In this document: one piece after another, positions 1-64,000 of the stretch
Layout of the letters: each line of letters opens with the position of its first letter
How positions within the stretch are numbered: position 1 is the first letter of the stretch
IMG/VR virus record: IMGVR_UViG_3300018080_000167
Span: 1-64,000 of that record
DNA: 64,000 nucleotides
Strand: one strand, 5' to 3'
From: a virus
Position numbers and translations under genes: made by a program
Notes under the pieces: generated by a model
The model's database searches: none
The model's input: the letters and a program-made list of their open reading frames with translations, nothing else
What the model was told of the DNA's origin: nothing

Positions 1-207
1 ATCTTTTTCTGTGTAGTCTTCTGGTAGTTGCTCCCAAACTTCAAGAAGCACTTGTCCAGTTCTCGCAAGAAAACTTTCTGTTTTGTCTTTATGAAAATGT
101 ATGCTGCAACATTTGCCTTGTTCAACAAATAGTAATTTTACACAATAATTTTCATCATTTTTATAAATTAATTCTTTTCCCCAAACTTTTTTTACAATAT
201 CAGGCAT
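1..207 (-). CDS. Cupin-fold sugar-isomerase-like protein (partial)
   Basis: Reads leftward off the window edge; 69 N-terminal codons are visible. The start VWGKELIY followed by SIHFHKDKTESF resembles mannose-6-phosphate isomerase-like cupins, whose metal-binding His residues sit in an HxHxxxxE pattern; here HFHKDKTES fits loosely. An AGGAGG site lies just upstream of the ATG. As the last visible gene of the glycan cassette it may act on a sugar or sugar nucleotide. The C-terminus and stop are outside the window, so the family call rests on the N-terminal motif only. Confidence 0.6.
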   Translation of the reverse strand, partial: MPDIVKKVWGKELIYKNDENYCVKLLFVEQGKCCSIHFHKDKTESFLARTGQVLLEVWEQLPEDYTEKD

Positions 208-215
208 AATGCCTC

Positions 216-389
216 CTATTTCCAATTTTTATATTTTTTGCGCATCGGTTCAAAAACAAAAGAATCATCTATATCATATTTATTGACGCTCATTTCTTCC
301 ACTATTGAATCAACAATCCCCTTTGTTTTAAATACACCAGATGCCTTGGCAAAGGTTTCTACAATCCTTTTAAATTCTTCGTCTGTCAT
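216..389 (-). CDS. Hypothetical 57-aa protein
   Basis: Starts MTDEEFKRIVETFAKASG and ends in a basic KKYKNWK tail. It sits between the P1 promoter at 450-475 and the cupin gene, only 9 bases from the cupin start. The AGGAGG at about 415-422 is rather far from this ATG, and an upstream in-frame stop rules out an earlier start, so initiation is slightly uncertain. Function unknown. Confidence 0.55.
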   Translation of the reverse strand: MTDEEFKRIVETFAKASGVFKTKGIVDSIVEEMSVNKYDIDDSFVFEPMRKKYKNWK

Positions 390-449
390 TAAATTTCAGC
401 GACTGATAATGCCGCCCTCCTTTTGTTAGATGTTAAAATAATGATGTTT

Positions 450-475
450 ACTCATATATAATATCTACTAATTGG
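450..475 (-). promoter_or_regulatory. P1-family promoter, copy 1
   Basis: Reads AATTAGTAGATATTATATAT in the leftward direction, upstream of the 57-aa gene and the cupin. It shares the TTAGTAGATATTATATA core with seven other sites in the window. Unlike most copies it lacks a clear TTGGAA box 19 bases upstream. Confidence 0.65.
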
Positions 476-494
476 CAAAAAATTTTATTATTTT

Positions 495-1208
495 TTACCA
501 ATTTGGAAATAGTCCTTCAAGACGCGCCATTATATCTATGTCTTCTTGAGAAACATGCCTCCAACATCTCTTCACCTTATTGTCATGGTCTGTCTTGAGT
601 CCATTCCATAAATTAAACTTTGCTCTTTTTATCAAATTAAAATTATTAAATACTATATCTTTTGTTTGTAAAATCTTTGTTTTATCTCGTTGAGCCTCTA
701 AATTATTTTTACTTTCAAATTCCCATATTGTAAAACCCCTTTTCAAGTATTTCATCAAGAATTTTCGTTTCCAAATTGAAGGTTTGGTTGTCATTCGGAA
801 TGCTGCATGTTGTGGATATAAATCAAAATTTTTGTCAAAATTGCTACAAATTGTTTTGTGCTGTCCAACAATAATTTTACCAATGTTATCTTGAGATATT
901 TTTTCTAAACATAAATTGATTTTTTCTATATCAACATCTCCAACAGGAAGTAGGTCATCCAATAAAAGCAATACATATTCATCCTCGATGTCGGCTAAAT
1001 ACTTCTTAATAGGGTCTGTCCATATACGACCATCGTTAAAGTCTGACTGCGGACCTACAGAAACCGATTTAAAATTTGAAGGCAATTCTTTTGGTTCTTT
1101 AAAACACAGAACATCTACAGATTGCCCTGGATAATGCTTATTAAAAAGTTCAGCATAAATATTCAAAAGCGGCAAATATTTATCACAAACTTTTAATACA
1201 ATTCTCAT
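495..1208 (-). CDS. Glycosyltransferase-like protein
   Basis: 237 aa. It has an acidic stretch YVLLLLDDLLP (about residues 78-88), a plausible nucleotide-sugar/metal-binding loop, and a later W-FE pattern (SIWKRKFL...TIWEFE, about 143-165) that I associate with small capsule-type glycosyltransferases. Start ATG overlaps the stop of the epimerase gene by 4 bases (ATGA) and has an AGGAGA site, implying translational coupling. Probably adds a sugar to a surface or virion glycan; donor and acceptor unknown. Confidence 0.55.
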   Translation of the reverse strand: MRIVLKVCDKYLPLLNIYAELFNKHYPGQSVDVLCFKEPKELPSNFKSVSVGPQSDFNDGRIWTDPIKKYLADIEDEYVLLLLDDLLPVGDVDIEKINLCLEKISQDNIGKIIVGQHKTICSNFDKNFDLYPQHAAFRMTTKPSIWKRKFLMKYLKRGFTIWEFESKNNLEAQRDKTKILQTKDIVFNNFNLIKRAKFNLWNGLKTDHDNKVKRCWRHVSQEDIDIMARLEGLFPNW

Positions 1209-2257
1209 AACATTTTCTCCTTTTTTACCATTTTTACCAAAAGATCAAACAAACTTGTTTTAATATCCCATTCTGGATAATGCAATTTAAACTTAGACAA
1301 ATTTGTTATATACCAAATATGATCGCCTATTCTGTTGTCTTCTAAAATATCATAGTTTTTCCAATTACTTCCATTTATTCTATTTATTGTATCAATGGCT
1401 TCTAAAATAGATGTTGAGTTGTCTCTTCCACCGCCAGCATTATACACCTCTCCACATCTTGGATTTTGTATAAAATGCCAAAACATATTTATTAGATCAG
1501 CGCTATAAATATTATCTCGCACCTGCTTGCCTTTATAGCCGAAAATATTGTAATGTTTGTTGTGTACAATACATTTCACCAGATACGACAAAAAGCCGTG
1601 AAGCTCTGTTCCTGCGTGATTTTCGCCCGTTAAACAGCCGCCCCTAAAGATAGCTGTTTGCATTCCAAAATATTTTCCATATTCTTGCACCATTATATCT
1701 GCGGCAACTTTAGATGCGCCAAAAATAGAATGTTCTGACTGATCTATACTCATAGTTTCATTTATAGTATACAGATTGTTGTTAAAGTCATAAACTTCAT
1801 AACGCATATCTTCTTCAACTAACCCTGGTAAATAATTAGGCATATCGCCATATACTTTATTACTGCTTGTAAAAACGAATACAGCGTCATTACAATGTAA
1901 TCTTGTAAGCTCCAAAAGATTAAATGTTCCAACAGCATTAATGTGAAAGTCAGTCAAAGGCTCTTTAGCTGCCCAGTCATGAGATGGTTGTGCAGCAGTA
2001 TGTATTATAATATCAAAAGGGTGTTTATTAAATATTTGCTCCAAAGCCTTGTAGTTTCTTATGTCGCAATTGTAGTGTTCATATTGTGACAAACATTTAA
2101 GTGAGTCTGCAGTCTTTTTTGTAGATGCATTTTTGCCAAAAAAGTATTGTCGCATATTGTTGTCAATACCATAGACGCTATAATTTTTGTTAATAAAAAA
2201 TCTTACTGCTTCTGATCCTATCAGTCCTGCAGAACCAGTTACCAATACATTCGCCAT
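1205..2257 (-). CDS. NAD-dependent epimerase/dehydratase (extended SDR)
   Basis: 350 aa. N-terminal Rossmann motif VLVTGSAGLIGSE (residues 4-16), FTSSNKVYGD in mid-protein and a HSIFGASK segment where extended SDRs normally have YxxxK: the catalytic Tyr position is Phe. The overall pattern (FRGGCLTG, KQVRDNIYSADL, RIGDHIW) resembles a subfamily often labelled CDP-paratose 2-epimerase-like, in which I recall Phe at this position, so it need not be inactive. Likely converts a nucleotide sugar for the glycosyltransferases in the same operon. Confidence 0.75.
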   Translation of the reverse strand: MANVLVTGSAGLIGSEAVRFFINKNYSVYGIDNNMRQYFFGKNASTKKTADSLKCLSQYEHYNCDIRNYKALEQIFNKHPFDIIIHTAAQPSHDWAAKEPLTDFHINAVGTFNLLELTRLHCNDAVFVFTSSNKVYGDMPNYLPGLVEEDMRYEVYDFNNNLYTINETMSIDQSEHSIFGASKVAADIMVQEYGKYFGMQTAIFRGGCLTGENHAGTELHGFLSYLVKCIVHNKHYNIFGYKGKQVRDNIYSADLINMFWHFIQNPRCGEVYNAGGGRDNSTSILEAIDTINRINGSNWKNYDILEDNRIGDHIWYITNLSKFKLHYPEWDIKTSLFDLLVKMVKKEKML

Positions 2258-2287
2258 TACCCCCCCTTTTTTTTATTTTTACCTCTA

Positions 2288-2863
2288 TTAAAATTGATAA
2301 TTAAAATTTTCAATATCTTCTTGATAAAAATCTTCAATTAATTTTATAGCCTTTTCATCTCCTTTGTAAAATTTTTTATAACATTTATTTTTTCTTTTTT
2401 TGCTTTTGTTCTTTTCTGGTAATTTTTTATATTTTATTCCTAATTTTTTACACAATAATTTCCAATCTTTATCTAATGTTTCAAATTTGCATATAAAATC
2501 AACTTCTATTTTTTCTTTATTGTTTTTTAGCCAGTTACTACAAGTGTCAAATGACCAATTTAGTCCCTTATTTTCTCCAAAGATTATTTTTATCCAGTCT
2601 GTAAAATTATATTTATTAGAATAAATAAATTTTTTCCCCTGTCTTTTTTTATGGAAATATAATGATAAAACCCTATCAAATGGATTTCTTACAATTGACC
2701 AAATAAAAAAATTATTAAATTTTTCCTGCCCATTTTTTTTAATATAATATTTAAGATTATGGTTTTTTTCTTTTGTGTTTTGTTTATTAAAAAAATGATG
2801 TACTGAAGTTCCGGCTGTTTTAGTAATGTGTATGAATATAAAATTATTATTTTCACAAATCAT
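2288..2863 (-). CDS. Sulfotransferase (family 2-like)
   Basis: 191 aa. Both PAPS-binding elements are visible: HITKTAGTS (residues 12-20, 5'-phosphosulfate loop) and VRNPFDRVLS (58-67, 3'-phosphate site). Such enzymes transfer sulfate from PAPS to carbohydrate hydroxyls. It is one of three in the cassette, so the phage probably decorates a glycan with sulfate. The stop overlaps the next gene's region by 4 bases, as elsewhere in this operon. Confidence 0.8.
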   Translation of the reverse strand: MICENNNFIFIHITKTAGTSVHHFFNKQNTKEKNHNLKYYIKKNGQEKFNNFFIWSIVRNPFDRVLSLYFHKKRQGKKFIYSNKYNFTDWIKIIFGENKGLNWSFDTCSNWLKNNKEKIEVDFICKFETLDKDWKLLCKKLGIKYKKLPEKNKSKKRKNKCYKKFYKGDEKAIKLIEDFYQEDIENFNYQF

Positions 2864-3357
2864 TTTTTTGCCACCATAATATCTTTTTTCTTTGAGCTTT
2901 TCCCACCACCATTCTCATAATAGATTTTATAATCACTACATATTTGTAATAATTTCTTTTTTACTTTTTTCTTTTTGACTTTATAGCTATTGAACAACGA
3001 CACATCATCTATTAAAATACATGGCGTTTCTTTTACGTTCGATATAATGATATCTAATTCTTCAAGAATTGGACTCCAAGAATTTGTATGTGCATCGAGC
3101 CAAAATGTTATTGGCCCATTAATATTTTTAACAACATTTTTTAAAAACTCTCTAGAGTCATTTGTGTAAAAATGTATTTTGTCAATATCATTCAGTCTTT
3201 CCTTGCATATTGGTATTCTTTCTTCGTCTACTTCTGTTGTCCAAATTTCTTCAAAGCCAACACTTAATGCATTTAACGATGTGTTGCCAGTTGCCGTTCC
3301 GGTTTCTACAAAATTTTTATTTATATATTTTTTTAAAGTCTCTATTTTAATTGGCAT
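2860..3357 (-). CDS. SAM-dependent methyltransferase-like protein
   Basis: 165 aa. FVETGTATGNTS (residues 16-27) looks like a degenerate SAM-binding glycine loop, TTEVDEERI like the acidic end of strand beta-2, and ITFWLDAHT (about 83-91) is typical of a group of small class I methyltransferases found in polysaccharide clusters. Overlaps both neighbours by a few bases. Substrate unknown; probably a sugar. Confidence 0.6.
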   Translation of the reverse strand: MPIKIETLKKYINKNFVETGTATGNTSLNALSVGFEEIWTTEVDEERIPICKERLNDIDKIHFYTNDSREFLKNVVKNINGPITFWLDAHTNSWSPILEELDIIISNVKETPCILIDDVSLFNSYKVKKKKVKKKLLQICSDYKIYYENGGGKSSKKKDIMVAKK

Positions 3358-4180
3358 TCTCTTTAGTCCATTCTTCTACTATCGCCTCTTTAATTTTATA
3401 CTGTTGTTTTATCGCCCATTTTTTTCTGTTAATATATCTATATTTTTTAAAATTACTTTTTTCAAGAATATTTTCTACTATGTGATTTTTCAATCCTTTT
3501 TCCTTAAGTTTTAATTGTATAAATGGCAGCCTTCTATAATGTACCAATAAGCCATAAAAATAATGGTCTAACAATTTTTCAAAGACATCAAAAAGATAAA
3601 ATAACTCTCCTTTTATAAAAAATGAATCCTGATATGAACATAATAATTTATAACCTTTACTTTCGAAAATCTCATTTATAACAGAAAGCGACTGCTGTAT
3701 ATTATTTGATGCAATATCTGCCGATACCCTTGGATGAAACGGTGGCAGCATCTGTCCACCCTCTATGCATACCACTGTCGGTAAATATTTTTCAATAGAT
3801 TCAAAAATTTCTACATCTAAACCGTCTACATCAATTGAACAAAAATTTATATGTTGTCTTCTTATAAATCTATCACATATGTTATCAAAATGATTTTCAC
3901 TGTTTTTGTCGCTGTTTATAAAAGCATTTGCAATAACAATTCTTTTCTGGTCTTTATAATTATTTTTTAATTGTTTGAATCTTTTTTCATTGCCCTCTAT
4001 AAAAAATCCGTCCCATCCTTCATCGAATAACTTGCGACAATTTGACCCACGTATTCCATCAATGGCTCCAAATTCAACAAAAAAACCCCTCCAAATTTTT
4101 AATACTTGCATAATTTTTTCTATAATGCCATCATTTCCAGTAAAGCTATATTTATCTTTTCTATAGTCTAATAAGTTCAT
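3347..4180 (-). CDS. FkbM-like methyltransferase
   Basis: 277 aa from the ATG that overlaps the upstream stop as ATGA; a longer reading frame exists but would overlap by 55 bases. FFVEFGAIDGIRGSNC (near residue 33) is the SAM loop and INFCSIDVDGLDVEIFE matches the FkbM pattern ending in D-x-D/E-G. The last 80 residues are lysine-rich and hydrophobic without a recognised domain. FkbM enzymes methylate hydroxyls of sugars or polyketides. Confidence 0.65.
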   Translation of the reverse strand: MNLLDYRKDKYSFTGNDGIIEKIMQVLKIWRGFFVEFGAIDGIRGSNCRKLFDEGWDGFFIEGNEKRFKQLKNNYKDQKRIVIANAFINSDKNSENHFDNICDRFIRRQHINFCSIDVDGLDVEIFESIEKYLPTVVCIEGGQMLPPFHPRVSADIASNNIQQSLSVINEIFESKGYKLLCSYQDSFFIKGELFYLFDVFEKLLDHYFYGLLVHYRRLPFIQLKLKEKGLKNHIVENILEKSNFKKYRYINRKKWAIKQQYKIKEAIVEEWTKENAN

Positions 4181-4878
4181 GATAATCGTCCCTTTGTTCT
4201 GTTGCGCGAACCGCTTGTGTCTGCATTCCAAAACGGTTGATTTTCTAAAATATAAATATCACATATGTTATGAAAATTTTTTGCCCTTGGAATTTCAGCT
4301 TTCTTGGCTACATTGTTGGGATCAAAATCTTTCCACAAATGATGTAACAACTTTGTTCTTGTAAAATTTGGATAATCGCAATAATTTCTACTGCTCAAAG
4401 TAAATTGTTCTTTGCCAATATTGATCGTATCAAAATCTTTTGTTTTTTTGCCATTAATATATGATCGTGTTCCAACAAATCTTTTATTTGTGCCTTTAAG
4501 CCCCTTGTTTCGCATTGTTTGTATGTGTCCAGCATTCCCATATTGTTGAAAAAATGCTTCTATTGACGCCATATCTATTGTTCTATCAAGAAAAAAATCG
4601 TTTTGAACATACAATAGAATATCACCGCTTTTCTCCGCGCTCTCAGTTATTTTCTTGAGGGTAATTGATATCCCTTTTCTTTCTTTATTTTTTATAAATT
4701 GATCAACAAAGTCCAATGAATTTATATATTCATCAACCCTTTTATCTTTAGATGCGTCGTCCCCTATTATAAAATACGCATCCATTAATTCAGGATTATA
4801 TTTTACTATGCTATCGACACACTTTTTAAGGAAAGAAAGTCTTTCACATGTTTGAATACCAACAACAAATTTCATCAT
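4177..4878 (-). CDS. Glycosyltransferase, GT2-like
   Basis: 233 aa. Starts MMKFVVGIQTCERLSFLKKC, then IIGDDASKD (about residues 37-45), the usual GT-A nucleotide-binding loop, and LLYVQNDFF (about 88-96) at the expected DxD position, here xND. The start was chosen because it overlaps the upstream FkbM stop and follows GGGGTGAT. Probably transfers a sugar in the same pathway. Confidence 0.6.
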   Translation of the reverse strand: MMKFVVGIQTCERLSFLKKCVDSIVKYNPELMDAYFIIGDDASKDKRVDEYINSLDFVDQFIKNKERKGISITLKKITESAEKSGDILLYVQNDFFLDRTIDMASIEAFFQQYGNAGHIQTMRNKGLKGTNKRFVGTRSYINGKKTKDFDTINIGKEQFTLSSRNYCDYPNFTRTKLLHHLWKDFDPNNVAKKAEIPRAKNFHNICDIYILENQPFWNADTSGSRNRTKGRLS

Positions 4879-5480
4879 ATCACCCCAATCATTTTTAACC
4901 AATGTGCAATTCTTATTTGGTGTGTTTTTCCCCTCATTGCTTGAGATTGTGTTAAATAATTATCTTTATTAAATTTATTAAGCTTATCTTTTAAATATTT
5001 TTTTAAATGCTTCTTGCCATCTATTTTTCTAACATCAAAATCTATCATCAAATGATTTATTTTATCATACTCACAACTATTTAATAAATCATCTACTATA
5101 TCAATCTCTGCACCTTCGGCATTAATTTTCATTATAACATAGTCATCATTTGAAATATTTTCTTGAAACCAATCTGTTGCTCTTACAAACTCACATTCAA
5201 TATCTCCATTTGGTTTTTTACGTTTTCCATTATATTTTTCTTTAAAAAGCGTTCCACCAACATGTCCAGCATTATAAATGATAGAACGGCAGCTTCTATC
5301 CCATAGCCCAAATGCATTGATTACAAGTTTGTCATCGTTATATTGTTCTTTTATAATATCACAATTAGACACAACTGGTTCAAATGTGTGTATAATATCA
5401 AAGTGATATTTTTCTTTCAACACCTCTTCCACTGTTTCACCGTGATGTCCACCAACATCTAAAAATATTTTCATCATCAA
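4875..5480 (-). CDS. FkbM family methyltransferase
   Basis: 201 aa, compact. IFLDVGGHHGETV (residues 5-17) is the SAM loop, HTFEPV the beta-2 end and VIMKINAEGAEIDIV (about 126-140) the FkbM signature, where homologs have K-x-D-x-E-G. It overlaps both neighbours by 4 bases. Likely O-methylates a sugar in a phage- or host-surface glycan. It is better conserved in its motifs than the other FkbM-like gene at 3347-4180. Confidence 0.75.
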   Translation of the reverse strand: MMMKIFLDVGGHHGETVEEVLKEKYHFDIIHTFEPVVSNCDIIKEQYNDDKLVINAFGLWDRSCRSIIYNAGHVGGTLFKEKYNGKRKKPNGDIECEFVRATDWFQENISNDDYVIMKINAEGAEIDIVDDLLNSCEYDKINHLMIDFDVRKIDGKKHLKKYLKDKLNKFNKDNYLTQSQAMRGKTHQIRIAHWLKMIGVI

Positions 5481-6271
5481 GCCTTTCTTATGTCTTTAAT
5501 ATTCCTTAATGGATGATTATCTAAAATTTCTGGATGTTCTCCATCGAATTTTTTCAAAGAAAATTTACCAAGATAAAAATTATATGTAGCTTCTTCTAAT
5601 GGAATTTTTTCCCAATTATTATTAAACCATCTTTCCATCCCTGGTACAAATCCACTTGTTTTGTGTCTTATGCGCATCCTTTCGGTGGGTTTAACCCACT
5701 TTAGATGGTGAAAATATGTATCTTCATTCAAAATAATATGATTTTTTCCTACATTTTTAGCATTGTGTGTAGGTTTAAAATACATGTCTGGATTAACTTT
5801 AAAAATAAAAGCACGCTTCTTAGGATTGCTATGTATAATTAATTGCCAATCAAAAGAAAAGGCAAATTCTTTCCCGAAAAATTTAATTAAGTCTGGCTTA
5901 TCATTATCCATTATATCTATCATTTTTTCTATCGCTGAGTGGAACCAAATTTCGTCCACATCTAATGGGATGAGGTAATCTCCAGCAGAACAATAGCTTA
6001 AAGCGCGATTAAAATTTTCGCATTGATTTTTTCTGTAGTTATTATGTTTTCTTGTCGTATATTCTAATTTAATTCTATTAGGAAATTCTTTTGTCTTATC
6101 TGAAATGACATCAAGCGTCTCGTCCGTAGAACGTTCAGGTATTTCTTGGTGTGCTGCAAATTGTGAGCCTTCACAAATATATATCAAATCACAAAATTTT
6201 AATGCATTATCAATTTGATATCCTACCCAATCCTTTTCATTATATGCTTGTATAAAACCTATTTTTTTCAT
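5477..6271 (-). CDS. Glycosyltransferase family 2-like protein
   Basis: 264 aa from the ATG overlapping the preceding stop (ATGA). MKKIGFIQAYNEKDWVGYQI is a typical GT2 start, and YLIPLDVDEIWF carries the DxD metal motif (DVDE). RSTDETLDV resembles the loop after the first strand in GT2 enzymes. The long C-terminal half (KKFDGEHPEIL) has no recognised module. Donor sugar cannot be predicted. Confidence 0.7.
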   Translation of the reverse strand: MKKIGFIQAYNEKDWVGYQIDNALKFCDLIYICEGSQFAAHQEIPERSTDETLDVISDKTKEFPNRIKLEYTTRKHNNYRKNQCENFNRALSYCSAGDYLIPLDVDEIWFHSAIEKMIDIMDNDKPDLIKFFGKEFAFSFDWQLIIHSNPKKRAFIFKVNPDMYFKPTHNAKNVGKNHIILNEDTYFHHLKWVKPTERMRIRHKTSGFVPGMERWFNNNWEKIPLEEATYNFYLGKFSLKKFDGEHPEILDNHPLRNIKDIRKA

Positions 6272-6906
6272 TTCCACCCCATATATGCATTGCCATTTTT
6301 GCTTAATATATATTCTGCACGATCGCCACACAGCTCTCTTATATGCTTTGACAGTGTGAATGTGCTTTTGAATTTCTGCTTATTGCCATTTTTGATCATT
6401 TTGTCATCTGGGATGTTTCCAGTAAAGTCGAAGATAGTTGTCCTTATCGCACCATGTTCCGTGGGTTTTTCTCCCCTGATCTTCTGGCATTTATAACACA
6501 ACACATTAAGGAAATCATCAGATAGTTGACAATAGTCGAAATATAGTCCGTGACTTGCTATAATTTTTTGTCCATCCTGTTTTTCTGCTATACAATATCC
6601 AATTTTTTTATTATCAAAAATAAATTTTTCTGGTTTAATAATTATATTTGAATCACTATGTAAATAAAATAATGGCTTTTGAAGGGCTAAAAATCTATCT
6701 CTGAGGAACAATAGTCCAGCTTTAAAGATAAACCTCTTGTGACTAAGCGAACCCCGCACATATTCAAGCGATTTGGCGTACTTTTCTACGTCAAGGTGTT
6801 CTGCTATGACTGGAATTTTAAGCTCTTCACAGCGCTGTACAAGCCTTTTAGCGTGGTGTTTGTGTGAGCTTGTATACCAAGTCCAAAATGTGGGATAATT
6901 ATGCAC
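6268..6906 (-). CDS. Probable glycosyltransferase-like protein
   Basis: 212 aa beginning with a GTG codon (GTGCATAAT). FYLHSDSNIIIKP (about residues 80-92) is the only DxD-like element, and the N-terminus (WTWYTSSHKHHAKRLV) resembles nucleotide-diphospho-sugar transferases that handle short chains. The gene overlaps a sulfotransferase upstream and a GT2 gene downstream. The family assignment is tentative. Confidence 0.4.
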   Translation of the reverse strand: MHNYPTFWTWYTSSHKHHAKRLVQRCEELKIPVIAEHLDVEKYAKSLEYVRGSLSHKRFIFKAGLLFLRDRFLALQKPLFYLHSDSNIIIKPEKFIFDNKKIGYCIAEKQDGQKIIASHGLYFDYCQLSDDFLNVLCYKCQKIRGEKPTEHGAIRTTIFDFTGNIPDDKMIKNGNKQKFKSTFTLSKHIRELCGDRAEYILSKNGNAYMGWK

Positions 6907-7486
6907 GACAAGTGCCCTTTATAACATCGAAATCTTTTTTATATCTTTTATAAATTTTAATAATTGTTGAGTCTTTAACATCTTTTATATTTACAAATTT
7001 TTTACTTCTATTTTCCCAAGGAAATCCGCGAGTAATATCAAATAATTTGCCTATTTCAATAATATTATCTGGCAATTTACTGAATATTAATATTTTGGTT
7101 ACTATTTGTAAGTCATCGTCAAAAAACCACCTGTATTGATTGCCGAGCATATAATTAGATATTAATTTTCCTTTATACTCATCTATTTGATCAACAAATT
7201 CATCAAATGTAGTGTTTTTTAGCGCCCTCTGAACATTTTTGTCGTGCTGAATGCCAACGCCGCCGCCTTTATAGTGATTAAAAACCGACATTAAACGATC
7301 AATAGGGTTTCTAATGACGCCAAACGAAAAATAGTCGCTATATTTGCCAGCAGCAAGCTGATTTCTGATGCGCCAGTCCTTTTCGTGCGGATTTCCAACC
7401 GTTTTTCCAGTAAGAAAAATCTCAACGCTTTTTCCTGCGTTTTTTGGAATGTGTAGAAAAATTAATTTTTTATCTTTTAAAATCAC
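6899..7486 (-). CDS. Sulfotransferase (family 2-like)
   Basis: 195 aa from a GTG preceded by GAGAAGG; an ATG six codons earlier is an alternative. LIFLHIPKNAGKS holds the PAPS 5'-phosphosulfate loop and FGVIRNPIDRLMSVF the 3'-phosphate site. It overlaps the preceding sulfotransferase gene. A second PAPS-dependent enzyme so close to the first suggests sulfation at more than one position of the product. Confidence 0.8.
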   Translation of the reverse strand: MILKDKKLIFLHIPKNAGKSVEIFLTGKTVGNPHEKDWRIRNQLAAGKYSDYFSFGVIRNPIDRLMSVFNHYKGGGVGIQHDKNVQRALKNTTFDEFVDQIDEYKGKLISNYMLGNQYRWFFDDDLQIVTKILIFSKLPDNIIEIGKLFDITRGFPWENRSKKFVNIKDVKDSTIIKIYKRYKKDFDVIKGTCRA

Positions 7487-8153
7487 AATTAAAAACCTTC
7501 TCATTAAGATGTTTCAAGTCATTTGTACAATAACTATTAAATATGCTATTATTATTATACGCTTTCCATCTTTCAAGAACTTTCATATCTTGAGCGCGCC
7601 CTTGATACTTCATTTGATCAAAAGAACTGCCATTGGCATTTTTTGGTATAAAATTTATGCCCTCATCTGTGAAAGGAATATCAAAATTATCGCATATCCA
7701 CATACGATATGCTTTATCTTTAAACCACTTGTCAAATAAAATATATTGCTTTTTTCCATTCAGTATTTCGCAAGCATATTCAAACCAAGCATTTGTAGAT
7801 TCAGCCAACCTTTGTTTGAGCGATCTTTTTTCTGTTGATCTTATTAATGATGCAATTGTATTTCTAACGTCTCTTAAAACAATAATTGATTCTGCTTCAA
7901 TATGGTTTTCTACCATATTAATATCATCTATTTTAGCATCTTCAAAGCTATAAATTATTTTTTTACTATCTGAGCCAGCATATTTGGTTTTCTTAACTCC
8001 GCCAAAATAATGAATTTCTCCATCTACTAATTTATATGGGTCAACATCATTGTGATGTATCACAGTTTCCTTCATCTGTTTTGCAAACCAAGAAAGAACT
8101 GCATGGTGCCCGCTTCTTTTTGTCGCTACAAACAATATTTTTTTGCCAAGCAT
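7470..8153 (-). CDS. Sulfotransferase-like protein
   Basis: 227 aa. VATKRSGHHAVLSWF (residues 9-23) is the RSGHH form of the sulfotransferase P-loop and IIVLRDVRNTIAS (90-102) the second PAPS element. The mid-region is diverged from the other two enzymes here. It is the first gene of the cassette proper and starts 3 bases from the zinc-ribbon gene stop. Confidence 0.75.
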   Translation of the reverse strand: MLGKKILFVATKRSGHHAVLSWFAKQMKETVIHHNDVDPYKLVDGEIHYFGGVKKTKYAGSDSKKIIYSFEDAKIDDINMVENHIEAESIIVLRDVRNTIASLIRSTEKRSLKQRLAESTNAWFEYACEILNGKKQYILFDKWFKDKAYRMWICDNFDIPFTDEGINFIPKNANGSSFDQMKYQGRAQDMKVLERWKAYNNNSIFNSYCTNDLKHLNEKVFNCDFKR

Positions 8154-8315
8154 TTAAACTTCTTCCAAAAGCTTATTAAATTGTTTACCACATTCACACT
8201 GCAACTGCATTTTTTTACGTGGCATTACCATAACATAATTTAGTTCTTTACCGCATGAAGGGCACTTTAGTTTTGAATGTTTTTCTTTTTTAATCTTTCC
8301 TACTTTGCGTGCCAT
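8154..8315 (-). CDS. 53-aa zinc-ribbon protein
   Basis: MARKVGKIKKEKHSKL, then LKCPSCGKELNY and LQCECGKQFNK: two Cys pairs (CPSC and CEC) forming a single zinc ribbon. A clear AAGGAGATAATA site precedes the ATG. It lies between uracil-DNA glycosylase and the glycan cassette. Basic N-terminus and zinc ribbon suggest nucleic-acid or protein binding; function unknown. Confidence 0.75.
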   Translation of the reverse strand: MARKVGKIKKEKHSKLKCPSCGKELNYVMVMPRKKMQLQCECGKQFNKLLEEV

Positions 8316-8335
8316 TATTATCTCCTTTGCTATAA

Positions 8336-8902
8336 TTATTTTTTACCAATAACTTCCATAACAATTTGTAAATCTTCCCAACACTCCTTTTTCTTTGCAG
8401 GATTGCGCAACAAATATGCAGGATGAAATGTTGGAATTACTACAATTGATTGTTCGCTATAGAACGAATCTATCTCGAATATTTTCCCATGTTCTTTTGT
8501 GATACCCTTAATAGACTTATCACCAATAATTTCTTTCATCGCAAAATTACCAAGTGTGATAATAGCTGTAGGATTAATCAATCTTATTTGTTCAGCCAAA
8601 AAATGTTTACACTTACCAATTTCAAATTGAGTTGGGTTTCTGTTTTCTGGGGGGCGACACTTGAGTATATTCGCAATATATACTTCGTCTCTATTAAAGC
8701 CCATTGCTGCTATCATTTTCGTCAAAAGCGCCCCAGAGCGCCCACAAAAAGGTTTGCCAGTCAAGTCTTCGTTGGCCCCAGGGGCTTCGCCAACCCACAA
8801 TAAATCTGCATTGACATTGCCTTCGCCAATTACAACATTCTTTCTTGTTTGATACAAAAGGCATTCTTTACAATTGTTGATTTTTTGTATTATATTATCC
8901 AT
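8336..8902 (-). CDS. Uracil-DNA glycosylase, family 4 type
   Basis: 188 aa. Excises uracil from DNA. Four Cys residues (11, 14, 82 and 98) are placed to ligate the [4Fe-4S] cluster of family 4 enzymes; GEAPGANED (38-46) is the active-site loop and FHPAYLLRNP the C-terminal motif. Length matches the family (about 190-200 aa). It overlaps the 70-aa gene upstream by 8 bases. With the dCMP deaminase and ThyX genes it fits a genome that makes dUMP and must keep uracil out of its DNA. Confidence 0.9.
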   Translation of the reverse strand: MDNIIQKINNCKECLLYQTRKNVVIGEGNVNADLLWVGEAPGANEDLTGKPFCGRSGALLTKMIAAMGFNRDEVYIANILKCRPPENRNPTQFEIGKCKHFLAEQIRLINPTAIITLGNFAMKEIIGDKSIKGITKEHGKIFEIDSFYSEQSIVVIPTFHPAYLLRNPAKKKECWEDLQIVMEVIGKK

Positions 8903-9107
8903 CTAACAACTGAACCAATTCATCAAGGTTTTTATAAAAAATATCTTTGACATCATCTTTATCCATATGATAATGTCCATTTTCTTCTATGAGGCGCTCA
9001 ATAAAATTTTCTACAATAAGCTTTTTTTCATAGTGTTTGGCAGCTCTCTCGTCTATAAATAGCTCGCCATCACTTGTCTGATACGCAGAAACATTATTTA
9101 TTGCCAT
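8895..9107 (-). CDS. Small DGELF-motif protein A
   Basis: 70 aa. Shares a YQTSDGELFIDERAAKHYEKK pattern (shortened here) with the neighbouring 78-aa protein: T-x-DGELF-x-DE-x-x-AK-x-H, followed by an alpha-helical, acidic half. The two look like tandem duplicates. I recall similar short phage proteins of unknown role. Confidence 0.7.
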   Translation of the reverse strand: MAINNVSAYQTSDGELFIDERAAKHYEKKLIVENFIERLIEENGHYHMDKDDVKDIFYKNLDELVQLLDG

Positions 9108-9115
9108 AATAACCT

Positions 9116-9352
9116 CTATACATCATTATTTTCTACAAAATCGACTATTTCACCAAAATGATCAAATAATGCATTAACAACATCTGTTTTGTCCATCCTA
9201 TCAAACAAATACCTCTCTACAAAGTCATCAAGAAATATATGTAAATCTAATTCTGCTTGATGATCTTTGGCTTCTTGCTCATCTTTAAATAATTCTCCGT
9301 CTGTAGTTTCAAAAACTTCTACTTGTTTAATATTTACTTTTATTTTACCCAT
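9116..9352 (-). CDS. Small DGELF-motif protein B
   Basis: 78 aa from the ATG giving MGKIKVNIKQVEVF; the start overlaps the end of the ATPase gene by 8 bases. FETTDGELFKDEQEAKDH is the block shared with the protein at 8895-9107, followed by FLDDFVERYLFDRMDKTDV. A start 8 codons earlier is possible. Function unknown. Confidence 0.7.
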   Translation of the reverse strand: MGKIKVNIKQVEVFETTDGELFKDEQEAKDHQAELDLHIFLDDFVERYLFDRMDKTDVVNALFDHFGEIVDFVENNDV

Positions 9353-10592
9353 CGGTTTTAATTTTCCCATCTTCAATTATAACGCCCATCTCTTTGTCGT
9401 CGCCGACTCTTTCCATCCACAACTGAAAATCATTATCTTTTACAACCTGTTGAATTTCCTTAATGCTGTCATTGTCCAGAAGCCCACCATCTTTTACCAA
9501 AAGTACCCTAAGTTTTGGGTTCAACGCCATTCCACAGGCTATTGACACCTTGAGCTGTTTAGAAGACGACTCTTGTTCAAACGGCACTCCATCAATAAAG
9601 ATGCCATCTTCGGTGAAAGACAGTCCTTCTACCGGCATATTTACCTCAGAAAGCCGCTTTTCCTTCTCTTGATCTATTTCTTTTATTTGATCTGTCAATT
9701 TTTTATATTTTTCACGACTTTCTCTTAGCTTTTTAAGCAACTCTTTGTGCTCATTTACTGCATCAACCGCCTTATTTGTTTCTTCAGCCATATTTAACCG
9801 TTTTTTAATTTCACTTGTATCGACCTTATCTGCTACCTTAAATTTTTCTTGAATCTTTAATCTTTGGTTCTTGAGATCTTTGTATTCTTCTTTTTTGGCA
9901 TTAAACTTTTGCTTAAGCTCCTCTAACTCTTCACGAACATACTTCATTCTATGGTCAATATTTTCTGCGTCTATAGTAAGTCTATCTACTTCAGCATTTT
10001 TTTCATTAGCATTATTAAGTTTTTCCATAAGGCGCTTAACAGAAACTTTTTCTTCTGGAATTTCATCTGGTAAATTTTCTTCTATCTTATCACATTGCGC
10101 CCTAAGTCTTTTACCCTCTCTGTTTACTTTTTTACGATCTTCATAAATGAAAGCCCTTTTTTTCTCTAGATCAGCAAAATCTAAGCCAGTAATTTCCTTT
10201 AGAATCTCCACCTGCCTTTTGGAATCCATACGAGTAAATGCAAACGGATCAAATGAAATTTCGCCCACCAGTTTATTCAACATCTTTTGAGGTGACCCAA
10301 ATGTTGCGCCGTCTTGATTTGTAATTTTTAATGTGCCGCCACCATCTTCGGTGAATGTGCGCTTTACCTTATATTCGCCAAGATCAAGCTCTACAAAGCC
10401 CCTCTTTTCTCCATCTCGCAATGCTTTCTTTGGAATATTGCGACTACCAGCCAATGCTGCAAGAATGGAGTCCAAAACAGATGATTTCCCCTGAGAGTTC
10501 TTCCCACTGAGAATAACAAGCTCTCCATCTGGAGTGATTTCAACTGCCTTAATACGTTTGAAATTTTTTGTTACAAGGTTTAAAATCTTCAT
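9345..10592 (-). CDS. Rad50/SMC-like ATPase
   Basis: 415 aa. Starts MKILNLVTKNFKRIKAVEI; Walker A is LSGKNSQGKSS (about residues 28-38), then a long coiled coil (about 140-305) and a C-terminal head with SSSKQLKVSIACGMA as ABC signature and LRVLLVKDGGLLD as Walker B. The catalytic Glu normally after the Walker B Asp is Gly, so hydrolysis may be weak. No Mre11-type nuclease gene is adjacent. Probably acts on DNA ends in replication or recombination. ATG chosen for its AAAGGA site; a TTG six codons earlier is possible. First gene after a P1 promoter. Confidence 0.75.
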   Translation of the reverse strand: MKILNLVTKNFKRIKAVEITPDGELVILSGKNSQGKSSVLDSILAALAGSRNIPKKALRDGEKRGFVELDLGEYKVKRTFTEDGGGTLKITNQDGATFGSPQKMLNKLVGEISFDPFAFTRMDSKRQVEILKEITGLDFADLEKKRAFIYEDRKKVNREGKRLRAQCDKIEENLPDEIPEEKVSVKRLMEKLNNANEKNAEVDRLTIDAENIDHRMKYVREELEELKQKFNAKKEEYKDLKNQRLKIQEKFKVADKVDTSEIKKRLNMAEETNKAVDAVNEHKELLKKLRESREKYKKLTDQIKEIDQEKEKRLSEVNMPVEGLSFTEDGIFIDGVPFEQESSSKQLKVSIACGMALNPKLRVLLVKDGGLLDNDSIKEIQQVVKDNDFQLWMERVGDDKEMGVIIEDGKIKTDG

Positions 10593-10620
10593 CTTTTTTC
10601 CTTTCAGCAATTTTCCTCTC

Positions 10621-10656
10621 TATTTATAATATCTACTAATTGCTGTTTTTTTCCAA
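10621..10656 (-). promoter_or_regulatory. P1-family promoter, copy 2
   Basis: TTGGAA (10651-10656), 19 bases, then TATTAT inside the AATTAGTAGATATTATAAATAG core, reading leftward. It precedes the ATPase gene and may drive the unbroken gene run down to about 0.5 kb. Confidence 0.75.
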
Positions 10657-10663
10657 TTAAAAT

Positions 10664-11056
10664 TTAACAATCTCCACACAGCCACTCCAATGAATTTTGA
10701 TAGACAAATATATCATTATCGGATGGATCAATAGTTATACAGCCAGATGTATTTCCATCGCTATCGGTTGTTTCTACCCAGTGTAATTTTTCATTTTTGT
10801 CTATTTTTTCCACATCGGAACCTAAAGATTTCACAGCGCATTTTAATGTTTCATATTTTGTTTTTAAGTTAATATTTTTATTTTTTAAATCATCAATTTC
10901 ATCACTGATTTCATCAAATGATTTTTCTAGTTTCGCTTGTTCGTCTTTCAATTGATTATTTTTTTTTATGCTTTGATCTAATTCTGTCCAAAGTTGCCAA
11001 AGAAAAACAACTTCTGCTATAATAATAACTGCCAAAATAGATATTATCCAAGTCAT
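10664..11056 (-). CDS. Membrane-anchored coiled-coil protein
   Basis: 130 aa. One N-terminal membrane segment (ISILAVIIIAEVVFLWQLW, about residues 4-22), then a coiled coil with EISDEIDDLKNKNINLKTKY (about 49-68) and a C-terminal part with three Cys. The layout resembles spanin or other phage membrane-tethered proteins, but no lysis gene is adjacent, so the role is open. Confidence 0.6.
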   Translation of the reverse strand: MTWIISILAVIIIAEVVFLWQLWTELDQSIKKNNQLKDEQAKLEKSFDEISDEIDDLKNKNINLKTKYETLKCAVKSLGSDVEKIDKNEKLHWVETTDSDGNTSGCITIDPSDNDIFVYQNSLEWLCGDC

Positions 11057-11268
11057 TTTGCGTTCCTTTCTAAAATTTTAATTATTTTTGCATAATTTTC
11101 TCTTATGTGTGGAAATTTACATTCTGAACAATCTTTCACCCCATTTTTTAATATTTTATAATTACCAGGACAATCTAAATGGTAAAGTGGGCAAAAACAA
11201 AATAAACAATTAATTTCTTCCATGTTGTGACATGGGTAAAAAGGACATTCTTTATATTCGAAAAACAT
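11053..11268 (-). CDS. Cysteine-rich small domain protein
   Basis: 71 aa with ten Cys. The pattern CPFYPCH, INCLFCFCPLY, KDCSECKFPH matches the Cys-rich small domain family (PF04071 as I remember it), which is thought to bind metal and is found in bacteria and archaea with unknown function. It overlaps its neighbours by a few bases. Confidence 0.75.
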   Translation of the reverse strand: MFFEYKECPFYPCHNMEEINCLFCFCPLYHLDCPGNYKILKNGVKDCSECKFPHIRENYAKIIKILERNAK

Positions 11269-11579
11269 TAAAACTTCTTATTCCCGTGTCGATATGGTCG
11301 TTGTTTATTTTTGTTGTGCTTTTTTTCTACCTCTGCAATTATGTCTATTTCTTCGTGTTCACATAGGTCAAAAATTCTAATAATCGCATCTGCAAGTTCT
11401 TCGCCAAGCCAACCATCTTCACCATCCACTTTGTGCTCTCTACATCCCTCAAGCGCTTCTGAAATCTCTGAATGTACAAGACAAAGCAATTCTGGAATAG
11501 AGCGTTCTTTATCCCACCATCCGTGTTCTTTTGCAACTTGATTGATGTCTTTGGGACTTACAATTTTTACTTTTGACAT
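11268..11579 (-). CDS. MazG-like nucleotide pyrophosphohydrolase
   Basis: 103 aa. LLCLVHSEISEALEGCR (about 31-47) and WLGEELADAIIRIFDLC (about 57-73) provide the ExxE and ExxD metal-binding pairs of all-alpha NTP pyrophosphatases; the end RPYRHGNKKF is typical of small phage and bacterial MazG-like proteins. Likely hydrolyses (d)NTPs or ppGpp-like nucleotides. Confidence 0.8.
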   Translation of the reverse strand: MSKVKIVSPKDINQVAKEHGWWDKERSIPELLCLVHSEISEALEGCREHKVDGEDGWLGEELADAIIRIFDLCEHEEIDIIAEVEKKHNKNKQRPYRHGNKKF

Positions 11580-11592
11580 AATTTTTCCTTAT

Positions 11593-11802
11593 TTATTTTA
11601 ATAGTAGTGTCCAAAAAATAACGCCCATAAACAAAAAAGATAACAAGCAGCCAACTAAAGCCTCTCCGTCTGCATCGTCTTTATCAATAAATATATCTTC
11701 TAATTCTGATATATTAAAAATGCGTGACAAAAAAAATATGGCAAGCATTATACCAGACAATGCATGTATGAACCCAACTACAATAAGAATTGTTGTGATC
11801 AT
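11593..11802 (-). CDS. Small two-helix membrane protein
   Basis: 69 aa with two hydrophobic helices (about residues 3-27 and 48-67) separated by an acidic loop (EDIFIDKDDADGE). Its stop region is near the MazG-like gene and its start overlaps the helicase stop. Holin-like in size, but nothing else supports that. Confidence 0.6.
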   Translation of the reverse strand: MITTILIVVGFIHALSGIMLAIFFLSRIFNISELEDIFIDKDDADGEALVGCLLSFLFMGVIFWTLLLK

Positions 11803-14267
11803 TTTTCTACTCCGAAATAATCTAAAATAAAATCTCTTTTGTCCTTGGCTCTTACAAATCGTTGCATTATTTCAAGTTTGTGCAGCTTTTCTTTTTTGCG
11901 ACTTTCGCTTAAATCAAAATCTATTCCAAGTTTGTCAAAACTTTTCACATTATCTGACAATACCATCACGCCTCTTTTGGGTGCTTTAAAAACGCCCCTT
12001 TTTTTCAACTCTGTTAAACATGTAGATATCTGTGCCCTTTCCAGATTGTCTTTCCCTATCATTTGTCCGAATGCACTATATGTAATTTTGTTTTCTTCTC
12101 CTACTACAAGATTATTGAGCAAATGTACATAAACTCTTTTATATAATTCAATTGATGGATGGCTAATGTCAATAAGATATTTTCTAAGGCGTATATCATT
12201 CGGATAATAAAATAGCACACATTCAGATGGCTTTCCGTCCCGCCCTGCGCGTCCCACTTCTTGGTAATACGCCTCTATAGAGCCTGGAATTGTATAATGC
12301 AAAATGTGTCGTATATTGCTCTTGTCGATGCCCATACCTATTGCAATTGTTCCCACGATACAGGAAATATCATTATCCATAAAAAGCTCTTGTGTTTTCT
12401 GTCTGTCCTCTTTTTTCATATCTGCGTGATATGGCAACGAAAAATCATCTATATGATAATTTTTTTTAACCCTTTCATTTATTTCTTTAGACAATACTTC
12501 GCAATCTTTTCTTGAGCCACAATAAACAATCATAGGTGGGAAACAACCATTCTTTTCATATATCGAATTAAAATAATTATAAAATGCATCTTTTTTATCA
12601 ATTGCGTATCCATGATATTCACATTTAAGCGTAAGCTCTGGACGATCAAAGCCACCTATTTTTATAAATGGCTCTTTCATTTCAAGATTTTTTGTGATAT
12701 CCCACACAACCCTTTCTGTGGCTGTTGCTGTTAGTGCTACAATACTTGGATCTCCTGCAAACCTCCTTATTTTTCCTATGTCACGATATTCTTTTCTGAA
12801 CTCGTGCCCCCACAGACTTACGAGATGTGCTTCATCTACCGCAATAAGCGATACATTAATCTGTGATATTATATCTTTAAAATATTCTGTGCAAAGCAAT
12901 TCTGGTGATACATATACCATTTTATATTTATTATCAATAATATCTTTAACAATCTTTCTTTTTTCTTTTTGTCCAAGAGTGCTATTTAAAAATGTAGCTG
13001 GAAGGTTACGGTTTTTTAATGCCATTACTTGATCAGCCATTAGTGAGATCAGTGGAGAAATTACAAGTGTTACGCCATCTTTAAGTAGGGCTGGCAATTG
13101 ATAAAGCATAGAATTATGTGTGATTGTAAAGTCTTCTAATAAATATCTATGATCTTTATCAAGCTGAAATCCATAATATTGTTCATTGTCAGATATTTTT
13201 TTTATAATAAATCCTGAAACTAAGGAGTTTGTTCTTTGTCGTCTTTTACAAGCTTTTTTGCGTTTTATTCTTAATGGTATTTGAGAGCAGTCGCCAGATA
13301 TATGTATCCTATTGTATAATTTATTAGGTCCGCATTTTCCATGATGTGCATGAAGTCCTAAACTTCGTGCCAAAAACAATACATTGTCAGCCATTTTGTT
13401 AGATTTACAAGAAAACTCGTATCCACTATGTCCTAAATACCCATCTGTGTCTAATAATCCAGCTAATAATTCTAATCTATCATATTTGTTTCTATAAAGA
13501 TATTGTTTTGGAATAAATTTATCGGCACACGCAATTGGTAATAATCCCAATTCTCTCAGGGCTGTTTTCAAAGGATTTTTCTGTGGTCCACGTTTTTTAT
13601 TAGAAAATCTATATGCATTACAGCCACAACTATTTTGATATATGACACATTTAATATCAAAAATATCAGCCAATTCTTGACATGCATCCTGTATCTCTAC
13701 ATCATTTTTTGTTACCGAAACACTATTGTCGTGTGCTAACGACCCATCTCCTAATATCATTCCAAGATAATATGGTGGAATTTTATATTGTTTTTCTATT
13801 TGTCCAAATTTATCAACTCCTGTTCTTATTAATTTATAAATATGTTTTTTATATTTACTCCACGTCAAATATTCTTTGATGGATACATCTATAATTGGCT
13901 TGTTGTCATATCCTTTTCCTTCGTTGGTTTTTATTAGACTGATCTTATGGTGCGGAGTAGCGCCAAATGCTTTTCCTTTATGCGGAATTATGTTGTATAT
14001 TACATCTCTTCCACGAGCAAGGGACAAGACAACTCTAGGCGTGTTGTCTGGACCCATAAGCTTGTCGCCAACTATTATATTTTCCACATTTTTTATAGAG
14101 CCATCATACATTATAACTTTTGTTCCAGCCGGATGGCATTTTCCCCCACCTGTCGGCATTACTGCGAGCGTATCTCTGTTTTCCATAATGTTTTTAATTG
14201 TTTCTTCTTGTCCTGGACGGAAAGAGTCGAAACCAAAATGTTTTTTCAATGCTTTTTTTAAGTCCAT
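11799..14267 (-). CDS. recQ: RecQ-family DNA helicase interrupted by an intein
   Basis: 822 aa precursor; removal of the 342-aa intein leaves a 480-aa 3'-5' helicase. Host protein motifs: FRPGQEETIKNIM (motif 0), PTGGGK-S (Walker A, split by the intein), VISPLISLMADQV, AVDEAHLVSLWGH (DEAH), ALTATATERV, GTIAIGMGIDKSN and YYQEVGRAGRDG (motif VI). The C-terminus ends soon after KRDFILDYFGVEK; the four Cys of the usual RecQ zinc domain are absent, though the RDFILDYF helix remains, and there is no HRDC domain. It probably unwinds recombination or fork intermediates. Confidence 0.9.
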   Translation of the reverse strand: MDLKKALKKHFGFDSFRPGQEETIKNIMENRDTLAVMPTGGGKCHPAGTKVIMYDGSIKNVENIIVGDKLMGPDNTPRVVLSLARGRDVIYNIIPHKGKAFGATPHHKISLIKTNEGKGYDNKPIIDVSIKEYLTWSKYKKHIYKLIRTGVDKFGQIEKQYKIPPYYLGMILGDGSLAHDNSVSVTKNDVEIQDACQELADIFDIKCVIYQNSCGCNAYRFSNKKRGPQKNPLKTALRELGLLPIACADKFIPKQYLYRNKYDRLELLAGLLDTDGYLGHSGYEFSCKSNKMADNVLFLARSLGLHAHHGKCGPNKLYNRIHISGDCSQIPLRIKRKKACKRRQRTNSLVSGFIIKKISDNEQYYGFQLDKDHRYLLEDFTITHNSMLYQLPALLKDGVTLVISPLISLMADQVMALKNRNLPATFLNSTLGQKEKRKIVKDIIDNKYKMVYVSPELLCTEYFKDIISQINVSLIAVDEAHLVSLWGHEFRKEYRDIGKIRRFAGDPSIVALTATATERVVWDITKNLEMKEPFIKIGGFDRPELTLKCEYHGYAIDKKDAFYNYFNSIYEKNGCFPPMIVYCGSRKDCEVLSKEINERVKKNYHIDDFSLPYHADMKKEDRQKTQELFMDNDISCIVGTIAIGMGIDKSNIRHILHYTIPGSIEAYYQEVGRAGRDGKPSECVLFYYPNDIRLRKYLIDISHPSIELYKRVYVHLLNNLVVGEENKITYSAFGQMIGKDNLERAQISTCLTELKKRGVFKAPKRGVMVLSDNVKSFDKLGIDFDLSESRKKEKLHKLEIMQRFVRAKDKRDFILDYFGVEK
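13113..14138 (-). mobile_element. Intein with LAGLIDADG-type homing endonuclease, in the RecQ Walker A
   Basis: Residues 44-385 of the helicase. It starts with Cys (CHPAGTKVIMYDG, splice block A), has a block-B-like ATPHHKISL, two LAGLIDADG-like motifs (LGMILGDGSL and LLAGLLDTDGYL about 100 residues apart) and ends YLLEDFTITHN before Ser (His-Asn then nucleophile). All residues needed for splicing are visible. Insertion between Lys and Ser of GGGKS disables ATP binding until splicing occurs, the classic conserved-site choice of inteins. Confidence 0.92.
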
Positions 14268-14269
14268 TA

Positions 14270-14878
14270 TTAAATATCCAAATCAATTTTTGGCTGGTAC
14301 TCTAAAAGTTCTTTAGTAAAAATATTTGGGCATTCTTTGTTGAGAATTTTATAAATTTCTTTTGCTACATTACGAATCTCAAGTTGGGCGTGTTTGCCAA
14401 GGCGCAGCCTAAGGAATGAATACCAAGCTTGCAGGTTGCCAGTAACATTCATACTTGTTTTGTGTGCGTTACTTAGAATCATTCTTGAATCTTCATTTTT
14501 ATATTTAAGATTTAATTTTCTATACCACGCAATAATTTTTTGTTGACATTCTGCAAAAAACGATTGATCCTCGATATCAAATACGGATGGCATAATAAAG
14601 TTGATAGAATCTTCTTTATTGTAGCGCTGAGAACGAACCAAATATCGAAGGTGTGCATGTCGAGTCATTTGTGCCAAAAAAGCCCTGCTTACATCAGATA
14701 TATGAAATGTTGCATATGCAAAAGACAATGCACTTAAGTGTCCTCGTTTAATAATATTCGGAAGAAATTGTTTATGAGAGTCTTCTGTCATTTTATTAAG
14801 TGAGTCGTAACATTCTCTTGTATATATTTCAATTTTAGTTTCTGCATATTGCGTAATGTCTGCCAGCTCTACTTTCAT
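14270..14878 (-). CDS. thyX: Flavin-dependent thymidylate synthase
   Basis: 202 aa. Makes dTMP from dUMP with FAD, NADPH and methylene-THF. The fold is recognisable from SALSFAYATFHISDVSRAF and the RHAHLRYLVRSQRYN segment at the ThyX motif position. The canonical motif is RHRxxSxxxxSxRY; here the third residue is Ala and the Ser after it is not at its usual place, while SQRY is intact. So the flavin/dUMP site is diverged but plausible. It starts four bases from the DUF2283-like gene stop. Confidence 0.85.
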   Translation of the reverse strand: MKVELADITQYAETKIEIYTRECYDSLNKMTEDSHKQFLPNIIKRGHLSALSFAYATFHISDVSRAFLAQMTRHAHLRYLVRSQRYNKEDSINFIMPSVFDIEDQSFFAECQQKIIAWYRKLNLKYKNEDSRMILSNAHKTSMNVTGNLQAWYSFLRLRLGKHAQLEIRNVAKEIYKILNKECPNIFTKELLEYQPKIDLDI

Positions 14879-15258
14879 CGAAAACTCCTTATCTGTTTTT
14901 TAAAGTCGAAAATTTCTATACCAACAACATCTGCATCGTCGTAAAGAATTGTAAACTTATCATAAGGCTGTGCAATACAGATATTTCTAAATTTACGTTT
15001 TATTTTTAGTGTGTCGGTATTATCTGAATATTCAATTGTCATTCCATCTATTTCATATTTTTCCTCTATTATTTGCCAAAAATTAAATATTTTTACACCT
15101 ACAAAACTACAGCTAAATAGATCATGATATAAAATACATTGTCCATCATTTGTTACATCTCCATAGTATGCTCCATAGTTTATATGAGGAAAAAATATCA
15201 TCATGGTATCTATTAAACTAATCTCTCTTATGTCTAATATTTGTGTGTTTAAATCCAT
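14875..15258 (-). CDS. Protein with DUF2283-like C-terminus
   Basis: 127 aa from the second of two tandem ATG codons, 7 bases after GAAGGA. The last 60 residues (MTIEYSDNTDTLKIK ... ILYDDADVVGIEIFDF) follow the DUF2283 pattern of short beta strands: an EYD-x-xAD-x-L strand, then D-x-VGIEI. The N-terminal half (MMIFFPHINYGAYYG) is not recognised. Function unknown. Confidence 0.55.
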   Translation of the reverse strand: MDLNTQILDIREISLIDTMMIFFPHINYGAYYGDVTNDGQCILYHDLFSCSFVGVKIFNFWQIIEEKYEIDGMTIEYSDNTDTLKIKRKFRNICIAQPYDKFTILYDDADVVGIEIFDFKKQIRSFR

Positions 15259-15279
15259 CATTAATCCTTCAGTCAATTT

Positions 15280-15519
15280 TTATTGTGACACAACATAATT
15301 AAAATATAAAGAACAATTTCTATCATCAACAAATGTAAAGACATACTTTCTTTCGCCTGAACAATATTTTATACAACTCTTAAATATCCATTTATATTCA
15401 TTAACCTCTTCAGGAAACTGAATTATTTCTGCATCTCTTACTAAACAATTTCCATTATGATTATATACTGACACAACATCACCTTTTTCAAGTTTTAATT
15501 TATCTTTTACAAAACTCAT
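15280..15519 (-). CDS. Hypothetical 79-aa protein
   Basis: Begins MSFVKDKLKLEKGDVVSVYN; the sequence alternates hydrophobic and polar residues, suggesting a small beta barrel. AAAGGAGTATCTT precedes the ATG. Two Cys (about 25, 50) do not form a zinc motif. No family recognised. Confidence 0.65.
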   Translation of the reverse strand: MSFVKDKLKLEKGDVVSVYNHNGNCLVRDAEIIQFPEEVNEYKWIFKSCIKYCSGERKYVFTFVDDRNCSLYFNYVVSQ

Positions 15520-15589
15520 AAGATACTCCTTTTGTTCAAAAAATTGATTTGTTTATTTTCACATTTAAAAAGTAGATATTTTAATATTT

Positions 15590-16054
15590 TTAATACCATC
15601 TTGTAATTTGCATAATAAATTTATAATCAATTTGCTTTCTTTTTACTGGTCCAATTTCTGGACTGTCAAGAGCCACCTCTCTGTTGTCTCCGAGTACAAA
15701 AAATTCATCTTTCCCAAGTTCCATCATAACTTTATCTGGATTTTTAACTGTTGTAGATATATATTTTTCATTCATTCGTAAAATTTGTCCATTTGTGTCA
15801 AGTATTGTTACTGTGTGTCTATTTACAAATACTGTTTCGCCTGGAAGTCCAACTATGCGTTTAACTAGATATTTATTTTTATACCTAAAACCAATAATAT
15901 CTCCCCTATTTACATTATTTGTTGATAGACATAAACACATATCTCCATCTCCAAGTGTGGGGTTCATCGATGTCCCTACAACGTGAATAATTTTAAAATT
16001 CCAAGCAAAAATAATACATAAAATTAATATAATAAATAAAATTTTAAGTCTCAT
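15590..16054 (-). CDS. lepB: Signal peptidase I
   Basis: 154 aa. One N-terminal membrane helix (residues 4-18), then the catalytic Ser in GTSMNPTL (Ser29), the general-base Lys in YLVKRIVGLPGE (Lys65) and the GDNREVALDSPEIGPV box. This is a full Ser/Lys dyad enzyme, at the short end of the family. It would cleave signal peptides at the outer face of the membrane. The start overlaps the Panacea gene stop by 11 bases. Signal peptidase genes are uncommon in phages. Confidence 0.9.
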   Translation of the reverse strand: MRLKILFIILILCIIFAWNFKIIHVVGTSMNPTLGDGDMCLCLSTNNVNRGDIIGFRYKNKYLVKRIVGLPGETVFVNRHTVTILDTNGQILRMNEKYISTTVKNPDKVMMELGKDEFFVLGDNREVALDSPEIGPVKRKQIDYKFIMQITRWY

Positions 16055-16523
16055 CTTTTAGTCCTTCATAATATTTTTTTGCCTTAATTAAATCAATATT
16101 GTTGCTCCTTGCTTCAATCCACGGCTGCTCTTGCGTCACCAATGATTTTAGCCATTCGGAATCTCTATGTCCATAATATTTTATAATAGCATCTATGCTT
16201 TCTTTTTGTGATATATTTAATTTTTTTAAACACCCTTTTTTTAATATAGTAGAGTATTGATATGCACCATCCCACCCTATAATGTATTCAAATGTTGGAA
16301 AATTTACACCATATTCTGTAGCAATTGGTTGATCTGGAAACAATATTTCATCTTCCCATACAAAATGCCAAACTTTCGCATAAAATAACAATATTATTAA
16401 TTTATAAAAATCAATATGTTTATTTTTAATTCTTTTGTGTTTTAAAATATATTTTGCAATATCATGTATTGTCAACGAACAACTTTCTTTTTCTTTACTC
16501 TTGAAAATTTTTGGAAAGAACAT
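16044..16523 (-). CDS. Panacea-domain (DUF4065-like) protein
   Basis: 159 aa. The pattern DIAKYIL, KLIILLFYAKVWHF, PIATEYGVNFPTFEYI and a C-terminal ESIDAIIKYYG ... PWIEAR ... KKYYEGL follows DUF4065/SocA/GepA proteins. That domain is known as the antitoxin part (Panacea, PanA) of many toxin-antitoxin pairs and occurs in phages. No clear toxin is adjacent, so it may neutralise a host toxin or have another role. Sits between signal peptidase and a SLOG protein. Confidence 0.75.
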   Translation of the reverse strand: MFFPKIFKSKEKESCSLTIHDIAKYILKHKRIKNKHIDFYKLIILLFYAKVWHFVWEDEILFPDQPIATEYGVNFPTFEYIIGWDGAYQYSTILKKGCLKKLNISQKESIDAIIKYYGHRDSEWLKSLVTQEQPWIEARSNNIDLIKAKKYYEGLKDET

Positions 16524-16532
16524 ATTTTCTCC

Positions 16533-16901
16533 TTAAACTAAATGCAAATCTCCATCGGGATGCATTTTTTTAAATTTTCTTATTGTGTCTTCTGTGCCAC
16601 CAGTCCTATCTTCTGCAACACATGCTATAATTACATTTGATACACGAGCGATATCCGAATTGCGTATCAGTCCAGCCTTTCTTCCATGTTCGTCCCAATT
16701 AGGATAAAAAATAATAATTGGAATACCAGATTTTTTCGCAATTCTTTCTGCAAATCTATCACCACCCTTTGGACAACCACCACTACAAATGTAGTCACCT
16801 TTATTATATATAGAATAAAATCTGTCGTGTACTGCAAAATAGTCATCTTCGTTGTTGCGCCGTCTACTGCCTATAATGCCAATCACTTTTCTTTTCGACA
16901 C
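16533..16901 (-). CDS. SLOG-domain nucleotide-binding protein (DUF2493-like)
   Basis: 122 aa. VIGIIGSRRRN (residues 6-16), ICSGGCPKGGDRFAE (about 38-52), IIFYPNWDEHGRKAGLIRN and the end RTGGTEDTI match the short YspA/DUF2493 branch of the SLOG fold, which binds nucleotides or their derivatives. SLOG proteins often occur in nucleotide-signalling conflict systems. The start overlaps the DUF2061 gene. Confidence 0.8.
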   Translation of the reverse strand: MSKRKVIGIIGSRRRNNEDDYFAVHDRFYSIYNKGDYICSGGCPKGGDRFAERIAKKSGIPIIIFYPNWDEHGRKAGLIRNSDIARVSNVIIACVAEDRTGGTEDTIRKFKKMHPDGDLHLV

Positions 16902-17089
16902 GACACTCTCCTAAATATATAATCAAATGAAAAATACCAAATTGTTTTAGAAATTTCTATACATAGTCCTACAAAGCCTATCTTTACAACATCATCAAAA
17001 AATAATGATAAAATTGTAGCTGACAACATAAACGATAAGGTCCTATATATAAGAGCTTTTTTAATTAATAATTTAATTTCTTTGCGCAT
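16883..17089 (-). CDS. DUF2061-like membrane protein
   Basis: 68 aa. KALIYRTLSFMLSATILSLFF, then KIGFVGLCIEISKTIWYF (each shortened here): two membrane helices with the KT/A-x-x-YR and E-x-x-K-T-x-x-Y signature of DUF2061 proteins. Function unknown. It overlaps the upstream zinc-ribbon gene by 25 bases and the SLOG gene by 19. Confidence 0.75.
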   Translation of the reverse strand: MRKEIKLLIKKALIYRTLSFMLSATILSLFFDDVVKIGFVGLCIEISKTIWYFSFDYIFRRVSCRKEK

Positions 17090-17529
17090 TTATCACAAAG
17101 GGCTCGTATCCATCCACCGTCCCGGAGCCGTCCTTTCTTTCCACAGATTTCACATATTTCTGCAGATTTTTCTTCTGCCTTATCTATAATATCATACATA
17201 TTATCTGTACTATACGTTACATATATGCTAAGGGTGCCCCATTTTTCTTTGACTTGTATCGCTCTAAATAGCGGGCGTTCATACTTTGGCAGTTTCTTGA
17301 TTTCTTTTTCAAGCTTTATAGATGTCTTTTTGAGCAACTTGAGCCAACCATCCCCGATTTCAAAGCCGAAATACATAAGAGTGTCTCTCGGACCTCTTTT
17401 TTCTAATACATCTCTGTAAAGATTAGGACACATCTTTACTATTTTTTTTCGCATCCTAAGACTTTTCCACACAAGATATTTGTTATATGGCTTTGATAAA
17501 AAATTAATTATCTTTTTTCCTATATTCAT
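17065..17529 (-). CDS. Phage zinc-ribbon protein
   Basis: 154 aa. The C-terminus CEICGKKGRLRDGGWIRALC-DKC has two CxxC pairs; the middle VKEKWGTLSIYVTYSTDN and EICEICG arrangement is one I recall from many phage hypothetical proteins. Start chosen at ATG after GGATTAATA, overlapping the dehydrogenase stop by 26 bases. Function unknown. Confidence 0.7.
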   Translation of the reverse strand: MNIGKKIINFLSKPYNKYLVWKSLRMRKKIVKMCPNLYRDVLEKRGPRDTLMYFGFEIGDGWLKLLKKTSIKLEKEIKKLPKYERPLFRAIQVKEKWGTLSIYVTYSTDNMYDIIDKAEEKSAEICEICGKKGRLRDGGWIRALCDKCAKKLNY

Positions 17530-18427
17530 TATTAATCCAATCTGTGTTTCCACGAAATTTAATATTCATATCCTCGATATTATTTAAAAAATTGGCTGCT
17601 TCGTCCAACCCTTTATTTCTGAAGCAATATGCCAAATTAGCAATGTCTTTTACCAGACAGGAGCCAGAATACCCTAGACAACCATCTGGGCCTGGAACTT
17701 GCGAGTGACTCATGCCTATTCTTTTGTCTTCTCCAACACCCCTTCTGACAATGTTGTAATTAACGTTATGTTGTTTACACAAGGCATAAATCATATTTGA
17801 AAAATTAATTTTTGTTGCAAGAAAACTATTCGATGCCAATTTAATCATTTCTGCTTCTGTCGTATTACAAATAACTGCTATGCAATCGCTTTCTTGTATA
17901 GAGTCAATTACATAGAAGGCTTTTGTGTCTGACTCTTTCCATTCACTAATCAAACTATTGGTGCCAAATACAATTCTATCTGGATTTTTAAGATCAGAAA
18001 GTGGAGTAGCCTCCGTTAAGAACTCAGGCGCGAACATGATATTAAGATTCGCAAAAGTATCATTGAGCGTTTTCGTATAGCCGACAGGGACGGTAGACTT
18101 AATAATAACCGCTTGATCTTTATTTTTTGTGAGTTTAGAAATATTGTATATTGTTTCATATACAAGCGAAACATCACATTGAAAACAATGTCCTTCTGTG
18201 CTATAACCAGTAGGTGGAGTTGGAACGCACACTAAAATAACATCGCAATTTGCTACCTCTTCCAACGGTTTTACTGCCGGTAGTGCCCACGATTCTGGCC
18301 AATTTAAAAAATATTTTTTATTTGTGTCATATACTTTTACGTTGAAGCCCAAATCCATTAGTGCTTTTGCGTGTGTACTACCGACAAAACCTGCCCCCAC
18401 AGTTCCTACGTTCTTTACATTAATCAT
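17504..18427 (-). CDS. UDP-glucose/GDP-mannose dehydrogenase family protein, short form
   Basis: 307 aa versus about 400-450 for the family. NAD-binding VGTVGAGFVGSTHA at the N-terminus, ILVCVPTPP, IIKSTVPVGYT, APEFLTEATPLSDLKNPDRIV and the active-site Cys in GYSGSCLVKDIANL are present. The C-terminal UDP-binding domain is missing: the protein stops soon after the middle helix. It may use a different sugar nucleotide or partner. It links functionally to the glycan cassette. Confidence 0.8.
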   Translation of the reverse strand: MINVKNVGTVGAGFVGSTHAKALMDLGFNVKVYDTNKKYFLNWPESWALPAVKPLEEVANCDVILVCVPTPPTGYSTEGHCFQCDVSLVYETIYNISKLTKNKDQAVIIKSTVPVGYTKTLNDTFANLNIMFAPEFLTEATPLSDLKNPDRIVFGTNSLISEWKESDTKAFYVIDSIQESDCIAVICNTTEAEMIKLASNSFLATKINFSNMIYALCKQHNVNYNIVRRGVGEDKRIGMSHSQVPGPDGCLGYSGSCLVKDIANLAYCFRNKGLDEAANFLNNIEDMNIKFRGNTDWINNEYRKKDN

Positions 18428-19110
18428 TAATATTCCTCCAAATTAAAAAAGTTATTATTCTTTTTCACCAATATTCTCATATCAAAATATAAATTTTTAA
18501 TCTTCTCTTCTTTAAGACGATACAAAAATTTACACCAATTAATTTTATCTGTGTCAAATATGTCTGCTATTTTTAAAAAATCAGAACGATTCATAACAAA
18601 GGCATATACACCGTCTATACCGCTCAAACTCTCTATTTTTTCCAATACGCTGTCCCAAGTAGCGAAGTATTTATTTTCGTCTATTTGCCAGTGTATCGGG
18701 CGAATAACCGTGCCATTTTCTACGTTCCTCATTGTTTGTATAAACTTAGGTGATATTACAATATTCGGATTTAGCCATAATACCTTCTTTACATTAACAT
18801 ACTCCTTTATAATTCTTGCAATATTTTTGTATATATTATTACAATTTAATATATTTACATTGCGGAATACACTTTTATTTTCATCAATAAAATTTAGTTC
18901 TTTATCTGTAATTTTGCCTATTACACATATCTCTATATTTTTTGGGCTTTCGAGCTGCCTGTTAAGAACAAAGTGTATTAAATTATATGCATTTTCTATA
19001 GAATTATTATTTGGAATAACAATTATCATCTTTTCTTTATTTGGAGAGCTGTTCACTTCAGTTCTCTTTGCTCTTTTAATGTCTCTTATTTCTTTTCGCG
19101 TTAAAAACAT
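18427..19110 (-). CDS. Possible glycosyltransferase-like protein
   Basis: 227 aa. MIIVIPNNNSIENAYNLIHFV resembles the first strand and helix of GT2 enzymes and VLWLNPNIVISPKF occupies the place of the DxD region, but with Asn instead of Asp. The order next to the dehydrogenase suggests the same pathway. Weak call; a non-catalytic relative is possible. Confidence 0.4.
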   Translation of the reverse strand: MFLTRKEIRDIKRAKRTEVNSSPNKEKMIIVIPNNNSIENAYNLIHFVLNRQLESPKNIEICVIGKITDKELNFIDENKSVFRNVNILNCNNIYKNIARIIKEYVNVKKVLWLNPNIVISPKFIQTMRNVENGTVIRPIHWQIDENKYFATWDSVLEKIESLSGIDGVYAFVMNRSDFLKIADIFDTDKINWCKFLYRLKEEKIKNLYFDMRILVKKNNNFFNLEEY

Positions 19111-19442
19111 TAGTTTAATCCTATACGGAAATCACCGAAATCTATATCTTTGAATGGATTTTCTTCTCCACCCTGTCCAAACTTAATAGTTACACCGCCC
19201 TCTTCTATTTCTTCGAACGTTAGTTGCTCTGTAAGACGATTAAAAATATCTATTGTCTTTTCGACATGAGAGTTTGCAGCCTCGGCAATCATTTCTTCTG
19301 TAAATATGCCATCAATATCGCTAAACTCTATTTCTTTTTTAAGAAGTCCAAAAATTATATCTGGATTATTTGTTACAGCACTTAAAACACCTATAAAACC
19401 ATAAAAGTGACTGTTTGGCAATTCCAATGTTTTTTTATTCAC
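19110..19442 (-). CDS. Hypothetical 110-aa protein
   Basis: Acidic protein starting MNKKTLELPNSHFYGFIGVL with a Gly/Glu-rich C-terminus (GQGGEENPFKDIDFGDF). The stop abuts the start of the following gene. No family recognised. Confidence 0.6.
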   Translation of the reverse strand: MNKKTLELPNSHFYGFIGVLSAVTNNPDIIFGLLKKEIEFSDIDGIFTEEMIAEAANSHVEKTIDIFNRLTEQLTFEEIEEGGVTIKFGQGGEENPFKDIDFGDFRIGLN

Positions 19443-19450
19443 GTTGCCCC

Positions 19451-19807
19451 CTATTTGTTAAGCCTTGTGTATTTTTCCCACTTTGTTTGATTTTTGCGCC
19501 GCCATTCTTTCATATGCTTTGTACCTTTCCTGCGTTCTTTTAGCACCTCTTCTTTCAAATCTTTATTCTTTTTTACTTTATCTCTTTTTTTTTCAAAATT
19601 ATTTATTTCCTCATCGCTGCCCTCCATTGTGTTCGCTCTTTTGATGTCTTTCCCTGGCCAGCTACCTCTTAATATAAAATTTGTGCTAAATTCTCTAGAC
19701 ATCTTTTCGCCACATTCGCACTTAACTACGCTTGGTGGCCCCTCTTGAATCGGTGCGACAATCTGTTTTTCATTACCGCATTTTTCGCAAAAGAAATCGT
19801 AATGCAT
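19451..19807 (-). CDS. FmdB-like zinc-ribbon protein
   Basis: 118 aa. MHYDFFCEKCGNEKQIV and VKCECGEKMSREFS form the N-terminal zinc ribbon (CxxC then CxC) of FmdB-type small proteins. The rest, after GSWPGKDIKR, is a charged, lysine-rich helix (EVLKERRKGTKHMKEWRRK). Possibly nucleic-acid binding. Confidence 0.7.
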   Translation of the reverse strand: MHYDFFCEKCGNEKQIVAPIQEGPPSVVKCECGEKMSREFSTNFILRGSWPGKDIKRANTMEGSDEEINNFEKKRDKVKKNKDLKEEVLKERRKGTKHMKEWRRKNQTKWEKYTRLNK

Positions 19808-19809
19808 TT

Positions 19810-20637
19810 TTATTTTACTCCAAAAAATTTAGTTTTTCCGCCAAGCCGCCACGCAAGCTTGACTCCATCTAAAGAATACCCATTGTTTTTGAATATTACC
19901 ATTCGTAATCCTGCTTGAATAAGCATTCTAGCACACACAACGCAGGGGGGGGCGTTTATATAAGCAATACCGTCTTCTAAATCGTTCTTCGATGCTTTTG
20001 CTATCATATTCCACTCTGCGTGCATACAAAGTCCTCGTTCAAAGGTAGTGCCAGAAACAACACCTTGTCTTTCGCACACACAATCAAGCCTTGTACCTAT
20101 TGGATGTCCATTTCTACCACTATATTTTATATCTCCATCCTTTACTAAAACGCATCCCATTTGTGCTCTCTTGCATTTTGATAATTGTCCAGCATTATTA
20201 GCTGCATCAATAAAATGCCTTACTTGATAATGATCATAAATTATTTTTTTCATCTTAAAATTTTGAATATTGTGCATATAAAAAAAATGAGCAAAAACAT
20301 CCATAGGAATAATAACAGACATTTGATGCCCTTTTTCAATTTTTCCCGCGCAAGAAATTTCTCTTTTCAACATAGCAGCAAGCTGCATAGAAAACTGTGT
20401 AACATATGTGCTTTGGGTCAAAGATAAAATTACTTGATCATTAAAGACAGTACACGAGAAACATTCAAGAACAGCCTTCATTACATTATTAAGCTGATCT
20501 CCATAAGAAATATTGGCAATATAATCTACCCCAGTAGTTTCTAATGTTTTCTTAAGAATTTTTTTTGTTGTATCACTTTTTATTTGTGAAAAGTCTAATT
20601 TTTTGCACAAATATTTTATAAAGTAATATGGAAACAT
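19810..20637 (-). CDS. dCMP deaminase-like protein with N-terminal extension
   Basis: 275 aa. The C-terminal half has the zinc deaminase site: CMHAEWNMIAKA (HAE) and PPCVVCARMLIQAG (PCxxC), plus CKRAQMGCVLVKDG. This would convert dCMP to dUMP for ThyX. The first roughly 130 residues (up to about HNIQNFKMKKII) have no recognised domain and are not part of ordinary dCMP deaminases (about 150-190 aa). The extra region may be regulatory or a second domain. It starts at the YhaM-like gene stop. Confidence 0.85.
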   Translation of the reverse strand: MFPYYFIKYLCKKLDFSQIKSDTTKKILKKTLETTGVDYIANISYGDQLNNVMKAVLECFSCTVFNDQVILSLTQSTYVTQFSMQLAAMLKREISCAGKIEKGHQMSVIIPMDVFAHFFYMHNIQNFKMKKIIYDHYQVRHFIDAANNAGQLSKCKRAQMGCVLVKDGDIKYSGRNGHPIGTRLDCVCERQGVVSGTTFERGLCMHAEWNMIAKASKNDLEDGIAYINAPPCVVCARMLIQAGLRMVIFKNNGYSLDGVKLAWRLGGKTKFFGVK

Positions 20638-21587
20638 TATTCGCTTCCTAACTTTTTGTAAACAAAACTTTTAAGAAAATAATTTTTTGTATCTGACTTT
20701 TCTCCAGCATTAAGTTTATCAATTTCATCTGTCATAATACTCATTTGTGTATCTGCCATATCTGCAGCGTGAATAATAATTGCTTCTGGAATTGCTGGAG
20801 ACACACATGACCCCCAACCCTTATCAACAGAACCATGATGTGACAGAATACAATGCTTCAAAAGCATAATCTCTTCATCTGTAATTTTAATATCACATTC
20901 TTTACACAAATTGGAAATAATTTCAGAACCCATTGCAATATGGTCCATAAGAGATCCAGCCTTCGTGTATTCAATAGTAAATTTATTAAAAATATAGCTT
21001 TTAATTTTTCCTATGTCATGTAAAAGAGAAGCAGTAACAACCAAGTCTTTGTCTATAATGGTAGAATAATTCTTTGTTAGTCCTATTGCATTATATGTAA
21101 CATTAATTGTGTGCTTTATAAGTCCATTCCTATATGCTTCATGAACCTTCGACGCTGCTGGTGCCTGAAAGATTTCTTTCCCATACTTTTTAAATGCACA
21201 TACCAAAAGTTTTTTATAGTTCTTATTGTTAATATCAGCTATCAAATGATTGACTTCTTCTTTATATGCAGCTATCTCTTCGTCTGGAAGATGTGGCATC
21301 AATTCATCCATTATTTCTTCCGATGGCTCCACCTTTTTATATCCAGAGACATGAAGAGATTTACTGCCATTATAAAGCTTCACCTGACCTTTCACTTCTA
21401 AAACATCATTCTGTTCAATTTTACATTTTGATAATGAGCTGTCCCACAAAAAACACGAACAACTCTGTCCATTCTTACACAAAGTAAATTGTACAAAACT
21501 TTTATTTCTCTTAGTTTTTCTTTCTGATACGCTCTCTATAAAACCAGTAACGGTAGCAACAGAGCCGCCATTGTAAATTGATATCAT
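20637..21587 (-). CDS. YhaM-like 3'-5' exoribonuclease (OB fold plus HD domain)
   Basis: 316 aa, the usual YhaM length (about 314). An N-terminal OB-type nucleic-acid-binding region (VTGFIESVSERKTK ... SLHVSGYKKVEPS) is followed by an HD domain with KHTINVTYNA, SLLHDIGKIKS and LKHCILSHHG supplying metal ligands. YhaM degrades RNA and single-stranded DNA and is typical of Firmicutes. A phage copy may process nucleic acids or shape host mRNA turnover. Confidence 0.8.
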   Translation of the reverse strand: MISIYNGGSVATVTGFIESVSERKTKRNKSFVQFTLCKNGQSCSCFLWDSSLSKCKIEQNDVLEVKGQVKLYNGSKSLHVSGYKKVEPSEEIMDELMPHLPDEEIAAYKEEVNHLIADINNKNYKKLLVCAFKKYGKEIFQAPAASKVHEAYRNGLIKHTINVTYNAIGLTKNYSTIIDKDLVVTASLLHDIGKIKSYIFNKFTIEYTKAGSLMDHIAMGSEIISNLCKECDIKITDEEIMLLKHCILSHHGSVDKGWGSCVSPAIPEAIIIHAADMADTQMSIMTDEIDKLNAGEKSDTKNYFLKSFVYKKLGSE

Positions 21588-22705
21588 AAAACCTCCGACA
21601 AAATACTGCTTTTGTTTTTAATTTCATTAATATTTTTTGTAGAATAAACATCTCTATATTTATTAATGACACGAATTTGAACCAATTTGTTTAAAAGATT
21701 ACGCAACTTTGTGTCTGTCAATAAGTATCCGTTTGCCTCTGCATTTTCAACAATATCACAAAAGGAAGCAGCGCCACCATTGTCTTCGAGGAATTGATAT
21801 ACACCAACTTCAATAGAAGACAACTGCAATGCCCGAATAGGATTGCAATGTACTGTATCTGCAACCATATCTTTGACTACCTGCTTCAACTCTTCATTGT
21901 TCATTATATTTTCGCAATGAAAAAATCTTTTTGTGAACAATAAAATATCAATAACTTCAGATGCTTGTCTATAAAGTGCTTTATTAGGATCAAGAGATTC
22001 CTTCTTCTTCTCGATAAAAAGCTCTCTGCCAAAAGTGCGCTCTTCTTTATTCAAATTATAGGCACAGCGCGTACTAAGGCGTTCGGCTATTTCTATCCAA
22101 TCTTCGCGTGTAAGGCTGCATCCATACTTTTCTTGATCTGTATTAAAAATATCTTCTTCTTTATGCTGTTGCGGTTTGATATTAACAAGAGTAAATCTTT
22201 CCAGCATTGCCATCAGGTGAGGCAAATTCTTTTTTGACAACGGCAGTCCATTTGTTGCGCCAAGCAGAATGCCAGAAAATGGAGTAGGTTCAACCGATTT
22301 GCTTTTTAAGCGCGATATTGTTCCAGACGCGACTTGCTTCATAATGTGTATATGTTGCGTACTACCACAATCAAGTTCGTCCATTACAATAATACCTTCA
22401 TTATTATTTACAAATAATTCAAATAGTCCAACACCAGTAGAAATACCTGAAGGAATCCATTTGCCAATTGTTTTTCCACTATCATTTTTAGCATCAAGCT
22501 CAAGCCCCTTAAAGATTGCCTTTAGCGTACTAGTTTTTCCGCCACCAGCCGTCCCAACTGCAAGACAACCCTTAAAGCCGTCCTTAAAACTTTGCCCTAT
22601 GCGGTTTTCAATACCAATGTTTTTTTCTATTTTGGCACGGATAGCCTTCAAAATACTAAATGCAAAAGTAAAGTTTCCTATTTGTTTAATTTTATTTAAC
22701 ATCAT
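21584..22705 (-). CDS. AAA+ ATPase with C-terminal winged helix
   Basis: 373 aa. Walker A is VGTAGGGKTSTLKA (near residue 50), Walker B IIVMDELDCGS (near 105), sensor 1 LLGATNGLPLS and a C-terminal winged-helix-like part (VYQFLEDNGG ... LLTDTKLRNLLNKLVQ). The N-terminus has helices rather than a recognised domain. Candidate helicase loader, replication initiator or packaging-related ATPase; its place among DNA-metabolism genes favours replication. Confidence 0.7.
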   Translation of the reverse strand: MMLNKIKQIGNFTFAFSILKAIRAKIEKNIGIENRIGQSFKDGFKGCLAVGTAGGGKTSTLKAIFKGLELDAKNDSGKTIGKWIPSGISTGVGLFELFVNNNEGIIVMDELDCGSTQHIHIMKQVASGTISRLKSKSVEPTPFSGILLGATNGLPLSKKNLPHLMAMLERFTLVNIKPQQHKEEDIFNTDQEKYGCSLTREDWIEIAERLSTRCAYNLNKEERTFGRELFIEKKKESLDPNKALYRQASEVIDILLFTKRFFHCENIMNNEELKQVVKDMVADTVHCNPIRALQLSSIEVGVYQFLEDNGGAASFCDIVENAEANGYLLTDTKLRNLLNKLVQIRVINKYRDVYSTKNINEIKNKSSILSEVL

Positions 22706-22871
22706 TACCCCATATTTCTACAACAGTTGGTCTATATCCAAATGCATTGTAGTGTCTTTTTATTTTATAATTGCCCTCCCTTAAACCTTGCCTTATTTCT
22801 TGTAGCCACTGTCCAAAAGCATCATTTCTTTTATAATTGAGTAGTGTTTCTGCCGTTACCATTGTCAGCAT
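22692..22871 (-). CDS. Hypothetical 59-aa protein
   Basis: MLTMVTAETLLNYKRNDAFG with a basic middle (EGNYKIKRHYNAFGYRP). Two ATGs three codons apart are possible; the first is used here. It overlaps the zinc/acidic gene upstream region closely and the ATPase start downstream. Function unknown. Confidence 0.55.
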   Translation of the reverse strand: MLTMVTAETLLNYKRNDAFGQWLQEIRQGLREGNYKIKRHYNAFGYRPTVVEIWGNDVK

Positions 22872-22873
22872 TC

Positions 22874-23332
22874 TCAAAAGTCAAGGTCCTCTATATTAAT
22901 ATCGTCTTCATCGTCGCTGTCTTCATCGCTGCTGTCAAAATCAAATAGTGAATCAACCTCAGCATCATTGTCAAGCTCTAACTCTTTTATTACATCATCA
23001 AAAGTTGTATCGTCAACATCACAGTCACAGCCTTCTTCTTCATCTTCGCTTTCATCTGCCACATCCATTTCGACTTCATCGTCATCGCTCTCTACAACAT
23101 CTGTGTCATTAGGGACAGCGTTTTCTGCCGCTTCTTCGTCATTATTAGTATAAACAGGATGGTTTCCCATATTGTCCATGTCGTGCTCATTAATGACAGC
23201 CTTTTTCTTTCCACGCGACTCTTTACAACCACTTGCCTTATTCTCATTATAAAAATCAATGCAACCTTGGCAAGTTTTCGCCCTTTTTGTCAGTCGCAAG
23301 CCTTTGTACGTCGGATGTTCTTTACAAGACAT
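22874..23332 (-). CDS. Zinc-finger protein with long acidic tail
   Basis: 152 aa. The N-terminal C-x-x-HP-x-YKGLR ... TCQGC ... IDFYN module resembles that of the 100-aa protein at 42703-43005, so the two are paralogs in that domain. From about residue 65 the sequence is almost pure Asp/Glu/Ser (DDDEVEMDVADESEDEEEG), probably disordered, perhaps a DNA mimic or a histone-like partner. Start chosen by AAGGAGAGCATT; a GTG seven codons earlier lacks a site. Confidence 0.7.
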   Translation of the reverse strand: MSCKEHPTYKGLRLTKRAKTCQGCIDFYNENKASGCKESRGKKKAVINEHDMDNMGNHPVYTNNDEEAAENAVPNDTDVVESDDDEVEMDVADESEDEEEGCDCDVDDTTFDDVIKELELDNDAEVDSLFDFDSSDEDSDDEDDINIEDLDF

Positions 23333-23342
23333 AATGCTCTCC

Positions 23343-24023
23343 TTACTGGACACTATAGTCCGATGGATTAATTTTTGTTAATTCTGTATACTTTTTCCAA
23401 AAGGTCTTTTGTGGCATTCCACAGCCTTTAAGTTTTCCTTTCTTATCAATTTCACCATAAACATATGTAGATAAACATTCTCTCGCCAATTGCCTAAATA
23501 ACATTTCATCTATACCTAAATTATCGCATTGTTTTTTTGCCCAAATCCAAGCTTTTAATTCGTGGAAAAGTGTAAAGTGTTCATATTTTAATTTTGTAGT
23601 GGCATCAACCCAAGCATGTCCACACTCATGCAGTGTAAGAACAAATGTTGAATTCTTATCAAGATCACCAGAATAAAAAAGAATTATTTGTGGTCCGCTT
23701 AGTTCATATCCCTCATATTGTGGTAGATAAAGCCCTATCTCATCTTTGTTCATTTCGTCAAGAGACAATGCAACAGGTGGCTTGTCTTCTATACAAAAAT
23801 ATGTCCACTTAATATTTTTAAAAAATTCTAATATAGAAAGCCCCTTAGAGCATTGAAAATTATTAAAATATTTTTTTGTTTTATAAATTATTATTGAAAA
23901 AACTTTATCTAATTTAATTCTTTCTGCAATAGCATATCTTAAGGCTTCATCGCTTGAATCAAAATGTTTGCCAAGCTCTTTCTGTTTCCATTCCTTATAA
24001 AAAATATGCACTTTATATTTCAC
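23343..24023 (-). CDS. Zinc metallopeptidase-like (HExxH) protein
   Basis: 226 aa from GTG. FVLTLHECGHAWVDA contains HECGH, the HExxH zinc motif, and HELKAWIWAKKQ about 20 residues on could provide the third ligand (Glu), as in ImmA/IrrE-like or minigluzincin peptidases. The N-terminal 80 residues are not recognised. If it behaves like ImmA it could cleave a repressor, but no repressor gene is adjacent. First gene after a P1 promoter. Confidence 0.65.
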   Translation of the reverse strand: MKYKVHIFYKEWKQKELGKHFDSSDEALRYAIAERIKLDKVFSIIIYKTKKYFNNFQCSKGLSILEFFKNIKWTYFCIEDKPPVALSLDEMNKDEIGLYLPQYEGYELSGPQIILFYSGDLDKNSTFVLTLHECGHAWVDATTKLKYEHFTLFHELKAWIWAKKQCDNLGIDEMLFRQLARECLSTYVYGEIDKKGKLKGCGMPQKTFWKKYTELTKINPSDYSVQ

Positions 24024-24073
24024 CTATGCGATACTCCATATCGTGTATTTAGATAGAAAATAAATAGCTTTTC

Positions 24074-24109
24074 TATATATAATATCTACTAAATAGAAAA
24101 TTTTTCCAA
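24074..24109 (-). promoter_or_regulatory. P1-family promoter, copy 3
   Basis: TTGGAA (24104-24109), 19 bases, TATTAT within TTTAGTAGATATTATATATAG, reading leftward. It stands between the 72-aa gene and the metallopeptidase gene and could drive the operon running down to about 10.7 kb. Confidence 0.75.
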
Positions 24110-24119
24110 TTATTTTATA

Positions 24120-24338
24120 TTAATTTTCTGTTTCTGCACCAACGCCATCTATTGTTTCGCCTTCAAAGTTTACTTTACAGCGATATCCAGCTCTACATTC
24201 ATCAAAGTTTGGACCATCACATGGGCAAATTCCTTCTTCGAGAAGACAGCCACATTCCTCATATGGATTGTAAAGTCCATCATAATCGTTGTCGATTAAA
24301 AAACTTTCAATAATTTCAATTATCCTTGGATTGACCAT
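24120..24338 (-). CDS. Cys-rich 72-aa phage protein
   Basis: MVNPRIIEIIESFLIDNDYD, then YNPYEECGCLLEEGICPCDG and CRAGYRCKV. Seven Cys; the NPYEECGC ... C-x-x-GY pattern occurs in several phage hypotheticals I recall. Function unknown. It is followed by the terminator-less gap holding P1 copy 3. Confidence 0.65.
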   Translation of the reverse strand: MVNPRIIEIIESFLIDNDYDGLYNPYEECGCLLEEGICPCDGPNFDECRAGYRCKVNFEGETIDGVGAETEN

Positions 24339-24354
24339 CTTGATTTTCCTTAGT

Positions 24355-24388
24355 TATTAAAAAATTAGGGGGGCAAAAGCCCCCCCAA
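24355..24388 (-). terminator. Rho-independent terminator
   Basis: Leftward GGGGGGCTTTTGCCCCCC hairpin followed by TAATTTTTTAAT, 5-40 bases past the DUF932 gene stop. Strong GC stem in AT-rich surroundings. Confidence 0.85.
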
Positions 24389-24392
24389 TAAA

Positions 24393-25370
24393 TTATGCCG
24401 CTACCAATTTACCTTCTGCTGCTGCAAGGCTCATTTTTTCTGCGCGAATAGACATTTTGTCAAGACTGCCGTCAAAAAGCATATTTTCTACTCGTCTTGC
24501 TGTTTTTTGCTCGCTTGTAAGATTTTTCCCTTTAATGCCACGATGATATTGGATGTATTCTATGCTAGCGTTAAATAACCCATATGCTGTCCCACGCACG
24601 CCAGGAACGTCCATTCCGCGCCCATTTTGGATCAGCTTATGAAGAAGCAAACGATTATCTTTAGCGCGACGGATCGTGCCTTCTTGCTTAGAATCAGGCA
24701 AAGGAATAAACTTATCAACAAAAACATTTGCTGTCTTAACATCGATATTTGCACCTGAAAGATATTTCATTTCTTCTTCAAAAAGATCAAAATACTTATT
24801 GGCAGAACCAAAAATTGTGTACGCCTCATCAAGGCGCTGTTTGTAATTAAGTGTATGGCGCAACCTTACGGCGCGATTAGCACGCTGTGCCTTGGCTATT
24901 GTTGCTCTAAGCATATTCTGACACCAAATGCGAGTGGGGGTAAACGCAACGCCTATTCCAGATGACCCATCGTGTGAATTATAAAAAATTGCATATTTTT
25001 CAATTGGGTCGCCATTTACTGGTTCAAATGTTCCGTTTCCATCATTGATAACTGCCTGAAGCCAAACACGCTCTCCATTCCCAAAATATCCAGCATTTTC
25101 AACCTTTAAGTTTCCGTCTTTAACGAGTGGATCAAGAACACCGAGGGCTTCGGCGTTTTGAATGACATGGTAGCGGTTTCCAACAACACCGAGCTGCGTT
25201 CCGTCATCCTTTACATTGACAAACGCATCTTTTACCTGTTCACGATTACCCAGGATTTCAGCATACATAGGAATTTTACTTACTTTGAAATGAATCCCTG
25301 CATTTTCAAGCGCTTCTTGTGCACTACTTACATTTTCTACTTTCCTTCCTACTGTTTCAAAAAGCTCCAT
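24393..25370 (-). CDS. DUF932 phage/plasmid protein
   Basis: 325 aa. KKDDGTQLGVVGNRYHVIQN-type N-terminus, FGNGERVWLQAVI, YAIFYNSHDGSSGIGVAFTP and RIWCQNML are hallmarks of the DUF932/phage-plasmid TIGR03299-like family. Members are widespread in phages and plasmids with unclear function, thought to relate to DNA binding or counter-defence. Own P2 element upstream and terminator downstream, so probably expressed alone and strongly. AAGGAG precedes the ATG. Confidence 0.85.
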   Translation of the reverse strand: MELFETVGRKVENVSSAQEALENAGIHFKVSKIPMYAEILGNREQVKDAFVNVKDDGTQLGVVGNRYHVIQNAEALGVLDPLVKDGNLKVENAGYFGNGERVWLQAVINDGNGTFEPVNGDPIEKYAIFYNSHDGSSGIGVAFTPTRIWCQNMLRATIAKAQRANRAVRLRHTLNYKQRLDEAYTIFGSANKYFDLFEEEMKYLSGANIDVKTANVFVDKFIPLPDSKQEGTIRRAKDNRLLLHKLIQNGRGMDVPGVRGTAYGLFNASIEYIQYHRGIKGKNLTSEQKTARRVENMLFDGSLDKMSIRAEKMSLAAAEGKLVAA

Positions 25371-25396
25371 TTTTTTACTCCTTGTAAATTTGTTAT

Positions 25397-25425
25397 CCTC
25401 TCATACACTGCACATTGGATTGAAA
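25397..25425 (-). promoter_or_regulatory. P2 element, copy 1
   Basis: Leftward TTTCAATCC then ATGTGCAGTGTATGAGAGG, directly upstream of the DUF932 gene. Shares the TTCAATCC plus GTGCAGTAGATGT-like layout with twelve other sites. Confidence 0.65.
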
Positions 25426-25440
25426 TTTTTGATTATTTTT

Positions 25441-25587
25441 TTAAATTTTTATTTCCATATCCCAACCGCAGTGACAAGATACAACAATATTATTTTTGTT
25501 ATAATAAATGTTTTCTACATCGATTATTCTGCAACATTCTGGACAATAAAGTGGTATTTCTGGATAATTTTCAATTTTTTGACCCAC
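25441..25587 (-). CDS. 48-aa zinc-ribbon protein
   Basis: GTG start preceded by TAGGAGTTTATT. PLYCPECCRIID and VVSCHCGWDMEI give CxxC and CxC pairs. It lies between a P2 element and the next gene; too short to have been called by length filters. Function unknown. Confidence 0.7.
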   Translation of the reverse strand: MGQKIENYPEIPLYCPECCRIIDVENIYYNKNNIVVSCHCGWDMEIKI

Positions 25588-25596
25588 AATAAACTC

Positions 25597-25899
25597 CTAT
25601 ATGTCAACATTAAAAATTTCTACATCGAAAAGCCTCAATAATTCATTGCTAATTCTTAAGTCTTCTTCATTAGCAAAAACACTTTCATCTTTCACTGTCT
25701 TGTGCCTTATAAATGCTGTAGAAATAATTTTATATGGCGTAATGCTTGCACCAACTTCTCCAGAAAAATAAACAAATGACATGCTTTCCCCGTCTTGTGC
25801 TACAATTTCACAACGGAACATTTCGCCATATCCACTTTGTCCGATATAGCTCACATTTGTTTTTATATTATTTTTTTCAATAAAAGTTTGAATATCCAT
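25597..25899 (-). CDS. Hypothetical 100-aa protein, MDIxxFI family
   Basis: Starts MDIQTFIEKNNI, like the 125-aa protein at 40535-40912 (MDIKEFIKKHNI); both continue with a beta-rich part (CEIVAQDGESMSFVYFSGEV) that looks like a small globular domain. The ATG overlaps the stop of the membrane-protein gene. Function unknown. Confidence 0.65.
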   Translation of the reverse strand: MDIQTFIEKNNIKTNVSYIGQSGYGEMFRCEIVAQDGESMSFVYFSGEVGASITPYKIISTAFIRHKTVKDESVFANEEDLRISNELLRLFDVEIFNVDI

Positions 25900-26054
25900 T
25901 AGTGCCCCTTCCAAAAATATCCATTGATGCCGAATTTAGCAACGAGAAAATCTGCCGCTCGTTCAAAATAACCGCCCTCGATGAGATTGCCTATTGCAAT
26001 GATCAAAAGCATAGCTACCACAACTGCCAAAATCCATTTCAAAAGTCCAAACAT
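25899..26054 (-). CDS. 51-aa single-span membrane protein
   Basis: MFGLLKWILAVVVAMLLIIA is a membrane helix (about residues 5-23), followed by a short charged tail ending YFWKGH. AGGAGAAATAAAA precedes the ATG and the stop overlaps the next start. Not recognised. Confidence 0.75.
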   Translation of the reverse strand: MFGLLKWILAVVVAMLLIIAIGNLIEGGYFERAADFLVAKFGINGYFWKGH

Positions 26055-26081
26055 TTTTATTTCTCCTTATTAAATTGTTAC

Positions 26082-26157
26082 TGGTACGCCAAGAAGGATT
26101 CGAACCTTCGACAATCAGATTAGAAATCTGATACTCTATCCTCTGAGCTACTGGCGT
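26082..26157 (-). tRNA. tRNA-Arg (anticodon UCU)
   Basis: 76 nt including encoded CCA. Acceptor ACGCCAG/TTGGCGT, D arm AGCTCAGAGGATAGAGT, anticodon stem TCAGA/TCTGA with loop TTTCTAA (UCU), T arm GAAGGTTCGAATCCTTC. Reads AGA, which is abundant in AT-rich genomes. Confidence 0.95.
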
Positions 26158-26169
26158 AAAAATGATTAT

Positions 26170-26247
26170 TGGTGGGGCCGAACGGATTTGAACCGCTAAC
26201 CTATCGTTTATAAGACGATTGCGCTTACCAGATTGTGCCACGACCCC
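26170..26247 (-). tRNA. tRNA-Ile (anticodon UAU)
   Basis: 78 nt including CCA. Acceptor GGGGTCG/CGGCCCC, anticodon stem ATCGT/ACGAT with loop CTTATAA giving anticodon UAU, T arm GCGGTTCAAATCCGT. Decodes AUA. The pair with tRNA-Arg(UCU) suggests compensation for codons rare in the host. Confidence 0.95.
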
Positions 26248-26347
26248 ATTTTTGTTATCGTACTTCCCATCCTTTAAAATTAACTATATAAGATACATTG
26301 GCTTGTGTTGTGTTATATAACTTTGCCAATTAACAAATTCGCCAGAC

Positions 26348-26524
26348 TTATTGCATTTCGCGCTCTGCCCTAATATCTTTCTTGATCTCTTCAATATCAT
26401 ATAGAATTTTATTAACAACCGGATTTTTGCTTATATGATCTTCTAATTGTTCGTATTGGAAAAGAAGTTCATTGAAAAGATCAGTTTCATATGCAGTCAT
26501 ATGCTCTTTAAGTTGCATTGCCAT
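26348..26524 (-). CDS. Hypothetical 58-aa helical protein
   Basis: MAMQLKEHMTAYETDLFNEL, highly helical and acidic, with AGGAGAT before the ATG. A longer frame upstream lacks a site. Function unknown. Confidence 0.65.
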   Translation of the reverse strand: MAMQLKEHMTAYETDLFNELLFQYEQLEDHISKNPVVNKILYDIEEIKKDIRAEREMQ

Positions 26525-26684
26525 ATCTCCTTTTATTAAAAATAATAAATAGTTGGTTACCACACACATTACACTTTGGTCTATTTACCCCAGGTACAAT
26601 TTCTACATTATCTACCTCTTTGTTTAGCTCACTACATAGGATGTTTACGCAGCCTATTTTATAATTTTTGCTATTAATTTTCAT
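26508..26684 (-). CDS. 58-aa Cys-pair protein
   Basis: MKINSKNYKIGCVNILCSEL and RPKCNVCGNQLFIIF contain one CxxC and two further Cys, a small metal-binding fold at best. It starts shortly after the preceding gene stop and its end overlaps the following gene start by 17 bases. Function unknown. Confidence 0.55.
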   Translation of the reverse strand: MKINSKNYKIGCVNILCSELNKEVDNVEIVPGVNRPKCNVCGNQLFIIFNKRRYGNAT

Positions 26685-26690
26685 AAGCCA

Positions 26691-26882
26691 TCATCCTATA
26701 ACAATGTCAGCATCAACTTCACAAACATTAAGAATACGCCTAGTAGTAGTTTTTTTATCACGATAATTGCTAAGTTTTAATGTAGCATCAACTAGGTTTT
26801 CAGACACAACGTAACAAGATTCTACAATTCCATCACTTGATATAGCTTCAATTTTATATAGTCTTTGTCTTTTTTTCATCAT
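26691..26882 (-). CDS. Hypothetical 63-aa protein
   Basis: MMKKRQRLYKIEAISSDGIV with a compact beta-rich body ending VCEVDADIVIG. No zinc motif or membrane segment. Not recognised. Confidence 0.65.
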   Translation of the reverse strand: MMKKRQRLYKIEAISSDGIVESCYVVSENLVDATLKLSNYRDKKTTTRRILNVCEVDADIVIG

Positions 26883-26899
26883 GCATTCCCTTCATCATT

Positions 26900-27184
26900 T
26901 CATCTTGCACCAAATCTGTCTTGTGCCTTACAAATTGTTTTTCTCAATTCATTACAAAGGTCTGAAAATAATATGTCTTTTTCGTCAAAATCTTCTTCAA
27001 ACTTTCTAATTTCTTTTCGCAAATTTTCAATTGTTTTATTTAAATCTGTTACAAGCTCCTCGCTTTCTTCCAGTTCAATTTTAAGCCCTCTGTTTATTAA
27101 TTCGTATTCATTTATTCTTTTTGTTAATTTTTTGATTGATTCTTCAAGACAATTAATTTTTAATTTTAATTTTTTACCAAACAT
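26900..27184 (-). CDS. Coiled-coil protein
   Basis: 94 aa, nearly all heptad-like: LEESIKKLTKRINEYELINR and EESEELVTDLNKTIENLRKE. Probably an oligomer of helices. It shares a base with the next start. Confidence 0.65.
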   Translation of the reverse strand: MFGKKLKLKINCLEESIKKLTKRINEYELINRGLKIELEESEELVTDLNKTIENLRKEIRKFEEDFDEKDILFSDLCNELRKTICKAQDRFGAR

Positions 27185-27426
27185 TATACACTTCTCCTAA
27201 CAAGTTTCAAAATTTTGGCTTTCAACTTTAGAGTCTTGTCCTTTGTAACAATGTCGCTTGTGTGAAAAAGATTATTTTGCAACATTGCAAGTTTAAGCTG
27301 CGCAATGCTTACGGCAGCGTCCATCTTTGTTGTTGATATCATCATTTCTCCTTCATATTCTTTAATAAATGTTTTTACTTTTTGTAATTCAATTTCAGCT
27401 TGTTTAGCCAATTGTTTAAATGTCAT
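27184..27426 (-). CDS. Hypothetical 80-aa protein
   Basis: MTFKQLAKQAEIELQKVKTF, mostly helical with a basic C-terminus (KLKAKILKLVRRSV). Overlaps the sigma-like gene stop by 11 bases. Unknown role. Confidence 0.6.
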   Translation of the reverse strand: MTFKQLAKQAEIELQKVKTFIKEYEGEMMISTTKMDAAVSIAQLKLAMLQNNLFHTSDIVTKDKTLKLKAKILKLVRRSV

Positions 27427-27949
27427 TTTTTATTTGCCTACGTATGTTTCCTTTTGCCCTCTGTACTTTTAAATATGCTGTAGATTTACTTTTGTTTATT
27501 TTTTTAGCAATTTCTCCATATTTGTATCCCAATAGTCTGAACAACATTGTATTATCGCTGTCATGTTTTGCAAGAAGCTCTCTAACATATATTTCTTCAG
27601 CTATATTGTCGTGCTGTGAAGGCATTGGAACATTAGCCGAATGTAATGTTTTGCTACAATCTGGTATTTCATCCTTGTATTTCTTCCAGTATTGATAATT
27701 CGGAAACTTTAAATAATGCCCCTGGGTGCATAACATTTGTTTAATTGAACCAATTGCCCTTTTCATCATTGTTACTATTATTTGTTTGTCTTCAAGTTCA
27801 ATATTTTTCTTTCTCAAACTTTCATATGTTTCTATGGCTGCGAGGCGCTGCTCTTGCAAACAATCTTGATCATTGAAGCGCTCACATTCATATAGGTTTG
27901 TATGGAAAAATCTATCAAGCTGTTCTAAATAGTGTTCAATTGGTTTCAT
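27416..27949 (-). CDS. Sigma-factor-like DNA-binding protein
   Basis: 177 aa from ATG after AAGGAGGCGAGC. The C-terminal FRLLGYKYGEIAKKINKSKSTAYLKVQRAK (shortened) is a region-4-type helix-turn-helix (YKYGEIAKKINKSKSTAYLK), and the N-terminal half (AAIETYESLRKKNIELEDK, MMKRAIGSIKQMLC) could be a reduced region 2. It may recognise the phage P1 or P2 promoters; that is inference. A stand-alone transcription regulator is the alternative. Confidence 0.55.
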   Translation of the reverse strand: MKPIEHYLEQLDRFFHTNLYECERFNDQDCLQEQRLAAIETYESLRKKNIELEDKQIIVTMMKRAIGSIKQMLCTQGHYLKFPNYQYWKKYKDEIPDCSKTLHSANVPMPSQHDNIAEEIYVRELLAKHDSDNTMLFRLLGYKYGEIAKKINKSKSTAYLKVQRAKGNIRRQIKNDI

Positions 27950-28083
27950 GCTCGCCTCCTTAGCCACTCCTTGAATTTCGGGTTTACATCGTCTTGTGAG
28001 TTGAGCCATTCCAAAACTTCTTTAGCCTTCAATTCACCACTCTTTACTTTTTGCCGCAATGATCCAGCTTCAATCTTTTCCAT
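27946..28083 (-). CDS. Hypothetical 45-aa helical protein
   Basis: MEKIEAGSLRQKVKSGELKAKEVLEWLNSQ (shortened in family form) reads as two helices with a turn, ending WLRRRA. AGGAG-like site GGAGAAAACG; its stop overlaps the sigma-like ATG (ATGA), so they are coupled. May be DNA-binding. Confidence 0.65.
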   Translation of the reverse strand: MEKIEAGSLRQKVKSGELKAKEVLEWLNSQDDVNPKFKEWLRRRA

Positions 28084-28396
28084 CGTTTTCTCCTTTATTG
28101 GAAATGCGTACCTTTTGTAACAATTTCGTAATAAGTTTAATCCTTTTTGTTTTGTCTACAAATTTGCGTCGCCCAGGATTAAATTCACATTGTTGAATAA
28201 TACATAAAAGTTCTGCCTTGTCCCACATTTCAGGATGGTTGTCGTGACGTGTATATCGTGGTACAAGTTTAATATCCTTTTTATTTACAGCTTTCTTAAG
28301 TTTTGCCTCTACAAAATCACTATGAACTGCAACATTTGTTGATTTGTCGTCAAATACATAAAGATTTTGATAATGGCTAATGTATTGTTTTTCCAT
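28070..28396 (-). CDS. Hypothetical 108-aa protein
   Basis: MEKQYISHYQNLYVFDDKST with a basic, proline-poor body and a lysine-rich end (NPGRRKFVDKTKRIKLITKL). GGGAGTTA precedes two adjacent ATGs. No family recognised. Confidence 0.6.
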   Translation of the reverse strand: MEKQYISHYQNLYVFDDKSTNVAVHSDFVEAKLKKAVNKKDIKLVPRYTRHDNHPEMWDKAELLCIIQQCEFNPGRRKFVDKTKRIKLITKLLQKVRISNKGENDGKD

Positions 28397-28398
28397 CA

Positions 28399-28638
28399 TT
28401 AACTCCCGCAATGATTAATAAGTGCCTCGCCGTATTCAATAAGATTTTTCCTATCTTGAATATATTCATCTGTAAGAAAAAGTGTCCCAGGTTTACATGC
28501 ATACTTAATAGTTTCTAATGTAGCGTCAGACCACCGCTCCTTTTTTTTGTCGGATGTTGGGTTATATTGTTTCCCTCCAACTGATCCAAAAATTCTCTCA
28601 ATAAAATGACGATAGTCTTCTAAATTGTTGTTATGCAT
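28399..28638 (-). CDS. Hypothetical 79-aa protein
   Basis: MHNNNLEDYRHFIERIFGSV, then a polar stretch and a helical end. The stop overlaps the next gene start by one base. Unknown role. Confidence 0.6.
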   Translation of the reverse strand: MHNNNLEDYRHFIERIFGSVGGKQYNPTSDKKKERWSDATLETIKYACKPGTLFLTDEYIQDRKNLIEYGEALINHCGS

Positions 28639-28647
28639 TATTATCTC

Positions 28648-28962
28648 CTATTCATAATATTCTTCTTCGACTTCTTCCATAAGTGAAGAGATTGTTTCTC
28701 TAATTTTTGTGTTGTCAGTATCATCTATTTTGCTGTCGCGTTGCCAAAACAATAACAGACAATGGAAAAGTCTATTTGTTGTATAATATTCATTATATTT
28801 CGGCAAAAAACTTTCAACTTCATCATAAAGGATTCTTAAACTTGAATTAATCTTTTTCTTTTTTTCTTCATCATATTCTCTACAATAATAATAATCTGTT
28901 AAATGTTTAAAAAAATCTTTAAAAATATCAAACTTTTCGTTTATAATAGATAAATAATCCAT
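28648..28962 (-). CDS. Hypothetical 104-aa protein
   Basis: Helical, rich in Tyr and Lys (FKDFFKHLTDYYYCREYDEE) with an acidic tail EEVEEEYYE. Follows the 74-aa gene by 2 bases. Not recognised. Confidence 0.6.
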   Translation of the reverse strand: MDYLSIINEKFDIFKDFFKHLTDYYYCREYDEEKKKKINSSLRILYDEVESFLPKYNEYYTTNRLFHCLLLFWQRDSKIDDTDNTKIRETISSLMEEVEEEYYE

Positions 28963-28964
28963 CT

Positions 28965-29189
28965 TTATCTCCTATATGGGTTATAAAACCATTTCTTTAC
29001 ATCTCCATTTAATACATTGTCTATTCCATTAGATGCATTACGCAAAACTCTATCTGCTCTCTGGGCTTTTGCAATTGCAACACCAATATGTCCATCATAT
29101 ATATCGTTCCAAATATCATGTAACATTTCTCTAGCATAGTTGATGTCTGCATTAGATTTGCTCAATTGACTTTTCTCTGCTTGTATCAT
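28965..29189 (-). CDS. Hypothetical 74-aa helical protein
   Basis: MIQAEKSQLSKSNADINYAR, IGVAIAKAQRADRVLRNASN. The KAQRADRVLR segment echoes KAQRANRAVR of the DUF932 protein at 24393-25370, a short similarity of uncertain meaning. Overlaps the next gene by 4 bases. Confidence 0.6.
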   Translation of the reverse strand: MIQAEKSQLSKSNADINYAREMLHDIWNDIYDGHIGVAIAKAQRADRVLRNASNGIDNVLNGDVKKWFYNPYRR

Positions 29190-29392
29190 TTCAGCCTCTT
29201 TCCATAGCGATATTTCATTCTGTTAAGAAACGAGACTGCCTCCTGCTCGGCAGAAAAACAATCATAAAAAACAGGTACTTTAAGCTCATTGAAAACATAA
29301 ATTTCTTTCCCTTTGCGAATACCGTTACATACTCCTTGCTTTTCCATAACTTCATCAAATGTTTTTTGTCTATTGATATTAAGTGTTGTCAT
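29186..29392 (-). CDS. Hypothetical 68-aa protein
   Basis: MTTLNINRQKTFDEVMEKQG then basic C-terminus (NRMKYRYGKRLK). GAGGTGCATT precedes the ATG. Unknown. Confidence 0.6.
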   Translation of the reverse strand: MTTLNINRQKTFDEVMEKQGVCNGIRKGKEIYVFNELKVPVFYDCFSAEQEAVSFLNRMKYRYGKRLK

Positions 29393-29433
29393 AATGCACC
29401 TCAAATAATATTTTGTTTTTACTATTTAAAAAA

Positions 29434-29652
29434 TCATTCAACATTTTCATCACATTGGTCCTTATTAAAATAAACTGAACAATAAGTGTCATAAAGGTCG
29501 TTAAAAAATGTACGAAATTTTTCTCTAAGTTGTTCCTTCTCTTCTTGTGAGTCAAGCTCATAATGGATATCTATTCCCACAAATCCTTCTTGAATACCAA
29601 CCGATGTGTCACCAGGAATGAAAACTTCCACCTTTTCAATTATCTCTGCCAT
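29434..29652 (-). CDS. Hypothetical 72-aa protein
   Basis: MAEIIEKVEVFIPGDTSVGI with an acidic end (NKDQCDENVE). TAAGGAGTAC precedes the ATG, and a P2 element lies just upstream, so this is the first gene of a small unit. Beta-rich start then helices. Unknown. Confidence 0.65.
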   Translation of the reverse strand: MAEIIEKVEVFIPGDTSVGIQEGFVGIDIHYELDSQEEKEQLREKFRTFFNDLYDTYCSVYFNKDQCDENVE

Positions 29653-29664
29653 AGTTTTGTACTC

Positions 29665-29691
29665 CTTACATCTATTACACATAGGATTGAC
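29665..29691 (-). promoter_or_regulatory. P2 element, copy 2
   Basis: Leftward GTCAATCC then ATGTGTAATAGATGTAAGG, upstream of the 72-aa gene. The downstream block matches GTGCAGTAGATGT at 10 of 13 positions. Confidence 0.65.
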
Positions 29692-29715
29692 TTTTTTAAT
29701 TAATTTTTATTCATA

Positions 29716-29931
29716 TTATTTAAACATATTTTCCAAAGATTTATTTTTGTTTGTAAGCTCAACAATTTTCTTTTCCAGTTGATGGATTTTTTTGTCCTGT
29801 TTTGAAATAATTTCTTTGTATTCTGAAATACGTGATTTTAAAATATTATTCATATTTGTCCTAGAATGTAACAAAGTTTCAGAATCCTTCAAAGAAAGAT
29901 GTAATTGATTAATAATTTGTCCGTCTGTCAT
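29716..29931 (-). CDS. Coiled-coil 71-aa protein
   Basis: MTDGQIINQLHLSLKDSETL, then a heptad-like DKKIHQLEKKIVELTNKNKS. Its upstream part overlaps the pentapeptide gene end. Function unknown. Confidence 0.55.
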   Translation of the reverse strand: MTDGQIINQLHLSLKDSETLLHSRTNMNNILKSRISEYKEIISKQDKKIHQLEKKIVELTNKNKSLENMFK

Positions 29932-29948
29932 AATTAAACTCTTTTCAT

Positions 29949-30620
29949 TTAATAGTTTTCGGCCTCTTCTCTTGTCATAAAAAAATGAATACCGTGTGTA
30001 CAAGTTTTCCGTATATCCGTATCGAAGTGATCCGCATAGACCGTTTCACCCTCTTTGTACACTACACCCGTATCATATAATCCGCACCCATTGCCCTCGA
30101 TTACCTTCACGTATTCAGCCCTACATTTTCTTGAAGTGGGCACTGATATGCGGGCCGCCTCGGCCGGAATACGAATCTTTATGACACCCCCCCTTACGGC
30201 CTTGTATGCGATAAAACTGCCCTCCTCCGGGCATACCGCGTACGGTGAAAATTTGCAGCCATCAATATTCGCGCCCCACAAATCCGCGCGCCGCAAATCC
30301 GCGTCCCGCAAATTCGCGCCCTGTAAATCCGCGCGCCGCAAATCCGCGTCCCGCAAATTCGCGCCCTGTAAATCCGCGCGCCGCAAATCCGCGCCCCACA
30401 AAGCCGCATCCCGCAAGTCCGCGCCCCACAAAGCCGCATCCCGCAAGTCCGCGCCCCGCAAATCCGCGTCCCGCAAATTCACACCCCACAAATCCGCGTT
30501 CCGCAAATCCACGTACCGCAAATCCGCGTCCCGCAAATCCGCGCGCCGCAAATCCGCGCCCTGCAAATTCGCACCCTGCAAGTCCGCGCCCCTTTTAATT
30601 TCATAGCCTTTTACGTTCAT
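29949..30620 (-). CDS. Pentapeptide-repeat protein with DUF5758-like C-terminus
   Basis: 223 aa. About 22 consecutive A(D/N)LxX pentapeptides (residues about 10-118) should form a right-handed beta helix like those of Qnr/MfpA DNA mimics. The C-terminal part (FIAYKAV, VIKIRIPAEAARISV, RKCRAEYVKVIEG, GIHFFMTREEAENY) follows DUF5758, often paired with pentapeptide repeats in phages. The coding region is far richer in GC than its neighbours, so it may be a recent transfer, partly explained by the repeats. Confidence 0.85.
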   Translation of the reverse strand: MNVKGYEIKRGADLQGANLQGADLRRADLRDADLRYVDLRNADLWGVNLRDADLRGADLRDAALWGADLRDAALWGADLRRADLQGANLRDADLRRADLQGANLRDADLRRADLWGANIDGCKFSPYAVCPEEGSFIAYKAVRGGVIKIRIPAEAARISVPTSRKCRAEYVKVIEGNGCGLYDTGVVYKEGETVYADHFDTDIRKTCTHGIHFFMTREEAENY

Positions 30621-30832
30621 TTTATTATCCTTGTATTTTTTGTTTCAACTTTTTTTGTTTTATTTTGATTTTTATGTACCAAGCCGGTATGTATCAAATC
30701 ACAAATGGCTGTAAAAACATTGTCGTCGATTTTTTCAGCGTGTTCTTTTATTTCGTCTATCATGTCTTGCCCAAGTGTCCACTTAACCTCATTGTTATTA
30801 TAAACTAAGATAATTTCCATATTGTCTTCCAT
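30617..30832 (-). CDS. Hypothetical 71-aa protein
   Basis: MEDNMEIILVYNNNEVKWTL with helical centre and a basic C-terminus (KKVETKNTRIIK). AGGAGAAAAAAA precedes the ATG; the stop overlaps the pentapeptide start by 4 bases, so the two are coupled. Preceded by a P2 element. Confidence 0.65.
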   Translation of the reverse strand: MEDNMEIILVYNNNEVKWTLGQDMIDEIKEHAEKIDDNVFTAICDLIHTGLVHKNQNKTKKVETKNTRIIK

Positions 30833-30841
30833 TTTTTTTCT

Positions 30842-30869
30842 CCTTACATCTATTGCACATAGGATTGAT
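30842..30869 (-). promoter_or_regulatory. P2 element, copy 3
   Basis: Leftward TCAATCC then ATGTGCAATAGATGTAAGG, immediately upstream of the 71-aa plus pentapeptide pair. Confidence 0.65.
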
Positions 30870-30886
30870 TTTTTAAATTAATTTTT

Positions 30887-31114
30887 TTAAATATTTTCTA
30901 TTTCTTTTAGAATTTCTTTTACTATTGCCAAAGAATTTTCGTAGTCACGCTCTTTAAATTCCATAGCTCCAGAGCCAAAAAAGAGGTCCCACAAAAAATC
31001 AGCTTCTTTTTTGTCTTGTGGGCGTATTGCTTGCAATCTATAAAGTCCAATTTTTGCAAGATGATTTTTAATTTTAGTTTTAATAAAGTTATATTCTTTT
31101 TTTGAAAGACCCAT
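30887..31114 (-). CDS. Small paralog family member 1
   Basis: 75 aa. MGLSKKEYNFIKTKIKNHLA matches the N-terminal (S/T)xExYxFxKxKIxE block of the next two proteins. GGGAG lies upstream. The family is unrecognised; its tandem triplication suggests recent duplication. Confidence 0.6.
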   Translation of the reverse strand: MGLSKKEYNFIKTKIKNHLAKIGLYRLQAIRPQDKKEADFLWDLFFGSGAMEFKERDYENSLAIVKEILKEIENI

Positions 31115-31131
31115 TTTTTCTACTCCCAACT

Positions 31132-31449
31132 TTATAAAAGATCATATTCTACTCCATCCGATTTAATAATGTCTTTAATTGCATAAACAACAACCATTGT
31201 AATATGTGCGTGTAAAGCCTTCGGTTTAACATTATCAATAATAAAATCGACTATATCACAATCATGATAAAGTTTCCAAACAAGTGCATGCCAAGAAAAA
31301 TTGCATCGTGCATATAATTTTTTATGCATCTCTTTTAATTGTTCACCATCGTATTTTTCTCTAATCTTGCTTTTTACAAATTCATAATTTTCTCTTGTCA
31401 TTTCTGTGCTTTTGTCAAGTAGTGTATAGTATTTTGTAAAATTTTTCAT
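31132..31449 (-). CDS. Small paralog family member 2
   Basis: 105 aa. TRENYEFVKSKIREKYDGEQ, then FSWHALVWKLYHD: the same YEFxKxKIxExYxGxQL and SWxxxVW pattern as the 97-aa protein downstream. An N-terminal 15-residue extension is unique. Function unknown. Confidence 0.6.
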   Translation of the reverse strand: MKNFTKYYTLLDKSTEMTRENYEFVKSKIREKYDGEQLKEMHKKLYARCNFSWHALVWKLYHDCDIVDFIIDNVKPKALHAHITMVVVYAIKDIIKSDGVEYDLL

Positions 31450-31739
31450 TTTTTGCTCTCTTTTGTAATAGCTTTATTTACTTCAGATTCGTCAATAATA
31501 TCGCTTATTACCTTACCAACAGCAATTTGCACCTCTGTAGCATTTAAATAATTGTATAAATTACCCAAAACAAAGTACACAAGATCAATAGAAGTACAAA
31601 GAATATCCCACACGAACGATTCCCACGAAAGCCCCATACTACGCGCCAAGTGCCGCCTGTTAAGCTCAAGTTGTGCGCCGTTATAATTTTCTTTGATCTT
31701 ATTTTTAATAAATTCGTAATGTTCTGTAGATATTTTCAT
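31446..31739 (-). CDS. Small paralog family member 3
   Basis: 97 aa. STEHYEFIKNKIKENYNGAQ and LSWESFVWDILCTS carry the shared blocks. Overlaps the previous stop by 4 bases. The region after the SW-VW block is hydrophobic (VYFVLGNLYNYL). Confidence 0.6.
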   Translation of the reverse strand: MKISTEHYEFIKNKIKENYNGAQLELNRRHLARSMGLSWESFVWDILCTSIDLVYFVLGNLYNYLNATEVQIAVGKVISDIIDESEVNKAITKESKK

Positions 31740-31776
31740 TAGTTTATCTTTCTTAATTTTAATAAACTTACAATTC

Positions 31777-31938
31777 TCACCTTCTTTTTAATTCTAACAC
31801 ATCTATGTTGAGAAGTATTCCTGTTGCCATTTCCTCTATTTCTCCAAGCTCTTCGATTTCAGGATATTTTTCAGATAAACTAGATGTAATTTCTTTTATT
31901 TTTGTTGCTCTGCTCTCTATACATTTAATTATTGTCAT
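31777..31938 (-). CDS. Hypothetical 53-aa helical protein
   Basis: MTIIKCIESRATKIKEITSS, charged and helical, with GGAGAACATTA before the ATG. Not recognised. Confidence 0.65.
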   Translation of the reverse strand: MTIIKCIESRATKIKEITSSLSEKYPEIEELGEIEEMATGILLNIDVLELKRR

Positions 31939-31954
31939 TAATGTTCTCCTTTAT

Positions 31955-32125
31955 TCAAATATTAAGCCATTTTGCCACATGAATTTCAATGGTTGATTTT
32001 GCCATTTCTGGATATTTGTTAAAAAAATTAAAATATGCTTCTCTTGCCTCTTCTCCTGCTTTGACTTCTGCTTCAATAAGCTCTAATGCTTCTTCACAGG
32101 CATTGTCGATATAATCAATATTCAT
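31955..32125 (-). CDS. Hypothetical 56-aa helical protein
   Basis: MNIDYIDNACEEALELIEAE, acidic helix, ending HVAKWLNI. GGAGAACATA precedes the ATG. Its YPE segment echoes KYPEIEEL in the 53-aa protein next to it. Unknown. Confidence 0.65.
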   Translation of the reverse strand: MNIDYIDNACEEALELIEAEVKAGEEAREAYFNFFNKYPEMAKSTIEIHVAKWLNI

Positions 32126-32146
32126 TATGTTCTCCCCGTTTAATTC

Positions 32147-32323
32147 CTATTTAATATAGATATTATATCCGTCTATTTCAAACATTGTACGATGTTCACA
32201 ACACATATATCCAGATTTGACAATACGATTTTCTTCTGGAGATATTACAGTCGTAAATTTAATATCATTGTCATAGTTTTCGTGTTCGCAGTCTCTACAC
32301 TCACAACATTGGGTTTTATTCAT
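32147..32323 (-). CDS. 58-aa Cys-rich protein
   Basis: MNKTQCCECRDCEHENYDND and GYMCCEHRTMF: Cys pairs CCECRDC and CC-x-H suitable for metal binding. GGAGAAAAACATT precedes the ATG. A terminator lies 18 bases upstream, so it is transcribed by read-through or an unseen promoter. Confidence 0.65.
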   Translation of the reverse strand: MNKTQCCECRDCEHENYDNDIKFTTVISPEENRIVKSGYMCCEHRTMFEIDGYNIYIK

Positions 32324-32340
32324 AATGTTTTTCTCCTAAA

Positions 32341-32381
32341 ATAAAAAAAGCCCACGCCAAAAGAGGTGTTCTAACGTGGAC
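32341..32381 (-). terminator. Rho-independent terminator
   Basis: Leftward GTCCACG/CGTGGGC stem (with one G-T pair) followed by TTTTTTTAT. It sits upstream of the 58-aa Cys-rich gene. Confidence 0.75.
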
Positions 32382-32470
32382 TATAAGGGAATATTTTTTA
32401 AATAAATTTATCTAAATAGGTTGAATCTGACAAGTCAAATCATCTATTTAGGTTCCAGCTTTATTGAATT
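32341..32470 (-). ncRNA. Candidate small structured RNA (P2 to terminator)
   Basis: The P2 element at 32473-32500 faces a 125-nt st retch with no ribosome site or ORF, ending in the terminator below. It contains an 8-bp hairpin CTAAATAG/CTATTTAG (32412-32419 and 32444-32451) with TGAC/GTCA inside. Layout of promoter, hairpin and terminator is that of a small RNA gene. Extent inferred; a leader/attenuator for the 58-aa gene is an alternative. Confidence 0.45.
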
Positions 32471-32472
32471 TC

Positions 32473-32500
32473 CTTCTCACATACTACACGCCGGATTGAA
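32473..32500 (-). promoter_or_regulatory. P2 element, copy 4
   Basis: Leftward TTTCAATCC then GGCGTGTAGTATGTGAGAAGG. No gene starts in the following 125 bases before a terminator, unlike other copies. Confidence 0.6.
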
Positions 32501-32623
32501 AAAATGAGATTAAAAAATATTTTTTGTATTATAATTGTTGTAAGACAATCTATTGTTATCTAATATTAAAAATTAAAAGAAATGACTGTTTGGAACCATT
32601 ATTTGCGCTTGATACAATAAATG

Positions 32624-32806
32624 TTACATTTGACGCAATTGTTTTATCTTTTGTAACATCTCATGTTGCTTTGTCCGCAATTGGAGCAGGTCGAGGCATT
32701 CTGTGAAGTGTGCATTTTTGTCGAGCTGTTTGAGTTGTTCGTGACTAAGTTGTTGTGCAATTTCAACGAATGCTTCTACAATCTGTGAGCGCGGCTGTAA
32801 CTTCAT
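32624..32806 (-). CDS. Hypothetical 60-aa helical protein
   Basis: MKLQPRSQIVEAFVEIAQQL, helical with conserved-looking Gln/Leu runs. TTTAGGAGGAAATT is a perfect ribosome site. It is transcribed from the long non-coding gap to its right. Unknown function. Confidence 0.7.
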   Translation of the reverse strand: MKLQPRSQIVEAFVEIAQQLSHEQLKQLDKNAHFTECLDLLQLRTKQHEMLQKIKQLRQM

Positions 32807-32819
32807 AATTTCCTCCTAA

Positions 32820-33320
32820 ATGGTATTTTAATAAGAAAAAAAGCACTTTTTGTTTTTTAATAATACTACAAATAAAAAGAAGAATAAGAGAGAAAGGAGT
32901 AGAAAGGGGAAGGGAGTTAGGAAAAGGTTGGTGGGTTGGGTGTTTCCTATTGTGAGATGCGCCAAAAAAATGATAATTCTCTAACGATTTTTCCGTTTTG
33001 CTTCCGCCATTAACGTTGCCGCCCCTGCTATTACTCTTAGTAATTGCTGTTTTTAGCCAAAAAATTAACTTTTTTTTAAAAGGAGCCATTATTATTTTTA
33101 TTCTCCCGACTTTTAATAATATTATTATAACGAATATTATCTAACGTATTATTGCCAAAAAAATCCTTTTTTACATTAATAACTTCACTAATAATAGCAT
33201 TTTTACTGCTTTTTTTATGTCGCCATTATTATCTAAGGTATTACGGGTGTGCCCTTATTATACAAATCGATACAAATCGTTGTTTTTGAGCCAAAAATGG
33301 CACTTTCATTTAACACTTCT
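32820..33320. other. Non-coding gap
   Basis: No convincing gene. The left part is a purine-rich run (32870-32940, GAGAAAGGAGTAGAAAGGGG in part) and there are hairpins ATTACT/AGTAAT and GCCA/TGGC. Two copies of the TATTA-n-GTATTA repeat occur (33135-33156, 33225-33247) and ACAAATCG is repeated at 33262-33280. Leads into the iterons. Confidence 0.6.
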
Positions 33321-33470
33321 AACCGTCATATGACACTTTCCAACCGTCATATGACACTTTCTGAACCGTCGTGTGACATTTTCCAACCGTCATATGACAC
33401 TTTCTGAACCGTCGTGTGACACTTTCCAACCGTCATATGACACTTTCTGAACCGTCGTATGACGACTTCT
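33321..33470. repeat. Seven phased iterons (21/22-bp)
   Basis: Copies of AACCGTCATATGACACTTTC or AACCGTCGTGTGACACTTTC begin at 33321, 33342, 33364, 33385, 33407, 33428 and 33450. Spacings alternate 21 and 22 bases, so sites lie on one face of the helix; core GTCATATGAC is palindromic and from copy 2 on alternates with GTCGTGTGAC or a close variant. A degenerate copy sits at 33301-33320. Typical of an origin-binding, partition or multi-operator site; no other function is shown. Confidence 0.85.
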
Positions 33471-33476
33471 CAATTA

Positions 33477-33788
33477 TTATGTGAACGGAATAACATCGTC
33501 ATCACAACCATTTATACAAGTATCAATATCATCGATTTTTTCTTTTAATATTTTATATTGTTTTTCTACATCGTCTAATCTGATATTAGCCGCATTCAGC
33601 GCTTGCAATACCTCTTCTTGGAATTTATTAAAATCATTGGCTTTAATATAATTGCCAGTATGAGTTACATTATTAACAGTATTATTTTTTCTATAATAAT
33701 ATTTTCTATGATTATCACAACAAAATTTTTGTTGTTTTCCAAACAAAGGTTTTCCGCAATATTCACATTTTTTAGTATATTCTACCAT
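33477..33788 (-). CDS. Zinc-finger coiled-coil protein
   Basis: 103 aa. KKCEYCGKPLFGKQQKFCCD is an N-terminal zinc finger (CxxC plus CC...H), then a coiled coil (LDDVEKQYKILKEKIDDID). Ends 7 bases from the iteron array, so it is a candidate protein for binding or regulating it, though this is position only. Confidence 0.65.
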   Translation of the reverse strand: MVEYTKKCEYCGKPLFGKQQKFCCDNHRKYYYRKNNTVNNVTHTGNYIKANDFNKFQEEVLQALNAANIRLDDVEKQYKILKEKIDDIDTCINGCDDDVIPFT

Positions 33789-33802
33789 ATATTACCTCGA
33801 TA

Positions 33803-33937
33803 TTAAAAATTATCTTTTTTTAATGGTTTCCAACAAATCGCTGTTTTAATTTCTTCAAGCTCCTTTTTAATTTCTATATTTTCCTTTTCAAGTGCTGAAA
33901 TTTTTGCCAACAGCATTTCAATTATTTCTTCAAACAT
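33803..33937 (-). CDS. 44-aa coiled-coil protein
   Basis: MFEEIIEMLLAKISALEKEN then IEIKKELEEIKTAICWK. GAAG-rich ribosome site. Adjacent coiled-coil genes at 33939 and 34166 suggest a mixed helical complex. Confidence 0.55.
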   Translation of the reverse strand: MFEEIIEMLLAKISALEKENIEIKKELEEIKTAICWKPLKKDNF

Positions 33938-33938
33938 T

Positions 33939-34166
33939 TTATTTTTCTTCTTCCAGACTATCGAGCCTTTCTTCGACATCACAGATGCTATTTTCAAGCT
34001 CTGCGAGCCCTTCACTTAGCTCAAGTATTGCGGGTGATTGTTCAAGAGTGTCAAGTCGATCATCCAGCCGAATTGCAAAAGATTTAATAATTTCGAGCTT
34101 TTCTTCCAGCCTATCTATTTTTTCTTGCATTTCCTGTATCTCGACAACCATTTTGTATTCCATCAT
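33939..34166 (-). CDS. 75-aa coiled-coil protein
   Basis: Long heptads: EMQEKIDRLEEKLEIIKSFA, RLDDRLDTLEQSPAILELSE. The ATG overlaps the neighbouring stop by one base. Probably part of a small helical bundle. Function unknown. Confidence 0.65.
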   Translation of the reverse strand: MMEYKMVVEIQEMQEKIDRLEEKLEIIKSFAIRLDDRLDTLEQSPAILELSEGLAELENSICDVEERLDSLEEEK

Positions 34167-34348
34167 TATTCCTTTTCGTTAAGTTGCCTTTTAAGCTCTG
34201 CAATTTCTTGCTCAAGTTTATATACTTTTGATTTTGTATCGTTCATAATATTTATTATTGCCAACCATATTTGTGAAAAACTATCTGTAATTGCATTGCC
34301 TACTTCATAATCTTTATTAGCTCTTGGTACAGTTACTTTATTAAACAT
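34166..34348 (-). CDS. 60-aa coiled-coil protein
   Basis: MFNKVTVPRANKDYEVGNAI, then KVYKLEQEIAELKRQLNEKE. The N-terminus is not coiled. Third in the coiled-coil cluster. Function unknown. Confidence 0.65.
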   Translation of the reverse strand: MFNKVTVPRANKDYEVGNAITDSFSQIWLAIINIMNDTKSKVYKLEQEIAELKRQLNEKE

Positions 34349-34363
34349 AATGGGTCCTTTCTG

Positions 34364-34624
34364 CTACTTTTTTGCAGCCCTAAAAAAGTCATATAATGAT
34401 TCGTGTTTATCTTTATAAAAATTTTCACCATCATCAAAGAGTGGCTCAGAAGCCTCACAGCCGTCAATTAGCTCATTTTCTTTTATCGTCTCTTCCAGTA
34501 CAACATCAAACCTTTTAAGCCAATAACGCGCCTCTCCTACCGTTACACCCAAACTTTTAGCCATCTCTCGGACATTAGAACTTGCTTCCGCCAATTCTTT
34601 AATAGTTTTTTTGTTGATATCCAT
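34364..34624 (-). CDS. Small helix-turn-helix-like protein
   Basis: 86 aa. KTIKELAEASSNVREMAKSL followed by GVTVGEARYWLKRFDV gives a helix-turn-helix, then an acidic tail. The gene is directly downstream of a P1 promoter. May regulate the cluster; no family recognised. Confidence 0.6.
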   Translation of the reverse strand: MDINKKTIKELAEASSNVREMAKSLGVTVGEARYWLKRFDVVLEETIKENELIDGCEASEPLFDDGENFYKDKHESLYDFFRAAKK

Positions 34625-34639
34625 AATAATACTCCTTTC

Positions 34640-34675
34640 TACATATAATATCTACTATATTGTAATTTTTTCCTA
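34640..34675 (-). promoter_or_regulatory. P1-family promoter, copy 4
   Basis: TAGGAA (34670-34675), 19 bases, TATTAT within ATATAGTAGATATTATATGTAG. Leftward, 16 bases before the HTH gene's coding region. Confidence 0.75.
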
Positions 34676-34689
34676 ATGAATTTGAAATA

Positions 34690-35231
34690 ATTTTATTTTC
34701 TCTATTGACAGAGGGGTTCCCTTTTCTCCCTTCCCATAATTTAAGTTTATGGCGGCGGCTACCCCTTCAGGGTAAGGAGGGGGGAGCTATGCCTAACCAT
34801 TATTTTTAGCAAAAAAAGCCTAAATAAAAAAGGCGCTCGCCGATTATGAAAAAAGAGACATTTTTTGGAAAACCTATTGCTCATCGCTTCTGTAGAGCGT
34901 CGAAAGCACGGTGGCATATTATATTTTCCTACATGTTCGGGTGCTGGTTGCAAAGGGAACCAGGGAAGCAGAGCCAGCGCGCACCGTGAGAGGCTCACTA
35001 AAATCGATGGTCTCCCGCCACTCGTGGCGATATATGCCTCCCGCTGTTTCCAGCTACTAAGCAATATATTCTTTTCCATCGACACCTCTCTTTTTCCCTA
35101 AAGCTATTAACTTAAGGTACTTACTAATTAGGTAGCTTTCAAACCTTTGGTTTTTTTATTAAAGAGAGTAACCTGTCTGAAATCTCTCTAATTTAACAGC
35201 AAAGCGATTCGCTGTAAAGAGAACCTTTCTC
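34690..35231 (-). ncRNA. Candidate large structured RNA (about 540 nt)
   Basis: P1 copy 5 faces this region, which has no supported gene and is GC-richer than its AT-rich surroundings. Helices read on the minus strand: outer TCGATGG/CCATCGA (35076-35082 with 35004-35010) encloses ATATAT-TGC/GCATATAT, which encloses GCTG-GAAA-CAGC, plus CGCCA-CGAG-TGGCG. Others: AGAGAA/TTCTCT, ACAGC/GCTGT, AAAGCTA/TAGCTTT, CACGGTG/CACCGTG, CTGGTT/AACCAG, TACCC/GGGTA, CATAA/TTATG. The 3' end is uncertain. Size and phage context resemble ROOL or GOLLD RNAs, but I do not recognise either. Confidence 0.6.
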
Positions 35232-35270
35232 TATTATATAATATCTACTAAAATGCCTCTTTTATTCAAT
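35232..35270 (-). promoter_or_regulatory. P1-family promoter, copy 5
   Basis: TTGAAT (35264-35269), then TTTTAGTAGATATTATATAATAG, leftward, with no gene in the next 550 bases. It appears to drive the structured RNA. Confidence 0.75.
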
Positions 35271-35482
35271 ATTTTTTAAAATTTATTTTTTTTAATGAAA
35301 ATATTATAGAATTTATTATAAAATGTATTACTGCAAATATTAAAGGGGGGAGGGTTAAAGTGTAATTATAAAAGAAGTTATTAAGGATTGCCAATTTGGC
35401 AATTTCATCTCCAGTCGCTCTCGCTCTCTGAACACAAAAAGGTAATTATTATAAAAGTTATTAAAGTAAGTATTACTGTATA
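35271..35482. other. AT-rich gap with repeats
   Basis: No gene seen. Holds two GTATTACTG repeats (35313-35334, 35457-35481), a perfect inverted GCCAA/TTGGC near 35380 and a G-rich run AAAGGGGGGAGGG near 35345. Confidence 0.5.
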
Positions 35483-35516
35483 ACAAAAAATAAAGAAGGC
35501 GACGATTATGCCGCCC
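35483..35516 (-). terminator. Probable rho-independent terminator
   Basis: Leftward GGCG/CGCC hairpin with TTCTTTATTTTTTG tail, downstream of the three-gene unit ending at 35570. The stem is short, so strength is uncertain. Confidence 0.55.
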
Positions 35517-35569
35517 TCAATATTTTCTTGATCTTAAAAAACTATTATTATTTTGGATCAATAGAATTA

Positions 35570-35791
35570 TTATTCTTGCTGCACCCCGTTAAAACCATTA
35601 TAAATATGAACGCCCTCCTCTGTAGGTTCCCACTTCCTATAAACCTCATAGGATTGATTGCCATAGCGCACACTAGTAAAGCGTGCTACAAGCCGCCATT
35701 CGGATGCATAATGGTAATGATCAGCTAACCAAAGCAGCATTTTTTTGTCTCTTGGCTCTGCATATTTTTCAATTTCTTCTTTAATTTTCAT
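35570..35791 (-). CDS. Hypothetical 73-aa protein
   Basis: MKIKEEIEKYAEPRDKKMLL, Trp/Tyr-rich (YHYASEWRLVARFTSVRYG). Compact and probably globular. Not recognised. Last gene of the unit ended by a terminator. Confidence 0.65.
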   Translation of the reverse strand: MKIKEEIEKYAEPRDKKMLLWLADHYHYASEWRLVARFTSVRYGNQSYEVYRKWEPTEEGVHIYNGFNGVQQE

Positions 35792-35803
35792 AGTGTGGCT
35801 CTC

Positions 35804-36106
35804 CTAACTACAATAAAGATAAAGTTTTACACAATCTTCACCATTTTCATCTTCAAAAAGTTTAACAAGATGTCCGCTAAAAAAAGAATCTGCGTCATAC
35901 CCATCAAATGGCTTCATCCAATCTGGGGGATTTGGATTATAGACGGGATTGTGAACAGCCATAAATTCGCTTAAAAAGTATTTTTCGCCGTTGTGCTCAA
36001 AGTATTGCTCCAGCTCTCCGTTTTCTTTGTCGTCTTCCCATTCTGGGATTCCGTAATTTAATTCTTTGATCCCTAAAAATTTAATATCAGGTTTATCGCA
36101 CTCCAT
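35804..36106 (-). CDS. Hypothetical 100-aa acidic protein
   Basis: MECDKPDIKFLGIKELNYGI with acidic loops and Pro/Tyr-rich NPVYNPNPPDWMKPFDGYD. GGAGGATTAAA precedes the ATG, inside the preceding gene's stop region. Unknown role. Confidence 0.65.
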   Translation of the reverse strand: MECDKPDIKFLGIKELNYGIPEWEDDKENGELEQYFEHNGEKYFLSEFMAVHNPVYNPNPPDWMKPFDGYDADSFFSGHLVKLFEDENGEDCVKLYLYCS

Positions 36107-36107
36107 T

Positions 36108-36284
36108 TTAATCCTCCACTTCTTCGAGTTTAAAATCGTCGCAATCAAGATAATCGTCCGCATTGTCAATATGCTCTTCATAGTCAAGCTGTTCCATCTT
36201 TGCCTTCGCTTCTTTTTCACTATCTGCTTTTACCTTGAAATATTCACGCACTGTAATTTTTTGACTAAAAATGTAAGTTTTCAT
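36108..36284 (-). CDS. Hypothetical 58-aa acidic protein
   Basis: MKTYIFSQKITVREYFKVKA then a strongly acidic end (CDDFKLEEVED). AGGAGGATGAA precedes the ATG; the stop overlaps the 100-aa start region. Unknown. Confidence 0.65.
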   Translation of the reverse strand: MKTYIFSQKITVREYFKVKADSEKEAKAKMEQLDYEEHIDNADDYLDCDDFKLEEVED

Positions 36285-36285
36285 T

Positions 36286-36450
36286 TCATCCTCCTATAAA
36301 GTCATAAAGTTTTTCAAGTGTTTGAACAGCTCCAAAGGAATAATATTCAGCTTTCATATAACTATTATATATAAAAGTAAAATATTTGTTCCCGCCTTCA
36401 TGCATAATTCTGAAATTGTAACCGTTTTGACTCCCTGTTAATGTTTCCAT
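36286..36450 (-). CDS. Hypothetical 54-aa protein
   Basis: METLTGSQNGYNFRIMHEGG, aromatic-rich (YFTFIYNSYMKAEYYSFG). GTAAGGAGGTAAAAAA precedes the ATG. First gene of the leftward unit after a P2 element. Unknown. Confidence 0.65.
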   Translation of the reverse strand: METLTGSQNGYNFRIMHEGGNKYFTFIYNSYMKAEYYSFGAVQTLEKLYDFIGG

Positions 36451-36461
36451 TTTTTTACCTC

Positions 36462-36488
36462 CTTACATCCTTCACACGTAGGATTGAA
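36462..36488 (-). promoter_or_regulatory. P2 element, copy 5
   Basis: Leftward TTTCAATCC then ACGTGTGAAGGATGTAAGG, upstream of the 54-aa gene at the divergent centre of the window. Confidence 0.6.
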
Positions 36489-36710
36489 AAAATAGAATGA
36501 AAAATATATTTTTTTACTTATACATCTATATATAATAAACAACATCCTATGTATGGCAGTGTACATTTTTTGTACATCGACATAAGATGTACATCATTAA
36601 AAGATACACTAATACGTTCCGTTATATCTTTACAATTAAACCTGTATTTAATATTTCCATCAATAAATTAGCTATTAAAATTGAAAGCTGAAAAAATTTT
36701 AATAAAAAAA
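36489..36710. other. Divergent intergenic region with TGTACA operators
   Basis: The switch point between the leftward and rightward genome halves. TGTACA palindromes occur at 36560-36565, 36571-36576 and 36588-36593; the last extends to GATGTACATC. Such a cluster between divergent P2 elements looks like an operator. No gene is seen. Confidence 0.6.
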
Positions 36711-36738
36711 TTCAATCCGGTGTGCGGTAGATGTAAGC
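36711..36738 (+). promoter_or_regulatory. P2 element, copy 6
   Basis: TTCAATCC then GGTGTGCGGTAGATGTAAGC, rightward, upstream of the 184-aa gene; the first of five rightward copies. Confidence 0.65.
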
Positions 36739-36783
36739 AAAAATTTAAATTTTACAAAAAACTATTATTAAAGGAGAGGCAAG

Positions 36784-37338
36784 ATGAACTACGAAAAAGA
36801 GTCTGGAAGTTTGTATGATAAAAGAGCAAGGTGGGCTTCAAGGCTCCGCAGTCTGCGCAACGAACTGAATGATACAGCATCAGAGCTTGGAATAGATGAT
36901 TATTTTTATAATCTGTTCAACGGGGCTGGTGATGTAATCCATAGTCTTATGTGCGAATTTATTGATTCTTTGAAGGAGGATGAAATGAAAGTTGACATTG
37001 AAGACACTTTACAGAAGAATGTTGATGAGGCAATTGAAAATTTGGAAGAGCTTATTGAAGAAACATGGGAAGACGAGGAAGAAAGAGAAGAGTTGACGGC
37101 ATTTGAGATTCAACAAAAACTCGATTATGATGGTAGGATTCACGAAATTATTGATAGTGCAGTACCTATTTATACAAAAGAGATCAAGGATACATGGTAT
37201 TTACACGAACACAAATTACTTGAGGCATACGAAAATGAAGGACTTGGGAAAAACCCCCACGAGAACGATGGGATGGTTGCAATCTTTTGTTACATTTCAC
37301 AAAAGGTTTTTGAATGGCTTTTCCAAGAGTACAATTGA
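36784..37338 (+). CDS. Hypothetical 184-aa acidic protein
   Basis: MNYEKESGSLYDKRARWASR, then long acidic helices (EELIEETWEDEEEREEL). GGAGAGGCAAG precedes the ATG. First gene of the rightward half. No domain recognised. Confidence 0.7.
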   Translation: MNYEKESGSLYDKRARWASRLRSLRNELNDTASELGIDDYFYNLFNGAGDVIHSLMCEFIDSLKEDEMKVDIEDTLQKNVDEAIENLEELIEETWEDEEEREELTAFEIQQKLDYDGRIHEIIDSAVPIYTKEIKDTWYLHEHKLLEAYENEGLGKNPHENDGMVAIFCYISQKVFEWLFQEYN

Positions 37339-37349
37339 TAGGAGGAAAA

Positions 37350-37550
37350 ATGAAAACAGCAAATAAAAAATATCGTTATTCGCCATCTTTTTTTGATAGT
37401 ATTATTGCACCACCAGACGGAATAAACGATGGAGATATTGTGACAGTTATTAATGATGCATCTTTGCCAAAGTCAAAAGGGAATTCTTTTGTGACAAAAG
37501 ATGGTGGACCTGTGCGAATGGTAAACGATAATTCATTAGAAAAGGTTTAG
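37350..37550 (+). CDS. Hypothetical 66-aa protein
   Basis: MKTANKKYRYSPSFFDSIIA and VTVINDASLPKSKGNSFVTK: a short, probably beta-rich protein. GGAGGAAAA precedes the ATG. Unknown role. Confidence 0.6.
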   Translation: MKTANKKYRYSPSFFDSIIAPPDGINDGDIVTVINDASLPKSKGNSFVTKDGGPVRMVNDNSLEKV

Positions 37551-37559
37551 GGAGAAAAG

Positions 37560-38090
37560 ATGAGAACAAAACAATATAATGTTTATAAATTTAACGAACT
37601 CTCAAAAGAGGCGCAAGAACAAGCAATATATAATCTCCAAGATATCAATGTAGCGCATAATTGGTGGAGCTATATCTACGGAATGTTTCAACAGTGCGGA
37701 ATAAAAATAAAATCTTTTGATATATATAGATACCAAATAGAAATTGAATTTATCGAAGACATTGAGGATGTTTTTAGTAAACTTATTAAAGACTTTGCCC
37801 TTTATCCTGCGGAACATATTGCGTCACGATATCAACTTATGATTGAACGTAAAAAACAAGAGGCATTGAATAATGAAGGCGTTGACCCATCTGATTTCAG
37901 TGTAGAATGTGAAGAAACTTATGATGATATTTGTGATAGTTTTAAGCACAAAATAAAAAATGAAATTTTTGACACATTAAAAAAAGATTACGATTATTTA
38001 ACAAGCGAAAAAAGCATTGTCGAAACAATCGAACTTAATGACTACGATTTTCTAGATAATGGAGAGTTAGACCCTTTTCCAACAAGCTAA
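37560..38090 (+). CDS. Phage-family 176-aa protein (YKFNELSxEAQEQAI type)
   Basis: KQYNVYKFNELSKEAQEQAI, then NVAHNWWSYIYGMFQQCGIK. I recall this N-terminal pattern, followed by a WW-containing helix and a long acidic tail, from many phage hypothetical proteins, sometimes labelled antitoxin-like. No catalytic motif. Function unknown. Confidence 0.7.
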   Translation: MRTKQYNVYKFNELSKEAQEQAIYNLQDINVAHNWWSYIYGMFQQCGIKIKSFDIYRYQIEIEFIEDIEDVFSKLIKDFALYPAEHIASRYQLMIERKKQEALNNEGVDPSDFSVECEETYDDICDSFKHKIKNEIFDTLKKDYDYLTSEKSIVETIELNDYDFLDNGELDPFPTS

Positions 38091-38095
38091 CCAAC

Positions 38096-38120
38096 GGGAG
38101 CAAAATCGCTCCCAAAGTAA
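38096..38120 (+). terminator. Hairpin, probable terminator or RNA element
   Basis: GGGAGC/GCTCCC stem with loop AAAATC right after the 176-aa gene. The tail is AAAGTAATT, not a T run, so termination is doubtful. Further pairings (TTAATAC/GTATTAA, AGTAATA/TATTACT) follow to about 38200. Confidence 0.4.
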
Positions 38121-38276
38121 TTAATACGTGCAGTAATAGGTTTCGGCTTTCTCTGAGGTATTGGCGCGTGTATTAAGGGCTTTATTACTTCTGATCTTTA
38201 AAATATTATTGTAAGTATTAAAAAAGGTATTATTGTTTAAAAACCAGGAAAATTTTTAAATTTTAATATTCAATTT

Positions 38277-38303
38277 TTCAATCCATAGTGCAGTAGATGT
38301 CAG
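38277..38303 (+). promoter_or_regulatory. P2 element, copy 7
   Basis: TTTTCAATCC then ATAGTGCAGTAGATGTCAGC, with ATTCAA before it. Directly upstream of the 98-aa gene. Confidence 0.7.
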
Positions 38304-38330
38304 CAAACAATCGAATAAAAGGAGAATAAA

Positions 38331-38627
38331 ATGACACTTAACGATTTTTTAAACAGTGATTATTTTCAGAATTACGAACACGATTTTTTCAATACTAATA
38401 TCTATTTTATGTATGATAACAAGACAATAGATAGAATATTTGAAGCAAGAGAAGATGGATGTGATGGTAGGACACACTTTGAAGTAATAGACTTGTGGAG
38501 AGATTCAATTGATTGTGCTTGGCACGATGATGTAGTTACTGAAAAAGAATATGATGATGTTGTTGCAGAGATTAACAAGTGTGAATTGTGGCATTGTGAA
38601 AACGGTTCTTTGTTTCAAACAATTTAA
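38331..38627 (+). CDS. Hypothetical 98-aa acidic protein
   Basis: MTLNDFLNSDYFQNYEHDFF, rich in Asp/Tyr/Phe with a Cys/His end (CELWHCENG). AAAGGAGAATAAA precedes the ATG. Monocistronic behind a P2 element. Unknown. Confidence 0.65.
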   Translation: MTLNDFLNSDYFQNYEHDFFNTNIYFMYDNKTIDRIFEAREDGCDGRTHFEVIDLWRDSIDCAWHDDVVTEKEYDDVVAEINKCELWHCENGSLFQTI

Positions 38628-38646
38628 TAATTTTAATCTTCAATTT

Positions 38647-38674
38647 TTCAATCCAGTGTGCAGTAGATGTGAGG
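38647..38674 (+). promoter_or_regulatory. P2 element, copy 8
   Basis: TTTCAATCC then AGTGTGCAGTAGATGTGAGG, the best match to the family consensus. Upstream of the 94-aa gene. Confidence 0.7.
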
Positions 38675-38702
38675 GGAAAACAATAACAATTGGGAGGTTA
38701 TT

Positions 38703-38987
38703 ATGTACGATGAAAATGAATTTGAAAAAATGGAGTGTTTGTTAGATGATTGTCGTGGGATTTATATTCCGCAAGCCTTTATTGAGTGTTATAGTTATGA
38801 ACAATGGGGCATTTCCGAAGAAAATGCTACAATATTACTTAAAGGTCCTGAACCTGAAAATGAGCTTTACTGGGAAACTTGGGATGAGGTAATGCGCGAT
38901 GCCGAATATACTGATGAGTTCGGTAACGTTTGGAACTTGTTTCAAGATGGCGACCTTTTCGCTGTTGTTTACAAAGAGTGTGAATAA
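38703..38987 (+). CDS. Hypothetical 94-aa acidic protein
   Basis: MYDENEFEKMECLLDDCRGI, acidic and aromatic, ending KECE. TTGGGAGGTTATT precedes the ATG. Terminator downstream. Unknown. Confidence 0.65.
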   Translation: MYDENEFEKMECLLDDCRGIYIPQAFIECYSYEQWGISEENATILLKGPEPENELYWETWDEVMRDAEYTDEFGNVWNLFQDGDLFAVVYKECE

Positions 38988-39006
38988 ATCCTCCTAATCT
39001 TATAAT

Positions 39007-39040
39007 AGGACCCTGGATTGTTTCTGGGGTCCTTTTTTTA
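39007..39040 (+). terminator. Rho-independent terminator
   Basis: AGGACCC/GGGTCCT stem followed by TTTTTTT, after the 94-aa gene. Confidence 0.85.
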
Positions 39041-39054
39041 TTAAAGGAGTTATT

Positions 39055-39222
39055 ATGGAATATATTATTGATTTTTGTTTCACATTAAAAACAAATAAAG
39101 ATTTTTCTGATATTACCACAAAAGAATTTATCAATGCAGCAAAAAAACGCCTTGATGATGTGGAAATAGCAGATGATATTGAGGCATTTGGTATTGTTGA
39201 TGTTATTAGTGAGGAGGAATAA
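39055..39222 (+). CDS. Hypothetical 55-aa acidic protein
   Basis: MEYIIDFCFTLKTNKDFSDI, helical acidic end DVISEEE. AAAGGAGTTATT precedes the ATG. Its last codons lie one base before the next start. It follows the terminator with no visible promoter, so a promoter may overlap the terminator. Confidence 0.6.
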   Translation: MEYIIDFCFTLKTNKDFSDITTKEFINAAKKRLDDVEIADDIEAFGIVDVISEEE

Positions 39223-39223
39223 A

Positions 39224-39406
39224 ATGTTTGAGCGAATAAAATTTTGGAAAAGCGATCGTGTTTGGTATCGCAAGTGTGATGATAGATTCATCCTTACCAC
39301 TACATTTGATTATGGTAGAAACATCGGATGTTGTGCAAGAAATTATTTTATTGCAACGATGCGTAATGCAGCAAAGGGAAGAAAAGTAATCGTGAGGCGT
39401 ACATGA
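39224..39406 (+). CDS. Hypothetical 60-aa basic protein
   Basis: MFERIKFWKSDRVWYRKCDD, GAGGAGGAATAAA before the ATG, then a basic end KGRKVIVRRT. Possibly nucleic-acid binding. Unknown family. Confidence 0.6.
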   Translation: MFERIKFWKSDRVWYRKCDDRFILTTTFDYGRNIGCCARNYFIATMRNAAKGRKVIVRRT

Positions 39407-39606
39407 TTATTATTATACTTACTATTGGACTTATTATCTTATTGTATTACGGAAGTAAGCTTGATGTAGAATATCGTAATAATGTACGTATTAAGGAGGA
39501 AAAGAAAAGACAAAAAAGATTTATTGATATGCAGAGTACACATCATCAAGGTGGTGGTTCAAATCAATATATTGGCACTATTTATAATTCTTGTGATATT
39601 TTTTGA
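39403..39606 (+). CDS. 67-aa membrane protein
   Basis: N-terminal membrane helix MIIIILTIGLIILLYYGSKL, then a polar tail rich in Gln and Gly. Overlaps the previous stop by 4 bases. Unknown role. Confidence 0.65.
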   Translation: MIIIILTIGLIILLYYGSKLDVEYRNNVRIKEEKKRQKRFIDMQSTHHQGGGSNQYIGTIYNSCDIF

Positions 39607-39622
39607 TTTTAATATTCAATTT

Positions 39623-39650
39623 TTCAATCCAGCGTGTTATAGGTGAGAGG
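39623..39650 (+). promoter_or_regulatory. P2 element, copy 9
   Basis: TTCAATCC then AGCGTGTTATAGGTGAGAGG, upstream of the 65-aa gene. More diverged in the downstream block. Confidence 0.6.
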
Positions 39651-39677
39651 AAACAAAATTTTTATTAGGAGGTAAAA

Positions 39678-39875
39678 ATGCTTTTTCCATTTGCTGAATA
39701 CGAGAAACGCGCTAAGAAAATGACAATCGCTGAACTGTTCTATGCCAAAAGAGATGCCTATCGTGCAGCACAATCTTTGAAGGGCGCAGATGTTCGAGGC
39801 AAGGATGAGAACTGGTATATGGATGAGTGTCATACCTATGGCGATGAAATAAGGCGGCGTCAAAAAAACGTATAA
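39678..39875 (+). CDS. Hypothetical 65-aa basic protein
   Basis: MLFPFAEYEKRAKKMTIAEL, ending RRRQKNV. TAGGAGGTAAAA precedes the ATG. Helical, strongly basic. Unknown. Confidence 0.6.
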   Translation: MLFPFAEYEKRAKKMTIAELFYAKRDAYRAAQSLKGADVRGKDENWYMDECHTYGDEIRRRQKNV

Positions 39876-39902
39876 TATAATTCACACAAAGGAGGAAACC
39901 TT

Positions 39903-40046
39903 ATGTATTATATTATTGACTTTATTATGACGTTGCACGAAAAAATGGTTGAAAGAAAATTTCAAAAGAAGAAAGATAAAATTCGCAAAAAATGCAGAAA
40001 AAATCAGGTTACAAAGTCACGTTTCAAAGATAGTTCTATTGTTTAA
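39903..40046 (+). CDS. Hypothetical 47-aa basic protein
   Basis: MYYIIDFIMTLHEKMVERKF, then a lysine/arginine-rich half (QKKKDKIRKKCRKNQVTKSR). GGAGGAAACCTT precedes the ATG. Could bind nucleic acids. Terminator downstream. Confidence 0.6.
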   Translation: MYYIIDFIMTLHEKMVERKFQKKKDKIRKKCRKNQVTKSRFKDSSIV

Positions 40047-40069
40047 GAAATTAAAAACTTTAACTTGGT

Positions 40070-40099
40070 GGGGATGGTGCGTTACCATCCCCTTTTTTT
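40070..40099 (+). terminator. Rho-independent terminator
   Basis: GGGGATGGT/ACCATCCCC stem, loop GCGTT, then TTTTTTT. After the 47-aa gene. Confidence 0.85.
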
Positions 40100-40149
40100 A
40101 TTATTGAAGTTATTAAAGTAAAAAAAATAAAATTTTAATATTCAATTTT

Positions 40150-40175
40150 TCAATCCAACGAGTAGTAAATGAGAG
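40150..40175 (+). promoter_or_regulatory. P2 element, copy 10
   Basis: TTCAATCC then AACGAGTAGTAAATGAGAGG, upstream of the 79-aa gene. Confidence 0.55.
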
Positions 40176-40203
40176 GGAAACAAAGATTATTAGGAGGTTG
40201 AAA

Positions 40204-40443
40204 ATGTTAAAGATTCACGCAAGTACAGCAAACACTATTCAGGCCTGGATTGATGATAATCTGGTGCTTTTCAGTTACAACACTCCTGTTGCGATTAGCA
40301 CACCAACGGGATTTGTAAAGACTTCCAAAAAATGGTCCGTTACGACATCGAAACATATCAATAAGTTCTTGAACGGACATCACGCAGAGGAGGTGAGTCA
40401 GGAAGAAATCGAAAAAATTGTGACAAAAAATACTGTTCTTTAA
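40204..40443 (+). CDS. Hypothetical 79-aa protein
   Basis: MLKIHASTANTIQAWIDDNL, then VAISTPTGFVKTSKKWSVTT. AGGAGGTTGAAA precedes the ATG; a TTG two codons earlier is possible. Followed by tandem terminators. Unknown. Confidence 0.65.
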   Translation: MLKIHASTANTIQAWIDDNLVLFSYNTPVAISTPTGFVKTSKKWSVTTSKHINKFLNGHHAEEVSQEEIEKIVTKNTVL

Positions 40444-40459
40444 TCTTAATTTCGTTTGT

Positions 40460-40487
40460 GAATACGGTTGTACTGTATTCTTTTTTT
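40460..40487 (+). terminator. Terminator 1 of a tandem pair
   Basis: GAATAC/GTATTC stem followed by TTTTTTT, soon after the 79-aa gene. Confidence 0.75.
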
Positions 40488-40493
40488 GCATAA

Positions 40494-40525
40494 GCCCCAT
40501 CGTTTGGTGGGGCATTTTTATTTTT
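40494..40525 (+). terminator. Terminator 2 of a tandem pair
   Basis: GCCCCA/TGGGGC stem, tail ATTTTTATTTTTG. Seven bases after terminator 1. Confidence 0.8.
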
Positions 40526-40534
40526 GGAGGATTT

Positions 40535-40912
40535 ATGGATATTAAAGAATTTATTAAGAAACACAATATTACAATTGAAAGCAAAAAAACATATCAGAAT
40601 CTTAATATGTCATCTTTCACAGATGCTGATCACTGGAAATGCACATTGAAGATGGATGATGCCGAACATAATTTTTTCTTTTCTAAAGGATATGGACACA
40701 AGGGGAAGGAACCTACTGCTGATGAGGTTATCGAGTGTTTCGTTTCAGATTTAAGCTTTGACGATTTGTCATTTGATGAATTTTGCGATGAGCTTGGACT
40801 TGATGCGTACAGAGAAAACAGAAGAACATATAATGCAGTTCAAAAACAAAATTATCACATTAAAATTCTTTTTGAAGATTGTTTTGATGAATTACTAAGT
40901 CTTGAATTTTAA
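40535..40912 (+). CDS. Hypothetical 125-aa protein, MDIxxFI family
   Basis: MDIKEFIKKHNITIESKKTY, like the 100-aa protein at 25597-25899. A middle block DHWKCTLKMDDAEHNFFFSK and a Phe/Asp-rich end. GGAGGATTT precedes the ATG inside the terminator region. Function unknown. Confidence 0.65.
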   Translation: MDIKEFIKKHNITIESKKTYQNLNMSSFTDADHWKCTLKMDDAEHNFFFSKGYGHKGKEPTADEVIECFVSDLSFDDLSFDEFCDELGLDAYRENRRTYNAVQKQNYHIKILFEDCFDELLSLEF

Positions 40913-40919
40913 AAATTTA

Positions 40920-40949
40920 TGCCTTGCCTAATGGTAGGGCATTTTTTTA
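40920..40949 (+). terminator. Rho-independent terminator
   Basis: TGCCTTGCC/GGTAGGGCA stem with two wobble pairs, then ATTTTTTTAT. Confidence 0.65.
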
Positions 40950-41062
40950 TGTCCATAAAACATTATTATTGTAGATATTAGTGCAACGTATTAGTGTAAA
41001 GCCACTAAGAAAAAATAGGTAGGTTTTCTATCGTATGATGCAAAAAAATTACATTTTTTTAA

Positions 41063-41100
41063 TTGAATGTATTAGTGCGATTAGTAGATATTAAATGTAG
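41063..41100 (+). promoter_or_regulatory. P1-family promoter, copy 6
   Basis: TTGAAT (41063-41068), 20 bases, TATTAA in CGATTAGTAGATATTAAATGTAG. Rightward, 9 bases before the HNH-like gene, so its transcript would be nearly leaderless. Confidence 0.65.
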
Positions 41101-41108
41101 GTGATATT

Positions 41109-41615
41109 ATGAAAAGAAAAGAGCATAAAATTATTGACTGCATTGAATGCAAACATTGTTGCAAGTGTAATACTTGGAAACCGCTTGATGCATTTTATAA
41201 ACGCAAACGTAATTTGGATGGGTTGAAGGTTCAGTGTAAAGATTGTGAGGAAGAATACCAAAAAGAGCTTCGGAAAACAGACGAATGGAAAGAATACCAA
41301 AGAGAATACAAACAGACAGAAAAATACAAAAAATACAAAAGAGAATATCAAATAGAATATCAAAGAGAATATATATCAAGAGAAGATGTTAAAGAAAAAA
41401 AGAATGTTAGAACAAAAACAAGCCGTTTATTAAAGAAATTATTACCACAATGGAAACGTAAATATATACTATGTGAGATATGCGGCAAGGTTCCCTATGA
41501 GGAATTTCATCACTTTGTGTATAGTGCAGATAAGCTGTTGTGCGGACTTTTTGTGTGCGGGGCGTGTCATACGAGTTACATAATAAATCTTCTGATCAAG
41601 CCCCATAGGGCTTAA
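41109..41615 (+). CDS. Zinc-finger/HNH-like nuclease candidate
   Basis: 168 aa. N-terminal C-x-x-C-x-x-CC-x-C zinc cluster (CIECKHCCKC), a Lys/Tyr-rich middle (YKKYKREYQIEYQREYI) and a C-terminal CEICGKVPYEEFHHFVYS ... FVCGACH resembling an HNH/treble-clef domain. GTAGGTGATATT precedes the ATG. Might be a DNA-nicking or homing enzyme; catalytic His within HH is the only clue. Confidence 0.5.
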   Translation: MKRKEHKIIDCIECKHCCKCNTWKPLDAFYKRKRNLDGLKVQCKDCEEEYQKELRKTDEWKEYQREYKQTEKYKKYKREYQIEYQREYISREDVKEKKNVRTKTSRLLKKLLPQWKRKYILCEICGKVPYEEFHHFVYSADKLLCGLFVCGACHTSYIINLLIKPHRA

Positions 41616-42102
41616 AAATAAACCACTTTTTCAATCATATCTAATAAGCAAAATCAACTTTTATATCTTATGCTGTTCGCTCCCTAATAACAATAATGCG
41701 TTTACTAAAGAAGATATTATTGTATCACCATAGGGTAATATATTAAAGCAGTTATTAAAAAAGGTATTATTGCGACATCTGGATTGACATCCTGGGACAG
41801 ATCCGCTCTCATCACTTAATGGTGTATGTATTATCGTTTATATTATTGCGCTTTCTGATTTATTAAGGAACGTATTAGTGCAAGGCGGGAGGGGTATTAA
41901 AGAAGGTATTACTGTATTATAAAGATTAAAAAAATATCAGAAAACATCTCTGGCACAAAATTTGCAAAACATCATATAGGTGACCCATTTTTACCTACGT
42001 AATAAATACATACTTTGCAGATTAAAATTAAGAAATGTTGTAGCTTGGCATAGAAAATGCATCTAAGGATGGTAAGATTAAAATAATGTAATATAATAGA
42101 CC
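41616..42102. other. Non-coding gap with dispersed repeats
   Basis: No gene seen. Contains repeats TATTA-n-GTATTANTG at 41751-41774, 41861-41881 and 41893-41918, TATTATTG at several places and a G-rich GGCGGGAGGGG at 41884-41893. Ends at the minus-strand terminator. Confidence 0.6.
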
Positions 42103-42131
42103 AAAAAAATAGGCGGGTTAGACCCGCCTAA
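42103..42131 (-). terminator. Rho-independent terminator
   Basis: Leftward TAGGCGGGT/ACCCGCCTA stem, tail TTTTTTT (42103-42109). Closes the minus island at 42.1-43.0 kb. Confidence 0.85.
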
Positions 42132-42133
42132 TA

Positions 42134-42307
42134 TTAAACTTCCGCAACCTGAACAGCTTGGATAAAGTTCTCATTTGAACGCATTGTTTTCTTTGCCTTT
42201 GTTATTGCCTCCCCTGCATAGTTTGCTTGTACGTATGCTTTATTACAAAAGGTACATTCTGGACATACTTTGTAAGAAGAAATGAATTCAACAAAATATT
42301 CTTTCAT
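42134..42307 (-). CDS. Hypothetical 57-aa protein
   Basis: MKEYFVEFISSYKVCPECTF with CPECTFC, then helical KAYVQANYAGEAITKAKKTM. CTAGGAGGCAAA precedes the ATG. A possible metal-binding protein. Part of the minus island. Confidence 0.65.
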   Translation of the reverse strand: MKEYFVEFISSYKVCPECTFCNKAYVQANYAGEAITKAKKTMRSNENFIQAVQVAEV

Positions 42308-42315
42308 TTTGCCTC

Positions 42316-42450
42316 CTAGTGTGTTAAAGAGTACCATACGCCGAAACCGCCACGAGGATAAATGCAGCGATTTTTTATTGCACACTTGATTTCAATTCCG
42401 TAATAATTTACTTTTCTTTTGAAAATCATTTTTTTAATTATCTTTAACAT
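42316..42450 (-). CDS. Hypothetical 44-aa protein
   Basis: MLKIIKKMIFKRKVNYYGIE, ending CIYPRGGFGVWYSLTH. GGGGATATA precedes the ATG. Small and basic; not recognised. Confidence 0.55.
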   Translation of the reverse strand: MLKIIKKMIFKRKVNYYGIEIKCAIKNRCIYPRGGFGVWYSLTH

Positions 42451-42490
42451 TATATCCCCTTAAGAATAAAACCCCCTCTCTTTTTTTTAC

Positions 42491-42610
42491 CTATGCTTCC
42501 AAAAGGTCCATAGGATCAAAGTAATTGAAACCGTAAAGAGTGAATCTTTTGTCACGATACCCCTCATTGATTAGTGCTTCCGCATATTTCAAGAGACTTT
42601 CTTTTTCCAT
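42491..42610 (-). CDS. Hypothetical 39-aa protein
   Basis: MEKESLLKYAEALINEGYRD. GGAGGAAAA precedes the ATG and a P2 element lies just upstream, which supports a genuine gene of this size. Unknown. Confidence 0.6.
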   Translation of the reverse strand: MEKESLLKYAEALINEGYRDKRFTLYGFNYFDPMDLLEA

Positions 42611-42640
42611 TTTTCCTCCTATTAAAAAAGGGTTTACTTC

Positions 42641-42668
42641 ATTCTCATTCACAGCACATCGGATTGAA
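42641..42668 (-). promoter_or_regulatory. P2 element, copy 11
   Basis: Leftward TTTCAATCC then GATGTGCTGTGAATGAGAATG, upstream of the 39-aa gene. Confidence 0.6.
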
Positions 42669-42702
42669 AAAATAGAGATTAAAATCCCCTCTCTAAAAAG
42701 AT

Positions 42703-43005
42703 TTAATCTTCGTGTTTTTCTCTGTTTTTTTCATAACATCTTTTTGCGACCTCTTTAAAGATGTTGTTTCCATTATCTTCCGCGCGATAATCTGTGATGT
42801 GCGTGATAAGACTATTTGTGCTTTCTTCGTCAAGACATTCGCTTTGAAGCCGACCGCGACCGGCTACCCTGATTCTACGCTCTTTTGTGCCGCTTGCCTT
42901 GCGTGAATTGTAAATTGACCAACAAGTTGGACAATTGCCTCTCGGCTTCCTTAATCCTTTATAACGAGGATGGTTAGGACATGTTACTTGAAATAACGCT
43001 TTCAT
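42703..43005 (-). CDS. 100-aa zinc-finger protein
   Basis: CPNHPRYKGLRKPRGNCPTC is the C-x-x-HP-x-YKGLR-type zinc module shared with the acidic protein at 22874-23332. A basic stretch (KERRIRVAGRGRLQ) follows, then a helical tail. AGGAGGCGTT precedes the ATG. Possibly nucleic-acid binding. Confidence 0.7.
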   Translation of the reverse strand: MKALFQVTCPNHPRYKGLRKPRGNCPTCWSIYNSRKASGTKERRIRVAGRGRLQSECLDEESTNSLITHITDYRAEDNGNNIFKEVAKRCYEKNREKHED

Positions 43006-43040
43006 AACGCCTCCTATTAAAAAATGTTTTATTGTTTGTA

Positions 43041-43070
43041 GCTCTCACATTGACTGCACATGGGATTGAA
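43041..43070 (-). promoter_or_regulatory. P2 element, copy 12
   Basis: Leftward TTTCAATCC then CATGTGCAGTCAATGTGAGAGC, upstream of the 100-aa zinc gene. Confidence 0.65.
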
Positions 43071-43204
43071 AAAATCCGATGAAAAATCTAAAAAATTTTT
43101 TGTCTAAGATTTTGACAGGTAAATTTTACATAGGTAGAAATTACATAGGTAAAAAATCCATACTATAGAATTATTACCTATGGTATTATTGCCTTGTTGT
43201 TGTT

Positions 43205-43234
43205 CACCTACCATTGAAAGCACATCGGATTGAA
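43205..43234 (-). promoter_or_regulatory. P2 element, copy 13
   Basis: Leftward TTTCAATCC then GATGTGCTTTCAATGGTAGG. No gene starts before the next P2 copy; only a hairpin with a T tail follows, suggesting a short non-coding transcript. Confidence 0.55.
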
Positions 43235-43447
43235 AAAATAAAGATTAAAATAAAAAAATACAATAATAAAAAATGATGTGCTTGTTATATATAATAGTAT
43301 TATATAAAGATTAAAATAAAAAAATATAAGATATACGATTGTAAAAAATACTATGTAAAAAATGGAACATAGTAAAAAAACCATACCGAAAAATACATAG
43401 TATATTTTTTTATCCTTGTTTTTTGCGAAAAAAGAATGATTTTTTGT

Positions 43448-43475
43448 TTGGAACAGAACTTGCTATATATATAAT
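43448..43475 (+). promoter_or_regulatory. Sigma-70-like promoter A
   Basis: TTGGAA, 16 bases, TATAAT. Rightward, about 100 bases before the 43-aa gene. The TTGGAA box matches the -35-like element of P1. Confidence 0.55.
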
Positions 43476-43508
43476 ATGACAACAACAAATAAAAAAAATA
43501 AAAAAAGG

Positions 43509-43536
43509 TTGCGCAAATAAAAAAGCATCGTATACT
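43509..43536 (+). promoter_or_regulatory. Sigma-70-like promoter B
   Basis: TTGCGC, 16 bases, TATACT, then AATAGAGAGG and the ribosome site of the 43-aa gene. Confidence 0.6.
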
Positions 43537-43571
43537 TGAAATAGAGAGGAAAACAAAAAAAGGAGGTCGTT

Positions 43572-43703
43572 ATGGAAAAGGCATTGAAAGAGATCAGTAT
43601 TGTAAAAAATAATGGGAAAGTAAGAGAAATAAATGGAAAAATGTATCCTGTTTGTGCATGGGACACTAAGTATAGTAATCGTAAAAACTTAGAAAAAAAA
43701 TAA
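43572..43703 (+). CDS. Hypothetical 43-aa protein
   Basis: MEKALKEISIVKNNGKVREI, lysine-rich end. AAAGGAGGTCGTT precedes the ATG. Its leader is nearly the same as that of the next gene (AATAGAGAGGAAAACAAA), indicating duplication. Unknown. Confidence 0.6.
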   Translation: MEKALKEISIVKNNGKVREINGKMYPVCAWDTKYSNRKNLEKK

Positions 43704-43710
43704 AAAATGG

Positions 43711-43738
43711 TTGCACAAACGGAAAAGGATGTTATAAT
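43711..43738 (+). promoter_or_regulatory. Sigma-70-like promoter C
   Basis: TTGCAC, 16 bases, TATAAT, then AATAGAGAGG. Drives the 30-aa membrane peptide gene; paralog of promoter B. Confidence 0.65.
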
Positions 43739-43771
43739 AGAATAGAGAGGAAAACAAATAAGGAGGTAATA

Positions 43772-43864
43772 ATGAATAGTGAAACAACAAAACGTATTGT
43801 TTATCTTGTCGTAAAAGGCATTGTATTGGGTCTTATTGTTAGTGCTATTATCGTTTTTGCATAG
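43772..43864 (+). CDS. 30-aa single-span membrane peptide
   Basis: MNSETTKRIVYLVVKGIVLG LIVSAIIVFA in two pieces: the whole peptide is one membrane helix with a short polar N-terminus. AAGGAGGTAATA precedes the ATG, with its own promoter and terminator, so it is probably a genuine gene. It could be a holin-like or toxic peptide; no test from sequence. Confidence 0.65.
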   Translation: MNSETTKRIVYLVVKGIVLGLIVSAIIVFA

Positions 43865-43876
43865 TATTCAATTTAT

Positions 43877-43907
43877 AGACCCGGTTTTTTGCCGGGTCTT
43901 TTTTTCT
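43877..43907 (+). terminator. Rho-independent terminator
   Basis: GACCCGG/CCGGGTC stem, TTTTTT loop part, then TTTTTTTCTTTTTT tail. After the membrane-peptide gene. Confidence 0.85.
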
Positions 43908-43923
43908 TTTTTCAGGAGGTCGT

Positions 43924-44409
43924 ATGATTCATTCAAATAATGTAGAATTTTCAGAACTTAATAATGGTTTTGAGATTAGATCTTTTTCGGATGGTAGAAT
44001 CCCATCTGGATTCTTTTTTTATGATAACAAGAGGATCGCCGATGCATGTCGGGATGTGATACGTCAAGCCGATTTTTTCGGCTTAGATGAAACCGATGTA
44101 TATATCGGATGGATGTTTTTTGTTGAAGGTATAAAACACGATGATATTGCATTTTTAAGTGATTATACTATTGGTCAAGTAAAAGGTAGAATACAAAAAA
44201 TCACAAAAAAAGCAAAAAGATTGTTAGGTTATGGAACATCTTTTGCATCTAAAAAAGGTTTTTATGACAAGGTGAAAAAAGCAAATGAAAAGATACGAAA
44301 AATGAAAAGTGTTTCATTTAAAAGTATTACAGAAAAGAAAAAATATGATTTTTTTAATCATAACATTGTACTGCATACGATGAAAAAGAGAATAGAAAAA
44401 ATGAAATAA
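43924..44409 (+). CDS. Sigma-region-4-like regulator candidate
   Basis: 161 aa. The middle DETDVYIGWMFFVEGIKHDD and IAFLSDYTIGQVKGRIQKIT (about residues 58-98) resemble a sigma region 4 helix-turn-helix (long helix, turn, recognition helix), then a strongly basic C-terminus. TTCAGGAGGTCGT precedes the ATG. No region 2 is visible, so it could be a DNA-binding repressor or an activator of late genes. Confidence 0.5.
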   Translation: MIHSNNVEFSELNNGFEIRSFSDGRIPSGFFFYDNKRIADACRDVIRQADFFGLDETDVYIGWMFFVEGIKHDDIAFLSDYTIGQVKGRIQKITKKAKRLLGYGTSFASKKGFYDKVKKANEKIRKMKSVSFKSITEKKKYDFFNHNIVLHTMKKRIEKMK

Positions 44410-44425
44410 AAAAAAATATATTTTT

Positions 44426-44453
44426 CAAGGTCGGATAAAACCGACCTTTTTTT
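44426..44453 (+). terminator. Rho-independent terminator
   Basis: AAGGTCGG/CCGACCTT stem followed by TTTTTTTG, after the 161-aa gene. Confidence 0.8.
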
Positions 44454-44834
44454 GTGCTGAAATAATTATTAAAATAAAAAAATATTATTCAATTGGCATA
44501 GAATTTTCCACAAAGAGTATATGTAAGGTAGCGGGTAGGGTTCTTGGAATCAAAGGTACTTTATGAAAAACAGGAAAATCGGCGGGGGGTGCCCAAAACA
44601 ATTGTCCAGCCCCTTTTTTCATTAGGTGGGTAGTTTATATGGGCGGGGGAGGGTTTCTTTTTGATTTTTATTGAAAAATTATTTTTTTTGGGTTGAGCAT
44701 TAAATTTTTTCGGGGGGGCTTGTTGAGCATTAATTTTCTGAAGAGTTGGGGGACACGTTGAAAGGATTGGGTACTCCAAAATAATTGGGGGACACCCCAA
44801 AATAATTGGGAGACATTATTAAATTTAAAAAATA
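44454..44834. other. Non-coding gap, G-rich repeats
   Basis: No gene. Two GTTGAGCATTAA copies (about 44692 and 44721), G runs (GGCGGGGG, TCGGGGGGGC) and the 21-bp tandem repeat at 44776-44815. Strongly G/T-rich strand compared with its surroundings. Confidence 0.6.
44776..44815 (+). repeat. Two-copy 21-bp tandem repeat
   Basis: CCAAAATAATTGGGGGACA at 44776-44794 and CCAAAATAATTGGGAGACA at 44797-44815. Each has an inverted CCAA/TTGG. A truncated relative (GTTGGGGGACACGTTG) lies upstream. Possibly an operator pair before P1 copy 7. Confidence 0.7.
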
Positions 44835-44873
44835 TTGGAAACATTCTCTGATTAGTAGATATTGTAATATAGA
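44835..44873 (+). promoter_or_regulatory. P1-family promoter, copy 7
   Basis: TTGGAA (44835-44840), 19 bases, TATTGT in GATTAGTAGATATTGTAATATAG. Rightward; heads the operon 44912-53002. Confidence 0.75.
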
Positions 44874-44911
44874 GGTGGGACAGTTACTTTTACCCTTAGG
44901 AGAAAATTATT

Positions 44912-45292
44912 ATGAAAGATAAGGTACTTGAGGCAATAAATGGAAATATTAAGAAATGGAAAAATATTAAACGAGGGAAAGGGGCAGATGAGGGAATAGA
45001 TTGCCCTCTTTGCCAACTATTCTTTACAAATGATTGTAGGGGTTGTCCTATTTATGAACAAGGTGGTTTTCCCTACTGTGTCGCTACCCCCTGGGCTAAA
45101 TGGTCTGATCATCAGCGAATTTATCACGACAGAATGGCAGGTGAAGGAGTAGGACCACTTAAGATATTGTGTAGTAAATGTAGGAGTTTGGCTGCTGAAG
45201 AGATAAAGTTTCTTAAAGGGGTTCGCAAACGATATATTAAAAATAAAAAAGATTATGAACAGATATTGCGGCTTATGACAGACACTTATTAA
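44912..45292 (+). CDS. Cys-rich zinc-binding phage protein
   Basis: 126 aa. IDCPLCQLFFTNDCRGCPIY then FPYCVATPW is a CPLC/CxGCPI cluster I associate with short phage proteins of unknown role. A second CxxC (LCSKCRSL) follows. AGGAGAAAATTATT precedes the ATG. First gene of the operon. Confidence 0.7.
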   Translation: MKDKVLEAINGNIKKWKNIKRGKGADEGIDCPLCQLFFTNDCRGCPIYEQGGFPYCVATPWAKWSDHQRIYHDRMAGEGVGPLKILCSKCRSLAAEEIKFLKGVRKRYIKNKKDYEQILRLMTDTY

Positions 45293-45313
45293 TAATTTTG
45301 AAAGGAACCCATT

Positions 45314-45541
45314 ATGACAATCACACCGATTAAATGGATGCGAGTAAAGAGAAATATTCTTTTTGTATCGTCTATTCCGGCGCTTGATGCTGAGAAAAGA
45401 TGTTATGGCTTGACAGAGTTGATAAATCCGAAACAGGCGCTCTTTAATGATCGCATTGAAGTGTTGGGCAACAATGGCAATTATATCTTCGACTTTGAGA
45501 ACGAGGTGGATACCTTCTGCGAGCTTTTAAATTTCTTTTGA
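45314..45541 (+). CDS. Hypothetical 75-aa protein
   Basis: MTITPIKWMRVKRNILFVSS, mixed strands ending in CELLNFF. GAAAGGAACCCATT precedes the ATG. Unknown. Confidence 0.6.
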   Translation: MTITPIKWMRVKRNILFVSSIPALDAEKRCYGLTELINPKQALFNDRIEVLGNNGNYIFDFENEVDTFCELLNFF

Positions 45542-45579
45542 TCGTCGCTATGCGACAAAAACAAGGAGAAAAAAAAAGA

Positions 45580-45819
45580 ATGAAAGCAGTATGTAAAAAA
45601 TGCAAGTATTGTAGATTCGAGCAGACAATTTGGGGTTTTAATAGCTATTATAAATGTCTTGTTGAGCCAACAGATATTACTATTGATTTTGTAACAGGAA
45701 ATGTGATATCTTGTTATAGAAGGTGCTCTGATGTAAACTCAGATGGTCATTGTAAACATTTTAAATATAAGGGGTGGATAAAACTACTTTTTGACCACCT
45801 TTTCAGAGTGGGGTTTTGA
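45580..45819 (+). CDS. 79-aa Cys-rich protein
   Basis: MKAVCKKCKYCRFEQT, then YKCLVEP, CYRRCSDVN, GHCKHFKY: eight Cys in pairs, probably two zinc ions. GGAG lies upstream; a longer frame would overlap the previous gene. Unknown. Confidence 0.65.
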   Translation: MKAVCKKCKYCRFEQTIWGFNSYYKCLVEPTDITIDFVTGNVISCYRRCSDVNSDGHCKHFKYKGWIKLLFDHLFRVGF

Positions 45820-45821
45820 AT

Positions 45822-46040
45822 ATGAATGTAAATTTAATTGGAAATATACCGGCAAAAGAAAATGACTGTGTGACGGACGACAATCTTGCAGTTGCATTGT
45901 GTACCTATTTTGAATCGCTTCCAGAATGTCCAGAGGATGATATCAATACAGAAGTTGGTAGGTCTCAGTGGGCAATGGATAAAACAGATAATCTTTTGAA
46001 AAGAATAATAGAGGTGGTTTCTAATGAAAAAACCGATTGA
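45822..46040 (+). CDS. Hypothetical 72-aa acidic protein
   Basis: MNVNLIGNIPAKENDCVTDD, acidic, ending KRIIEVVSNEKTD. GTGGGGTTTT upstream. A TTG two codons earlier is possible. Overlaps the next start by 17 bases. Confidence 0.6.
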   Translation: MNVNLIGNIPAKENDCVTDDNLAVALCTYFESLPECPEDDINTEVGRSQWAMDKTDNLLKRIIEVVSNEKTD

Positions 46041-46464
46041 AATTACTACACACCAGATAAGAAATATTGTTAAAGAACAGAAAAGACTCTCAGAAATGAT
46101 TCAGGATTACGCATATTCAATTGACAACGCGCTTGACGAACGCCCAGACATCCAAGGGATGATAAAACATACCGACCTTTTTCCTTGGTACTGGATAAGT
46201 TATGGCGAAAAGTGTTATGCCTTTGAGGTTGTAGAGGCATTCCCAGCCAATGAAAATGATAGGTACCCAAAGCCTGGGACACAATTATATTATAATGACG
46301 AATGCAAGGTACAAGATGAAGATGGCGTTGAAATGATGGTTAATAAAAGTATTACTACTATAGAAGAGCAGTGTGGAGATGTCGTCTGTAAGTTTATCGC
46401 AGAGGCGCACACCTATCTATTAGGGAAAGAAATTTCAAAGCTTATTAAGGGTAAAAAATTATGA
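46024..46464 (+). CDS. Hypothetical 146-aa protein
   Basis: MKKPIEITTHQIRNIVKEQK, helical start, then a Tyr/Trp-rich core (LFPWYWISYGEKCYAFEVVE) and an acidic region. No catalytic motif. Overlaps the next gene by 4 bases. Not recognised. Confidence 0.65.
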   Translation: MKKPIEITTHQIRNIVKEQKRLSEMIQDYAYSIDNALDERPDIQGMIKHTDLFPWYWISYGEKCYAFEVVEAFPANENDRYPKPGTQLYYNDECKVQDEDGVEMMVNKSITTIEEQCGDVVCKFIAEAHTYLLGKEISKLIKGKKL

Positions 46465-46655
46465 AAAAACTGATAAGAGTAGATAAGAAGAAAAACGATG
46501 GTTTTGTATATGACTATGATCAGATAGTAGAACTTACAGGTAAAACTAGGGAATATATTGGTGGTGAAGCTTTATTTATGACAAACGTTCAAGCGGTAAT
46601 TTTAGCAATGCAAGAATGTGGCTATGTTGAAGTAATTAACGAGGGGGGAGAATGA
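46461..46655 (+). CDS. Hypothetical 64-aa protein
   Basis: MKKLIRVDKKKNDGFVYDYD, YDQIVELTGKTREYIGGEAL. Starts ATGA inside the previous stop. Unknown. Confidence 0.6.
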   Translation: MKKLIRVDKKKNDGFVYDYDQIVELTGKTREYIGGEALFMTNVQAVILAMQECGYVEVINEGGE

Positions 46656-46948
46656 GTAAAGCGCAAAACAAATATCGGCGCAGCAAAAGGGGTAAATTTA
46701 ATGAGCGGCTCAATAAAAGGCTCAGACAGTGGCGTAGAGTATATGGTTATAAAACAGAAATTGATTTTGAAGAATTTATTAAGAAATATTCAGATTGTGG
46801 GGAATGCGAATATTGTGGCGAAAAGGGTGTAAAGCTCCTTTTTCATCTTGGAAGCCATGTTGCTAAAAAGATTGATAACACAATTAGAATTGAAGACATA
46901 GATTTTATTTGTCAAAAATGTCTTTATAATGAAATAAGGAGATATTAA
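46652..46948 (+). CDS. 98-aa basic zinc-finger protein
   Basis: Basic helix (KYRRSKRGKFNERLNKRLRQ) and CGECEYCGEKGVKLLFHLGS with a later FICQKCLYNE: two CxxC pairs around a loop with His. Could be an HNH-type or a DNA-binding zinc protein. Coupled by 4-base overlap to the previous gene. Confidence 0.6.
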   Translation: MSKAQNKYRRSKRGKFNERLNKRLRQWRRVYGYKTEIDFEEFIKKYSDCGECEYCGEKGVKLLFHLGSHVAKKIDNTIRIEDIDFICQKCLYNEIRRY

Positions 46949-46949
46949 T

Positions 46950-47384
46950 TTGAATGTAACAGTATATACAGACGGTTCATCAAACTCTATTAGGCTGTGT
47001 GGCAACAGAAGGGGTGGCTGGGCAGCAGTATTCGTAGAAGACGACAATCCAGACAAAAAGGCTATGCATATTTGCGGCGGCGAGGAAGATACTACGAACA
47101 ACAGAATGGAAATGACGGCAGCGCTTGAAGCTTTAAAGTTTGCTGATCTTTATGACAATATGACAATTTATTCTGATTCGCAATATGTTGTAAAGGGGTT
47201 TAACTCTTGGATACACGGATGGTTGAAAAATAATTTTAAAGATGGTACTATAAAAAATCAGGATCTTTGGGGAAAGTTTATACCATATCTTGCAATGGAT
47301 AACATTACTATTAAATGGATCAAGGGACATAGTAAGAATAGGTGGAATGATGAGGCGGATAAACTTGCTCGCCGCGCAAGGTAG
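46950..47384 (+). CDS. rnhA: Ribonuclease HI
   Basis: 144 aa from TTG, 8 bases after AAGGAG. Active-site acids are all present: YTDGSS (D), NNRMEMTAALEAL (E), YSDSQYV (D) and GHSKNRWNDEADKLA (second D). It removes RNA from RNA-DNA hybrids, for primers or R-loops. Length is that of the bacterial family. The operon neighbours are zinc proteins and methyltransferases. Confidence 0.9.
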   Translation: MNVTVYTDGSSNSIRLCGNRRGGWAAVFVEDDNPDKKAMHICGGEEDTTNNRMEMTAALEALKFADLYDNMTIYSDSQYVVKGFNSWIHGWLKNNFKDGTIKNQDLWGKFIPYLAMDNITIKWIKGHSKNRWNDEADKLARRAR

Positions 47385-47402
47385 TTTTTAAAGGAGAAAA
47401 CG

Positions 47403-47771
47403 ATGAAAGAAGAAATTTTGAAAAGAATCGACATTTTAGCAGAAAGGCTTGAGGTTACGGGGCGACAACTCTTTGGAATTGTTACAGAGGGTATATTGTA
47501 TTCGAATATTGTTTATATGGTTATTTATGGTGTTGTTTTGGTTGCCCTTTTGTCTGTTTTTCGTAAATCAGCAAAAAATGTTATTGGACTTAGTAAATTA
47601 TCAAAGGAAGAATGGCAAACAGAAGACGGTAAAATAGCTTTAGGAATTATTGGTTTTGCTACGCTTTGTGCGACACTTCTTATTGTTTCCACACTTTTAA
47701 TCAGTAGTATCGCAAAATGTATTGCTCCCGAATACGCCGCTGTACATGAAATTTTAGAGGTTCTTCGATGA
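47403..47771 (+). CDS. 122-aa two-span membrane protein
   Basis: Two long hydrophobic segments (about residues 34-50 and 79-103) with charged loops. AAGGAGAAAACG precedes the ATG. Overlaps the methyltransferase start by 4 bases. Holin-like size but no lysin nearby; role unknown. Confidence 0.6.
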   Translation: MKEEILKRIDILAERLEVTGRQLFGIVTEGILYSNIVYMVIYGVVLVALLSVFRKSAKNVIGLSKLSKEEWQTEDGKIALGIIGFATLCATLLIVSTLLISSIAKCIAPEYAAVHEILEVLR

Positions 47772-48472
47772 ATATAGCTTACAATGGAGATGCTATTAAA
47801 CTTGCAAAGAAAACCGAAAACGAAATTGTTGATTTAATCCTTACAGACATTCCGTATAATATTTCAAGGAAAAATCAGCTACACACAATGGGCAGGACAG
47901 GCTTTGATTTTCAATGGGATAAAAATCAATTTCTTGTTGATTCTCTCTATTATATTTTGCCATTACTTAAAAAGGGCGGCTCTTTTATAACCTTTTCTTC
48001 TTTTGCTCAGTGTGGTGAACTTGATAAACTTATGGCAGAATGTGGAATGTTAAGAAAAGATAAGTTGATATTTGTAAAAAAGAACCCTATGCCTCGCAAC
48101 ATTAATAGGCGGTACGTTGCAGATGTTGAGGTTATTAATTGGTTTGTTAAGAAAGGCAAAAAGTGGACATTTAATAAACCGCCAGAAACCCCTTATTTGC
48201 GCTCTATTCTTGAGCATCCAGTAGCTACACATAACTCAAAGTATCACCCGACAAGCAAGCCAATTGGACTTCTTAAACAGCTCATTGAGGTTCATAGCAA
48301 TAAAAAGGATTTGATTTTCGATCCATTTGGCGGCAGTATGACAACTGCAGTTGCAGCCTATGAGCTTAATAGATCCTTTTTGATATGCGAAAAGAATCAG
48401 GGTAATTTTTTGAAGGGAAAAGAGTTTCTTAAAAAGCATAGGGTTAAATTTACAGACGGAGGTAGCAGATGA
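47768..48472 (+). CDS. DNA adenine/cytosine-N4 methyltransferase (DIPY type)
   Basis: 234 aa. LILTDIPYNIS is motif IV with DIPY in place of DPPY and LIFDPFGGSMTTAVAAY is the SAM-binding FxGxG (motif I) near the C-terminus, the order of beta-class methyltransferases. Ala/Asn variants at the middle DPPY position are known to be active. It may protect phage DNA from host restriction, without a partner endonuclease nearby. Overlaps the next gene start by 4 bases. Confidence 0.8.
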   Translation: MNIAYNGDAIKLAKKTENEIVDLILTDIPYNISRKNQLHTMGRTGFDFQWDKNQFLVDSLYYILPLLKKGGSFITFSSFAQCGELDKLMAECGMLRKDKLIFVKKNPMPRNINRRYVADVEVINWFVKKGKKWTFNKPPETPYLRSILEHPVATHNSKYHPTSKPIGLLKQLIEVHSNKKDLIFDPFGGSMTTAVAAYELNRSFLICEKNQGNFLKGKEFLKKHRVKFTDGGSR

Positions 48473-48840
48473 TAGCGTTGGCAGGACTATCAATTTTTCT
48501 TGTTGTTTTTTTTGTTGCATTCTATGTTGTTCTTACGCAGCGATATAGTGAAAGGATGCAAGTTGAGCAATTAAAATCAGCCCTTGGGCTTAAAACAAAG
48601 GAATTTAATAAAGAAAGAGCGGATAATGACAAAATTATGAATGACATTTTAGCAAGAAAGGAAAGAGAAAATAATGCAGCAATATATGAGCTTGTTAAAA
48701 AACATGAGGCGGAAAAAGAAAAGCTTAAAATGATGGCTAAGTCGTATAAAGAATTATATAGCTCATTGGCGACAATAATGGAGAATAATAAATTTGTTGC
48801 CGAAGATCAGTGGGACCCAGAAAAGGAGCCGCCGCCATAG
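48469..48840 (+). CDS. Membrane-anchored coiled-coil protein
   Basis: 123 aa. N-terminal membrane helix (LAGLSIFLVVFFVAFYVVL), then a long helical region (EKEKLKMMAKSYKELYSSLA) and a Pro-rich end. Similar in layout to Rz-type spanins and to the protein at 10664-11056. The last codons overlap the tRNA-like element. Confidence 0.6.
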   Translation: MIALAGLSIFLVVFFVAFYVVLTQRYSERMQVEQLKSALGLKTKEFNKERADNDKIMNDILARKERENNAAIYELVKKHEAEKEKLKMMAKSYKELYSSLATIMENNKFVAEDQWDPEKEPPP

Positions 48841-48884
48841 TGTAATGGCATCACGGCAGGTTTTCGACTTATAGTGGCGGTTCC
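48831..48884 (+). tRNA. Degenerate, T-arm-less tRNA-Glu-like element
   Basis: 54 nt. Acceptor stem GCCGCCA (48831-48837) pairs with TGGCGGT (48875-48881; one G-U), followed by T and CCA, so the 3' end looks intact. GTG-TAATGGCAT-CAC forms a D arm; loop TTTTCGA would carry anticodon UUC (Glu), but its stem is poor. The T arm and variable loop are absent. It overlaps the end of the preceding gene. Probably a tRNA remnant with an internal deletion. Confidence 0.4.
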
Positions 48885-48894
48885 ACTATTTTTA
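48871..48894 (+). terminator. Possible rho-independent terminator
   Basis: ATAGTGG/CCACTAT stem, loop CGGTT, tail TTTTT. It overlaps the 3' half of the tRNA-like element. The operon continues downstream without another promoter, so it may be weak. Confidence 0.5.
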
Positions 48895-48909
48895 AAAGGA
48901 AAAGGTGTT

Positions 48910-49170
48910 ATGATACGCAAATGCGAAGGCTGCGGGAAAGAAATTAAGATTTTGGCTAACTTTCCTGATCTTGACAGCAAACATTTTTATTGTCCTAAAT
49001 GCTTTGATAAAACTTTTGAAGAGAAAACAACCCATTGTGAAAAATGTGGCAGACAAGTTCCAAGGCGTTGTCAAAATTGTTTCCTTGAGGTTCATAATCA
49101 ATCTTGGCTTTTGTGTGGAGCATGTCAAATAGAGGCTGAACGGATGATTGATAGGTGGATCAACGAATGA
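48910..49170 (+). CDS. 86-aa multi-zinc protein
   Basis: Three Cys-pair groups: CEGCGKEIK, FYCPKCFDK, CEKCGRQVPRRCQNC and LLCGACQIE, so two or more zinc ribbons. AAGGTGTT precedes the ATG. Coupled (ATGA) to the next gene. May bind nucleic acid. Confidence 0.7.
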   Translation: MIRKCEGCGKEIKILANFPDLDSKHFYCPKCFDKTFEEKTTHCEKCGRQVPRRCQNCFLEVHNQSWLLCGACQIEAERMIDRWINE

Positions 49171-49445
49171 AGTTACTTTTTTGTACAAACTGCTATGATA
49201 TTATAAGTCTTAAATCAGAGGAAAGAAGGTGTCAATGTGGAACAACAGGAGGAAAGTACCTTGATGATTTAATGGCAGAATATTGGGGTGACAATGCTGT
49301 ACCTCTTGGAATTTCTAATCCTTCTTTTGTGGCGGCATTGACTGCTGGGCAGCCAGTTGGAGATAAGGGGCTCAATTTTGAAGCATTTATAATGCCGAAG
49401 GATTGTGAAACTTTTAAAAAAATTAACAAAAGGGGAGAAAAATGA
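49167..49445 (+). CDS. 92-aa phage-family zinc protein
   Basis: MKLLFCTNCYDIISLKSEER, RRCQCGTTGGKYLDDLMAEY, then AVPLGISNPSFVAAL and FEAFIMPKDCETFKK. I recall this arrangement from many phage and bacterial hypotheticals. Four Cys make one zinc site. Function unknown. Confidence 0.75.
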   Translation: MKLLFCTNCYDIISLKSEERRCQCGTTGGKYLDDLMAEYWGDNAVPLGISNPSFVAALTAGQPVGDKGLNFEAFIMPKDCETFKKINKRGEK

Positions 49446-49687
49446 ATGGAGTGCGTTGCGAAGACTGCGGAAAAGAGGTAATGTTCTCTGAACAATTGTC
49501 ATATAGGGTAACTGATGGAAAAAATGTGTGTGTTGATTGTTCGCACAAGAAAGCTCCTTGTGAAAAATGCGGGATAAGAGATAATGTTACACTTGTTGAA
49601 ATTGGATACAATTATTTTTTATTGTGTGAGCAATGTAGGGGTACTGTGTCTCATGTTGTAGCGGAGTGGTTATATGGCGACAAATAA
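49442..49687 (+). CDS. 81-aa zinc protein
   Basis: CEDCGKEVMF, CVDCSHKKAPCEKCG and LLCEQCRG: two zinc-ribbon halves. Start overlaps the previous stop by 4 bases, and its stop overlaps the RF-1-like gene start. Similar in style to the two genes before it. Confidence 0.7.
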   Translation: MNGVRCEDCGKEVMFSEQLSYRVTDGKNVCVDCSHKKAPCEKCGIRDNVTLVEIGYNYFLLCEQCRGTVSHVVAEWLYGDK

Positions 49688-50042
49688 GCGAAATAAAAAA
49701 TTGTTGTTTACTATCGGAAAAAAAGATTTTGATATTTCATATTTTTCAGGATCAGGCGCAGGAGGTCAGCATAGAAATAAACACAAAAATTGCGTAAGGC
49801 TTAAACACAAGGATTCTGGCGCTATTGCAACTGGGCAATCACATAAGAGTAAAAAGCAGAATCTTAAAGAGGCTCTTCATAATATTGTTAAAGTTGGGAA
49901 GTTTAAAATGTGGCACAGTCAAAAGGTGCGCGAGGCATTGGACGGAATAACGCTTGAAGAAAGGGTTAATAAAATGATGGAGCCTAAAAATTTGAAGATT
50001 GAAGGCAGAAATAAAGAAGGCAAGTGGGAGGAAATTGAATGA
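49674..50042 (+). CDS. RF-1-like (GGQ) peptide-release protein
   Basis: 122 aa. YFSGSGAGGQHRNKHKNC carries the universally conserved GGQ that triggers peptidyl-tRNA hydrolysis on the ribosome, followed by VRLKHKDSGAIATGQSHKSK typical of RF-1-like domains; no codon-recognition domain. The gene overlaps rtcB by 4 bases. PrfH/ArfB-like proteins paired with RtcB are known to rescue ribosomes whose rRNA or tRNA has been cut. Here it is the shortest, GGQ-only form. Confidence 0.8.
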   Translation: MATNKRNKKLLFTIGKKDFDISYFSGSGAGGQHRNKHKNCVRLKHKDSGAIATGQSHKSKKQNLKEALHNIVKVGKFKMWHSQKVREALDGITLEERVNKMMEPKNLKIEGRNKEGKWEEIE

Positions 50043-51187
50043 AATTTTATACAGAAGAAAATAAAGTTATCAAGTCTTGGTGTAACAATCCAGAAGATGG
50101 TACAATTGATCAGGCTCGTAATTTAGCGAATCTCCCATTTTTATTTAAGCACGTCGCTTTAATGCCCGACGGACATCAGGGGTACGGGATGCCAATAGGT
50201 GGCGTAATTGCTTGCAACTCAGTAGTGATTCCTAATGCTGTTGGAGTTGATATTGGCTGCGGAATGGCAGTAGTGAAGACGACATTAACAGAAATCACCA
50301 TCTCTGAATTAAAAACAATTATGTCTGGAATAAGAAAGAGGATTCCAGTTGGTTTTTCTCATCACAAAAGGATGCAAGACTTTAGCTTGATGCCAGAACT
50401 TACAGATGAGAAGATAGTAAGTGAGCAATATCTATCAGCAAGTAGGCAACTGGGCACTTTGGGTGGCGGCAATCATTTTATTGAGATACAAAAGGGGAGT
50501 GATGGACATATTTGGATTATGATACATTCGGGCTCTAGAAATTTGGGGTATAAAGTTGCGAAATATTATAATGAAATAGCCAAGGAAGCAAACAAAAAGT
50601 GGTACACACAGGTTGATCCAAAAAATGATTTGGCTTTTCTTCCTATAGATATGGATGACTGCCAAAATTATCTTAAGGAAATGGAATATTGCCTCAAGTT
50701 TGCTAAAGCTAATCGTGCATTGATGATAGAAAATATTAAGTGTGCGTTTGGAGAAGTTTTTGCAGAAATTTCTTTTGATAACTTTATTGATATTCATCAC
50801 AATTATGTTGCGATAGAAAATCATTTTGGAAAAAACGTCTGGATACATAGAAAGGGTGCGACATCTGCTAAGGAAGGACAGACAGGAATCATTCCTGGCT
50901 CACAAGGCACTAGTTCATATATAGTAAGAGGAAAGGGCAATCCAGATTCTTTCAAGTCTTGTTCACATGGAGCAGGAAGGAAGATGGGGCGCAAAGAGGC
51001 ACGAAAATCTTTAAATTTAGAAGATGAACAAAAAAAATTGGATGGTGTTATACATTCTGTCAGAAGCGAAAAAGATTTAGATGAAGCTTGTGGGGCGTAT
51101 AAAAATATAAATATTGTAATGGAAGAACAGAAGGATTTAGTAGATATTGTTATAAGGATGGAGCCGTTGGCTGTTATAAAGGGATAA
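50039..51187 (+). CDS. rtcB: RtcB RNA ligase
   Basis: 382 aa. Joins 2',3'-cyclic phosphate or 3'-phosphate RNA ends to 5'-OH with GTP and Mn. VDIGCGMAVVK, GGGNHFIEIQ, MIHSGSRNLG, IHHNYV, RKGATSA, PGSQGTSSYIV and SCSHGAGRKMGR (guanylylated His) are in the right order. Length is typical of the shorter RtcB paralogs. It is translationally coupled to the RF-1-like gene, making an RNA-repair/ribosome-rescue unit. Confidence 0.92.
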   Translation: MKFYTEENKVIKSWCNNPEDGTIDQARNLANLPFLFKHVALMPDGHQGYGMPIGGVIACNSVVIPNAVGVDIGCGMAVVKTTLTEITISELKTIMSGIRKRIPVGFSHHKRMQDFSLMPELTDEKIVSEQYLSASRQLGTLGGGNHFIEIQKGSDGHIWIMIHSGSRNLGYKVAKYYNEIAKEANKKWYTQVDPKNDLAFLPIDMDDCQNYLKEMEYCLKFAKANRALMIENIKCAFGEVFAEISFDNFIDIHHNYVAIENHFGKNVWIHRKGATSAKEGQTGIIPGSQGTSSYIVRGKGNPDSFKSCSHGAGRKMGRKEARKSLNLEDEQKKLDGVIHSVRSEKDLDEACGAYKNINIVMEEQKDLVDIVIRMEPLAVIKG

Positions 51188-51448
51188 AATATATTTAAGA
51201 AATAAAAAATTTTATTATTGCTACAACACAACATCCGACATGGCCAGAGGCGCTTGTCGTTGTTGCGATTATAATTTCTTCTGCGTATGTTATTGTTAAG
51301 TTGAACAAATGATATTTAATAATTGCGATATGACAGATGACGGCATATATTGATATGAACGCCATTTAAGAACATCTAAGGTGAGTGGTTTTCTTAAAGT
51401 TAGATATACGCCAAGAGAGCCAATACCAAAAAAGGTGAGGACTGACAG
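51188..51448 (+). other. Short region with broken small ORFs
   Basis: A frame reading PTWPEALVVVAIIISSAYV (51224-51312) lacks an ATG/GTG/TTG start. The next, MIFNNCDMTDDGIY from 51309, hits an in-frame TGA and then continues as an open VRYTPREPIPKKVRTDRWEA frame to 51454. No ribosome sites. Looks like decayed genes, but a small real peptide starting at GTG 51377 is possible. Confidence 0.35.
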
Positions 51449-51667
51449 ATGGGAAGCGAATTAGAAAAAATTAAAATTTTTAAACCTGGAGAAATACTTG
51501 AGGGTTGCTTATTAGAAGACTATTTTGTAAAACATGATGACTATCCATATCTTTCTACGTTTGGTGATACGGCGGAGGAAGCCCTCAAGGAATTTATTAT
51601 AGTTTTTGTAGAACTCTTTGAATGGGAATTAGAAGAAAAAGAGTGTAATGATCAACAAAATTTATAA
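51449..51667 (+). CDS. HicB-like small protein
   Basis: 72 aa. YPYLSTFGDTAEEALKEFII is the strand-turn-helix (x-P-x-x-TxGDTxEEAL) typical of HicB antitoxin partial RNase-H-like folds, but no HicA toxin or C-terminal DNA-binding domain is present. GGTGAGGACTGACAG precedes the ATG. It overlaps the methyltransferase by 20 bases. Confidence 0.5.
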   Translation: MGSELEKIKIFKPGEILEGCLLEDYFVKHDDYPYLSTFGDTAEEALKEFIIVFVELFEWELEEKECNDQQNL

Positions 51668-52400
51668 TGAAAAATGCGAAGAAACAATTGCGCGGATGGA
51701 AAACAACTTTTTGGATCTTGTTGTTACATCTCCACCGTATAACGTAGATTTAGGAAAAAACAAATATAATAAAAATTCATACGATTTATATTGTGACAAC
51801 AAAAATCATAAAGATTATATAGAATGGCTTGGAAACATTTTTTTGTCTTTGCGTCCAAAATTGAAGGACGGCGGGCGCATCGTTATTAATGTGGGCGACT
51901 CAAAGAATGGCGCGATTCCTACTTCTTCTGATCTTATACAATATTTGTCTAATATGCATTATATTCCAATGGCACATATTATTTGGGATAAAGGGCAAAC
52001 TTCCAATAGGTCGGCTTGGGGCAGCTATTTATCGCCATCGTGCCCATCGTTTCCAACCCCCTTTGAACACATTTTAATATTTGCTAATAAAAATAAAAAA
52101 TTACAATGGAAAGGTGAAACAGATTTAACAAAAGAAGAATTTGTTGCGTGGGCTACAGCATTGTGGAAATTTAAACCAGAGATAAAAGCTAAAAAAATTG
52201 GACACCCAGCCCCTTTTCCTTTGGAGTTGCCAAAGAGATGTATAAAGATGTTCTCGTGGGTAAATTCTGTTGTATATGATCCATTTATGGGAGCAGGAAC
52301 TACTGCTATTGCGTGTAAAATGCTTAACAGAAAATATATAGGATCAGAGATTAGTGAAAAATACTGCAAAACTGCAGCGGAAAGGTTAAAAAATGTATAA
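51648..52400 (+). CDS. Site-specific DNA methyltransferase (N4-cytosine type)
   Basis: 250 aa. VVTSPPYNVDL is the SPPY form of motif IV (N4-cytosine or N6-adenine), and VYDPFMGAGTTAIACKML near the C-terminus is motif I; RIVINVGDS in between. Beta-class order, about the usual length. No restriction enzyme is adjacent, so it is an orphan, likely used for anti-restriction or regulation. The stop overlaps the next gene. Confidence 0.85.
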   Translation: MINKIYNEKCEETIARMENNFLDLVVTSPPYNVDLGKNKYNKNSYDLYCDNKNHKDYIEWLGNIFLSLRPKLKDGGRIVINVGDSKNGAIPTSSDLIQYLSNMHYIPMAHIIWDKGQTSNRSAWGSYLSPSCPSFPTPFEHILIFANKNKKLQWKGETDLTKEEFVAWATALWKFKPEIKAKKIGHPAPFPLELPKRCIKMFSWVNSVVYDPFMGAGTTAIACKMLNRKYIGSEISEKYCKTAAERLKNV

Positions 52401-52566
52401 ATATATTTCATTTACCAATACTGAAGACTCTCTTATTAGTAAGAGAATCAATAAATTGCGCGAAGAAGGCTGGTGGATAATTTCTCATTCTTCTTCTATT
52501 GAGCCAGATAACGAGGTTGTTTCTTTTGTGTTTGAAAGGGTTTTTCAGCCAGACAAGGAGGGCTAA
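52393..52566 (+). CDS. Hypothetical 57-aa protein
   Basis: MYKYISFTNTEDSLISKRIN, ending VFERVFQPDKEG. AAAGGTTAAAA precedes the ATG; overlaps the methyltransferase stop. Compact alpha/beta. Unknown. Confidence 0.65.
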   Translation: MYKYISFTNTEDSLISKRINKLREEGWWIISHSSSIEPDNEVVSFVFERVFQPDKEG

Positions 52567-52567
52567 A

Positions 52568-53002
52568 ATGCGTAATATAATAGTATTTGACCTAGAGGGT
52601 ACGCTTGGGCTTATGTCTAGTGAGAGAATCAAGTTTCTCAACGATAGAGACTGGGACAATTTTTATAAACTTTGTGATACAGATATGCCGAATCAACCCA
52701 TCATTGATATTTACAAGGCATTTTGGCTATCAGGTAGAAATCTTAAAATTGTGACTGGCAGAAGCGATATTGTTAGAGATAAAACATTAAGATGGCTTGA
52801 TAAGCACGGCATTTATATTAAAAGCGAAAATCTACATATGCGTCCACATGGAGATCATAGGTGTGATACTGAGTTAAAAAAAGAAATGGTCGCAGCATTT
52901 ATTAATGATATATATATGGTTTTCGAAGATAGGGCGGCAGTTGTAAAGATGTGGCGAGATATGGGAATAACATGTCTGCAGGTTTCTGAAGGAAATTTTT
53001 GA
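52568..53002 (+). CDS. HAD-type 3'-phosphatase-like protein (Pnkp phosphatase domain)
   Basis: 144 aa. VFDLEGTLGLMS (residues 6-17) is the HAD motif I DxDGT with the second Asp replaced by Glu; KIVTGRSD, MRPHGDHRCDTELKKEM and FEDRAAVVKMWRDMGITCLQ follow the order of the T4 Pnkp C-terminal phosphatase. It would remove 3'-phosphates from RNA or DNA ends. Its place a few genes after RtcB suggests an RNA-repair job, although RtcB itself uses 3'-phosphate ends. Confidence 0.7.
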   Translation: MRNIIVFDLEGTLGLMSSERIKFLNDRDWDNFYKLCDTDMPNQPIIDIYKAFWLSGRNLKIVTGRSDIVRDKTLRWLDKHGIYIKSENLHMRPHGDHRCDTELKKEMVAAFINDIYMVFEDRAAVVKMWRDMGITCLQVSEGNF

Positions 53003-53007
53003 TATGG

Positions 53008-53045
53008 TTGAACAAAATCGCAAATTAGTAGATATTATATATAGG
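53008..53045 (+). promoter_or_regulatory. P1-family promoter, copy 8
   Basis: TTGAAC (53008-53013), 19 bases, TATTAT in AATTAGTAGATATTATATATAGG. It lies between the HAD gene and the 179-aa gene and could head the operon to the end of the window. Confidence 0.75.
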
Positions 53046-53056
53046 AGAACATCACT

Positions 53057-53596
53057 ATGCTTTTAAAACTCTTGGACAATATATGGCTTTTTTTACGGTT
53101 TATTGATTTTCGTGTCATAGAGTCTGCAGATGATATTCCTTTCGATGTGCGATATTTTTTAAAACGTATTGTAATGACACTTAGCTATATTAAGCCTATT
53201 TTTTTATGTGATGGTGACTATGCTGTTACAAATGGACTCTTTGCAATAATGGCACATAAATTTCGCAGAGTAGAGAAAGAAATGCGCCATTTGGTAAACT
53301 CTGGAAAATATAAAAGAGAAATCAATTGGGCTATTGACAGACTTGAAGAATTGGCGAACAATAAATTTGAAAATGACTTTCACAATGCCCACGAAAACAA
53401 ATGGGGTGAACGAGAAGTTCATCTTGATGGACAAAACTTTGATGTTTATGGAGCAAAAGCCAAGACGGAAGAAGAGAAAGAGCAGGAAAGAAAAGAATTT
53501 GTGGCTGCATACAAAGAGGCTGCAGAAAAAAGAGCAAAAACAATGCGGGATGTGATGTTGTTTATTGGAGAAAACGCAGATCATTGGTGGGACTAA
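53057..53596 (+). CDS. Hypothetical 179-aa phage protein
   Basis: N-terminal FIDFRVIESADDIPFDVRYF and KRIVMTLSYIKPIFLC, then a lysine-rich helical tail (AKAKTEEEKEQERKEFVAAY). TATAGGAGAACATCACT precedes the ATG. First gene after P1 copy 8. Not recognised. Confidence 0.65.
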   Translation: MLLKLLDNIWLFLRFIDFRVIESADDIPFDVRYFLKRIVMTLSYIKPIFLCDGDYAVTNGLFAIMAHKFRRVEKEMRHLVNSGKYKREINWAIDRLEELANNKFENDFHNAHENKWGEREVHLDGQNFDVYGAKAKTEEEKEQERKEFVAAYKEAAEKRAKTMRDVMLFIGENADHWWD

Positions 53597-53604
53597 TAAA
53601 AACT

Positions 53605-53925
53605 ATGAAAGCTAAAACGTGCGAAGAATTAAGAAATTTGCTTTATAATGCAGCAGAAGAGTTGGCTGAAAGGGTAGCTCCACTGTATAAGGTGCTTAAT
53701 TGGGAGTGGGGCATTTTCAGGAGAGGCAGGGGGCAAAACATTCCTACAGAAAAGGATATTTGTGTCTGTCTTATCAGATTGATAAATTCATTAATAGATG
53801 AAAATATTTGTGGATATACAGAAACAGGCGGACTCTTTGTTAGAATTGAGGAAGATGAAAGCAATTGGTTTGTTGGTACAGTTGGATTTTTAGTTACAAA
53901 GGAACGTTATGTCAAAGACGAGTAA
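53605..53925 (+). CDS. Hypothetical 106-aa protein
   Basis: MKAKTCEELRNLLYNAAEEL, ending FLVTKERYVKDE. A TTG seven codons earlier is an alternative start. Overlaps the next gene by 17 bases. Unknown. Confidence 0.6.
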   Translation: MKAKTCEELRNLLYNAAEELAERVAPLYKVLNWEWGIFRRGRGQNIPTEKDICVCLIRLINSLIDENICGYTETGGLFVRIEEDESNWFVGTVGFLVTKERYVKDE

Positions 53926-54094
53926 AAATTTTGTTAAAGTTGTTGGTGTGGAATTCGATAATGAACACGATAAAATGATTAGGGTCGAGTGTCCATATTG
54001 CAATCTTATACATAAGCATAGCGGTTATGGACTAAGACAAAGTTCGTGCTACCCTGGTGGATTTTATTATATTATTAAGGATGCGAATGATTAA
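53909..54094 (+). CDS. 61-aa zinc-binding protein
   Basis: VECPYCNLIHKHSGYGLRQS holds CPYC plus two His/Cys ligands, a small zinc site. Overlaps both neighbours. Unknown. Confidence 0.6.
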   Translation: MSKTSKNFVKVVGVEFDNEHDKMIRVECPYCNLIHKHSGYGLRQSSCYPGGFYYIIKDAND

Positions 54095-54275
54095 TTTAGA
54101 CCCTACAAAGTTAAACCAGCTTGCAGACATTATCTTTTGTGTTGGAGCAATAGTTGGTATTATATTATTTATAATTCTTTTAATTAATGTGATTTCTATT
54201 AAAAAAGAATTAATTCATTTAAAAAATAAGATGGAATATCAAAATATTATTACTTCTAAGATTTATAAATTATAA
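54087..54275 (+). CDS. 62-aa membrane protein
   Basis: MINLDPTKLNQLADIIFCVG, then a membrane helix (IVGIILFIILLINVI) and a charged helical end. AAGGATGCGA precedes the ATG, 8 bases before the previous stop. Unknown. Confidence 0.6.
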   Translation: MINLDPTKLNQLADIIFCVGAIVGIILFIILLINVISIKKELIHLKNKMEYQNIITSKIYKL

Positions 54276-54323
54276 TATGAAGAAAATTTGATTTTAACTC
54301 ACAAAGCACAAGGAGAAGAATAA

Positions 54324-55319
54324 ATGGTTAAATCTGCAGTGATAACTGGTGTAAACGGACAAGATGGGGCGTGGTTGGCTAGGCATCTAGTTGATATTGG
54401 CTATCAAGTTGTTGGTGTCGTTAGGCGAGGCGCTACCGACAAGCTGTGGCGACTACGATATCTTGATCTTTTGAATAATAAGATGTTTAGTTTGGCTAGT
54501 GGAGATGTTACAGATTATGCGTCTATGGAAAGCATTTTAAAATGTCGTCCAGATGAAGTATATAATCTCGCGGCGCAGTCGCATGTCGGGGAAAGTTTCA
54601 AGGCACCAATTGCTACGGCTCAGACAAATTATATTGGTGTTGCAAACCTTCTTGAAGTTATTGCTCAAAATACTCCAGATACCAAGTTCTATCAAGCATC
54701 TACTTCTGAGCAGATGGGTAGGGGGCAATGGAAAGAAGATGTCTTAATGAACGAAAACACATCATTTCATCCAAGAAGCCCATATGGCGTGGCGAAAGTT
54801 GCAGCCCATTATCTTACTCAAAATTATAGGGAGGCTTACAACATCTTTGGTTGTTGTGGAATTCTTTTCAATCACGGTAGCGAATTGCGTCAGGACACAT
54901 TTGTAACAGCTAAAATTTGTAAGGGTGCTGCGTTGATAGCGATAGGTGAAGCAGATAAGCTTGAGCTTGGCAATTTGGACGCAAAGAGGGATTGGGGGTA
55001 TGCGCCAGACTATGTTCGCGCTATGAACCTTATTCTTCAGCAGGAAAAGGCGGAAGACTTTGTTATTGCTACCGGACAAACTCGTAGCGTAAGAGAGTTT
55101 TGCGATGTAGCATTTGGTATGTTTGATTTGGATTATAAAAAATATGTTGTTCAGTCAGATGAATTTTATAGACCTGCAGATGTTGGCTGCCTCATAGGTG
55201 ATAGTAGTAAAGCTAAAGAAAAACTTGAATGGGAGCCAGAAACCTCCTTTGAAGAGATGGTTGCTAATATGTGCGAATTTTGGATGGATATGATTCAAAA
55301 GGGTGATAAATATGTATGA
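54324..55319 (+). CDS. gmd: GDP-mannose 4,6-dehydratase
   Basis: 331 aa, family length. Converts GDP-mannose to GDP-4-keto-6-deoxymannose, first step to GDP-fucose or GDP-rhamnose. GVNGQDGAWLARHLVDIGY (NADP loop), NLAAQSHVGESFK, STSEQMG, SPYGVAKVAAHYLTQNYREA (catalytic Tyr/Lys), ILFNHGSELR, LGNLDAKRDWGYAPDYVRAM and FYRPADVG are conserved. AAGGAGAAGAATAA precedes the ATG. No reductase partner gene lies beside it, so the product may feed the glycan genes at the left end. Confidence 0.92.
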   Translation: MVKSAVITGVNGQDGAWLARHLVDIGYQVVGVVRRGATDKLWRLRYLDLLNNKMFSLASGDVTDYASMESILKCRPDEVYNLAAQSHVGESFKAPIATAQTNYIGVANLLEVIAQNTPDTKFYQASTSEQMGRGQWKEDVLMNENTSFHPRSPYGVAKVAAHYLTQNYREAYNIFGCCGILFNHGSELRQDTFVTAKICKGAALIAIGEADKLELGNLDAKRDWGYAPDYVRAMNLILQQEKAEDFVIATGQTRSVREFCDVAFGMFDLDYKKYVVQSDEFYRPADVGCLIGDSSKAKEKLEWEPETSFEEMVANMCEFWMDMIQKGDKYV

Positions 55320-55497
55320 AACTGTTACACTGCCTATTAATTTAAAAATTAAATATAAAGTTATCGAAGATAAAGATGGTGTGTCGATTGATATTCGTTA
55401 TGATGAAAAGGATATCGATGCATCTATAAGCGATGCTTTTACAAAGGCATTGAAACTTGCTGTTGATACTTCGGAAACACCGAAAGAGGAAAAATAA
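55312..55497 (+). CDS. Hypothetical 61-aa acidic protein
   Basis: MYETVTLPINLKIKYKVIED, acidic beta-rich start and a helical end. AAAGGGTGATAAAT precedes the ATG, overlapping the gmd stop. A GTG three codons earlier is possible. Unknown. Confidence 0.6.
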   Translation: MYETVTLPINLKIKYKVIEDKDGVSIDIRYDEKDIDASISDAFTKALKLAVDTSETPKEEK

Positions 55498-55850
55498 TGT
55501 TTAAAGAAGAACTTGCAGACTTACTTAAAAAATATCGAATAATGTATGATAGCAAAATTCCTGACTACGATGATCTTGCTCAGTATTTAACTGGCTGCCT
55601 TTATAAGTATAGGATTAAAGGGGGTGACCAATGGACAGATATAAAAGATGAGATGCCAGAGGAAGGAATGACTGTAATTGGATACGATGAGCTTTATTGC
55701 GACATTGGTGAGGCTGAGTTCTGTTCTTGTTTAAATGCTCTAATATTTGTTGGTAGCCGAGGAGATGATTGTAACATTACGCATTGGATGCCTTTTCCGA
55801 CACCACCAAAGAAGTTAGAAAGGATAACGAAAAATGAGAGAAACAGCTAA
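55497..55850 (+). CDS. DUF551-like protein
   Basis: 117 aa. WTDIKDEMPEEGMTVIGYDE and THWMPFPTPPK are the two ends of the DUF551 pattern (WxxxxxxxPxxxxxVl ... ThWmplPxxP), common in phages. The N-terminal 45 residues are extra. The stop overlaps the next start. Function unknown. Confidence 0.8.
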   Translation: MFKEELADLLKKYRIMYDSKIPDYDDLAQYLTGCLYKYRIKGGDQWTDIKDEMPEEGMTVIGYDELYCDIGEAEFCSCLNALIFVGSRGDDCNITHWMPFPTPPKKLERITKNERNS

Positions 55851-56130
55851 AGAGGGCATTTTAAAATTTGATATCTCAGATATAGATGGAGAGTTGGCGT
55901 TTAAAAGGGCTGTGAAAGTAGATGACTATTGTGCGGCACTTTTAGACGTTGCAAATGAAGTTTTCAGACCACACAGAAAACACGGTTATTCCAGTAAAAA
56001 ACTTCAAGATATTATTAATATCTCATATGATGATGATAAGAATCTTGTTTTGGATATGATTTCTCTCTTGGAAGACATGTTTTATGAAATAATGGAAGAA
56101 AATGATATAAATTTAGACAAGCTTTATTGA
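55834..56130 (+). CDS. Hypothetical 98-aa protein
   Basis: MRETAKEGILKFDISDIDGE, middle VANEVFRPHRKHGYSSKKLQ. Acidic, helical. I recall similar short phage sequences without known function. ACGAAAA ribosome region lies inside the DUF551 gene end. Confidence 0.65.
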   Translation: MRETAKEGILKFDISDIDGELAFKRAVKVDDYCAALLDVANEVFRPHRKHGYSSKKLQDIINISYDDDKNLVLDMISLLEDMFYEIMEENDINLDKLY

Positions 56131-56141
56131 TAGGAGTGTTG

Positions 56142-56948
56142 ATGGACATAGTGGCGAATGGAATTATTGGAAAATGAAAACGTATTATTATTGATGATGA
56201 GGACTATGAAATAGTAAAAAATTTTAGATGGACATTAAAAAAAAGTTCGAATACGTTTTATGCTAAGTCATTTAATGGTGAGCACACAATACTTATGCAT
56301 CGTCTTATATTGGGATTAAAATTTGGAGATAAGAGAGAAGTTGATCATATCAATAGAGATGGTATTGACAATAGGAAATGTAATTTAAGAATAGTTAATA
56401 GAAATCAACAAAATCAAAATAGACGTGCTGTTAGAAATAGATGTAGCAAATATAGAGGTGTTTGTTTTGCAAAATGTGACTGTTGTAAATCTTTTAGGGC
56501 TGCGTTTAAAAAAGATGGTAAAACATTATGTGAAGTTATTTTTGCGACAGAAAAAATGGCTGCGTTATATTATGATTTAATTGCATATAAACATAATTCA
56601 AAATATAATTATTTAAACTTTAAAGATATAAAATATTATGAAATTAAAAACATTATAAGCGATGAGATTAAAAAACAGGCGGAAAGAAGCGAGATCATAA
56701 GAAAAAACAAAGGTAAGGGTAATGAAAATAATATTGGGAAAAAGCTTGTAAGTTATACTAAATACACAGGTGTTGGATATCGTAAAGAAAGAAAAAAGCC
56801 CTGGTATGCATTTTGTTACATAGATGGCAAAAGGAAGAAACACATAGGGTCATATGCAACAGAGGCAGAGGCAGCTATGGCGTTTGATGAATATGTAATA
56901 AATAATAAAGTAGAGAAATATTTGCAACATTTGAATTGTGGGAGGTAA
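56142..56948 (+). pseudogene. HNH-AP2 homing endonuclease, interrupted by an in-frame TGA
   Basis: Start ATG has TAGGAGTGTTG. After 11 codons (MDIVANGIIGK) a TGA at 56175-56177 stops the frame, which then runs open to 56948. Translated through: RIIIDDEDYEIVKNFRW, then MHRLILGL, VDHINRDGIDNRKCNLRIVN (HNH), and two AP2-like DNA-binding repeats (YRGVCF...FRAAFKKDGK and YTGVGY...WYAFCYIDGK). TGA is a true stop elsewhere here. So a nonsense mutation, read-through, or a sequence error. An internal start at 56295 lacks a ribosome site. Confidence 0.75.
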
Positions 56949-56949
56949 T

Positions 56950-59589
56950 GTGAAATTTACAGAAAACGGAATGAGGCTACTGAGGCGAAGGTATTTGAGA
57001 AAAGACAATAATGGAAATGTTGTTGAAACACCAGAAGAGCTTTTGGACAGGGTGAGCAAATGTCTTTCGCATTCAGAAATTTTTTATGGCGGTAAAACTA
57101 AAAGAAAAAAATGGTATAATATTATTAAAAATTCTTTGAACAATATGGAAATAATGCCATCAACCCCCATTCTTTTTAATGCTAGAGATCCTGAAATAGA
57201 AAAACCAGGGGTACTGTATGCTTGTTTTTTTGTTCCAATGTCTGATTCTATTCAGGGTATTTATTCGTGCCTACACCTTTGTTCTTCTATTTTTAGCGCG
57301 GGTGGCGGCATAGGGACAGATGTGTCGTGTTTGCGTGAAAATGGGGCTGATATAGGTAATGGTAGGGGCGTTAGTACAGGACCAATATCATTTTTGAAAG
57401 TATTTGATGCTTCGTCTGATGCGATTTTACATGGGGGGGTCAGAAGGGCTGCCGCACTTGCATCGATGGATGTTTCACATCCAGACATAGAGCATTTTTT
57501 GCGTGTTAAAGGGGAAAACTTACAAGAAATTAATAGACTTTTGGCAATTGTTAATTCTTCTAAAGATGGCATATTGAAAAAATATATTCAAGCTGAAATT
57601 TCTAAGTTGCAGCAACTTAGTCATTTTAATCTTTCTGTTAAGATCACAGATAAGTTTATGGATGCTGTAAGAAATAATAAAGATTGGGAATTAATTTCTC
57701 CACATACGGGAAGCGTTGTTAAAACAATTTCTGCCGCGAAATTATTTAACGACATTTGTAGGTGTGCACATAATTCTGCAGAACCTGGGGTTATTTTTAT
57801 AGATGAAATTAATAGGCATAACCCAATGCCAAACATTGGACCAATTAATGGAACCAATGCTTGTTCTGAGGTTCCGCTTCATGATTATAATGCATGTAAT
57901 TTGATATCTGTTAATTTAAATAAGTGCTTAGCTAACGAGGAGTTTTCTTTTGATGAACTGAAAAGAATCAGTAGGATAGCGCTTCGTTGCGGAGAAAATG
58001 TAATAGATGTTTCTTCATATCTTGATGAAAAGATAGAGAATATTGTTAAAAATAGTCGTGGGATTGGCGTTGGCGTTACTGGTTTTGCAGACGTTCTTGT
58101 AAGGCTTGGAATACCTTACGATAGCAAAAGAGCTAGAGATTTTGTTCGTAAAATAACAAAGGTATTAACAGACTCATGTCGTGAAGAGTCAAAAGAGCTT
58201 GCAAAAGAAAGAGGTGTTTTTAATAATTATAAAGGATCTCTAATGGAAAAAAAGGGATTTGTTGTTAGAAATGCATTTGTCAGCGCTCTGCAGCCTACAG
58301 GATCTACTGCGATACTCGCTGGGGCATCTCAGTCAATAGAGCCATACTTTTCATTGTTTTACACTAGAAATACTCACGAAGGCGATGTGTATGTTGAGCT
58401 TAATGAAATTTTTATTGATAAACTTAAAAAAATGAATATTGATACAGAATGTGTTGTTAATGAGCTAAAGAAAGGTAAGCAGCTTTGTGATATTGATATT
58501 ATCCCAGATGAAATAAAAAGAGTTTTTGTTACATCTCATTTAATTTCAGCAGAGGGACATGTCAGAATGCAAGCTGCGGCTCAAGAAAATATAGATTTAA
58601 GCATTTCTAAAACTGTTAATTTACCATCTAATGCAACAGTAAACGATGTAAAAAATGTTTATCTGTTAGCAGAAAAACTCGGTTGTAAGGGGTGTACTGT
58701 ATATAGGGATGGCTCAAGAGAGGGTGTTTTGCATTCTGTAGTCGAGAAAGAAGAGAGCGATGGTAATGAAGAGTTGCGAGACTTTTTGTATAATAAATTT
58801 GTCAAAGAGGGGCTTACGGCTAAAGAGATAGCCGACATTCTTGATGTTTCTGAATCACAAGTTTTTTCAAAGCTTAAAAGGTTTTGTATTAAGAAAAGTG
58901 ATAAAAACACTACAATTTCTGCCAAAAAAATAAAACTTACTCAATCACTAAAGGAAATTATAATAGCGAATCTTCTTGTTGGTAATTCTAAAATAAACAC
59001 TGTTGAGAGTCAGTCGTCTTATAGACAAGTAAGTGATCACTGTGTTTATACTAAGAATATTCGCAAAAAATTCTTGGACAACGGCATAAACTGTTCTGAG
59101 ATTATGACAATTGTGACAGATAAAATATATTATTATTTTGACACTGTATTCAATAGTAATATTTATAATTTACCAGCAGATAATGATGTGGTAGATAAGT
59201 TAAGCAGCGACGAGATTGATACGTTATTGACAAGAACTTTTGTTAGACACCTTTTTCTTGTTGGCGGAGTTCGTACAGGAAGAGGTGGAATTAAGTTTTG
59301 TTCTAAACACGGAAACTATAATAACTTAAAGAAAATTATGCAGCTTGTTGAGAAGGAGCTCGGTGTAGAATTCAGCTATAAGCAAAAGGAAAACAACAAT
59401 GGAATTGTTTATATTCCTAAGAGGTGTGCGGAAGACTTTTATAATTTTATAGAGTCTGGAGAGCAAATCAATAAGATTAATTCAATACAAAGCAAGGCTA
59501 CTTGTCCAGAATGTGGTGGTATGCTTAATTTTTGTGAAGGCTGTAAGACATGCGCCTCCTGCGGCTGGTCTGCTTGTAGTATTGGCTGA
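56950..59589 (+). CDS. nrdJ: Class II (B12-dependent) ribonucleotide reductase with inserted domain
   Basis: 879 aa from GTG after GGGAGGTAAT; a typical NrdJ is about 650-750 aa. It reduces ribonucleotides using adenosylcobalamin. MPSTPILFNAR, GGGIGTDVSCLRENGADIG, NACSEVPL, NLISVNLNKC, QPTGSTAILAGASQSIEPYF, YLLAEKLGCKGCTVYRDGSR and the C-terminal CPECGGMLNFCEGCKTCASCGWSAC are present. Between about residues 600 and 850 an extra region has an HTH (KEIADILDVSESQVFSKLKR) and a LAGLIDADG-like FVRHLFLVGGVRTGRGGIKF. It provides dNTPs when the host lacks suitable enzymes. Confidence 0.9.
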   Translation: MKFTENGMRLLRRRYLRKDNNGNVVETPEELLDRVSKCLSHSEIFYGGKTKRKKWYNIIKNSLNNMEIMPSTPILFNARDPEIEKPGVLYACFFVPMSDSIQGIYSCLHLCSSIFSAGGGIGTDVSCLRENGADIGNGRGVSTGPISFLKVFDASSDAILHGGVRRAAALASMDVSHPDIEHFLRVKGENLQEINRLLAIVNSSKDGILKKYIQAEISKLQQLSHFNLSVKITDKFMDAVRNNKDWELISPHTGSVVKTISAAKLFNDICRCAHNSAEPGVIFIDEINRHNPMPNIGPINGTNACSEVPLHDYNACNLISVNLNKCLANEEFSFDELKRISRIALRCGENVIDVSSYLDEKIENIVKNSRGIGVGVTGFADVLVRLGIPYDSKRARDFVRKITKVLTDSCREESKELAKERGVFNNYKGSLMEKKGFVVRNAFVSALQPTGSTAILAGASQSIEPYFSLFYTRNTHEGDVYVELNEIFIDKLKKMNIDTECVVNELKKGKQLCDIDIIPDEIKRVFVTSHLISAEGHVRMQAAAQENIDLSISKTVNLPSNATVNDVKNVYLLAEKLGCKGCTVYRDGSREGVLHSVVEKEESDGNEELRDFLYNKFVKEGLTAKEIADILDVSESQVFSKLKRFCIKKSDKNTTISAKKIKLTQSLKEIIIANLLVGNSKINTVESQSSYRQVSDHCVYTKNIRKKFLDNGINCSEIMTIVTDKIYYYFDTVFNSNIYNLPADNDVVDKLSSDEIDTLLTRTFVRHLFLVGGVRTGRGGIKFCSKHGNYNNLKKIMQLVEKELGVEFSYKQKENNNGIVYIPKRCAEDFYNFIESGEQINKINSIQSKATCPECGGMLNFCEGCKTCASCGWSACSIG

Positions 59590-59610
59590 TAATGCAAATA
59601 AACGTATAAT
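59582..59610 (+). promoter_or_regulatory. Sigma-70-like promoter D
   Basis: TTGGCT, 17 bases, TATAAT, followed by an inverted repeat GTGCT/AGCAC (about 59619-59646) and the 57-aa gene. Probable host-polymerase promoter for the packaging region. Confidence 0.65.
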
Positions 59611-59666
59611 ACAATAGGTGCTATGTTATTTATCATAATATAAGCACTATAAAGAGAGGAGAAAAT

Positions 59667-59840
59667 ATGTCTGATTTAGAACATTATGAAAAATTAAACG
59701 CAAAAGGTTTAACGCCAAAGGTGCGTGCAATCAATCCTAAGGCGGTTTCTGCTAGCGGACTTGGTGAATTTAGGCGCGATATTTCTGATGAAGAAATAAA
59801 TCGTATTATTGAGGAAAATAGAATTGGACGCCTTGATTAA
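59667..59840 (+). CDS. Hypothetical 57-aa protein
   Basis: MSDLEHYEKLNAKGLTPKVR, then SASGLGEFRRDISDEEINRI. AGAGAGGAGAAAAT precedes the ATG; the stop overlaps the sigma-like start (TAATG). Small and helical; unknown. Confidence 0.7.
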   Translation: MSDLEHYEKLNAKGLTPKVRAINPKAVSASGLGEFRRDISDEEINRIIEENRIGRLD

Positions 59841-60475
59841 TGCAAAAATACAATAAAGCAAAAATAGAAAAATTGGCAGATAGTGGCGAGTTAAAATATG
59901 AAGATGTAAGTGACATAGTAGAGTATTTAATTAATGCCAAGTCAAATAAAATTTATCAGACTATAGGGATATATGATAGAGATGATATAGCGCAAGAATT
60001 ACGCATTAAATGTTTGAAAGTATTAAAGCGTTATTCATCTGACAAGGGAGACATTGAGAATTTTCTTGGCGTTTGTATTGACAATGCTCTTATTGATCTT
60101 GTTAGAAAACACACACTCAGGAAAAGCAACGTGTGTTTTTATTGTTTGTGTTATTCTAAAGGGGAATGCAAATATTATGACAACATAAAAGATTGTAAAA
60201 AATATAGTGATTTTCTTGCAAAGAAAAAGGAAAAGGAATCAATATCCTTGTTGCGTGGCAATTCGTCATTTGAATGGCGTAAGATAATAGATCAAGAAGA
60301 TTCTTTTTCGCACGACTACGATATAGACGAACAAATTAAGATTGTACGCGATAATTTGAACGAGAGAAGCAAAAAGCTTTTTGATCTTATTATTGCAGGA
60401 AAAAGTATAAAGGAAGAAGAAAAGGTTATCTTATTTCAGGAGGTTAGGTATGTTGTTCGGAGATATGTGTGTTAA
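59840..60475 (+). CDS. Sigma-factor-like protein
   Basis: 211 aa. IYDRDDIAQELRIKCLKVLKR and GVCIDNALIDLVRKHTLRKS (residues about 43-100) look like sigma-70 region 2 (DDIxQELRI core-binding helix and DNA-melting helix). A Cys-rich middle (CFYCLCYSKGECKYY) is unusual. The C-terminus has helices where region 4 would lie, but no clear HTH. Candidate late-transcription factor beside the packaging genes; could read P1. Confidence 0.6.
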   Translation: MQKYNKAKIEKLADSGELKYEDVSDIVEYLINAKSNKIYQTIGIYDRDDIAQELRIKCLKVLKRYSSDKGDIENFLGVCIDNALIDLVRKHTLRKSNVCFYCLCYSKGECKYYDNIKDCKKYSDFLAKKKEKESISLLRGNSSFEWRKIIDQEDSFSHDYDIDEQIKIVRDNLNERSKKLFDLIIAGKSIKEEEKVILFQEVRYVVRRYVC

Positions 60476-60938
60476 TACATTTATTTGTTTGTCATGCGGT
60501 GAATCAATCGATGCTAACAATGTTGTTTACGAAAAGGTTGGTGATATCAAGGTACCTAAGGCTATCAAAGATAATGGAAAACTTTTCAAGATGATAGTTT
60601 GTCCGCATTGTATGTCTCCATACTTGGGATTTGTTCCATCAAAGTCGCATGACTCAATTCCTTTGTCATCAACGCCATCTATATCTACTGTTGATAACAA
60701 TAATGGTGAGCAAAAGAAAGATGATTTCGCTAATTTTGCATATGGAAAAGATGGGAAAAAGAAAAGTGGGAAAACAAAAAATAAAGAGCAAAATAATGCT
60801 AAACCAGCACTAAGGAAAACTACAGAGTCTGTAAAGTGTATAGCTTGTGGGAAAGATATTGAAGTCGCAAGTGGGCACGGCGGTACTTTCGGGACTAAAT
60901 GTGACGAATGTTTGAAAAAACTGCTTGGTGGAAAATGA
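60450..60938 (+). CDS. 162-aa two-zinc-ribbon protein
   Basis: CLSCGESIDANNVVYEKVGD and IVCPHCMSPYLGF at the start, CIACGKDIE and CDECLKKLL at the end, joined by a Lys/Ser-rich linker. AGGAGGTTAGGT precedes the ATG. Next to the sigma-like and packaging genes; might contact RNA polymerase or DNA. Unknown. Confidence 0.65.
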   Translation: MLFGDMCVNTFICLSCGESIDANNVVYEKVGDIKVPKAIKDNGKLFKMIVCPHCMSPYLGFVPSKSHDSIPLSSTPSISTVDNNNGEQKKDDFANFAYGKDGKKKSGKTKNKEQNNAKPALRKTTESVKCIACGKDIEVASGHGGTFGTKCDECLKKLLGGK

Positions 60939-61804
60939 AAAAAGATATTGAATATAAAATAAAAAGATACCTTTATGAGAATTATCAAGATAAGACAGAC
61001 TCTCAGATGGCAGAAGAACTTGAGGTTGCAAGAAGCACTGTTGTAAGGTGGCGCAACACATTAGGTTTACAAAAAAGAAAAAAACAAAAGGGTGAAGAAA
61101 CAGATATTTTAGAAAAATTTGAGGAAACATCTTCTGTAGACGTAAAGTCAATGACACAAAAACAGAAGAGAGAATATTTTTTAAAAAAATTGCGGAATAA
61201 TCCTAGATACCAAATTACTAAGGGGCTTCTTACAGCAGAAGAGTTGAATTTTTATGAAGCTAAATACATAGAATATTCTACAAGTCCAGAAATAGAAACA
61301 TTAACAGCGTATGAAGAAGACGATCTACATGAACTTACAATGACGCAAATCTCTAAAATGCGTATACAAAGAATGGAATATGATGAGGTTGCTAATGGTG
61401 ATCCTGTTCCAGATGTATCTCGCAATACTAAGGATAAAGATGAGACTATATTAAAACTTAAAAAAAGTCTTGATCTTGAAAGATCTCAAAGACTAAGACG
61501 ACAAGAAGATAGCGCTACAAATTTTATTAATCTTGTTAAAGAATTTAATAATGCAAAAATAAGAAATGTTGTTGGTAGAGAAGCTAATGCATTTAACGCA
61601 TATGGAGATGAGTGCTTAAATAAAATGATAGAAGATGGCAATGCTTATGGTATTGAAGAAATAGATGTATCTAAATATTATGATGGAGGAAAGAATGGAG
61701 GAAGAAAAAAAGAAGAAGAATATAAAGAAAAAAAGGAAAAAGCAGAAAAGAAAAACTCCGAGGAAATTGAAAAAGATATGGGGGAAAAAGAGGCGCAAGA
61801 ATAG
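60935..61804 (+). CDS. Candidate terminase small subunit
   Basis: 289 aa. N-terminal YQDKTDSQMAEELEVARSTVVRWRNTLGL (shortened: SQMAEELEVARSTVVRWRN) is a helix-turn-helix; then RNNPRYQITKGLLTAEELNF and a long coiled, Lys-rich C-terminus. Position just before TerL with an intervening nuclease gene makes it the best candidate for the DNA-recognising small terminase subunit. Start overlaps the previous stop by 4 bases. Confidence 0.6.
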   Translation: MKKDIEYKIKRYLYENYQDKTDSQMAEELEVARSTVVRWRNTLGLQKRKKQKGEETDILEKFEETSSVDVKSMTQKQKREYFLKKLRNNPRYQITKGLLTAEELNFYEAKYIEYSTSPEIETLTAYEEDDLHELTMTQISKMRIQRMEYDEVANGDPVPDVSRNTKDKDETILKLKKSLDLERSQRLRRQEDSATNFINLVKEFNNAKIRNVVGREANAFNAYGDECLNKMIEDGNAYGIEEIDVSKYYDGGKNGGRKKEEEYKEKKEKAEKKNSEEIEKDMGEKEAQE

Positions 61805-62315
61805 TCAGATTGATAACATTAAAAAATCTAAGAAAAAAATAAAGATTATTTTACCTACAATTATTGTTGACACTAGGGAAAAATCGCCACATAAATATAA
61901 AAAAACAAAAGATAATAATGGTTACAAAATACAAAAGCTAGATGTTGGTGATTATTCACTCGAAGGATTTGAAGATTATGTTATTGTTGAGCGGAAGAAT
62001 GGAATAGACGAGCTTGTCAATTGCTTTGGCAATGAGCGTGGAAGATTTATGAGAGAACTTGACAATCTTGCGGATGTCCCATATAGGTATATTGTTGTGG
62101 AAGAAAGCCTTGGGAGAGTGTTTGGAAAACGTAGATTTTCTAGAATGGCTCCAAAATGTTTTTTATCTAACGTTTTCTCTGTTATTGTTAAACGTGAAAT
62201 TCCTGTTTTCTTTTGTAAGGATAGGTCTGAGGCTCATGCACATATTTATTGGCTGCTATATAAGGCATATAGTGTCTATATGGCAGAACAAGCAGAGATT
62301 AACAAAGATGTATAA
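61695..62315 (+). CDS. ERCC4-type nuclease
   Basis: 206 aa. IIVDTREKSPHKYK, KLDVGDYSLEGFEDYVIVER and NGIDELVNCFGNERGRFMREL fit the ERCC4/XPF nuclease signature (GDx(n)ERKx3D with VERKNGIDELV). The Lys-rich first 50 residues overlap the previous gene by 110 bases in another frame, so the real start could be further in. It may resolve branched DNA before packaging. Located between the terminase subunits. Confidence 0.75.
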   Translation: MEEEKKKKNIKKKRKKQKRKTPRKLKKIWGKKRRKNSQIDNIKKSKKKIKIILPTIIVDTREKSPHKYKKTKDNNGYKIQKLDVGDYSLEGFEDYVIVERKNGIDELVNCFGNERGRFMRELDNLADVPYRYIVVEESLGRVFGKRRFSRMAPKCFLSNVFSVIVKREIPVFFCKDRSEAHAHIYWLLYKAYSVYMAEQAEINKDV

Positions 62316-62356
62316 CGTTAGAGTATATTGTAAAAACAAGGCTTTAGGAGAATAAT

Positions 62357-64000
62357 ATGCCAATTATCACTCCAGATTTGTACTGGGCTCCTTCTTTAGA
62401 TATAATGGATTTTGCAGATCCCCTTAAAGCTGGTGTGTCGATACAAAGTGACGACCCTATGGCAGAGATTGTTGCAATGTCTTTTCATAGCATTGGATGG
62501 TTTTCAAAATATATACTTGGCACAGAGCTTTGTGATTATCAAATTTGTTTTCAGAAGCTTATGTGGAGTAAAAAATATCCTTTGCTTATAGCCTCTCGTG
62601 GTGCGGCAAAAACATTTTCATTGGCATTATATTCTATTTCTAGAGGGCTTTTGTTACAGGGCAGTAAAATTATAATTGTTTCTGCATCTTTTAGACAGGC
62701 TAAGCGTGTTTTTGAGGAAATAGAGGCAATTTATAGGCGGGCTCCATTGCTGAGAGCTGCTGCAGGTTCAGCACCAAAAAGATCTGTTGATCATTGTTTG
62801 TTTAGGATAGGCGACAGTGTTATTAAGGCACTCCCCCTTGGTGATGGTAGCAAGATTCGTGGTGAGCGTGCTTCTACTGTTCTAGTCGATGAGGTAGATT
62901 CTGTTGATCAAGAAGTTTTTAATGTTGTTGTTAGGGGTTTTGGAGCTACACAATTAGATCCAATATCTAAGCTTAAAGAATCATATAGAAACATTAATAG
63001 TTCAAAGCAGCCTAATGTTGGGAACCAAATTATTATTAGTGGAACTGCCGGATTTCAAGATGGTAATTTTCATCAGATGTATAGACAATATTTAAAAATT
63101 ATAAATTGTCAGGCTCAAGATTATGGATATAATCTTGCAGATGAGTTGGGTGAGAATTATGGCGATACATTTATTGATTATCGTAACTATGGACTTATGA
63201 TATTGCCATGGCAAAAAATACCAGAGGGTATTCTTGATCGCGACTTGATTTCTAATGCTAAAATTACAATGTCTTCGATGTTATTTAATATGGAATATAA
63301 TTGTATATTTGCAGATGTTTCTCGTGGATTTTTCTCTCATAAAGCCATAGATGGTGCTACAGCGAAGGGAATGGATGGCTTTACAGTTCAAGTAAAAGGC
63401 AAAGAAGATAGAGAATATGTTATGGGTGTTGACCCAGCTAGGACTGGAGATGCATTTGCCATTGTCGTCTTGGAAATTGGTAAGCCTCACAAGGTTGTTT
63501 ATATAAAAACACTTTTGGATACTAAATTTTCTGAAAGTGTAAAGGTTATAAGGCGTATATTAGCAAAATTTAATGTGATTAGAATAGCTATGGATGCTGG
63601 TGGCGGTGGACTTACAGTCGAGGAAATGCTTGAGAATCCAGAATATTTTGTAAATGATCAAAAGCCAATCTTTGATATTGAAACAGAAAAGAAAACAAGG
63701 GATGGTGAATATATATTAAATGTTGTTAATTTTACGTCAAAGTGGATTGAGGAAGCTAATTTCTTGCTACAAAAGAATATAGAAGACTGCAGCATAATGT
63801 TTCCAAGTCGTGTGGTAAAAAGTGAAGCATATAAAGATGATAAAACTTCTGAGTTGATAGATGATACATATGAAGAAGTGAATGAGTGCAAAAGGGAAAT
63901 GTATCAGATATCTGTAACGCAAACTAAAAATGGCAATAGACATTTTGATATAGACCCAACACTTGAGGCAAAAAAGAAAAAGGTGAAGCCAAGAAAAGAT
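62357..64000 (+). CDS. terL: Terminase large subunit (partial)
   Basis: 548 codons visible; the gene continues past the window edge. Walker A is IASRGAAKT (residues 79-86), Walker B TVLVDEVD (174-181), and the nuclease domain starts around YVMGVDPART (Asp359) with AMDAGGGG (Asp413). It cuts and translocates phage DNA into the capsid. GGAGAATAAT precedes the ATG. The remaining nuclease acids and C-terminus are outside the window. Confidence 0.93.
   Translation, partial: MPIITPDLYWAPSLDIMDFADPLKAGVSIQSDDPMAEIVAMSFHSIGWFSKYILGTELCDYQICFQKLMWSKKYPLLIASRGAAKTFSLALYSISRGLLLQGSKIIIVSASFRQAKRVFEEIEAIYRRAPLLRAAAGSAPKRSVDHCLFRIGDSVIKALPLGDGSKIRGERASTVLVDEVDSVDQEVFNVVVRGFGATQLDPISKLKESYRNINSSKQPNVGNQIIISGTAGFQDGNFHQMYRQYLKIINCQAQDYGYNLADELGENYGDTFIDYRNYGLMILPWQKIPEGILDRDLISNAKITMSSMLFNMEYNCIFADVSRGFFSHKAIDGATAKGMDGFTVQVKGKEDREYVMGVDPARTGDAFAIVVLEIGKPHKVVYIKTLLDTKFSESVKVIRRILAKFNVIRIAMDAGGGGLTVEEMLENPEYFVNDQKPIFDIETEKKTRDGEYILNVVNFTSKWIEEANFLLQKNIEDCSIMFPSRVVKSEAYKDDKTSELIDDTYEEVNECKREMYQISVTQTKNGNRHFDIDPTLEAKKKKVKPRKD

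Follow-up and report, generated by a model that had tools for sequence, protein, structure and literature searches.

A phased, iteron-like repeat array in a divergent uncultured phage as a candidate replication origin

What might be the role of seven 20-bp direct repeats that recur about every two helical turns within a non-coding gap of an uncultured phage? The window, here the whole 64,000-base stretch that was analysed, comprises bases 1-64000 of a 74,773-base virus contig in which terminal repeats are absent. It is part of a divergent phage, whose terminase has relatives in three uncultured contigs, G006 (150,882 bp, 54%), G007 (95,873 bp, 53%) and G008 (79,804 bp, 57%), and the DNA around the array has no close relative in phage records. 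G006 is syntenic with the contig, such that the left arm corresponds to G006 100-128 kb and the right arm to G006 15-35 kb, and its gene direction switches near 3.25 kb. Because this syntenic relative encodes Pol III alpha, a Toprim primase, DnaB and RecA, the contig probably represents about half of a genome that carries a replisome of its own; given a relative with Pol III alpha, primase and DnaB, an origin is therefore to be expected. A terminase 57% identical is also found in L171 (QNCM01000003.1), a contig binned as Candidatus Omnitrophota, which may be a host hint or a binning error and is too little to name a host. The end of the contig beyond the window (G000:C1, 73716-74773) carries long tandem repeats with units of 78 and 63 bp, which probably ended the assembly.

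The seven units start at 33321, 33342, 33364, 33385, 33407, 33428 and 33450, so that successive units are spaced by 21, 22, 21, 22, 21 and 22 bp, exactly as an earlier note on this DNA, made from the letters alone, had reported. All share a single orientation and the consensus AACCGTC-RTRT-GACACTTTC, also written AACCGTC(A/G)T(A/G)TGACACTTTC. The GTC and GAC arms are invariant in every unit (7/7), and most of the variation affects the spacer (1-2 bp) or the RTRT centre, while the few differences outside the centre include ATTTTC in one unit and GACTTC at the end of the last. The centres read, from unit 1 to unit 7, ATAT, ATAT, GTGT, ATAT, GTGT, ATAT and GTAT. The alternation of ATAT and GTGT cores that had been described thus holds from unit 2 on, but units 1 and 2 are both ATAT and the last core is mixed; likewise, the palindrome attributed to the cores is perfect in four of the seven, the others departing from it.

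This count is far above chance. Allowing up to two mismatches, AACCGTCRTRTGAC matches 12 times in the window, and the array accounts for 11 of these; 0.49 would be expected, and 100 shuffles yielded a maximum of 4. The core GTCRTRTGAC occurs seven times in the 74.8-kb contig, always inside the array (0.19 expected). No copy of the core was found elsewhere in the contig, the 20-mer had no match in the viral contigs searched, and blastn of the array against phage and plasmid records gave no match. A relaxed form of the phased pattern matched at least 119 stretches, mostly as isolated chance matches; the longest chain among the matches listed (L081) has five units, with a sequence different from that of the array.

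How did such regularity arise? The best TRF score for the array is that of a 43-bp unit in 3.8 copies (91%), and units 2-7 amount to one 43-bp unit repeated, near-identically, three times over. Because it is this unit that recurs, the exact phasing does not stand for seven independent events: the regular spacing is largely inherited through tandem duplication, and the 21/22 alternation was probably fixed once and then copied. At 10.5 bp per turn, the sites drift by 34 degrees per 43-bp pair and by 103 degrees overall, with a vector strength of 0.82, rising to 0.93 at 10.6 bp per turn. The placement of all sites on one face of the DNA, as initially proposed, is therefore right roughly, but with a slow twist along the array. 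The spacing is compatible with cooperative binding on one face, as in iteron-type origins, in which a half-turn separation of two iterons abolishes cooperativity (PMC4980987). A period of 43 is not divisible by three, so that no reading frame is continuous through the array and a coding repeat is excluded. A coding repeat is present, in contrast, at 30270-30592; this pentapeptide array has a 15-bp period and belongs to a pentapeptide-repeat protein (29949-30620) with a DUF5758 domain at its end, and the GC content of that kilobase (46%) is much above that of the contig.

The coordinates of the locus and of its candidate binding proteins are collected in Table 1. The gap is bordered by the zinc-ribbon gene and by 32624-32806 (-), the next convincing gene, which has a good ribosome-binding site and from which a leftward run of small genes starts at 32806. 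Both the non-coding position of the array and its adjacency to a zinc-finger gene were borne out, the 3' end of the zinc-ribbon gene abutting the array, whereas the AT-rich setting ascribed to the locus applies to the left flank only. The array itself is GC-richer than the genome and its duplex stability, in 100-bp windows, lies at the 85-92nd percentile of the contig, while 33050-33200 lies at the 2-18th, windows starting at 33050-33100 being among the weakest 2-3%. This flank may be an unwinding element; stretches that melt more easily are present elsewhere in the contig. Neither TTATNCACA nor anything within one mismatch of TTATCCACA, as DnaA boxes, was found in the 670-bp gap, and the nearest exact TTATNCACA is at 38979.

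Table 1. Features of the array locus and candidate binding proteins (window coordinates).
Feature	Coordinates	Strand	Remarks
Non-coding gap holding the array	32807-33476		670 bp; array at right end
ORFs listed within the gap	32763-33089, 33152-33289, 33249-33407		Look spurious
G-rich purine tract	32880-32965	+	Same gap; turns local GC skew positive
AT-rich left flank	33050-33290		Short direct repeats GCCATTATTAT, TATTATCTAA, doubled ATACAAATCG
Degenerate extra unit	33301-33320	+	13/20 to consensus, left end of array; TRF array start 33306
Direct-repeat array	33321-33469	+	Seven 20-bp units, 1 or 2 bp between units
Zinc-ribbon and coiled-coil protein, 103 aa	33477-33788	-	PF13408, 22.9 bits, below the 25.3 cut-off
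Coiled-coil protein, 75 aa	33939-34166	-	Gene set with zinc-ribbon gene
Small protein, 60 aa	34166-34348	-	Gene set with zinc-ribbon gene
HTH-like protein, 86 aa	34364-34624	-	First gene of set; PF13551 HTH_29, E=0.0017, below cut-off
Promoter-like class-1 motif ATAGTAGATATTATA	34644-34658	-	Just upstream of HTH-like gene
AAA ATPase, 373 aa	21584-22705	-	46% identical in syntenic relative G006

On a larger scale, gene direction switches at about 36.5-36.8 kb, that is, 3.1-3.3 kb from the array, in agreement with the distance of about 3 kb given earlier. Cumulative GC skew, which had been suggested as a check on an origin, has its minimum at 36-37 kb, at this switch and 3 kb from the array rather than at the array itself. 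Because the skew goes with the coding strand in either arm and is negative over the island of minus-strand genes at 42.1-43.0 kb, it tracks gene direction and lends no independent support to an origin; we therefore rejected it as evidence.

Several proteins encoded on the contig could bind such an array. The four genes to its right form a close leftward set with the HTH-like gene at the head, whose product also matches phrog_7061, an HTH DNA binding protein, at E=0.024; its structure model is helical and of low confidence (pLDDT 50), too poor for a fold search. Lying 0.9 kb from the array, the HTH-like protein would be, by proximity, the nearest candidate binder, and it is at least as good a candidate as the zinc protein. 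Neither protein has relatives in phage records, and the zinc protein has none in viral contigs. The AAA ATPase, a possible initiator or helicase loader, is a further candidate since initiators and helicase loaders are often AAA proteins; its model (pLDDT 38, two sequences) is likewise too poor for a fold search. A PHROG match to a “CI-like repressor” at 15590-16054 was rejected as array binder, the gene being a signal peptidase.

Judged from their copy number, unit length, single orientation, near-two-turn spacing and confinement to one non-coding gap, the repeats are well supported as an iteron-like, putative protein-binding array. Iteron origins carry 2-7 iterons, mostly of 17-22 bp (PMC4980987), and the array has seven direct repeats of 20 bp in one orientation, the same number as R6K, whose seven iterons are of 22 bp (PMC4980987). 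Like the iteron origins of theta plasmids and P1-type phages (R6K gamma origin, pPS10, P1), it combines direct repeats of about 20 bp, one orientation and a period of about two turns with an AT-rich neighbour. Unlike these origins, however, it was found with no linked Rep gene or DnaA box, its core is palindromic whereas iterons are bound by Rep monomers, and it has no sequence match to phage or plasmid records. Rep_3 and DnaA profiles found no match in four records, with the Rep_3 controls working and half of the genome probably missing, and the RepA_N profile search had no working control. The array may well work like an iteron array, but because a Rep gene and a DnaA box were not found it is filed under no plasmid origin family, even though its unit pattern fits; what can be assigned so far is the broad class of phased multi-site protein-binding arrays. 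In lambda, too, replication is phage-encoded and the origin joins repeated initiator sites, the O-protein iterons, to an adjacent AT-rich stretch, and the array resembles it in having repeated sites beside such a stretch. The lambda origin lies inside gene O (PMC7157519), so that its iterons are within the initiator gene, whereas the array is in a non-coding gap.

Given this iteron-origin anatomy and the phage-encoded replisome in the family, a replication origin is the most likely role for what appears to be a fast-evolving site, and we favour it tentatively, with a confidence that stops a little short of even. As a docking strip, the array would receive one sequence-specific, probably dimeric protein, most likely phage-encoded, that contacts the GTC and GAC arms, while the variable four-base RTRT centre would only need to bend. 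With seven sites about two turns apart, binding could be cooperative along roughly one face, and the bound protein might bend or wrap about 150 bp, straining the AT-rich flank until it opens and a phage DnaB-type helicase can enter.

The relatives bear on this reading in both directions. None of G006, G007 and G008 has the array sequence, which counts against an origin, though only in G006 is the corresponding stretch covered, coverage of the array position in G007 and G008 not being clear. All three are distant relatives, no close one having been found, so that absence from close relatives, which the earlier note named as refuting its proposal, does not yet apply. The regularity could also have come from the recent 43-bp duplication, with no selection involved, which likewise counts against an origin. 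The largest AT-rich gap of that stretch in G006 (146269-147163; GC 0.37 in its main part vs 0.47 overall) shares with the array gap its place to the left of the direction switch and beyond the 3' end of a small zinc-ribbon-like gene. It holds three TAAGT-N15-ACTTA dyads within 157 bp, the only ones in 150.9 kb, and three such dyads arose in 0 of 100 simulated gaps of matched composition. These dyads are unrelated to the array units, and the zinc proteins of the two phages have no sequence similarity. In G007, a long AT-rich gap (4494-5742) is also 3' of a zinc-ribbon gene, the start of which resembles that of the array-side zinc-ribbon gene over 20 residues. Arrays of period 17-25 in G006, G007 and G008 are weak, none clearly above shuffles. 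Noticed post hoc and in few genomes, these parallels suggest that a locus of this type recurs while the sequence of its sites changes quickly. One could go further and picture the family's origin as a replaceable module, an AT-rich non-coding gap beyond the 3' end of a small zinc-ribbon gene, with an unrelated dyad family and a small binder peculiar to each phage, while the replisome is conserved, a picture that we regard as rather improbable as it stands; the same low standing attaches to its pairing of dyads GTCATATGAC every 21-22 bp in the array phage with TAAGT-N15-ACTTA in G006. The origin proposed in the earlier note thus gains from the iteron-like anatomy and from the replisome and gap dyads of G006, but searches beside the array turned up neither an initiator nor a DnaA box, and the skew is uninformative.

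The main rival to an origin is an operator or enhancer array, in which a phage regulator on the seven palindrome-like sites would control the leftward small-gene set from 32806 or shut off the upstream HTH and zinc genes. The palindromic 10-bp cores would suit a dimeric HTH regulator, such as might be supplied by the HTH-like gene of the upstream set, and the array occupies an intergenic gap ahead of a leftward run of small genes, with weak sigma-70-like matches on the minus strand nearby. However, neither of the two promoter-like motif families of the contig is present in the gap; moreover, the next start codon is some 500 bp away from the sites, an operator would seldom have as many as seven in tandem, and a search of the contig never found the exact palindrome as a single copy before other genes. 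Regulation is accordingly an unlikely role, if one to be taken seriously.

More doubtful is a neutral or recently expanded minisatellite, produced by slippage of a 43-bp dimer and serving no function, in keeping with the three near-identical units, the absence of the array from G006, G007 and G008, and the presence of other tandem repeats in the contig. Drift of this kind sits poorly with GTC and GAC arms that stay intact in all seven units while changes gather mainly in the spacer and the central RTRT, and with a period close to two helical turns; besides, the contig's other strong arrays (15, 63 and 78 bp) are coding-like in that their periods divide by three, which 43 does not.

The earlier note had also suggested a partition site, that is, a centromere of parS, parC or tubC type for a plasmid-like prophage stage. 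Direct-repeat centromeres (parC, tubC, pSM19035 parS) and phage parS resemble the array in their tandem direct repeats, to which small proteins attach (PMC5016525, PMC7157519). Centromeres of types Ib, II and III usually take the form of direct-repeat arrays close to a par operon (PMC5016525), and near the array a small HTH-like protein is encoded. Unlike in those systems, no ParA or ParB was found for the array phage, their profiles having no match in four records with controls working, and this part of the proposal is unsupported. No ParM- or TubZ-like motor occurs among the annotated proteins of at least 230 aa on the contig, itself incomplete (the ParM profile was searched with no working control, and probably half of the genome is missing), nor was an integrase or repressor recognised, so that partition is very improbable. 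Least probable of all is a role of the repeats as hairpins, in RNA or single-stranded DNA, for instance in a leftward transcript or during replication. The array does fold better than shuffles on both strands (z about -6 for RNA, -3.3 for DNA), but this is automatic with repeated palindromes; moreover, any unit can pair with any other, and changes in the core are not compensated, GTCGTGTGAC being no longer fully self-pairing.

If the array is an origin, it would offer a short, testable one for a lineage of large uncultured phages with a relative that has its own Pol III replisome, and its comparison with the G006 dyads would show how fast pairs of initiator and site are exchanged. An operator array would instead mark the switch of an early region; under either reading, the repeats could be used as bait for the DNA-binding protein of the phage.

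The contig carries further elements of note. An intergenic motif, TTAGTAGATATTATA, occurs at 471(-), 10639(-), 24092(-), 34658(-), 35251(-), 41081(+), 44852(+) and 53025(+), in the orientation of the downstream gene and, in most cases, preceded at about 20 bases by a TTGGAAA-like box; it is probably a phage-specific promoter class and is absent from G006 and G007. A second motif, TTTTTCAATCCNNNNTGCAGTAGATGTGAGG, is a putative leader or promoter element found on the minus strand at 25427, 29694, 30872, 32503, 36491, 42671, 43073 and 43237 and on the plus strand at 36708, 38274, 38644, 39620 and 40146; it runs the same way as the neighbouring genes, lies mostly just upstream of one and sometimes overlaps the ribosome-binding site, and it was not found as a family in G006, G007 or G008. 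In the non-coding stretch 44410-44911, about 210 bp contain five runs of at least five G, and a 21-mer (CCAAAATAATTGGGAGACACC) is nearly doubled; the long gaps of G007 (5.0-5.7 kb) and G006 (147.0-147.2 kb) likewise contain G-rich runs. Finally, the SF2 helicase gene at 11799-14267 contains an intein insertion with a LAGLIDADG-type homing endonuclease, and a phage glycan-modifying cluster at 1205-8153 encodes an epimerase, glycosyltransferases, an FkbM-like methyltransferase and two sulfotransferases.

Follow-up and report, generated by a model that had tools for sequence, protein, structure and literature searches.

The question raised by this locus is what a phage would transcribe from one of its own promoters when no credible gene stands close behind it. 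The window, by which we mean the whole stretch of DNA analysed, covers bases 1-64,000 of an IMG/VR virus record that is 74,773 bases long. It comes from an uncultivated, AT-rich tailed phage (GC 33.4% over the window), among whose genes a ribonucleotide reductase, RtcB and an intein-bearing helicase are recognisable. A terminase-like protein is encoded at 62-70 kb; among its distant INPHARED matches by tblastn are proteins annotated as large terminase subunits. The same stretch holds genes that, judged by their position and size, are probably those of the portal and capsid. Genes point leftward up to about 36.4 kb and rightward beyond it, and the GC skew flips there (about 36.3-36.8 kb). The only tRNA genes of the phage, for tRNA-Arg and tRNA-Ile, are located at 26.1-26.2 kb, about 8.5 kb from the locus described here.

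Several other features of the phage were observed. Close to the skew switch, an iteron-like, non-coding array (33,321-33,463) in which AACCGTCATATGACACTTTCC / AACCGTCGTGTGACACTTTCTG recur every 21-22 nt with palindromic cores is a candidate origin or operator array. The intein (11,799-14,267) carries Hint and LAGLIDADG domains and interrupts the helicase, and the large subunit of the ribonucleotide reductase (56,938-59,589) carries additional sequence at its C terminus with weak matches to HTH/HNH-associated domains. At 49,674-51,187 a short release-factor-like (PrfH-like) phage gene is directly followed by the RtcB RNA ligase; the bacterial RtcB2-PrfH pair was reported to protect E. coli against colicin E3 (PMC9223846).

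A phage-class promoter faces a unit without a credible gene

The unit is composed of the following features.

35,495-35,518, minus strand: terminator-like hairpin and T-run (9-bp stem, 6 GC pairs, T-rich tail), ending the upstream leftward gene and insulating the unit
35,365-35,394, minus strand: sigma-70-like promoter TTGGCA-18-TATAAT (11/12 consensus positions, the best in 33.0-37.5 kb)
35,236-35,250, minus strand: phage-class promoter core TAGTAGATATTATAT, exact match
34,706-35,235, minus strand: candidate structured non-coding RNA of about 530 nt, ends inferred (MFE -165.1 kcal/mol, z = -3.86; non-coding codon statistics)
34,643-34,657, minus strand: next phage-class promoter copy, exact, 19 nt ahead of the gene that it serves (34,364-34,624)

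The core TAGTAGATATTATAT occurs in five exact copies in the window and, at up to three mismatches, yields 21 matches compared to 7.0 expected. In an alignment of eight promoter sites, the TAGTAGATATT core is invariant and is accompanied by an A/T tract and a TTGgAA-like box. With a leave-one-out matrix derived from the seven other sites, the site at 35,250 ranks right after those seven among 149,546 positions, which substantiates the leftward-facing phage promoter that a sequence-only reading had placed here. Six of the seven other sites have a called gene 13-54 nt downstream and the seventh (456) a 57-aa ORF about 67 nt downstream; about 610 nt (612) separate the promoter at 35,236 from the next credible gene start. 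At up to two mismatches the motif is absent from two related phage records (G002 and G003, see below), so the promoter looks specific to the present phage. Since the same promoter class also serves recombination and regulatory genes, e.g., the gene of an SbcC-like ATPase, which it precedes, we infer that the candidate RNA is expressed alongside the phage's middle genes; leftward transcription would thus probably take place in mid-infection.

The terminator-like hairpin upstream is a pattern match only; the region holds three such patterns, compared to 3.0 expected when it is shuffled. Judged from its sequence, the sigma-70-like promoter is possibly an early start that would give a longer transcript. 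Downstream of the candidate RNA lies the gene at 34,364-34,624 (86 aa, HTH-like), and a pattern search found nothing terminator-like where the candidate RNA ends or between there and this gene.

Codon statistics and base composition of the region

The longest ORF of the region (34,759-35,085, minus strand) has a GC content by codon position of about 0.46/0.46/0.49-0.50; third-position GC is clearly lower in most credible genes of the phage. Its codon-usage score of about -0.18 falls within the range of spurious ORFs, the plus-strand ORF of the region scores -0.32, and searches with the minus-strand ORF against Pfam, NCBIfam and by tblastn (INPHARED and relatives included) returned no match. 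We rejected this 107-aa ORF as a gene because of its flat codon-position GC and its score. The region thus contains no conserved or codon-biased reading frame, and the initial impression that it lacks a credible gene is borne out.

The GC content over 34,690-35,235 is 0.423 compared to 0.334 for the window. The marked GC enrichment initially ascribed to the whole region applies to its 3' two-thirds (34,708-35,090, GC 0.475), while the first 140 nt of the candidate RNA (35,095-35,235) have a GC content of 0.326. This GC island begins with the core domain described below and extends to the closing helix's 3' strand, and the flanks on both sides of the unit have a GC content of 0.17-0.25.

A predicted stable core, pairable ends and a competing fold

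Folding of the candidate RNA gave the following elements.

34,986-35,090, minus strand: core domain, a three-way junction enclosed by the GAGAGGU/GCCUCUC helix, its arms capped by GAAA and CGAG (34 pairs, 3 G-U)
35,216-35,234, minus strand: end-closing helix, 5' strand (AUAGAG, GGUUCUCUUU), pair probabilities 0.94 and 0.97
34,708-34,724, minus strand: end-closing helix, 3' strand (AAAGGGAACC, CUCUGU), pair probabilities 0.94 and 0.97
34,848-34,883, minus strand: 3' strands of a rival long-range stem, pairing with 35,058-35,097 (probabilities 0.84-0.86 in the full-length ensemble)

The core of 105 nt comprises the domain picked out in the sequence-only reading plus the outer GAGAGGU/GCCUCUC helix. 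All helices named in that reading (TCGATGG/CCATCGA, ATATAT-TGC/GC-ATATAT, GCTG-GAAA-CAGC and CGCCA-CGAG-TGGCG) are present and form the minimum free energy structure both of the 79-nt piece that holds them (z = -4.57) and of the 105-nt core. The core has an MFE of -41.0 kcal/mol with z = -5.06 on the minus strand compared to -3.25 on the plus strand, in agreement with the earlier suggestion that the structured strand is the one transcribed from the promoter. Against 1000 independent shuffles (mean -24.0, best -35.5) the z-score was -5.6. When 105-nt windows were folded genome-wide, the core was the most stable except for a GC-rich pentapeptide-like gene at 29.9-30.6 kb. This gene (29,949-30,620) encodes a pentapeptide-repeat-like protein and reaches a GC content of 0.59 despite the AT-rich phage.

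Both the whole RNA and the core are more stable than composition-matched shuffles, and the sequence downstream of the gene-poor promoter copy 456, folded as a control, gave z = 0.06. In genome-wide 200-nt windows the region is mildly outstanding (z about -2 to -2.5). Folded on their own, the pieces outside the core (35,095-35,235, 34,880-34,985 and 34,706-34,845) are no more stable than shuffles, so the many nested helices proposed at the outset are only as good as the z-score of the whole RNA. Individually significant are only the core of about 105 nt and the closing helix; the proposal of a large RNA with many helices depends on the whole-RNA value of z = -3.9. The closing helix joins the 5' with the 3' end over 16 bp (AUAGAG/CUCUGU and GGUUCUCUUU/AAAGGGAACC). 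For the two 30-nt ends the duplex energy is -19.8, a value equalled in 2 of 2000 shuffles and in 12 of 3714 equally spaced genome pairs.

In the full-length MFE structure, the long-range stem (35,097-35,058 with 34,883-34,848) displaces the core. Forcing the core gave -163.8 compared to -165.1 kcal/mol, a cost of 1.3 kcal/mol, and the two folds are near-isoenergetic. Modelled on the nascent RNA, the mean pair probability of the core is 0.90-0.94 until about 34,890 has been transcribed and 0.25-0.39 thereafter. On this modelling, the core would form first and may be trapped, and a functional switch between the two folds is possible.

Searches for relatives

Searches based on the terminase gave four records whose terminases are 53-57% identical: G002 (150.9 kb), G003 (95.9 kb), G014 (79.8 kb) and a 74-kb contig, G013:C3; additionally, a 5.6-kb fragment carries an identical terminase. 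The candidate RNA is absent from all four by blastn and covariance model. G014 and G003 match the window almost solely from about 47 kb onward, so only G002, the one relative with genes of the corresponding left arm, tests the homologous position. A syntenic structured gap was also sought in G002 and G003 using gene calls based on codon usage, and none of the large gaps found could be equated with the candidate RNA.

Searches of INPHARED by blastn (at 1e-5 and 10) and of PLSDB (at 1) returned nothing or chance matches of 20-30 nt. Scanning IMG/VR for GCNGGAAACNGCGGGAGRC gave seven matches with little in common beyond the motif itself, and a scan that kept only the junction and loop letters gave two, neither with a core-like fold. 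A covariance model of the core (R1), whose reach is limited because it was built from one sequence, found only the window itself over 438 kb of loci and nothing in G002, G003, G013, G014, other records or 285 genomes of G013's phylum. These searches thus gave no homologue in which covariation of the base pairs could be assessed. Missing matches in the databases searched do not prove that the candidate RNA is unique.

The relatives yielded some observations of their own. G003 (C1:3804-6743) and G014 (C1:22888-24602) each contain a long stretch in which no ORF is long or codon-biased, with no Rfam family above the gathering score, and G003 also carries a full-length tmRNA gene (L026:16606-16970, 133 bits) amid many tRNAs. 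The 74-kb contig (L042, QNCM01000003.1) was binned into a Candidatus Omnitrophota assembly of the Guay9 scaffold set, which either hints weakly at the host group or reflects a mistake in binning.

What the locus may encode and how it may act

What the computations show is a promoter dedicated to the unit, a lack of coding signal, a very stable 105-nt three-way-junction core, ends that are able to pair and a preference for the minus strand. We propose that the locus encodes a stand-alone phage structured RNA of about 0.5 kb, of an undescribed class and acting in trans, and put the probability of this reading at roughly 0.55. The existence of a structured RNA is likely, and its mechanism may run as follows. 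The core would fold first while the RNA emerges, and the closing helix would then clamp the ends, perhaps after trimming, which is suggested because no terminator is seen at the 3' end. The folded RNA itself would work in trans, perhaps by serving a protein of the host or the phage as scaffold or decoy, perhaps as a self-assembling ornate RNA in the manner of ROOL and GOLLD; none of the three modes is favoured over the others.

Alternatively, the transcript from 35,235 could run into the 86-aa HTH-like gene and its neighbours as a cis-acting structured leader whose fold controls their transcription or translation. The gene is on the same strand with no terminator-like site in between, and the two near-isoenergetic folds, whose balance shifts once transcription passes about 34,880, are switch-like. 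However, this gene has its own exact promoter copy 19 nt before its start, the closing helix stops before that promoter, and about 80 nt of DNA with 17% GC separate the fold from the gene. A leader role is therefore the less likely reading, and we regard it as improbable. We give slightly less credence to an RNA associated with a replication origin, in which promoter and stable transcript help to start phage DNA replication and the fold protects or positions the primer. Such a role is conceivable because the switch of GC-skew sign and gene direction (about 36.3-36.8 kb) and the iteron-like palindromic repeats (33,321-33,463) are nearby; yet each lies 1-2 kb away from the RNA, no motif of a known origin was recognised, and a strongly self-folded RNA would presumably be a poor R-loop primer.

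The GC island within an AT-rich phage, the lack of relatives in four related phage records and the shuffle-like folding outside the core would also suit a mosaic remnant, i.e., foreign higher-GC DNA from a decayed gene or mobile element that came to lie behind a duplicated phage promoter and whose structure has no function. A core with z of about -5 and a strand preference, together with an end-closing helix, would not be expected of decayed DNA, and family and tblastn searches did not find a protein remnant; we consider this explanation about as unlikely as an origin-associated RNA. Less probable still is an mRNA for a small protein, translated from the AUG at 35,079 via a ribosome-binding site held in the core. 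GAGAGGUG does precede this AUG at the appropriate distance and the frame is open for 107 codons, but its GC is flat by codon position, its codon score lies among those of spurious ORFs, its translation contains no aspartate, no match exists in Pfam, NCBIfam, INPHARED or the relatives, and the GC-rich tract extends past the stop codon.

Returning to the trans-acting structured RNA, a new large RNA class is plausible, though a single sequence stands behind it. More tentatively, and with odds that we place somewhat against it, this would be a class of large phage RNA that has no kinship with ROOL, GOLLD or OLE, abundant in infection and built on a three-way-junction core, its ends clamped. It would act through its fold, by self-assembly or protein binding, or by changing over from core to long-range stem and back. 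The 105-nt core would then be a compact piece that is easy to make and probe, and phage-promoter maps combined with GC islands in AT-rich genomes can point towards RNA genes that have no known relatives.

Comparison with known RNA classes

At the gathering score, Rfam models gave nothing relevant to the candidate RNA over the window. With permissive filters and E <= 10 over 34,300-35,600 there was likewise nothing relevant, the best hit in the RNA region being a chance-level sRNA match far below its gathering score, and no model of a self-splicing intron, known ribozyme or riboswitch matched there. Because no relevant match appears even at E <= 10, the candidate is not detectably ROOL, GOLLD or OLE, as had been supposed of the first two from the fold.

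T4 oriF and oriG are examples of transcription-primed phage replication origins. With these the locus shares a phage-class promoter without an adjacent gene, 1-2 kb from a skew switch; it differs in that its candidate RNA is GC-rich and predicted to be strongly self-folded with paired ends. OLE RNA is a bacterial RNA associated with extremophiles (PMC12286853). It resembles the candidate as a large ornate RNA of similar length, but the candidate comes from a phage and did not match the OLE model of Rfam.

ROOL and GOLLD are RNAs of phages and prophages that are often found near tRNA islands and form RNA-only nanocages, and these elaborate large RNAs remain unexplained, their function not being known (PMC12286853). 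Like the candidate, ROOL is encoded by phages or prophages, measures about 0.4-0.7 kb and has extensive predicted structure without an associated protein gene (PMC12286853); unlike it, the candidate lacks an Rfam match at either threshold and a location near a tRNA island, a frequent but not obligatory feature of ROOL. GOLLD is also a large phage-encoded RNA and is induced in infection (PMC12286853), but it often exceeds 800 nt compared to about 530 nt here, and the candidate neither matches its Rfam model, which describes a conserved 3' region, nor has a tRNA in or beside it. Of the likeness to ROOL and GOLLD noted at first sight, size and phage origin hold, whereas their Rfam models do not match it and the two tRNA genes are about 8.5 kb distant. 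Since the likeness is one of size and setting only, the candidate should be filed as an orphan and not as a member of either class. If it is indeed a further large RNA unrelated to these, phages would seem to have come up with such RNAs more than once.
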